Notes under the pieces: model-generated
What the model saw: only the letters and a program-made list of their open reading frames with translations
Databases searched by the model: none
What the model was told of the DNA's origin: nothing
In this document: in pieces, positions 1 through 22,985 of the stretch
Layout: each line of letters begins with the position of its first letter
Numbering within the stretch: position 1 is the stretch's first letter
Virus record (IMG/VR): IMGVR_UViG_3300000117_000161
Location: 1 to 22,985 of that record
Strand: one strand, 5' to 3'
DNA from: a virus
Length of the DNA stretch: 22,985 nt
Position numbers and translations under genes: made by a program

Positions 1-5
1 ATATT

Positions 6-203
6 ATGCAATATCCAAATGGAACAAAATTAACTGGCCTCGGCCTCAATCTAACACTAGAGGACACTGAGTTTCTCACTGAAGCTGGGAGCTGTGGTGA
101 GGATAGCTGGCTGTATCACTGGTCAACCACGGAGGGCAGATCCTTCTTAACAACAGACATCGAGCTTGCTGGCTATCTTGCCGACGGCGCGACGCTTTCC
201 TAA
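6..203 (+). CDS. Small hypothetical protein, 65 aa
   Basis: A short ORF encodes 65 residues with no recognised domain. It starts at an ATG preceded by ATATT, the same AT-rich, Shine-Dalgarno-free context seen before the gene at 1025. It ends with TAA 40 nt before the phosphoesterase start and is on the same strand, so the two may be cotranscribed. The product is neutral to acidic, has no membrane segment, and contains one Cys and two Trp. The promoter, if separate, lies outside the window. Support is the start context and gene packing only, so a chance ORF cannot be excluded. Confidence 0.5.
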   Translation: MQYPNGTKLTGLGLNLTLEDTEFLTEAGSCGEDSWLYHWSTTEGRSFLTTDIELAGYLADGATLS

Positions 204-243
204 CAGCAAAACACCAACTAAATCCACAAACAGAAAAAACACT

Positions 244-927
244 ATGAAAAAGAATAAACCAGTATTAGTAATCGGAGACACTCACTGCCCAGCCATGCTG
301 GACGGCTATATCCCATTCCTCAAAAAGATCCACAAGAAACATGGCTGCGGTCGCGTTGTGCATATTGGCGACTTGGTTGATTGGAACAGTATTTCGTTTC
401 ACGAAAAGTGTCCGTCGATGCCATCCCCAGCTGAGGAGTTCAAGAAGGCATACAAGCAGGTTCAAAAGCTCCACAAGGCTTTTCCTAAGGTTGACTACAT
501 GATTGGCAACCACAGTGCGCTCCCTGCTCGTAAGGCTCGCATGGTCGGCCTCCCTGATGAGGTGATTGTGCCGTTTGAGGAACTCTGGGGGCTTGACGGC
601 TGGACTATCCACCCTCGCTACGCAGACTTAGTTATTGACGATGTAGTTTACCGCCACGGTGACAAGGGAAAGGGAGGGGCAATGGCAGCACACAAGAACG
701 CCATTTCTGAGTTCAAATCGGTCGTCCAAGGTCACTTACACGCACAAGCTGGTGTCGTATATCACGCCAACCAAAATGACTGCATCTTCGGAATGCAAGT
801 GGGCTGCGGTGTTGACCATACTAACCCAGCAATGGCATACGGCAAGGTATACAGTAACAAGCCTATTGTCGGTTGCGGTGTTGTCTACAGCAGCAAGCTC
901 GCTCAAGTGGAGCCAATGTTTTTGTAG
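244..927 (+). CDS. Calcineurin-like metallophosphoesterase, 227 aa
   Basis: This is a phage metallophosphoesterase of the calcineurin-like superfamily, expected to hydrolyse a phosphoester with two bound metal ions. The metal-ligand motifs appear in the canonical order: GDTH (Asp12, His14), GDLVD (Asp43, Asp46), GNHS (Asn89, His90), a His in RHGD (138) and GHLH (His164, His166). The fourth position of GNH[DE] is Ser here. At about 227 residues it is a compact, single-domain family member. The ATG at 244, giving MKKNK, is chosen because the family's first beta strand (VLVIGDTH) begins 5 residues later; an upstream TTG at 166 would add 26 low-complexity residues overlapping the preceding gene. 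There is no Shine-Dalgarno; the leader is A-rich. Its substrate (nucleotide, DNA end or RNA) cannot be told from sequence. Phages often carry such enzymes among early or middle genes. Confidence 0.88.
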   Translation: MKKNKPVLVIGDTHCPAMLDGYIPFLKKIHKKHGCGRVVHIGDLVDWNSISFHEKCPSMPSPAEEFKKAYKQVQKLHKAFPKVDYMIGNHSALPARKARMVGLPDEVIVPFEELWGLDGWTIHPRYADLVIDDVVYRHGDKGKGGAMAAHKNAISEFKSVVQGHLHAQAGVVYHANQNDCIFGMQVGCGVDHTNPAMAYGKVYSNKPIVGCGVVYSSKLAQVEPMFL

Positions 928-942
928 TCGAATAAAAAGAAG

Positions 943-974
943 CGCCAACTGTCAGAACCCCTTGACAGTTGGCG
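943..974. promoter_or_regulatory. Perfect 12-bp inverted repeat over the -35 box
   Basis: The arms CGCCAACTGTCA (943-954) and TGACAGTTGGCG (963-974) are perfect complements around an 8-nt loop. The right arm contains most of the TTGACA -35 element at 962-967, so a dimeric repressor bound here would block the promoter. Read on the minus strand the stem is followed by a U-rich tract (CTTCTTTTTATT), as in an intrinsic terminator. Read on the plus strand it is followed by AAAACTAG, so it is a poor terminator for the phosphoesterase gene. Operator, minus-facing terminator, or both are possible. Confidence 0.65.
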
Positions 975-990
975 AAAACTAGTATATACT
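962..990 (+). promoter_or_regulatory. Sigma70-type promoter, TTGACA-N17-TATACT
   Basis: A perfect -35 hexamer TTGACA (962-967) is separated by exactly 17 nt from TATACT (985-990), a 5/6 match to TATAAT. Transcription would start near 997, leaving a leader of about 28 nt before the ATG at 1025. That leader is A/T-rich with no Shine-Dalgarno. The promoter is expected to drive the 65-aa acidic protein gene and to be read by host RNA polymerase. Confidence 0.82.
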
Positions 991-1024
991 CCACCAGCAG
1001 CACGAATTATCAATCAAAATTATT

Positions 1025-1222
1025 ATGAAAATTACAATTACAGACCCAGATTACGAAGTAAGTATCGAGTCCACAGAGGGCGACGTTAATATCACTCAAG
1101 CCACTGAGATGGTGCGAGCAGCTTTAGTCGGTGTTGGCTTCCATCCAGATTCGGTAGCTGCCCATATTCCATCCGAGGAAGAGTTAGACGATATTATCGC
1201 TGATATTCTCAACTCCCTTTAA
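1025..1222 (+). CDS. Small acidic hypothetical protein, 65 aa
   Basis: This 65-residue acidic protein opens with a short beta-strand-like stretch (MKITITD) and ends in a Glu/Asp-rich helix-like segment (SEEELDDIIADIL). It has no cysteines, membrane segment or recognised motif. It has its own strong promoter (962-990) and its own terminator (1266-1296), so it is a monocistronic, probably early-expressed unit. The inverted repeat over the promoter suggests it can be shut off. Small acidic early phage proteins often bind and inhibit host proteins or mimic DNA, but nothing here proves that. The start is the ATG after ATTATT; no Shine-Dalgarno is present. Confidence 0.72.
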   Translation: MKITITDPDYEVSIESTEGDVNITQATEMVRAALVGVGFHPDSVAAHIPSEEELDDIIADILNSL

Positions 1223-1265
1223 AATTTCATTCATAGTAGTGGTTTGGTTGCCACAGTGTTGTGTT

Positions 1266-1296
1266 AAAGCCAGTCTCTTCGGAGGCTGGCTTTTTT
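1266..1296 (+). terminator. Intrinsic terminator with UUCG tetraloop
   Basis: A stem AAAGCCAGTCTC / GAGGCTGGCTTT (one G-U pair) is closed by a C(UUCG)G tetraloop at 1278-1281 and runs into six T residues. It lies 44 nt after the stop of the 65-aa gene and terminates that unit. Confidence 0.9.
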
Positions 1297-1301
1297 GTGT
1301 T

Positions 1302-1318
1302 TAGGCAAGCAAAAGCCC
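1302..1318 (+). repeat. Left copy of the direct repeat flanking the HNH gene
   Basis: TAGG then CAAGCAAAAGCCC occurs here, and TAGGCA then CAAGCAAAAGCCC occurs at 1923-1941. The 13-nt core is identical and the copies differ by a 2-nt insertion. Each copy leads into the left arm of a terminator hairpin, and together they flank the HNH gene. Confidence 0.7.
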
Positions 1319-1343
1319 CAGCTCAATTCGAGTCTGGGGCTTT
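1312..1343. terminator. Bidirectional hairpin terminator before the HNH gene
   Basis: The arms AAAGCCCCAG (1312-1321) and CTGGGGCTTT (1334-1343) pair over 10 bp, and CTC/GAG extends the stem inside the loop. A run of A on the left and of T on the right allows function in both directions; on the minus strand it is followed by TTTTGCTTGCC. Coming only 15 nt after a complete plus-strand terminator, it is redundant for the upstream gene. It is better explained as the left boundary of the HNH cassette or as a stop for minus-strand read-through. Confidence 0.8.
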
Positions 1344-1366
1344 GTTTGATATAAAACAAAGACTAC

Positions 1367-1395
1367 TTGACAGATCAACCCAAATAATGTAAGAT
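1367..1395 (+). promoter_or_regulatory. Promoter TTGACA-N17-TAAGAT for the HNH gene
   Basis: A perfect -35 TTGACA (1367-1372) is followed after 17 nt by TAAGAT (1390-1395), a 4/6 match to TATAAT. The predicted start of transcription, about 7 nt downstream, falls at or next to the ATG at 1403, so the mRNA would be leaderless or nearly so. Confidence 0.65.
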
Positions 1396-1402
1396 ATAAA
1401 TC

Positions 1403-1909
1403 ATGACATCAAAAGACATCACTATCAACGACATAAGCATCACAGTCCATTCCGACGGATCTATCACGAAGCCGTATTATAAGGCGACCAAGCAGACACT
1501 TGGCGGCGATAATGGCACGGGCTATCTGTCGGTCAGAATTGGCAGCAAGAAGTATCTAGTGCATCGGGTTATTGCGCTGGCGTTCCTTGATGACTTCTAC
1601 GACCTACCAGATGTGGACCATATTGATGGAAACGGGACAAATAATGACATCAGTAATCTCCGCATGGCTACCAGCGCAAGTAACCACCAAGCACATAAGA
1701 AAAAGATTGAGGGCTGTTCATCGATCTATCGAGGTGTTAGCTGGGATAAGCGAGGTGAGAAGTGGAGGGCTCAATGCAAGATCGACGGCAAGACAAAAAA
1801 CATCGGCTCCTTCGACACCGAACGCGAAGCTGCCATCGCTAGGGACGCATACGCATTCAGTCAAGGGTTTCCTTTGCAGGGCTTAAACTTCCCAGAGCAT
1901 TACAGTTAA
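1403..1909 (+). CDS. HNH endonuclease with C-terminal AP2 domain, 168 aa
   Basis: This is a homing-type endonuclease. Residues about 40-100 form an HNH domain: HRVIALAF (His54), then DVDHIDGNGTNN (Asp72, His73), SNLR (Asn85) and the closing SNHQ (Asn94, His95). Residues about 107-155 form an AP2-type DNA-binding domain (YRGVSWDKRGEKWRA followed by IGSFDTEREAAIARD). The HNH plus AP2 order and length of about 170 aa are usual for free-standing phage homing endonucleases, which nick or cut DNA and promote their own spread. The gene has a private promoter and is bracketed by hairpin terminators that share a direct repeat. It sits outside any gene, as a self-contained cassette at the end of the plus-strand region. 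The ATG at 1403 has no Shine-Dalgarno and is likely read from a leaderless mRNA. All HNH catalytic positions appear intact. Confidence 0.93.
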   Translation: MTSKDITINDISITVHSDGSITKPYYKATKQTLGGDNGTGYLSVRIGSKKYLVHRVIALAFLDDFYDLPDVDHIDGNGTNNDISNLRMATSASNHQAHKKKIEGCSSIYRGVSWDKRGEKWRAQCKIDGKTKNIGSFDTEREAAIARDAYAFSQGFPLQGLNFPEHYS

Positions 1910-1922
1910 ACTTTAAAAAACA

Positions 1923-1941
1923 TAGGCACAAGCAAAAGCCC
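1923..1941 (+). repeat. Right copy of the direct repeat flanking the HNH gene
   Basis: This is the second copy of the TAGG(CA)CAAGCAAAAGCCC repeat, 14 nt after the HNH stop codon. It forms the left part of the convergent terminator at 1935-1967. The repetition may mark the ends of a mobile cassette or may be a duplicated terminator. Confidence 0.7.
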
Positions 1942-1967
1942 TTCCTGTTAAAAACGGGAAGGGCTTT
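1935..1967. terminator. Bidirectional terminator between converging gene blocks
   Basis: The arms AAAGCCCTTCC (1935-1945) and GGAAGGGCTTT (1957-1967) pair perfectly over 11 bp around an 11-nt loop. The flanking A and T runs make it usable by transcripts from both sides: the plus-strand HNH unit ending at 1909 and the long minus-strand late operon ending at 2072. The remaining 104 nt up to 2071 hold only a weak GCCC/GGGC hairpin near 2021 and no convincing gene or tRNA. Confidence 0.88.
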
Positions 1968-2071
1968 ACTGTCTGCATACCTAGGAATACGTTGCTAGTG
2001 GCATCATTTAAGAGCCTGAGATGCCCTACACGGGCTTTGAATTACTTACGAGGGGTAGGTGTCCAGTAATA

Positions 2072-4732
2072 CTATTGAGGGGCTTGTGCGGCCTGTGAGG
2101 GCTGTTCTTCGTCTTCCTCGAATAATCGACGACCATTGTTGATCATATATTTATTTAGTGTCCTCCCGAGCTTTACGTCGTTCTTCTTGTTTCTTGGTTG
2201 TAGCAATCTAACTAGAAGCTCCTCATCTGTTGTCACCGCATCAATTAGCAGTTGCTTGGCTTTATCCGCAGTGAGCTTCTTCATCACATCCTTGGCAAAC
2301 TTAGACCCAATACCAGCACTCTGGATTGATCCGCCAGCGCCAGATCCAGCAGCAAGCTTGCTACCTATTCTAGCACCGCCAATGCGAGCCGCCGTATTCA
2401 AGATGAACGATGAGCGGTCATTGATAATGTAATCTAGTGGGCGACCACCCTTTGCCGACTGCCGTTGAGCAATAACAAGCTGATCTGCGACCTTATCCCA
2501 GTTCGCCATTTCCCTTTTGCTGAAAACCTTCGACATTGCTGCCCTTGTGTTTTCGTTGGTCAGCTGTGACTTTAGCTTTGATCCGAAGACGGTTTTCTGA
2601 TTACCGATATCAAATTTGCTTGCCGATGTCATGTCATCAATCAAGTATTCGGAAACTCCAGCCCGTAAGCCCTTTATTGCCTCGCCGCTTTTGTCTTTAC
2701 GAGCTGCATTAACAATGCCTTGCATGGCTTGATCTGGATTTGCAGATTTAAAGATAGCTTTCATCTCTTGATCCACTGGGGCATTCAGGAGCTTTGCTGT
2801 GGCTGACACGCTGGATTGATCTAGGCGCTTGCGAAGTGCATCCGCAGATTTGGTAAGTCTGCGATTAACGTCCTCTGCCGTGCGAGCCGAATTAAACTGA
2901 TCGCGAAGCTGCGGATAGGTGTCAAGCAGCTCGGCGTTTGAGTCAATATAGCTCCTAGCCTTAGTGGGGTTGATTCGCCCGTCCTCCATGGTAGCGTCAA
3001 GGAATCGGCGCTTGATAAACTCTTGGACTGAAGATAATTGGGAGATGTCCTCGCCAGTGGCTTTGGCAATTTCCCTAGTGGCAAGCTGCCCCTTGATACC
3101 GCCTTGGCCTACCCCAGCACCTAGCGTAAGCTCTGGGTCAATGCCCTTCGAGCCTTTAGCTGTGCCGAGAATCTTGCCAACGGTTCCACTACTAAACTTT
3201 TCGTTTAAGTCCTTGGAGAAGGCTCGAGCGGCATCAACTGAATCTTTTGCGCCGCCCTTGACCTTGCCCATGTCTACCAGAATTGCTTCACGCAAAGACT
3301 CTGCAATGCGAGCCTTGTTGTTCTGGCTTGCTTGTCGAGCTTGACGTGCGGTTTCTCCGAGTCGCTTGTATAGTCCATCTAGCTCTCGTATTGTCTCGAC
3401 ACTTGAAAATCCACGTCGATTTGTTAGAATGTCATCAACCATGATAGGTTGACCGTCTAGCCCAACAACGCCACTTTCCACTTGAACCACACTGTCCTCT
3501 CCGCCTAGTAGCTTCTTGGCTTCCGCTGGCATATCATCCGATTGAGCCTGCGAGAGTTCCCTGCTAAGCTTTTTGTATTGATTCCTTACGCCGCCAGTTG
3601 GGACCTTTGCCTCATCTGGCACTGCTTGCCATATTAAGTCTTCTTGAACCCTAGCATCTGCAAGCGCCGACTCTAGTGACTCCCTTTGCTTAATGCTAAT
3701 GTCGGCTTCCGTTGCAACGTCACCCATGTCCTCAATGGCCCTTCTCGCCTCTTCTCCAGCTATTTCGACGCGAGCATCAATTGCCTTTTTGAGTCGAGTG
3801 CGTCGGGACTTTAGGAAGTTCTTGGTTCCAGTGACCGTGCCTGATTCTCTAATCTGAGAAACTAAACCTTGAATGGTGTCCGATGTTTTCTTATCCATCC
3901 GAGTGCCAAGCGCAGGATCACTCGCCGCCACGGTTTGCTCAAGCTGCATAAGTCCAGGATCTTGACTCTTTGCAGATGGCTGAAGTGTACTCCCCTTGAG
4001 GTCTTCAATGTTCCTAGCGGCAAGCTCTGGGTTGTCAACAATTTCTCTGGCTCGCATGGACGCTCGCTCAAAGGAGCCAGCTTCAGAGAACGGGGCAAAT
4101 GTTCTAGCACTAATGGCCTTGATTCCCCTAGTGATTGGTGCGCTTCCAGCAAACCCGCCCAGTAAACCACCAGCAACCTCCAACCCCAGTGCAGCACCGC
4201 TACCAACCTCTTGCTCTTTGGCAACATCCCTAGCTATACCAGCTCCAACGACACCGCCACCCTCAACCCCAGCAGCACCTAATGCTCCAGGAATGCTGGT
4301 CATTGGCTTGTTCATTGCTTGAGCCACGCGAGCAACGGTTCCAGTACCCTTAGACAGGACTTGAGCGCCCTTTGCAATCGGTATCATCATTGAGGCAACC
4401 TCGCCACCAACTTGACCAATGTTCTCCAAGTAGCCCTCTGGGTCTCGATCTGGTGTAGGTGCGCCAATGTTTGCAAGCCCACGTCGAATGCTTTCAGACC
4501 CGCCGAATGCACCACCCTCTGGGGCTTGAACACCAACTTTCTCTAGCCCAGCCGAGATAAGATCAACTGGCGCTCCAAATGTTTGGGCAAGTGCCTTATT
4601 GAAAAAGCTCATGCCACCACCTGGACCCTCTGCCGTGGTTTCTTCCGTGGCTTGCTCGGTTGATAGATACGCATCTGGATCAAAGTCAGTGTTGGTATCT
4701 TCGGATAGGTATGCGTCTGGATCAAATGCCAT
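2072..4732 (-). CDS. Large internal virion / DNA-ejection-like protein, 886 aa
   Basis: This is the last and one of the largest late genes, best explained as an internal virion protein released into the host during DNA ejection. Two copies of FDPDAYLS stand at residues 3-10 and 17-24, an N-terminal motif I recognise from large phage virion proteins. Residues about 41-90 (FNKALAQTFGAPVDLISAG, then SIRRGL) are also typical of this class. Residues about 102-200 are Gly/Ala-rich and hydrophobic and could insert into membranes. The rest is helical, rich in Lys/Glu/Gln, with coiled-coil character and no catalytic motif that I can see. Its ATG follows the stop of the 682-aa gene in the pattern TAATATG, so translation of the two is probably coupled. 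It ends 105 nt before the convergent terminator. The role is inferred from size, composition and position. Confidence 0.72.
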   Translation of the reverse strand: MAFDPDAYLSEDTNTDFDPDAYLSTEQATEETTAEGPGGGMSFFNKALAQTFGAPVDLISAGLEKVGVQAPEGGAFGGSESIRRGLANIGAPTPDRDPEGYLENIGQVGGEVASMMIPIAKGAQVLSKGTGTVARVAQAMNKPMTSIPGALGAAGVEGGGVVGAGIARDVAKEQEVGSGAALGLEVAGGLLGGFAGSAPITRGIKAISARTFAPFSEAGSFERASMRAREIVDNPELAARNIEDLKGSTLQPSAKSQDPGLMQLEQTVAASDPALGTRMDKKTSDTIQGLVSQIRESGTVTGTKNFLKSRRTRLKKAIDARVEIAGEEARRAIEDMGDVATEADISIKQRESLESALADARVQEDLIWQAVPDEAKVPTGGVRNQYKKLSRELSQAQSDDMPAEAKKLLGGEDSVVQVESGVVGLDGQPIMVDDILTNRRGFSSVETIRELDGLYKRLGETARQARQASQNNKARIAESLREAILVDMGKVKGGAKDSVDAARAFSKDLNEKFSSGTVGKILGTAKGSKGIDPELTLGAGVGQGGIKGQLATREIAKATGEDISQLSSVQEFIKRRFLDATMEDGRINPTKARSYIDSNAELLDTYPQLRDQFNSARTAEDVNRRLTKSADALRKRLDQSSVSATAKLLNAPVDQEMKAIFKSANPDQAMQGIVNAARKDKSGEAIKGLRAGVSEYLIDDMTSASKFDIGNQKTVFGSKLKSQLTNENTRAAMSKVFSKREMANWDKVADQLVIAQRQSAKGGRPLDYIINDRSSFILNTAARIGGARIGSKLAAGSGAGGSIQSAGIGSKFAKDVMKKLTADKAKQLLIDAVTTDEELLVRLLQPRNKKNDVKLGRTLNKYMINNGRRLFEEDEEQPSQAAQAPQ

Positions 4733-4733
4733 A

Positions 4734-6782
4734 TTACTGTGAGTTTAGTTTAGCTAGGATTGCTTGAGACCGTGGGTCACTAGGATTGCTTGTGGCCCAC
4801 CTGTATGCTTGCTGGTTTTTCCCAGTCAAGGACTTTGGGTCAAATTTAACTTCCACTGGCTTTGCGTCTTCCGCTGGAACCCCAAGTGTCGCTCTAAATT
4901 GTGCGATCGCCCTTGCTCTCGACCTAGCATCTTCGCGTTTTGCTATTGATTCATTTTCGTCAAGTGCCACGGCTTCCTCGTTTTTATACCGTCGAGCCAA
5001 CGACTTGTCGATGCTTCGCAGCTTTGCTTCAGCCGTCTTAGGATCTTCAAATGGACTGAGTGCGATGTTAAGCTCTTTCTTTAACTGGTTTGCCTCTGTT
5101 GCCGAGTATCTTGCGCTGTCTCGGAACGCACGTACCAATTCGTTTTGCGCAGTCTCAAAGTCCTGAGCAGCACCAATAGAGGCATCTGTTGCAATATCAA
5201 CACCAAACTGACCAGTAATTCCCTGCCCTTTTCGTTTAGCTGCTTCAACCGCACCAGTATATTCGCCTGCTCGACTAAATAGCGTGTTCTCTGGAGCAGC
5301 TACATCAAAGTTCAGCCCAGTTTCTTGGCCAGTATTAACCTTTTTGGATGCGCCAGTCGCAAGGTTTAATAGAGTTGTCTCTCCAGTCGAAGGGTTTTGA
5401 ACAACGCGGACTGATCCGCTTGTAATTGCTGCAATCTCTTCTTCTGGTAGATTTGGGTTTGCTTGCCTAATTAGATTCGCCTTTAATTCAGTTGCGGTTT
5501 GCTTGCCAGAGGCTAAATCAGTGGTGGCTCGTTGAGCTGCCGTGAGAGTGTTTCGGTTATACTCTGCGGTTTTGTCGGCAAAGTCTGCATCTGCTATCGC
5601 TCGGTTGTAGTCGCGGTTCTCAATGACATCACGATCAAGCTTTTCGTTTAAGCCACGCTCAAACTCCCTTGTCTTGGCCATTGAATTGGTTAGACCAAAC
5701 TCCCTGACCTTAGCTCGAATGTCTTTCGCTGCCTTCTTGCGGAACGTTTTCTCGGACCGAGCCTCTTCCCTGATTCGCTCTTGCTCTGTAGCTCTAACAG
5801 GAGCCCTGGGCTTGTCTCTCTCAGCTTGAACCGCTGCTGCCCTTTCCGCCTGTGCGTTGATTGTTGGTGCATTGTAGCGCATTCTCTCCGCTGCTGCTGC
5901 ATCTGTGTTCGCCGCCGCCATTCTTTCGCTAGATGTAGCATTGTAAGCTGCTACTTCTTCTGGTGTTGCGGCAACTTGACTTCCGCCAATGAAGCTTTCA
6001 CCCGTAGAGTCACGTGTAATCATCCCGCCAGAAAACGCTGTTGGGGTTTGTGGTTCTATGGCCGCTGGTGCTACTTGACCCACCTCGGTAATAGCCTCTG
6101 GTGTTACAATGTCTGCCCCGTTGACCGAGATGTCGGCTGCTGGCACTGGTGTTTCCGCTTCAACTACTGGTGTTGCTGTAGCTGACGCTTGGGCTGGTGC
6201 TTGAATTTGGGCCTCTTCGTTTAGGCCAGACATAAATGCGCGTAACTGTGAGGCGTCGGTAATTGGAGCGCCAGCAGTGCTTGTTGATGCCTGACCAAAT
6301 TCTGGAGATGACTGTAGGTTTACAATGCCACCAGTTGACTGACTAATTAGATCAGCAATAGCGTCAGAACTGGAGTTTACGAAATTACCTCCAGCATCCA
6401 TTGCGGCATTACCCGCGCCAGCCACGGCATCCGCAGCAGATACTACTCCACGAGCAAGTCTCCGACCAGATTCAGTCGGCTGGAAGAACGGTGTCTCTGC
6501 TTGTACTGCTGGCGCTTGAACAGCAGGTGCTGCTGCTAGTGCGTCTGGCTGTGCCATCGGGTCAACCGCTGCCGCCATGGGGTTGGGTGCTGCTGCTTGC
6601 GAGAACGGGCTTTGAACCTCAACCTGACCAACTGTGTCCACAACAGACTCCATTGGGGCTGGTGTCCCAAACATACTTGGTTCTGCTGGAGCTACCTCTG
6701 CCGAAACAGGAGCCGCAGCTGCTGCCGCTTTCTCCGATTCCTTCATCTTGTCAACTGCGTCTAAAAAATCTTTTACTGCCAT
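4734..6782 (-). CDS. Putative internal virion protein, Ala/Pro-rich, 682 aa
   Basis: A long virion-associated protein lies directly upstream of, and is coupled to, the 886-aa gene. Residues about 18-100 and 190-250 are Ala/Pro/Gln-rich and probably disordered. Residues about 285-420 are strongly charged (many Arg, Glu, Ala) and should form long helices or coiled coils. Residues about 535-640 form a second helical domain. The extreme C-terminus (SLTGKNQQAYRWATSNPSDP, about 651-670) matches a short closing motif I know from other phage and membrane proteins. No enzyme motif, signal peptide or clear membrane helix is seen. Unlike most genes here it is preceded by a 45-nt gap with a TATACT but no good -35 partner. 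Its place beside the ejection-type protein suggests a shared role inside the capsid or at the tail hub, but this is inference. Confidence 0.65.
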   Translation of the reverse strand: MAVKDFLDAVDKMKESEKAAAAAAPVSAEVAPAEPSMFGTPAPMESVVDTVGQVEVQSPFSQAAAPNPMAAAVDPMAQPDALAAAPAVQAPAVQAETPFFQPTESGRRLARGVVSAADAVAGAGNAAMDAGGNFVNSSSDAIADLISQSTGGIVNLQSSPEFGQASTSTAGAPITDASQLRAFMSGLNEEAQIQAPAQASATATPVVEAETPVPAADISVNGADIVTPEAITEVGQVAPAAIEPQTPTAFSGGMITRDSTGESFIGGSQVAATPEEVAAYNATSSERMAAANTDAAAAERMRYNAPTINAQAERAAAVQAERDKPRAPVRATEQERIREEARSEKTFRKKAAKDIRAKVREFGLTNSMAKTREFERGLNEKLDRDVIENRDYNRAIADADFADKTAEYNRNTLTAAQRATTDLASGKQTATELKANLIRQANPNLPEEEIAAITSGSVRVVQNPSTGETTLLNLATGASKKVNTGQETGLNFDVAAPENTLFSRAGEYTGAVEAAKRKGQGITGQFGVDIATDASIGAAQDFETAQNELVRAFRDSARYSATEANQLKKELNIALSPFEDPKTAEAKLRSIDKSLARRYKNEEAVALDENESIAKREDARSRARAIAQFRATLGVPAEDAKPVEVKFDPKSLTGKNQQAYRWATSNPSDPRSQAILAKLNSQ

Positions 6783-6827
6783 AATGTTTGTCTGTTATTG
6801 GTTCTGAGCTTCAGTATAACTACGAAG

Positions 6828-7010
6828 TCAAGTGTCTTTGTTAAATAGGTTGTTTAGTTTTTCTCTGCGTGTGGCACAAGAATCGCACGTACTGATTCTA
6901 GCGCCCGTTACCCTGTCAATTACTTCAGCTATTGGCTGGGCGACTGTATGCACCTTGTCGCCAAGCCTGTGCTTTTTTAGTACTCTCATTAATGTTTCGG
7001 AATATCTCAT
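6828..7010 (-). CDS. Small basic protein with CxxC, 60 aa
   Basis: This 60-residue basic protein has one CDSC pair near the middle (STCDSCATRRE) and a predicted helical N-terminal half. A single CxxC could bind metal only as a dimer, or could be redox-active. I chose the ATG at 7010 over an in-frame TTG at 7016, because this ATG overlaps the stop of the upstream gene as TAATG, the start arrangement also used by several other genes in this operon. I do not recognise the family. It lies between an adhesin-like protein and the large internal virion proteins. Confidence 0.68.
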   Translation of the reverse strand: MRYSETLMRVLKKHRLGDKVHTVAQPIAEVIDRVTGARISTCDSCATRREKLNNLFNKDT

Positions 7011-7711
7011 TAGCAAGGATTAACAAAATTTTCTGGGCAAACCAATGCGTCTACGCTTGATGATCCCCTGTTTTCTGGTTGCTGAAAGAAACTACTGTAA
7101 ACAACTAATTCTAGTGGAAATTCGCAATTAGCGGCTAAATTAAAATTCGCCTGACTAGAATCACCTGCGTCTTTGGGACCAAAAATAATGCCATCGCTGC
7201 CACCAACTGCAAGGTCGGGACGAGCAAGCCACCATCTTGCGCTACTGTCCGTCGAGCTTGAGTTATAATAAATACCATATGCTCCTGGCGATGACTCATA
7301 AATGATAAGACTTACTGAAACTGGAACTGGGCTGTTTGTACCTATTTGATAAGAAGCCGTTGCACTTATTACTTTATAATATCCGCCAGCAATTCCACCT
7401 ACTCCAGAAATTTGCTGAACAGCACTTTTTGACTCACAAAGCTCTTTGGTTAATATAATAATTAATGTTTCTAACTTCTCAACTTCTTCGTTGCAAACCT
7501 TTAAATCTTCCTCGCAGACTTCGCAATCTGGACCTGGACCTGGCTCGTCTCCCCCCGATTCATCCGCAGCAAAGTTGGTCATGGTCATGACCGAGCTGCT
7601 GCTGGCTGGCTGAAGGTTGAAATCGCCGCTTTCCCCAACGCTATAAACACCATCTGGAATTAGTCGCCTAGCGGTTCCGTACTGCAAGTCGTCTTGTGAT
7701 AAATTTGACAT
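7010..7711 (-). CDS. Cysteine-rich virion protein with short coiled coil, 233 aa
   Basis: I do not recognise this 233-aa protein, but its architecture is clear. Residues 1-50 are polar, followed by an acidic Gly/Pro linker (GGDEPGPGPD). Residues about 63-95 form a coiled coil whose core positions include Cys63, Cys66, Leu70, Cys73, Val77, Leu80, Ile84, Leu87 and Leu91. A Gly-rich hinge follows, then a beta-rich domain of about 125 residues with three more cysteines, the last being the C-terminal residue. This resembles a trimeric fibre tip or fibre-associated protein. It follows the 845-aa repeat protein with TAATTTATG spacing, so the two are probably made together and may sit in the same appendage. 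Confidence 0.62.
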   Translation of the reverse strand: MSNLSQDDLQYGTARRLIPDGVYSVGESGDFNLQPASSSSVMTMTNFAADESGGDEPGPGPDCEVCEEDLKVCNEEVEKLETLIIILTKELCESKSAVQQISGVGGIAGGYYKVISATASYQIGTNSPVPVSVSLIIYESSPGAYGIYYNSSSTDSSARWWLARPDLAVGGSDGIIFGPKDAGDSSQANFNLAANCEFPLELVVYSSFFQQPENRGSSSVDALVCPENFVNPC

Positions 7712-7714
7712 AAA

Positions 7715-10252
7715 TTAATCTCTGGATGGAATTTGAGCGGTAACCCTAGTTTCCTTGTAATACTGAGTCCCAGATTGACTGACAAACGCAGGGTCAACGC
7801 TTACGCTAAGCAACTGTGTAGACCCAGCGGGATCATTAGTTGGTCCAGTCAATGTAATTCTACCAGTTACATTGATGTAAAGGAACTGCCCCATAAGTGC
7901 CTGTGGGGGGATAGCTGGTCCCTCATCTTGCGTTCTAATAATTGTATCACCAGTGCCCTCTCTAATGTAATTAGACATTGAGTTGGTGTAAGATATTGGT
8001 CTATAATTGTAACCAATACCACTCACAACGGCGGTTGCCCAAGATCCAGGCTGATATAAACCACTGGTACTAGCAATTCCACTTGTTGAGTACGAAACAT
8101 CAACCGTTGCAACGCAAGTTGTTTGTACGGGCGGAGTTGTAACCAGTATTAAATTCTTTCCTCCGCCGATATCTTGTTTTTCGGTTGAAACAATCCCTGG
8201 GATGGTAAATGGAACCGTTGAATTATAGCTGAAGCCACCGCTGGGAATCTCCGTATATTCGTGAGTAATAGTCTGAAGCCCTTGGTAATTCCCAATGGTT
8301 TCTCCAGTAAGAATACCACCTCCAGAAGTTCCAGGAGATCCAAGCCAAGTATAGGACCTTTTGGTTAATCCATCGGATAGTGTTCGGAATGACTGTGACA
8401 GTAGCCCCTCCTTTAGAAATGTGTATCTATTTGTTGGTATCCCGTCAACGTTAGATAATTGAGTGTCTGTTAGGGCATATCCACCTATTGCCGTTGGAAC
8501 TTCATCAAATGCCTCAACTATAATTGCCATCCGAGACCCGTCGTTGATCTCCGTCCTGCTAAGAATAGATGGCTTTAAGAAGGTGTATCTTTTCGTCGGA
8601 ATACCCTCAACGTCTGATTCTTGAGTGTTGGCAACAAGGTATCCAGCTGGTGTTGCGGGTATACCACCAAATTGTTCAATTACGATTGCCAATTGGCTAC
8701 CAACTTTATCCTCAGACCTAGATAACTCCACATCTTCCTTGAGAAAGGTGTATCTTCTAGTCGGGATTCCATCTACGTCAGATATTCGTGTGTTTGCCAA
8801 CGCGTAATTGGTGGGAGTGTTTGGGATTAAATCAAATGCTTCAATCACTATAGAAACCTGCGATCCAACTTTATCTGACGTTTCACTTAAAATTGATGGC
8901 TTTAGGAAAGTATATCGATTAGTCTTAATTCCCCCAAAGTCTGAAACTTGCTCATTTGCAAGAACGTGCCCAGCGGGTGTTGTGGGTATTTCTACAAATG
9001 CCTCAATAGTAATAGCAAGTTGCGACCCGATCTTATCTGAAGATTTACTTAGGATGCCTGGTTTAAGGAACGTATACCGAGTTGTCGGTATGCCCTCTAC
9101 GTCGGACACCCGTGTATTTGCAATTACATAGCCCGATGGGGGTGTTGGAATTTGACTGAATGCCTCTATAGTAATTGCAAGCTGACTGCCGACTTTGTCC
9201 TCTGACCGTGACAAAATTGATGGCCTTAAAAATGTATATCTAATTGTCGATATTCCCTCAACATCAGATTTTTGTGTGTTAGCAAGAGTATGTCCCCCTG
9301 GAGCATCTGGGGTCTTGTTAAATGTTTCTATGGTAATTGCCAACTGGCTACCAACTTTGTCGCTTGTTTCGCTTAGAATCGATGGGACGAGAAATGTGTA
9401 TCGAGTTGTTGGGATGCCATCTACGTTTGACGTGGACTTGCTCCCAAGCACAGCCGATCCGTTGCTTGGGGATGGGGCTGATGTCGGACTAAATACCTCA
9501 ATACTTTCTGCTAGTTGAGAGCCAACATAATCATTGCTGCGAGACAATTCGGAACCATCCTTGTAAAATGTGCGTGAGCAGGTTTCAAAGCCTTGGGTGT
9601 TGTTTTTGCTTTCGTTGACAACCGTATAGCCCGCTGGTGCTGTTGGGCATCCACCGATTTGGGTAATGCTAATAGACCCCTTAGCGTCTTCGGAGTTCTC
9701 CTCGCGGCTTAACTCTCCAGCCTCAAGCCATACTTCACTCAGCGACCATTTTGCATCAGTCTCTTCAATCTTAAAGCTGCCGAGATACAAGGTAGTGCCA
9801 TTGCTGTCAATTGTGCTAGTTCCAACAACCTTATCGTATGCGGTGTCTGGAAGGGCAACGAAGGTGCGTGAGACCCTCTTTAAGCCGTTTAGCTCGTAAT
9901 CGGTATCCTCGTCCTTCTCTTCTACCCAAGAGGCTGTGAGTGTCTCGTAGGTGAGCTTAACGTAGTGCTTGCCAGCTCTGACATTGTATGGATACTCGGC
10001 AAGAACCAATCGCATATCTGGGTAAACGGAACTTGGGATTGCTTCCCAGTCTTCATTTACGCCAGACCCAAAGTTAGATTCTTGCAAAATACCATAATCT
10101 GGTAGTATAGCGCCAATGTTATCATAGTACCAATCCTCCTTGGGACTGTTATTGTCACAAAAGAACTCTAGCTTGAAGCGCCCGTTCCATAACTTCTCAA
10201 CTGACGGCGTTGAATTTGTAACCTTTAATCTGATTGTACCTTGATTTGCCAT
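7715..10252 (-). CDS. Tail appendage protein with eight 54-residue repeats, 845 aa
   Basis: This long, beta-rich, cysteine-poor protein is probably part of a tail fibre or other virion appendage. Residues 1-190 form an N-terminal region with no recognised domain. Residues about 194-626 consist of eight repeats of about 54 residues, each with the signature IP..P.GY.LANTQ.SDVEGIPT followed by RYTFLKPSILS and then DKVGSQLAI. The first repeat carries a Cys pair absent from the rest. Residues about 627-845 form a separate beta-rich C-terminal domain, perhaps the receptor-binding end. The start ATG lies 25 nt after the fibre gene's stop with no Shine-Dalgarno. No enzymatic motif is seen. The assignment rests on length, repetitive beta architecture and position among adhesin genes. 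Confidence 0.65.
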   Translation of the reverse strand: MANQGTIRLKVTNSTPSVEKLWNGRFKLEFFCDNNSPKEDWYYDNIGAILPDYGILQESNFGSGVNEDWEAIPSSVYPDMRLVLAEYPYNVRAGKHYVKLTYETLTASWVEEKDEDTDYELNGLKRVSRTFVALPDTAYDKVVGTSTIDSNGTTLYLGSFKIEETDAKWSLSEVWLEAGELSREENSEDAKGSISITQIGGCPTAPAGYTVVNESKNNTQGFETCSRTFYKDGSELSRSNDYVGSQLAESIEVFSPTSAPSPSNGSAVLGSKSTSNVDGIPTTRYTFLVPSILSETSDKVGSQLAITIETFNKTPDAPGGHTLANTQKSDVEGISTIRYTFLRPSILSRSEDKVGSQLAITIEAFSQIPTPPSGYVIANTRVSDVEGIPTTRYTFLKPGILSKSSDKIGSQLAITIEAFVEIPTTPAGHVLANEQVSDFGGIKTNRYTFLKPSILSETSDKVGSQVSIVIEAFDLIPNTPTNYALANTRISDVDGIPTRRYTFLKEDVELSRSEDKVGSQLAIVIEQFGGIPATPAGYLVANTQESDVEGIPTKRYTFLKPSILSRTEINDGSRMAIIVEAFDEVPTAIGGYALTDTQLSNVDGIPTNRYTFLKEGLLSQSFRTLSDGLTKRSYTWLGSPGTSGGGILTGETIGNYQGLQTITHEYTEIPSGGFSYNSTVPFTIPGIVSTEKQDIGGGKNLILVTTPPVQTTCVATVDVSYSTSGIASTSGLYQPGSWATAVVSGIGYNYRPISYTNSMSNYIREGTGDTIIRTQDEGPAIPPQALMGQFLYINVTGRITLTGPTNDPAGSTQLLSVSVDPAFVSQSGTQYYKETRVTAQIPSRD
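8375..9673 (-). repeat. Eight tandem coding repeats of about 162 bp
   Basis: The repeats encode residues 194-626 of the 845-aa protein. Copies 2 to 7 are most alike; copies 1 and 8 are more diverged. The amino-acid signature (GIPT.RYTFL and DKVGSQLAI) is well kept while the DNA differs at many third positions. These are therefore protein repeats and not a recent DNA array. Confidence 0.9.
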
Positions 10253-10277
10253 GATTTTATGCTTGATCTTGGGTTAA

Positions 10278-13121
10278 TTACAGTCCTTCAACAACTGGAA
10301 TCCCATCATAGCTTGCTGCATAACCAGTCGAGCCAAATGGAACTTTAATTACAGAAGCTGCAACGCCACTGAAGGCCAGAGCGCCAATTGATGGAGCGGT
10401 ATCTGCGTAAATATTTATTTCCGATAATGAACTGCAGTTTATGAATGCGCCTGCACCAATTAACCCAACGCTAGCGGGAATATCAACTGTTGTTAAGCTA
10501 GTGCAACCACCAAACGCACTACTACCAATGGAGGTCGTACTTGAGGGGAAGGTGAAACTAGCCAAACTAACACAACCGTTAAATATAGAACTACCTACGG
10601 TAATTTGGTCGTCGGGAAAAAGGCAACTAACTAAGCTGGTGCAATTTTCAAACGAAAAACTAGCGATAACATCAACGGTGTCTGGAATAACGACATTTAC
10701 CAAGCTGGTGCAACCAGAAAATGCACCGCCATCAATAATACCAACATTTTTACTTAAAGTAAAGTCCAGTAAACCCGTAGCACCCTTAAACGCTTCAAAG
10801 CCAATTGTGTTGATTTTACTACCAACGTAGATGCTCGTTAAATTAACATTAGCATTATATCCGCTAGAATTATCTAGGACGCTTAAATCTCTAGTTTGAG
10901 CTGCCCCGCTCTGAAAGTCGGTGGTGTATGGGTACTCAGTCTCGGCTGCTGGCACTGGTGCTGGTGCTGGTGCTGCCCACTTCATTCCAGTTGGCTGCGA
11001 GCTGTCAGCGGTGAGGACCTGCGTGTCTAGTCCAATCGCTAGTCGATCAGAGGCATCAGGGCCAGTACTAGCCGCTAAATCTCCCTTGGCATTCCAAATT
11101 GGATCAGTAGCTACTGTTTTTCCATCTGGAACCGTTTTCCACACCATCCCAGTTGGTTCTATGGAACTGGCTGTTAAAACTTGATTGTCCGATCCAATAA
11201 GAACAGTTTCGCAAGCATTTGGGCCAGACGCTGCGATGATATTGCCCTTGGCAGTCCAAATCGGATCGGTAGCTACTGATCCTCCAGCCGCGGATGCTGC
11301 CCATTTCATTCCAGTTGGACTTGCACTATCGACAGTAAGTACCTGTGCATCAGTGCCGATTGCCAGTCGAGAAGATGCATCTGCGGCAGTTCCAGCAACC
11401 AGGTCGCCCTTTGCGTCCCAAACTGGGTCGTTAGCTACAGTGCTAGGTGTTGACCATTTCATTCCAGTGGCTTCTGCGCTATCTGCCGTTAAGACCTGTG
11501 AGTTGGTTCCGACTGCTAGTCGATCGGCAGTATCCAACCCAGTGCCAGCAGCAATGTCACCCTTGGCATCCCAAACTGGATCAGTGGCTACGCCGCCAGC
11601 TCCAGACGGAAGTGTTGTCCACTCCATGCCAGTGGGTTCTGCGCTATTAACTGTTAGGACTTGCAGGTCAGTTCCCAATGGCAATCTTGTTGCTGCGTTT
11701 GGTCCAGTGCCTCCAGCTAAATCGCCCTTTGCGTCCCAGATGGCATCAGTGCTAACATCGCCACCTGCTCCACCATCTGGCACTGACCATGTATTGTCTC
11801 CGCGAAGAAATTTCGTTGCGTCAGGTGTTCCGTTTGCGGAAAGATTTGCAATATCTACTGCCGATGGGGCAATTGTTAGTTCAAGATCTCCCGTAACGTC
11901 GCCAGTGTGAGTGGCGTTTGTAACCTTAGCAGTATTAAGGGCAATGGCAGGTGTATTAAGCGCAATGGCCGCTTGATTCTGAAACACCTGCCCAGTAAGG
12001 ACCCCTATGTCCGTGTCGTTGGAGGCAATGTTTGCTGTATTCGCTGATATTGCAGCGTCTTTGGCTGTTGTAAAGCTTGCGTCAGTTGCGTCAAGGACTG
12101 CGCTATGGGCTTGCACATCTGATCCAATTGCAACGCCCAGATTTGTACGCGCCGTAGATGACGTGGGCGTAAGTTCAGACAAATTGCCTGATATAGAAAG
12201 TGCGTCTGCTGACGAAGTCACCCCGAGGTTTGCCCTAGCTGTCGCTGGATCAACATCACTCAGATTGTTTGCCACAAGGACTGCTTCCGAGTTTGACGGA
12301 ACATTTATATTTGTTCTTGCAGTAGATGCTGTAGCCGTAAGCTCTGATAGATTGTTTGCAATAGCAAGACCTTCCGATGTAGATGGAACCCCAAGGTTTG
12401 CTCGCGCCGCAGCAGTGTCAGTTAAGCCAAGTAAATTGCCAGACTTTAAAAGTGTATCAGATTCAGATGGAACGCCCAAATTTGCGCGAGCTGTAGGCGC
12501 GTCACTTGCTCCAGTGCCACCATCTGTTAACGCTACGTCAGTTCCTCCAGCTACATAACCCCCGCTAGCTGCAATGTTCGTTGCGTCGGTTACGTCAGCC
12601 AATGCTTCAATGCCGTCGAGCTTGGTTTCGTCTGCCGTAGTGAATGATGCTGTCGTTGCATCTAAGGTTGCGCTGTGAGCTTGGACGTCTGTTCCAATTT
12701 TAACACCAAGGTTTGTTCGTGCTGTAGGCGCGTCACCTAGATCACTCAAGTTGGTAGACTTACGAAGGAATAAATCTGATACTACGGGTACTTGCTCGCT
12801 GGTGCTTCCGTCGGCTTGATAGTTTTCAATTAGATCCCAAAGCTCGATGCTTGCTGTTCCAGTGGGAATGATTACGCTCTCAGCCTTTGAGCCGTCCACT
12901 GTAATCTCAAGGACGCTTGTCTTGCCGCTGTCGCCGTTGTTCCATACGTCAATCGAGAAGTCGCCGTTAGCATCCGTCTGAACCGAGTCAACGCTCTGTG
13001 CCACTGTTGCCGTTGCTCCAGAGTCTGTGCCGAGCTGAACTAGGCGGAAGGTGATCCACTTGTTTGCGAGGGCTGTGTTGTTTACCCCGTTAATTGTCCC
13101 TGTGATTGTAGTAGTAGCCAT
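10278..13121 (-). CDS. Long tail fibre with BspA-like leucine-rich repeats, 947 aa
   Basis: A modular phage fibre. Residues 1-115 form a beta-sandwich-like N-terminal domain, likely the virion anchor. Residues about 120-330 hold repeated ARTNLGV or ARANLGV motifs, common in trimeric phage fibres. Residues about 400-450 include HTGDVTG and KFLRGDNTW, also fibre motifs. Residues about 457-717 are five copies of a repeat of about 52 residues with DPVWDAKGDL, RLAIGTD.QVLTADS and PTGMKW. A Pro/Ala linker (716-726) leads to residues about 766-920, a run of BspA/LRR_5-type repeats (IG..AF.GCTSL..V.IP). That C-terminal domain is probably the host-binding tip. The start follows the hydrolase stop as TAATAATG. 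Its size and architecture make a structural fibre role secure; the receptor is unknown. Confidence 0.86.
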   Translation of the reverse strand: MATTTITGTINGVNNTALANKWITFRLVQLGTDSGATATVAQSVDSVQTDANGDFSIDVWNNGDSGKTSVLEITVDGSKAESVIIPTGTASIELWDLIENYQADGSTSEQVPVVSDLFLRKSTNLSDLGDAPTARTNLGVKIGTDVQAHSATLDATTASFTTADETKLDGIEALADVTDATNIAASGGYVAGGTDVALTDGGTGASDAPTARANLGVPSESDTLLKSGNLLGLTDTAAARANLGVPSTSEGLAIANNLSELTATASTARTNINVPSNSEAVLVANNLSDVDPATARANLGVTSSADALSISGNLSELTPTSSTARTNLGVAIGSDVQAHSAVLDATDASFTTAKDAAISANTANIASNDTDIGVLTGQVFQNQAAIALNTPAIALNTAKVTNATHTGDVTGDLELTIAPSAVDIANLSANGTPDATKFLRGDNTWSVPDGGAGGDVSTDAIWDAKGDLAGGTGPNAATRLPLGTDLQVLTVNSAEPTGMEWTTLPSGAGGVATDPVWDAKGDIAAGTGLDTADRLAVGTNSQVLTADSAEATGMKWSTPSTVANDPVWDAKGDLVAGTAADASSRLAIGTDAQVLTVDSASPTGMKWAASAAGGSVATDPIWTAKGNIIAASGPNACETVLIGSDNQVLTASSIEPTGMVWKTVPDGKTVATDPIWNAKGDLAASTGPDASDRLAIGLDTQVLTADSSQPTGMKWAAPAPAPVPAAETEYPYTTDFQSGAAQTRDLSVLDNSSGYNANVNLTSIYVGSKINTIGFEAFKGATGLLDFTLSKNVGIIDGGAFSGCTSLVNVVIPDTVDVIASFSFENCTSLVSCLFPDDQITVGSSIFNGCVSLASFTFPSSTTSIGSSAFGGCTSLTTVDIPASVGLIGAGAFINCSSLSEINIYADTAPSIGALAFSGVAASVIKVPFGSTGYAASYDGIPVVEGL
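10347..10826 (-). repeat. BspA-like leucine-rich repeat block
   Basis: About six repeats of some 23 residues encode fibre residues 766-925, with the pattern F.GC.SL..V..P..V..I...AF. This is the LRR_5 / BspA signature, found mostly in bacterial and protist surface proteins. It forms the C-terminal end of the fibre. Confidence 0.85.
10971..11753 (-). repeat. Five WDAKGDL-type fibre repeats
   Basis: Five tandem coding repeats of roughly 156 bp encode residues 457-717 of the fibre. Shared elements are WDAKGDLAAGTGPDA, RLAIGTD, QVLTADS and TGMKW. Repeat 4 is the most diverged (WTAKGNIIAASGPNACETVL). Confidence 0.88.
12135..12722 (-). repeat. ARTNLGV-type fibre repeats
   Basis: Six imperfect repeats encode residues about 134-329 of the fibre, each with ARTNLGV, ARANLGV or ARTNINV and often with NLSEL or NLSDV ahead of it. 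This is the usual shaft repeat of trimeric phage fibres. Confidence 0.85.
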
Positions 13122-13123
13122 TA

Positions 13124-13660
13124 TTAAGTTTGTAAATATGTTTTAGCAGCTAGAACCGCTGCCTTGTGATACTCTGGTGAATCGTCTATTTCCGCGTGGT
13201 CGTAGTCATATGTTCGCTCTCGGCAAATTGATTTACCGCCAACCAGCTTGTCGCCATCTAAGCGATCTCCTCGTTGGGACACCCATCCCACTACCTTAAC
13301 ATTCTTGTCAAGTTTGATCTTCCTGTCGAACAATGCCCACCATCTGCCTAGGATTGTTGGACTATGATAGACAGGATCGCAAGCAACCACGCTCACGTCG
13401 CACTCAAGGCGTTTCGATAGCTGGGGCATACCATACCCCCCTCCCCAGCTATAACAGCATATAAGGACTTCTGTGGGCTTTAGGCTGTTGATGTATTTAG
13501 CATACTTCTTCCAGTCTGAGTTCCATTCCTTTAGCTGAACCATGGCGTGTTCGCCCTCGCAGATGTCATCAAGTAACCGAAGCTCGCGCCACAATTGCTT
13601 GGAACCAGTGTTTTGGTGGTTCTTTTGGGTGAAACCGCTGATAACTACAATAATTTTCAT
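13124..13660 (-). CDS. Alpha/beta-hydrolase-like esterase, 178 aa
   Basis: This is a short alpha/beta-hydrolase-fold protein. It opens with a beta strand (IIVVISGF), has a nucleophile elbow at CYSWGGG (Ser71), an acidic candidate in ACDPVY (Asp95), and a C-terminal His in DYDHAEIDD (His155), in the right order for a Ser-Asp-His triad. No signal peptide or membrane segment is seen. At 178 residues it is near the lower end for the fold and lacks room for a large lid. It starts at TAATG, overlapping the stop of a lipoprotein gene, and follows single-TM and lipoprotein genes. That placement is compatible with a lysis role on outer-layer esters, as phage LysB-type esterases act in other hosts, or with removal of acyl groups from a surface polymer. 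The function is inferred. Confidence 0.68.
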   Translation of the reverse strand: MKIIVVISGFTQKNHQNTGSKQLWRELRLLDDICEGEHAMVQLKEWNSDWKKYAKYINSLKPTEVLICCYSWGGGYGMPQLSKRLECDVSVVACDPVYHSPTILGRWWALFDRKIKLDKNVKVVGWVSQRGDRLDGDKLVGGKSICRERTYDYDHAEIDDSPEYHKAAVLAAKTYLQT

Positions 13661-13803
13661 TATGGGAGTAGGGGGACGTCTAGGTCTGCGTCAACCGACT
13701 TTTCGATGGCATTGCCAGCACCAGAGGGTGAATAAAGATATACGTCGCCCTTGTAGGCGCAACCAGATAGGATTAGTGTTGATGCGAGTATTAGCTTTTT
13801 CAT
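13660..13803 (-). CDS. Small lipoprotein (o-spanin-like), 47 aa
   Basis: This 47-residue lipoprotein was found by reading the gap between two genes. A basic N-terminus (MKK), a hydrophobic core and the lipobox LSGC put the lipidated Cys at residue 15. The mature part is about 33 residues and ends in a Pro/Leu tail (DVPLLP). Its ATG overlaps the stop of the upstream single-TM gene (ATGA) and its stop overlaps the hydrolase start (TAATG), so all three are coupled. A tiny outer-membrane lipoprotein next to a single-TM coiled-coil protein is the layout of Rz/Rz1-type spanins. Spanin function is plausible but unproven; the lipoprotein is not embedded in the partner's reading frame. Confidence 0.75.
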   Translation of the reverse strand: MKKLILASTLILSGCAYKGDVYLYSPSGAGNAIEKSVDADLDVPLLP

Positions 13804-14009
13804 TGATTTGTGTTCCTGTGTACTACGTCTAAGACTTTGTTTGAGAGTTCTTCGATCCCCTGTTGCCTACCTCTTAGCTCCCCGAGTTCTGAAGCCATTT
13901 TAGTGTGATCCTTGTTGAGCGACATTACCGTCCTAAATAAGAAGGCAATCGCCGTGGTCATCGCCGCCGCAGCACCTACTACTAGGTTAATAAATGTTGC
14001 TGTGTCCAT
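13800..14009 (-). CDS. Single-TM coiled-coil protein (spanin/holin-like), 69 aa
   Basis: This 69-residue protein has one N-terminal membrane helix (about residues 8-28, LVVGAAAAMTTAIAFLF) followed by a charged helical tail (KMASELGELRGRQQGIEELS) that should form a coiled coil. This matches an inner-membrane spanin subunit, though it is short, and holins of similar size exist. It sits in a coupled row with a lipoprotein gene and a hydrolase gene, which supports a lysis cassette. Its ATG follows the stop of the four-TM gene by 4 nt. No endolysin is recognisable near it. Confidence 0.68.
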   Translation of the reverse strand: MDTATFINLVVGAAAAMTTAIAFLFRTVMSLNKDHTKMASELGELRGRQQGIEELSNKVLDVVHRNTNQ

Positions 14010-14013
14010 AGAA

Positions 14014-14457
14014 CTAGACCGACTTGATGCTTATTAATGTAACATATAAGATTCCAATTAAATATGAAAAGACTATTAGCTTGTTGACAAATATGATGCC
14101 CTTAACTGAGGACATCTCTGCTGCCTTAATGTGACACCAAGCCGCAAAAATACCAAGCCCCTGCCGAAAGATTACGTTAAAGTAGACTCCAATTAAGGTG
14201 AGATTCCGAAATGCTTCCGATTCGCCCATAAAAGATGCCGACCAAGGCAAGAACCAGTACAGATTGTCCATTGCTGCACCAATAAATCCACCCACCACGC
14301 CAAGTATGAACCATTGGTTTGCGCTTCTATCTTTGTCTTTTGCTGCAACGCAAGCCGCTGGCATCCACAGATATATAACCGCGAAAGCCAAGATAACCGT
14401 CGGGATGGTCATTACCAAAGAAAGCATCTCAGCTAAATAATGTATGTTTAAGTCCAT
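14014..14457 (-). CDS. Four-helix membrane protein, 147 aa
   Basis: A small polytopic membrane protein has four hydrophobic segments at about residues 10-32, 48-70, 84-108 and 120-143. The loop between helices 1 and 2 is charged (AAKDKDRSANQ). I do not recognise the family. Its location just ahead of the spanin-like and lipoprotein genes makes a holin or lysis-timing role possible, but four TM segments is more than most holins have. The ATG comes 2 nt after the TAA of a serine-protease-like remnant, so it may be translated by reinitiation from that remnant. Confidence 0.66.
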   Translation of the reverse strand: MDLNIHYLAEMLSLVMTIPTVILAFAVIYLWMPAACVAAKDKDRSANQWFILGVVGGFIGAAMDNLYWFLPWSASFMGESEAFRNLTLIGVYFNVIFRQGLGIFAAWCHIKAAEMSSVKGIIFVNKLIVFSYLIGILYVTLISIKSV

Positions 14458-14459
14458 AG

Positions 14460-14690
14460 TTAATAGGTTGTGTATGACGAAAGGTCTCCAACTGTGACGG
14501 TGTGTCCAGTGATGTCGCCTTGAAGTGTGTCGAGGGTGGTGATCATTGCGTTAAGCTCTGTGACTAGACCGCCGTAGAACGGGCCAGTGTTAGCACCAAA
14601 GAACGTAGATAATAACCACAGCTCAGATCCGATGACGCCAAAGACTGGGTTGCCAGAGTCTCCGACTATGATTGGGTCGTAGAATGCTAG
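14460..14690 (-). pseudogene. 3' remnant of a trypsin-like serine protease domain
   Basis: The minus strand from 14690 down to the TAA at 14460-14462 encodes 76 residues beginning LAFYDPIIVGDSGNPVFGVI. GDSGNP is the catalytic-Ser motif of trypsin-fold proteases, and the closing VTVGDLSSY resembles the ends of protease-like domains I know from phage tail proteins. The frame is open only back to a TGA at 14721-14723. There is no ATG, GTG or TTG before residue 49 of this stretch, and the His and Asp of the triad are missing. The frame overlaps the end of the 43-aa ORF in a different frame. I read it as a decapitated gene. Expression by frameshifting from the 43-aa ORF, inside the 34-nt overlap, would be the alternative. 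Confidence 0.7.
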
Positions 14691-14818
14691 GCGGTGCGGT
14701 ATTGTCGAGCAATCATACGCTCAAAGAGACGAGCCTGATTGTCGGCCTGTGCCGCAATCATTTTCATTACGAAGCCACTTACGCCCCCGCCTAGCATTGC
14801 TAATAGTTCTGGTGTCAT
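14687..14818 (-). CDS. Very short protein, 43 aa, possibly truncated
   Basis: This 43-residue ORF starts MTPELLAMLGGGVSGFVMKM and ends RQYRTA. The start follows the stop of the preceding small gene as TAATATG, the same coupling used across the operon. The N-terminal part resembles the start of longer phage proteins that continue into membrane helices after an amphipathic helix ending near ARLFERMIARQ. Here the frame stops at 43 residues, exactly where the serine-protease remnant begins in another frame. It therefore looks like the 5' piece of a gene cut by a deletion. It could still be translated. Confidence 0.6.
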   Translation of the reverse strand: MTPELLAMLGGGVSGFVMKMIAAQADNQARLFERMIARQYRTA

Positions 14819-14819
14819 A

Positions 14820-14987
14820 TTAATCCTTATTTATAAGTTCTTTGATTACCTTGACTGTTGATGCAGTCATATAAATTAATGTAGCAAAACCCACAGCCAT
14901 ACCTAATGGATTATCATAACCAAGTTCAAGGGTAGCAATAAAGCCTCCTGTGCCTATGGTTGATTTGTAAATAATGTCGTGCATCAT
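14820..14987 (-). CDS. Small membrane protein, 55 aa
   Basis: This 55-residue ORF overlaps the stop of the 107-aa gene: ATG at 14985-14987 and TGA at 14984-14986. It has a moderately hydrophobic stretch at about residues 11-22 and a better one at about 29-46 (GMAVGFATLIYMTASTV), then a short charged tail (KVIKELINKD). One or two membrane passes are likely. Small proteins of this kind occur near phage tail and lysis genes and may be holin-like, but no specific family is recognised. Coupled start and stop on both sides support that it is real. Confidence 0.68.
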   Translation of the reverse strand: MMHDIIYKSTIGTGGFIATLELGYDNPLGMAVGFATLIYMTASTVKVIKELINKD

Positions 14988-15307
14988 ACTTCCTCTTCTG
15001 GGTCAGGGTCAGGTGGTAGCAGTGCTAGGAATGCAGCCTTGTCTACGACTTCGCATTCTTCTAGTTTAGCTTGGTCAAGCATCTCCCACAGTTCGTGGTA
15101 GATACCGCCTACGCCGACCTCTGTGTAAAGGTCACAGCAAGCACCGTAGCGTCCGTCAATCAACAGCACTGGGCTGATGTGATTGCTAGTAGTCAAGGTG
15201 TCCTGCTTTGCGATCATTGAGTCCCGCGGTTCTGCTGGAATCAGAAGATAGTTAAAGTTGTGTTCTTCAGCCGTAGGATTAGTAGCTAGGTATTCTGATA
15301 AGTTCAT
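14984..15307 (-). CDS. Hypothetical protein, 107 aa, downstream of tailspike
   Basis: I do not recognise this 107-aa acidic protein. It is predicted soluble and of mixed alpha/beta character, with four cysteines, two adjacent (GACCD), and it ends in an acidic Pro-rich tail (DPDPEEEV). Its start follows the tailspike stop as TAATTATG, so the two are translationally coupled. A chaperone or assembly protein for the spike is a reasonable guess, because such small genes often follow the fibre they fold. There is no direct evidence for this. Confidence 0.62.
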   Translation of the reverse strand: MNLSEYLATNPTAEEHNFNYLLIPAEPRDSMIAKQDTLTTSNHISPVLLIDGRYGACCDLYTEVGVGGIYHELWEMLDQAKLEECEVVDKAAFLALLPPDPDPEEEV

Positions 15308-15309
15308 AA

Positions 15310-17751
15310 TTAGATTGCTGCGATTTCTGTGATTAAGGTGTCTTGCAAGCCTTCTAGGGTAGCGAGGTCAAGCGCAGGGCCGTAGTGATAAGTAGCAATA
15401 CGGGATGCGTTTTTAGAGTTGCCCGTACCCCACGCAAATACACTAACGCCAGTTCCAGTTGGAGCAATTGAGGCTTTTAAGGCAGTGCCGCTGGTAGTGT
15501 TGACTAAATATTCATACTCAGTGCCGACAGTTCTGGTCTGGCCAATGAAATTTGCAGCAGTATCGGGGCTGACATTAATCTGAGACGAACTATTGTTGTT
15601 GGTCGAAAATTTAACTACGTTATTTGTAGAACCTGACCTATGGGCAATACGTGGTGAACCCATCCAGTAAGCATTATCAAGGTAAACAGGATCAGTAACC
15701 CACGAACTCATTGAGTAATCGTTCTGAGCAGTTGCGTTATCCAATACTCCAGTAGAGATATACTTGGTCGAGGCATCACCTTTCAGACCAGTCAACTGAT
15801 CCAAGTCAGCTGCAACAAAGTTGTTGTTGGTCAGCGTCGGCATTCCATCACGAAGAGGAACCGTAACACCTTGAATACCTACACCTACGAATGATGCGGC
15901 AGATTCCATCGTATCCCAGTAGGCTCCGCCTAATGCGACTAAGCTGTCGATGTAGTTAGCTAGTGGCTGCTTGTAAGCTGTATAGGTTGTATCACCTGCG
16001 CTATTTAATCGGTTAAAGTAATTCTGGGCTTCCTCTGAAAATTCTTGAGGAGAATTTAAGCTCAAGAGTTCAGCGTTTGAAATTGTAACGGACGCAACAT
16101 CTACTGACTTTAATAAAGCAGAACTTCCAACTGTCTCACCGTATCGACCCCCGATTGCATTGGTGCTTTGAGGCTGAAATCCAGTGTGAGTATATTTGAC
16201 AATCTTATACGGTGAGTAGTTTGGATTCCTTGCAATCATTTGAGTAATTGCATTTGCTACTGTCCCGTTGCCACCGTTAAGAGTATCAAACGTCTTAATA
16301 TCTCTGGATCTATCGGTAAATGATGGATCTAATGTAAAATCATTTGGAGCAACTCCGCCAGTCTGGACAACTGAATCGTCGTAGATAATTGCTTGGCCAC
16401 CAGTTGGTGCGCTCCAACCCATATTGTAATCAAGGTAAGTAAGTTGATCTGGTGTTGAGGTAACTAGGTCAACGGCTGGATCAGTTATAGGGTCTGTATC
16501 ATCTGGATCAAAGTACAGGCTTGAGTACAACTGAACATCCATTGATGACACATCTGTTGCCGCTTGCTCGGTCATAAACCAGTAAGGAAAATACTGACCG
16601 CCACTTACGTCGCCATCACTGTCCACCATACTTGTATTATTGCGCATAATAATTGTTCCGAGTTGAGTTGCTACAGTTTGAACAACTGCGTTACCCTTTC
16701 CCAAGAACAGATTGTGAGCAATATTCATAGAGCCAGTTGCACCAGCTGCGCCATTAATAAACCAATTTACACCAACCGTGCCATCTTTATTGTCAAATAC
16801 GTTTCCGATGTAATTAAATTGACTAGAAACACTTGGACTAAATGCGTGATTACCTTGTTCGTAATAAACATAGTTCCCATAAAAGTTTCGATAATAATGT
16901 GCGCTATTAAAGATTGGCGATTCGTATTTTGTGTTAGAAAAGAAGTTGAATCGATAAGTATCTGTCGATACACTTAGAGGTGCTTCAATTAGAACGTCAT
17001 TAAAAACATTATGCTCATAAATTGCTCCAGCAGTTTTAAACTCAACTGCACCCTGAACAGCGTTCATTGAATTGTCAAAAGTGCAATGCCTTAGCACCCT
17101 TGGTGCGGTGGAAGTTAATGCACTTTGATATATGCCAGGCTGAAAGTCATCTGCTGGTTGAGCTGTTGGAGACCTCCAGTCCGAGAAGTCACAGTATTCA
17201 ACAATAAATCCAGCGTTTGCGGCCACCCCAGTTCTATCTAAGTAAAAAGCAGCACAATTTGTAACCGTTGAATATCGCATTATAACGGTTAAATTAGAAG
17301 TCTGTGTCCGACCTAGCTGGCTGTCAATTAGATCACTAAAATCACAGTATTCAATGTGCGGAAGTAATGCTTTAACTCCAGCAGCAGCAAAGAATCCACC
17401 ATTACCAATAACTGTTGCCCTGCTTACTGCTGTCCCAATAAAGTTGTAGGAACCAATACCAGATCCACTCGGTGTAATTGTTTGCCCACCAAGGTCAAGT
17501 GTGCCACCTGCACCAATTGCTAATGTGTATGCTCCAACCAGAGAAACAGCGGCAGACAACGTAAGCGTTCCGTTGATCTGTAGTGTATCTGCGTTAAGCG
17601 TAATTGCACCGCACGTAATACTTTGACCGCTTTGAAGCGTTACAGTATGCCCTATGGTTGCTGTATCTGCGCTTGATGATGGAAAACCACCGCCACCCCA
17701 CGTTGCTGCGTCTGTCCAGTTACCTGCCTGTGTTGTTGTATAATCGGCCAT
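15310..17751 (-). CDS. Beta-helix tailspike-like protein, 813 aa
   Basis: A large adhesin. Residues 1-100 (TTTQAGNWTDAATWGGGGFP, then a series of short Gly-rich strands) look like a G8-type beta domain. Residues about 100-560 are rich in short beta strands with Asn and aromatic stacks (YCDFSD, RYSTVTN, HNVFNDV, YIGNVFDN), as in right-handed parallel beta-helices of phage tailspikes. Residues about 578-813 form a C-terminal domain beginning YFNRLNSAGDTTYTAYKQPL and containing GGAYWDTMESAASFVGV, a motif that I recall from other phage structural proteins and that leads into a LamG-like fold. No lyase or hydrolase active site can be assigned by eye. It likely binds, and perhaps cleaves, a surface polysaccharide. 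It starts one nt after the LamG-like gene (TAATATG). Confidence 0.8.
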   Translation of the reverse strand: MADYTTTQAGNWTDAATWGGGGFPSSSADTATIGHTVTLQSGQSITCGAITLNADTLQINGTLTLSAAVSLVGAYTLAIGAGGTLDLGGQTITPSGSGIGSYNFIGTAVSRATVIGNGGFFAAAGVKALLPHIEYCDFSDLIDSQLGRTQTSNLTVIMRYSTVTNCAAFYLDRTGVAANAGFIVEYCDFSDWRSPTAQPADDFQPGIYQSALTSTAPRVLRHCTFDNSMNAVQGAVEFKTAGAIYEHNVFNDVLIEAPLSVSTDTYRFNFFSNTKYESPIFNSAHYYRNFYGNYVYYEQGNHAFSPSVSSQFNYIGNVFDNKDGTVGVNWFINGAAGATGSMNIAHNLFLGKGNAVVQTVATQLGTIIMRNNTSMVDSDGDVSGGQYFPYWFMTEQAATDVSSMDVQLYSSLYFDPDDTDPITDPAVDLVTSTPDQLTYLDYNMGWSAPTGGQAIIYDDSVVQTGGVAPNDFTLDPSFTDRSRDIKTFDTLNGGNGTVANAITQMIARNPNYSPYKIVKYTHTGFQPQSTNAIGGRYGETVGSSALLKSVDVASVTISNAELLSLNSPQEFSEEAQNYFNRLNSAGDTTYTAYKQPLANYIDSLVALGGAYWDTMESAASFVGVGIQGVTVPLRDGMPTLTNNNFVAADLDQLTGLKGDASTKYISTGVLDNATAQNDYSMSSWVTDPVYLDNAYWMGSPRIAHRSGSTNNVVKFSTNNNSSSQINVSPDTAANFIGQTRTVGTEYEYLVNTTSGTALKASIAPTGTGVSVFAWGTGNSKNASRIATYHYGPALDLATLEGLQDTLITEIAAI

Positions 17752-17752
17752 A

Positions 17753-18505
17753 TTAGATGAATTGATCTGCGCTAATTACTGCACTGTGAATATTACCGTC
17801 AAAGTATCGGGATACTCCTCCGCTTGTTTGGGTTGCCCCCAGAGTTATTTGATCTCCTCCAACTACATCGCCAACCCATTTTTGAGTTGTTCCATCCATT
17901 TCAATAACTGGCTCTTGCTCGCCATTAATAATCACAGAGTATTCGCTACTATTGTGTGCGAATATTAGACTACTGTAGGTATTATTTGATAATGCAGAAA
18001 TACTGCGGACGGTGTAAAGTGTCCCGCCAGAGTTTGATTCCATATAAACCCGACCATCAGTTTCAAGGCCGAACTCAATATAATTATTGGTAGTGGCAGT
18101 GTCCGAGAAGGAAATTAAAACTTGTCGGTTAGTTCTTACAACGTCGTCTGGGGAAAAGATAAGATATACCGAACCAGTTGTGTCCGTGTTAGTTGCTGCC
18201 CCAAAAATGTAATCATTAGAACCATCGAAAGACGCTGAGGGATCTGCCGTAAGCGTAGGTTGGTTAGCGCCAGTTGCTTGAGTTAGGTTAGACAAGCCAC
18301 TTTGGTCGTATATTGTGGCAATGGACCCAGCAGTGTCGCTGTATAAATCCCCAGCGTAACTACTAGACAGTAATGCAAAGCTGTAAGCGGATGCTGTTCC
18401 CGTATAAGTATCCAGTAATTTAAGCGGTAAACCATTTGGTCTAGCACCACGAAATCTGCGTGTTCCCACGTTGCCGAACGATCGTCTAAATCTAAAGTGC
18501 GCCAT
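17753..18505 (-). CDS. LamG-like (concanavalin-fold) carbohydrate-binding protein, 250 aa
   Basis: After a basic N-terminus (FRFRRSFGNVGTRRFRG) the protein has the pattern of arabinofuranosidase-type and LamG-like phage proteins: AYSFALLSSSYAGDLY (about 40-55), IATIYDQSG (62-70), NQPTLT (81-86) and FDGSNDYI (93-100). A jelly-roll continues to the end, with YSVIINGEQE and a closing YFDGNIHSAVIS. Such domains bind glycans. The protein lies between the head-tail adaptor and the beta-helix spike and is coupled to both by TAA-ATG junctions of 1 to 2 nt. It could be an adaptor that holds the spike or an independent adhesin. No signal peptide or catalytic motif is seen. Confidence 0.78.
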   Translation of the reverse strand: MAHFRFRRSFGNVGTRRFRGARPNGLPLKLLDTYTGTASAYSFALLSSSYAGDLYSDTAGSIATIYDQSGLSNLTQATGANQPTLTADPSASFDGSNDYIFGAATNTDTTGSVYLIFSPDDVVRTNRQVLISFSDTATTNNYIEFGLETDGRVYMESNSGGTLYTVRSISALSNNTYSSLIFAHNSSEYSVIINGEQEPVIEMDGTTQKWVGDVVGGDQITLGATQTSGGVSRYFDGNIHSAVISADQFI

Positions 18506-18507
18506 AT

Positions 18508-19419
18508 TTACGTGACCGAGTTATCAGTCGAATACTGGGTTTTAAGTTGGTTGGTGAGGGCTGCAATGGCTCCGTCCCTGCTAGGCTTCATGAGCGCCCG
18601 CTCAAGGGCGTTGTTTACATCACGCAGGGCTATGGGGTTGAAACCGCTATCGCTGTCCTGTGAGGCCCTGTAGGATCGTGCTGCGTCATACGCCATGAAC
18701 TCTGCCCACTCGGATGGGACTTCCGACACTGTGCCAGACTCCCCGTTGCCGTATGTGTCTGTCCAAGCCTTCTTGTATGCTACATAAATTGTTCCCGTAA
18801 CATTGCTTGCTACGCGAATGCCATTGCTGTCTGGGTATGCTGTTAAACTAAGTGGGTCGTTGCCTTCCCATTTAGCTGAACCCCAGTATCCAATGGCTTC
18901 ACCAATTTCTGACAATGCTTGAGTTATAGGGGTGGGCGCGACACCATCAATATCAACTGACCAATTAGATTCGGTGGGCGCACTTCCGTTCTGCCCGTCT
19001 GAGTACAAATACTCATTAGCTATAACTTGAGTTGCACTATCAGCTTGAACAATGTGCCATGTGTTATGTTCGTTGTGCGTTTCTCGTCGAATGTAATAAG
19101 GTTTATCACCCGTTGTAAGTTCCCACACGGTGTGATTTTCAAATTCATCGGCAGACAGCGTATAAAGTCCGTTGACAGACTCTACTCCGCAACCATATAC
19201 GTTTATACTGTTTTCGGTAAGAGAAATGTAACCACGCTTTACTGTGCGAGGCTCAACTAATAGGAAACGTTCCCAGTATCGGGATTCGTCATATATTGTG
19301 CGAGCTGCTGAGTTTAGCAAAAAGCCAATGTTGGTCAACTCGGTTCCCGAAGAGAAAGCTGCTCCAGCACGTGCTTGAGTTAGCCCGATGACCTCATTCC
19401 ATGTTCTTGTGTTTGCCAT
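18508..19419 (-). CDS. Head-tail adaptor protein with an extra beta-rich domain, 303 aa
   Basis: Residues 1-62 (TWNEVIGLTQARAGA, then NIGFLLNSAARTIYDESRYW) and about 165-303 (ALSEIGEAIGYW, AYKKAW, EVPSEWAEFMAYDAARSY, and a helical end) fit the helical adaptor that sits under the portal in podovirus-like phages. Between them, residues about 74-164 form a separate unit: GCGVESVNGLYTLS, then YYIRRE, WHIV, YLYSDG and W.VDIDGVAPTP. This is a small beta-rich domain usually seen in tail or spike proteins. An adaptor carrying such an insertion may also hold the adjacent adhesins. The start is TAATG, overlapping the stop of the 106-aa gene. Gene order (capsid, small protein, adaptor, adhesins) supports the assignment. 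Confidence 0.75.
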   Translation of the reverse strand: MANTRTWNEVIGLTQARAGAAFSSGTELTNIGFLLNSAARTIYDESRYWERFLLVEPRTVKRGYISLTENSINVYGCGVESVNGLYTLSADEFENHTVWELTTGDKPYYIRRETHNEHNTWHIVQADSATQVIANEYLYSDGQNGSAPTESNWSVDIDGVAPTPITQALSEIGEAIGYWGSAKWEGNDPLSLTAYPDSNGIRVASNVTGTIYVAYKKAWTDTYGNGESGTVSEVPSEWAEFMAYDAARSYRASQDSDSGFNPIALRDVNNALERALMKPSRDGAIAALTNQLKTQYSTDNSVT

Positions 19420-19739
19420 TAGTTAAGCCAATCTCCTGTAAGACCACGTTCCTTGAAGTCTTTCTGTTTAAATTTTAAGTAGTCTGGATTTACAAAGTCT
19501 GTGCCATCTATGGCCTTGCACTCGTATTCCATTTCCTTTTGCTCGAAAACATCGTAACAACCCTTAAAGCTTAGCGCTCCGCCATTGCTTATTTTGTTGC
19601 CATCGTACGTCTTCTTCATGTACTGGCGCATCACTTCATCGCGACGCGCTCGTCCTGCTGGGGACATTAACCATTGCCGACGCAACTCCATTTTTGCTGC
19701 CAATGCTGTCAGCTCATCATCTGTTAATATCTTTCCCAT
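19419..19739 (-). CDS. Hypothetical protein, 106 aa
   Basis: This protein of 106 residues has an N-terminal helical half (LTDDELTALAAKMELRRQWL, then GRARRDEVMRQYMKK) and a C-terminal half with two Cys and many Lys/Phe (DYLKFKQKDFKERGL). It is basic overall with no membrane segment. I do not recognise it. Its place between the major capsid and the adaptor is where head-completion or capsid-decorating proteins are often encoded. It is translated from an ATG four nt after the stop of a 21-residue ORF and overlaps the adaptor start. Confidence 0.66.
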   Translation of the reverse strand: MGKILTDDELTALAAKMELRRQWLMSPAGRARRDEVMRQYMKKTYDGNKISNGGALSFKGCYDVFEQKEMEYECKAIDGTDFVNPDYLKFKQKDFKERGLTGDWLN

Positions 19740-19743
19740 AATC

Positions 19744-19809
19744 TTAATACTTGCTTTTTACTTTACCTGCGGTGTTACCCTTGTGCTTACATTTAGGTTT
19801 GTTCATCAT
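19744..19809 (-). CDS. Candidate 21-residue basic peptide
   Basis: A 22-codon ORF fills the gap between the capsid terminator hairpin and the 106-aa gene. It begins MMNKPKCKHKG and ends KVKSKY: seven Lys, one Cys, one His. The context is ACAAGGACGCAAAGATTATG, with a possible weak Shine-Dalgarno AAGGA 10 nt upstream, and the stop is 4 nt before the next ATG, as at other junctions of this operon. The peptide could be a real virion or DNA-binding peptide, or the ORF could act as a leader that feeds ribosomes to the next gene. Confidence 0.45.
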   Translation of the reverse strand: MMNKPKCKHKGNTAGKVKSKY

Positions 19810-19844
19810 AATCTTTGCGTCCTTGTGGTTTATATTAACATGCA

Positions 19845-19881
19845 AGTAAAGGGAGGCGGCTGAGTTGATCAACCGCCTCCC
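19845..19881 (-). terminator. Hairpin after the capsid gene, terminator or attenuator
   Basis: The arms GGGAGGCGG (19851-19859) and CCGCCTCCC (19873-19881) form a perfect 9-bp, GC-rich stem. In the direction of the late operon it is followed by TTTACTT, a weak U tract. It lies 17 nt after the capsid stop. It may lower expression of downstream genes relative to capsid or protect the capsid mRNA 3' end. Confidence 0.65.
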
Positions 19882-19885
19882 GAAA

Positions 19886-19900
19886 CTAACTAACTAACTA
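19886..19900 (-). other. Tandem TTAG stop repeat in all three frames
   Basis: On the minus strand the capsid stop is the first of four TAG triplets spaced 4 nt apart (TAGTTAGTTAGTTAG). The 4-nt period places a stop in each of the three reading frames. This would halt read-through or frameshifted ribosomes just before the hairpin. Confidence 0.8.
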
Positions 19901-20857
19901 CGCTTCGTCGCTGAACTGAACCTTACCAAGACCATTAGGTCCAGTGGTCATCAGTGCGTAACGTGTGTCAACTGCACCCTTGTAAGAGCCACCCAAGAAA
20001 GGATAGTTCTCAGACTCAATGCCTTGATACTCTGCAACGTGCAGAAGGCTTGGGTTGATGAAGTAACCGCGATCCGAGGAAGGCATGCAATTAGGATTAG
20101 CACTCTTCATCTTGATTTGACCGAACTGAGAGTCAATGATCTCAACCATCCAAGGGATAGTAGTAGTACCATTCACGTTGTAGTCAACTTGAGATGCTGC
20201 ACCTGCTGTGCGTGTGAACGAAGCAACGATATGCTCGCGAAGACCTGGACCAGCGACCAACCAAAGATCTTGCATGGTTGTGTCTTGGCTCCACATCGAA
20301 GCGATTTGTGCGCCCATTGCTGCATCATCGTAAGAAGCCTTGAGGCCACCGTAGATGGATGCTGCTGGGGTTACGTAGAGTGCGTCAACACCATTTGCCG
20401 CAGCATTGGAGATAAGAGCGCCGATACCAGCGGTAGCACCACCAGTTGTACCTGGAACGTCAGGAGTTACGCCTTGGTCACCACAAAGAACAAACTCTTT
20501 GTCGATCGCAACTTCAATCGCAGACTTGTCGGCTGCTTTGATCATGTTGGAGATAACAGCGGAGTCTTCTTGCTCTTGCTCTTTCGATACTGCGTACTCA
20601 ACAACTGTGCGCTGAGCTTGACCCTCAAACTCGCGAACTTGAGAGAATGCGTCGCGACCTGTGTTTGTGTCAGCGCCTTCAACGTGTGGTGTATTTGCCA
20701 CAGTCTTGAGCTTGTCCATGAGACAGCGAGGACGCTTGTTCTTGGTTGCTGTGTGATTCAGCAAGCCTGTTACGGGTGTGATGTCTGCTGCCAGCAATTC
20801 AGCGGTCTGCTTTAGAGACTCGCGATTACCGACTGTACTTGAATATGTTTCTGCCAT
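19898..20857 (-). CDS. Major capsid protein, DUF5309/SU10-like, 319 aa
   Basis: The 319-aa protein has the length and feel of the SU10-type major head protein family (DUF5309). It has a disordered N-terminus (AETYSSTVGNRESLKQTAEL), a helical spine with EEQ-type charges (AVSKEQEQEDSAV, AIEVAIDKEFVL), a central beta domain with YVTPAAS and WLVAGPGLREHIV, and a C-terminal beta segment (MPSSDRGYFINPSLLHVAEY, then FLGGSYKGAVDTRYALMTTG). It lies directly after the scaffold-like gene and before the adaptor region, as expected for the capsid. The fold should be HK97-like. The ATG is 4 nt after the scaffold stop with no Shine-Dalgarno, surprising for what should be the most abundant virion protein, and fits coupled translation from the scaffold gene. 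Family assignment is from memory of motifs; the capsid role is well supported by context. Confidence 0.85.
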   Translation of the reverse strand: MAETYSSTVGNRESLKQTAELLAADITPVTGLLNHTATKNKRPRCLMDKLKTVANTPHVEGADTNTGRDAFSQVREFEGQAQRTVVEYAVSKEQEQEDSAVISNMIKAADKSAIEVAIDKEFVLCGDQGVTPDVPGTTGGATAGIGALISNAAANGVDALYVTPAASIYGGLKASYDDAAMGAQIASMWSQDTTMQDLWLVAGPGLREHIVASFTRTAGAASQVDYNVNGTTTIPWMVEIIDSQFGQIKMKSANPNCMPSSDRGYFINPSLLHVAEYQGIESENYPFLGGSYKGAVDTRYALMTTGPNGLGKVQFSDEA

Positions 20858-20861
20858 GATA

Positions 20862-21968
20862 TTATTTTCTGTTTAAGATTCTGATTTGCTGGTCAGCGTC
20901 GCGCCGAGCAGCTATTGTTTGCCTTGGATCGCTTACGATCTTTTGCAGTTTTTTGATCTGTACACTAGAACTGTTCGACCGTTTCGGGGAACGACCAGCT
21001 TTTGTATCTAGTGAGACGCTCGCAACTTTAGACTTGGGAGCCTTGCGCTTGAGCTTCTTGCTGAATTTCTTAGTCTCTGGCACTTTAGTTACTGCCGCAC
21101 GACCAAGAATCTCAATTAGCTCCTTTGCATACTCTGGGAGGATATTCTTAACCAACTCAAACTTTGGGTTAGACAAAAGAGCTTCATACTCCTTAGCTTC
21201 ATCTGAGTCGTCCTCGATCCCTAGCTTGCCACGGATTTCTCCAATGACACCATCTGTATCCCCAAGCGTTTCTGAGACTTTTTTGATCTCCGACTTGCGG
21301 TTACGCAATGGCTCTAGCTTCTCCTCTTCCCTGTCAATGGCATTGAGCAATTGATCTACAGACATGAACTGGCTTCCGAACATAACTCCAGACTCGTCTT
21401 CACCAGTCTTTTCGTTATATTGCTCGACCCGATCAGTAATCAGCTTGCGGTTCCAACCTTTAATGTTGACCTCCGTCTGCTTGATTGCTTGGTCTGCGCT
21501 CTCTACTGACCTAATGTTGGCGTATGGATTGTCGCTTGTAACAACATTTGCAGATAACTCCTGCACTTGCTCTTGTAGCTTCTCAATCTCTGCCTTCCGC
21601 TCTTTGTCCTGCAAGCGAGCTTTGGTCAGGGCTTTCCCTGCTTTAGCTGCTACTTGCTGTGTAAGTGCTTCCAGTTCGTCTTCATCAAGATCCTCAATGT
21701 CAAATCCTCCATCATCTGAAGGAACGTCTTCTGACTCGTCATCGCTTTCTTCTTCTTCATCCTCATCGACCTCGGGGACTTCGACTTCTTCTTCTTCGTC
21801 GTCCTCTTCGTCTTCGGTTTCGGGAGCTTCTGGCTCTGGCTCGTCTTTTAAACCAGTTGCTTTGTCGATTCGCTCCTGTAGGAGGTCTTGTCGGCGCTGC
21901 TCTGGTGATTTGTTCTCCTGAATTGCTTCTTCGGAATCAGGGATGTCCGCTTCTAGTGTATCTGTCAT
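20862..21968 (-). CDS. Scaffold-like head assembly protein, 368 aa
   Basis: This protein sits immediately before the capsid gene and has scaffold-like composition. Residues about 43-105 are extremely acidic with long Glu/Asp runs. Residues about 108-150 form a coiled coil (ALTKARLQDKERKAEIEKLQ). Residues 160-285 are mixed charged helices. Residues about 290-368 are strongly basic (KKFSKKLKRKAPKSK, then RSPKRS). Separate acidic and basic ends are common in scaffolds that bind capsid and portal. No protease motif is visible. It is one of few genes here with a purine-rich element near the start (AGG, 5 nt before the ATG) and is preceded by an extended -10 promoter. Scaffold function is inferred from position and charge pattern. 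Confidence 0.75.
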   Translation of the reverse strand: MTDTLEADIPDSEEAIQENKSPEQRRQDLLQERIDKATGLKDEPEPEAPETEDEEDDEEEEVEVPEVDEDEEEESDDESEDVPSDDGGFDIEDLDEDELEALTQQVAAKAGKALTKARLQDKERKAEIEKLQEQVQELSANVVTSDNPYANIRSVESADQAIKQTEVNIKGWNRKLITDRVEQYNEKTGEDESGVMFGSQFMSVDQLLNAIDREEEKLEPLRNRKSEIKKVSETLGDTDGVIGEIRGKLGIEDDSDEAKEYEALLSNPKFELVKNILPEYAKELIEILGRAAVTKVPETKKFSKKLKRKAPKSKVASVSLDTKAGRSPKRSNSSSVQIKKLQKIVSDPRQTIAARRDADQQIRILNRK

Positions 21969-22014
21969 ATCTACCTATTGGTTTAAATCAGCCAAGGCGG
22001 AGGCTGTTAGTGAA

Positions 22015-22023
22015 ATTATAGCA
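22015..22023 (-). promoter_or_regulatory. Extended -10 promoter TGCTATAAT before the scaffold gene
   Basis: The minus strand reads TGC directly followed by TATAAT, a perfect -10 with the TGn extension, in a 64-nt gap of an otherwise packed operon. No good -35 lies at 16-18 nt; AAGACA is found at 20 nt. Transcripts would start near 22008 and then contain a small CAGCC/GGCTG hairpin (21989-22006) ahead of the scaffold ATG. It would raise expression of scaffold and capsid. Confidence 0.62.
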
Positions 22024-22032
22024 CGCGTTGTC

Positions 22033-22254
22033 CTATCGATTGTCTTTGCGGGAGTGCTTCTTGAAGTTAAACTCCTCCATTAGGTCCGCTGTTAGGAACT
22101 GTGCGATTGTCTGGCACTTGTTGCCCAGATACTTGTCTGGGGAATACCAAGGCTGTGAAAGCATTTGATCGCGACGATCTTCTAGGTATTCATAGAGAAC
22201 GCGACCGATCTCTGGATTATCGTTAAGATGCTTTTTAAATTCAGTAAAGTTCAC
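22033..22254 (-). CDS. Small head-region protein, 73 aa, GTG start
   Basis: This 73-residue protein of mixed charge is predicted mostly helical (NFTEFKKHLNDNPEIGRVLY, then TIAQFLTADLMEEFNFKKH). The start is GTG, 2 nt after the TAA of the portal gene; no ATG lies nearby, and this coupling fits the other genes. A short protein between portal and scaffold is a recurrent feature of related phage head modules, but its role is not known to me. Its end is followed by the intergenic promoter for the scaffold gene. Confidence 0.7.
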   Translation of the reverse strand: MNFTEFKKHLNDNPEIGRVLYEYLEDRRDQMLSQPWYSPDKYLGNKCQTIAQFLTADLMEEFNFKKHSRKDNR

Positions 22255-22256
22255 GA

Positions 22257-22985
22257 TTATGCGTTTGATTCTAGGTTCTGGGTTTCCATGTTACCAACAC
22301 TTGCTGCTTCGGTTCCGTAGATGCCGAACTCAGTGCCGTTCTTCTTTTGTGCAATCGCCATCTCAAGCTGCTTCTTGTATTCTCCGAGGAGGAACATGAA
22401 TTGAGGATTGGTGAAAAGGATAGATTCAACTTGTCCAGACTGTTGAATTTGTTGTTGCTCTCCCTCATACTCACTGACTACTTGCATACGTAGTTCAGCG
22501 GCATTAGCAGAAGGTGCGCGGGCAATACCAGCAGACATTTGAGCAATGTCAGCAAGTGTTTCGTTCTTGATCTTGTCAGTGCCAACTTCAGCGGGCAGCA
22601 AGATAGTCTCAGCAGCCATTGGGTCAGCCATCGAAAGTAGGAAGTCAACGACAGCCTCATTATTAACACGACCAGATGTATCTAGCTGTGCTGCTTGGAT
22701 AATGGTGCGTGACATCTTCTCCATCTTCTCTGGATCGTCATACATGGTGTTAAAGCTTACGGACACATCCATCTCGGTCTCTTCTGAGTCCTTGATGAAC
22801 TGAACGGGCTCTGGGCGACCAGTAACGCGGAAGAATAGCTCCTCTGGTCCCTTGAGCTTGTACATTTCGTACACTAGCTTCAGAACGTCTTGAGCGAAGG
22901 TGAGGTGGCGGTTGATGCCAGCACGTTGCATTTCAATCGACGTAGGGTCCTGTGGATCGTGACCTACTAGGCGATCTGCCTCAGA
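22257..22985 (-). CDS. Portal protein, C-terminal part (runs off the window)
   Basis: The C-terminal 243 codons of a portal protein, which forms the dodecameric ring at the head vertex, are present. The frame stays open to the window edge: before the internal Met at 22931 it reads DRLVGHDPQDPTSIE, so that Met is not the start. DPTSIEMQRAGINRHLTFAQ with the helices after it is typical of the portal stem/crown region in podovirus-like phages. So are the later TIIQAAQLDTSGRVNNEAVV and LSMADPMAAETILLP. The Gln-rich end (EYEGEQQQIQQSGQ) and the last residues suit the barrel or crown. The next gene starts 2 nt after the stop. The 5' portion and the terminase expected beyond it are outside the window. 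Confidence 0.78.
   Translation of the reverse strand, partial: SEADRLVGHDPQDPTSIEMQRAGINRHLTFAQDVLKLVYEMYKLKGPEELFFRVTGRPEPVQFIKDSEETEMDVSVSFNTMYDDPEKMEKMSRTIIQAAQLDTSGRVNNEAVVDFLLSMADPMAAETILLPAEVGTDKIKNETLADIAQMSAGIARAPSANAAELRMQVVSEYEGEQQQIQQSGQVESILFTNPQFMFLLGEYKKQLEMAIAQKKNGTEFGIYGTEAASVGNMETQNLESNA

Follow-up and report, generated by a model that had tools for sequence, protein, structure and literature searches.

A probable recombination scar joining remnants of a membrane-protein gene and a protease gene in a marine phage

Two truncated genes in overlapping frames

The DNA analysed here (the window, 22,985 nucleotides) is part of a 29,345-base IMG/VR virus record (IMGVR_UViG_3300000117_000161), and belongs to a marine phage whose relatives include Verrucomicrobia phages. 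Two short frames lie on the minus strand between 14460 and 14818, and the original prediction described them correctly with respect to coordinates, a 34-nt overlap and the lack of a start in the frame encoding GDSGNP. One runs from 14818 to 14687 and comprises 43 codons (MTPELLAMLGGGVSGFVMKMIAAQADNQARLFERMIARQYRTA) followed by a TAG at 14689-14687. The other lies in the -1 frame relative to the first and is open from 14720 to a TAA at 14462-14460 (86 codons, GDSGNP among them); no ATG, GTG or TTG occurs in it ahead of Met59 (about 14546). The arrangement is not a chance one, since close homologues of both halves are found in many viral contigs and since the identity to either parent breaks off sharply within one and the same stretch of 5-6 bp.

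Over its first 39 residues the 43-aa ORF agrees at every position with the N-terminus of p131, a 131-aa membrane protein encoded in contig L010. The ORF had been taken for the start of a longer membrane-protein gene, and it is indeed the N-terminal third of p131. A scan of viral contigs for p131 yielded 329 relatives among the candidates, 80 of which were kept, and the gene is intact in about 80 viral contigs, e.g. directly after the gene g55 in L009-L012. Homologues are also present in the Verrucomicrobia phage P8625 (P8625_28) and in an Opitutae MAG, and p131 matches phrog_38283, a family of unknown function. Judged by hydropathy, the fragment has kept a weak hydrophobic segment (residues 5-23) and lost the main transmembrane segment (60-78). 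Compared with the L010 codons it shows five synonymous and no non-synonymous differences.

The second frame is the end of a protease gene. Scanning viral contigs with the 86-aa frame identified 24 loci, at 13 of which (L002-L014) the frame is open further upstream as part of an intact gene encoding about 410-420 aa. Residues H213, D256 and S346 (L005 numbering) are invariant in all 19 aligned protease sequences. The intact L005 protein was modelled with AlphaFold2 (mean pLDDT 86), and Foldseek matched the model to trypsin and chymotrypsin; the VIA-align superposition (Z 16.4, 187 residues, 3.2 A) covers residues 155-387, ahead of which lies a beta-sandwich domain. The model thus suggests that the intact L005-type protein is a putative phage serine protease of the chymotrypsin fold, which shares the fold and the invariant His, Asp and Ser with the S1 enzymes of PDB entries 4q2k and 1chg. 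Unlike these enzymes, the remnant in the window has kept the Ser alone (Ser346, in GDSGNP), so that it does not unite His, Asp and Ser in one chain as a working enzyme of this fold would; His213, Asp256, the first barrel and the N-terminal Big_2-like domain are missing, and of the second barrel only the final third is left. The tail had been read as a protease C-terminus without start, His or Asp, which is borne out by the position of H213 and D256 of the intact homologues in the lost part. Unique to the remnant are three non-synonymous changes and one synonymous change, too few to show relaxed selection.

Pfam and PHROGs did not recognise the intact family as a protease, a tblastn search with the tail in named phages gave no match, and among named phages the intact protein has one weak match only (23%). 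The family found at L005 4026-5258 and in the remaining L002-L014 contigs, with a Big_2-like N-terminus followed by the chymotrypsin-fold domain and located beside fibre genes, may therefore represent unrecognised phage proteases, as judged from the modelled fold. In contigs L020-L022 two protease-like domains lie within one ORF, and L008 (172-6143) carries three protease genes in tandem, with 78%, 27% and 27% identity to the L009 protein.

Table 1. Features at and around the junction in the window (types A and C are the gene orders described in the text)
Feature	Position	Strand	Description
g69, g47 (lipoprotein-like), g178 (alpha/beta-hydrolase-like)	13124..14009	minus	intact; type A cassette
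gene147	14014..14457	minus	147-aa membrane protein; type A side
Protease, last 81 codons and stop	14460..14707	minus	residues 330-410 of the L005 homologue
43-aa ORF	14687..14818	minus	p131 N-terminus, 4 out-of-frame residues (YRTA) and TAG
Junction CGACA(A)	14702..14707	minus	short string common to both parents
p131, first 38-39 codons	14703..14818	minus	39/39 aa identical to L010
g55	14820..14987	minus	small membrane protein, intact, upstream of p131; type C side
g107	14984..15307	minus	intact; 87-93% to type C vs 62-81% to type A

The breakpoint and the gene orders that meet there

Aligning both halves to full-length relatives, as had been proposed, identified relatives for each and placed the breakpoint at 14702-14707. 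In ungapped alignments the identity to the p131 gene runs through the CG at 14707-14706, resumes for the CA at 14704-14703 and ends at 14702-14703; the identity to the protease gene begins with CGACAATACC at 14707 and continues onward. The string shared by the parents is CG for L010 and L005, CGACA if L096 stands in for the p131 parent, and CGACAA if L053 does. If the L010 and L005 genes were broken at random positions, at least 2 bp would be shared in 15% and at least 5 bp in 0.4% of the cases, and the role of microhomology at the joint thus depends on which exact parent took part.

The related phages could be divided by gene order. Type C contigs have g813-g107-g55-p131, followed by g947 (L029 and L044) or by p81-p925 (the others). 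In type A (L002, L004, L005 and L014) the order is g813-g107-fibre-protease-gene147-g69-g47-g178-g947, and L006 agrees with it up to gene147. Type B (L009-L012) has fibre-protease-g55-p131. The type A and type C cassettes occupy one site, with g107 on its upstream and g947 on its downstream side. Read along the minus strand, the window follows type C before the joint (g107-g55-p131) and type A after it (protease-gene147-g69-g47-g178-g947). Contiguous matches extend accordingly, on the type C side with L029 over 14703-15381 (90%) and with L052 over 14703-16000, and on the type A side with L005 over 12705-14707 (82%). Two unrelated parental sequences therefore meet at a single point with little homology there, and both parental orders, type A and type C, are intact in related phages.

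The boundary between g107 and g55 is the normal type C one, as in L029, and the type C contigs, in which g107, g55 and p131 have the same order, show 67-93% amino acid identity in g55. Gene147 starts 2 nt past the stop of the protease remnant and is 66-70% identical to its counterparts in L002, L004, L005, L006, L014 and L023, where the gene order is alike. A scan for gene147 with the window's own sequence gave no match, the gene being too diverged for 8-residue patterns; neither gene147 nor g55 was recognised by Pfam or PHROGs. p131 is absent from the type A records and gene147 from those of types B and C, and the two were found together neither in the records searched nor in any of the about 100 loci fetched. 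Within 13124-14457, g69 combines a membrane segment with a coiled coil and g47 is lipoprotein-like; gene147, g69, g47 and g178 together resemble a lysis cassette, whose place is taken by g55-p131 in some relatives.

Origin of the junction

The locus is very probably the product of one illegitimate crossover between alternative cassettes of related phages, which left two dead gene ends. In the ancestor of the window, type C phage DNA would have broken at codon 38-39 of p131, and the broken end would have met codon 330 of a type A protease gene, at a point where the parents shared 2-6 bp. A single such event accounts for the whole arrangement, since the window is of type C before the joint and of type A after it and since p131 and gene147 are mutually exclusive in the records searched. 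The product would keep complete genes on both sides, gene147 included. As gene147 replaces p131 in the type A phages, the loss of p131 and of the protease may well be tolerable. The p131 remnant would persist as the 43-codon ORF, stopping four codons beyond the joint, and the protease remnant as an untranslated or barely translated 3' end that now forms the leader to gene147. The absence of non-synonymous p131 differences from L010 and the few changes in the tail fit a recent event, and neither of them proves decay.

The original prediction had proposed a deletion joining two genes. Its fusion of the 5' end of one gene to the 3' end of another stands, whereas a simple deletion within one genome fits less well than a crossover, because the flanks belong to two lineages whose cassettes replace each other at one site. 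Such a deletion, in a genome with g107-g55-p131 and fibre-protease-gene147 in tandem, would have removed the 3' part of p131, the fibre gene and the 5' part of the protease gene, and would have yielded an identical sequence; it is a variant of the crossover, with the same scar and other parentage. Tandem copies do occur, of the protease gene in L008 and of p131 in L091, but the mutual exclusion of p131 and gene147 in the record searches and in the fetched loci makes this parentage unlikely, and we infer a crossover. An assembly or library chimera of two co-occurring phages is still less probable. Metagenomes 3300025594, 3300025641 and 3300025821 do contain contigs of both type A and type C, and a degenerate 27-mer search of the viral contigs found the joint in no second contig, although near-identical records may be absent from the scanned set. 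However, k-mer assemblers should not be misled by 5-6 shared bases, a stretch far under any assembler k-mer, so that some reads must span the joint; moreover, similar remnants occur in L023 and L091. Most likely the scar is real and recent, and holds two gene remnants.

The two frames might also have been kept for a function, e.g. if the 43-aa piece inhibited the holin or if gene147 needed the protease 3' end as a leader for its translation. The distance of 2 nt between the protease stop and the gene147 start would agree with this, as would the last 21 protease codons that L023 holds ahead of gene147, but 66 nt suffice in L023, the two-frame unit is conserved nowhere else and the tail has no start codon ahead of Met59, and we regard retention as very improbable. 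Less credible again is a scar turned regulatory unit, in which the 43-aa piece, bearing the first hydrophobic segment of p131, regulates lysis and the protease 3' end leads gene147. A programmed -1 frameshift giving a fusion of the p131 N-terminus and the protease tail, which had been offered as the alternative, has practically no chance of being correct. The tail does lie in the -1 frame with an overlap of 34 nt, but the ORF contains no slippery heptamer (X XXY YYZ), the longest homopolymer in the overlap is 2, and a G5 run upstream is of no use, as the -1 frame opens only at 14720. The fusion would also miss two of the three catalytic residues, and the protease gene is intact in 13 close relatives; relatives carrying the same two short frames were looked for, and none was found among the viral contigs scanned. 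We infer that the remnants are without function, and nothing suggests that the joint encodes a fusion that works.

Phage mosaicism and other remnants

In the model of illegitimate recombination in mosaic tailed phages, as outlined in PMC3233612 with reference to Hendrix 1999 and Pedulla 2003, ancestry changes abruptly at a joint, the sequences that meet share little, and related phages exchange modules at one site; the same is seen in the window. The difference is that the joint in the window lies inside two genes and its edges have not been cleaned to gene boundaries, which makes the event look young. Homeologous (Red-type) recombination, according to the account in PMC2327257, likewise joins diverged phage genomes and needs related stretches at the crossover, whereas the joint in the window shares 2-6 bp only. 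Most likely the joint is one of the ordinary scars that mosaicism leaves in phage genomes, a kind that has been described for a long time (in outline in PMC3233612 and PMC2327257). It provides a base-resolved example of a module swap before selection tidies the edges, in which both parental orders are known and the leftovers of both genes are still readable. A caution follows for annotation, in that such short frames should not be annotated as genes or frameshift fusions.

Scars at p131 and protease genes recur among the contigs, yet they are not conserved as a unit. A dedicated scan for more protease 3'-end remnants returned already known contigs only. The 21 protease codons in L023 lie between the fibre gene and gene147 and form an independent remnant. 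In L091 (2101-3351) p131 is cut after about 30 codons and is followed by a 181-aa ORF, a 54-aa ORF and an intact p131, a truncation independent of the break in the window. Finally, a T4-like contig (L016, 1073-1156) has preserved 28 codons from the 3' end of the protease gene, which follow a cluster of four tRNAs.
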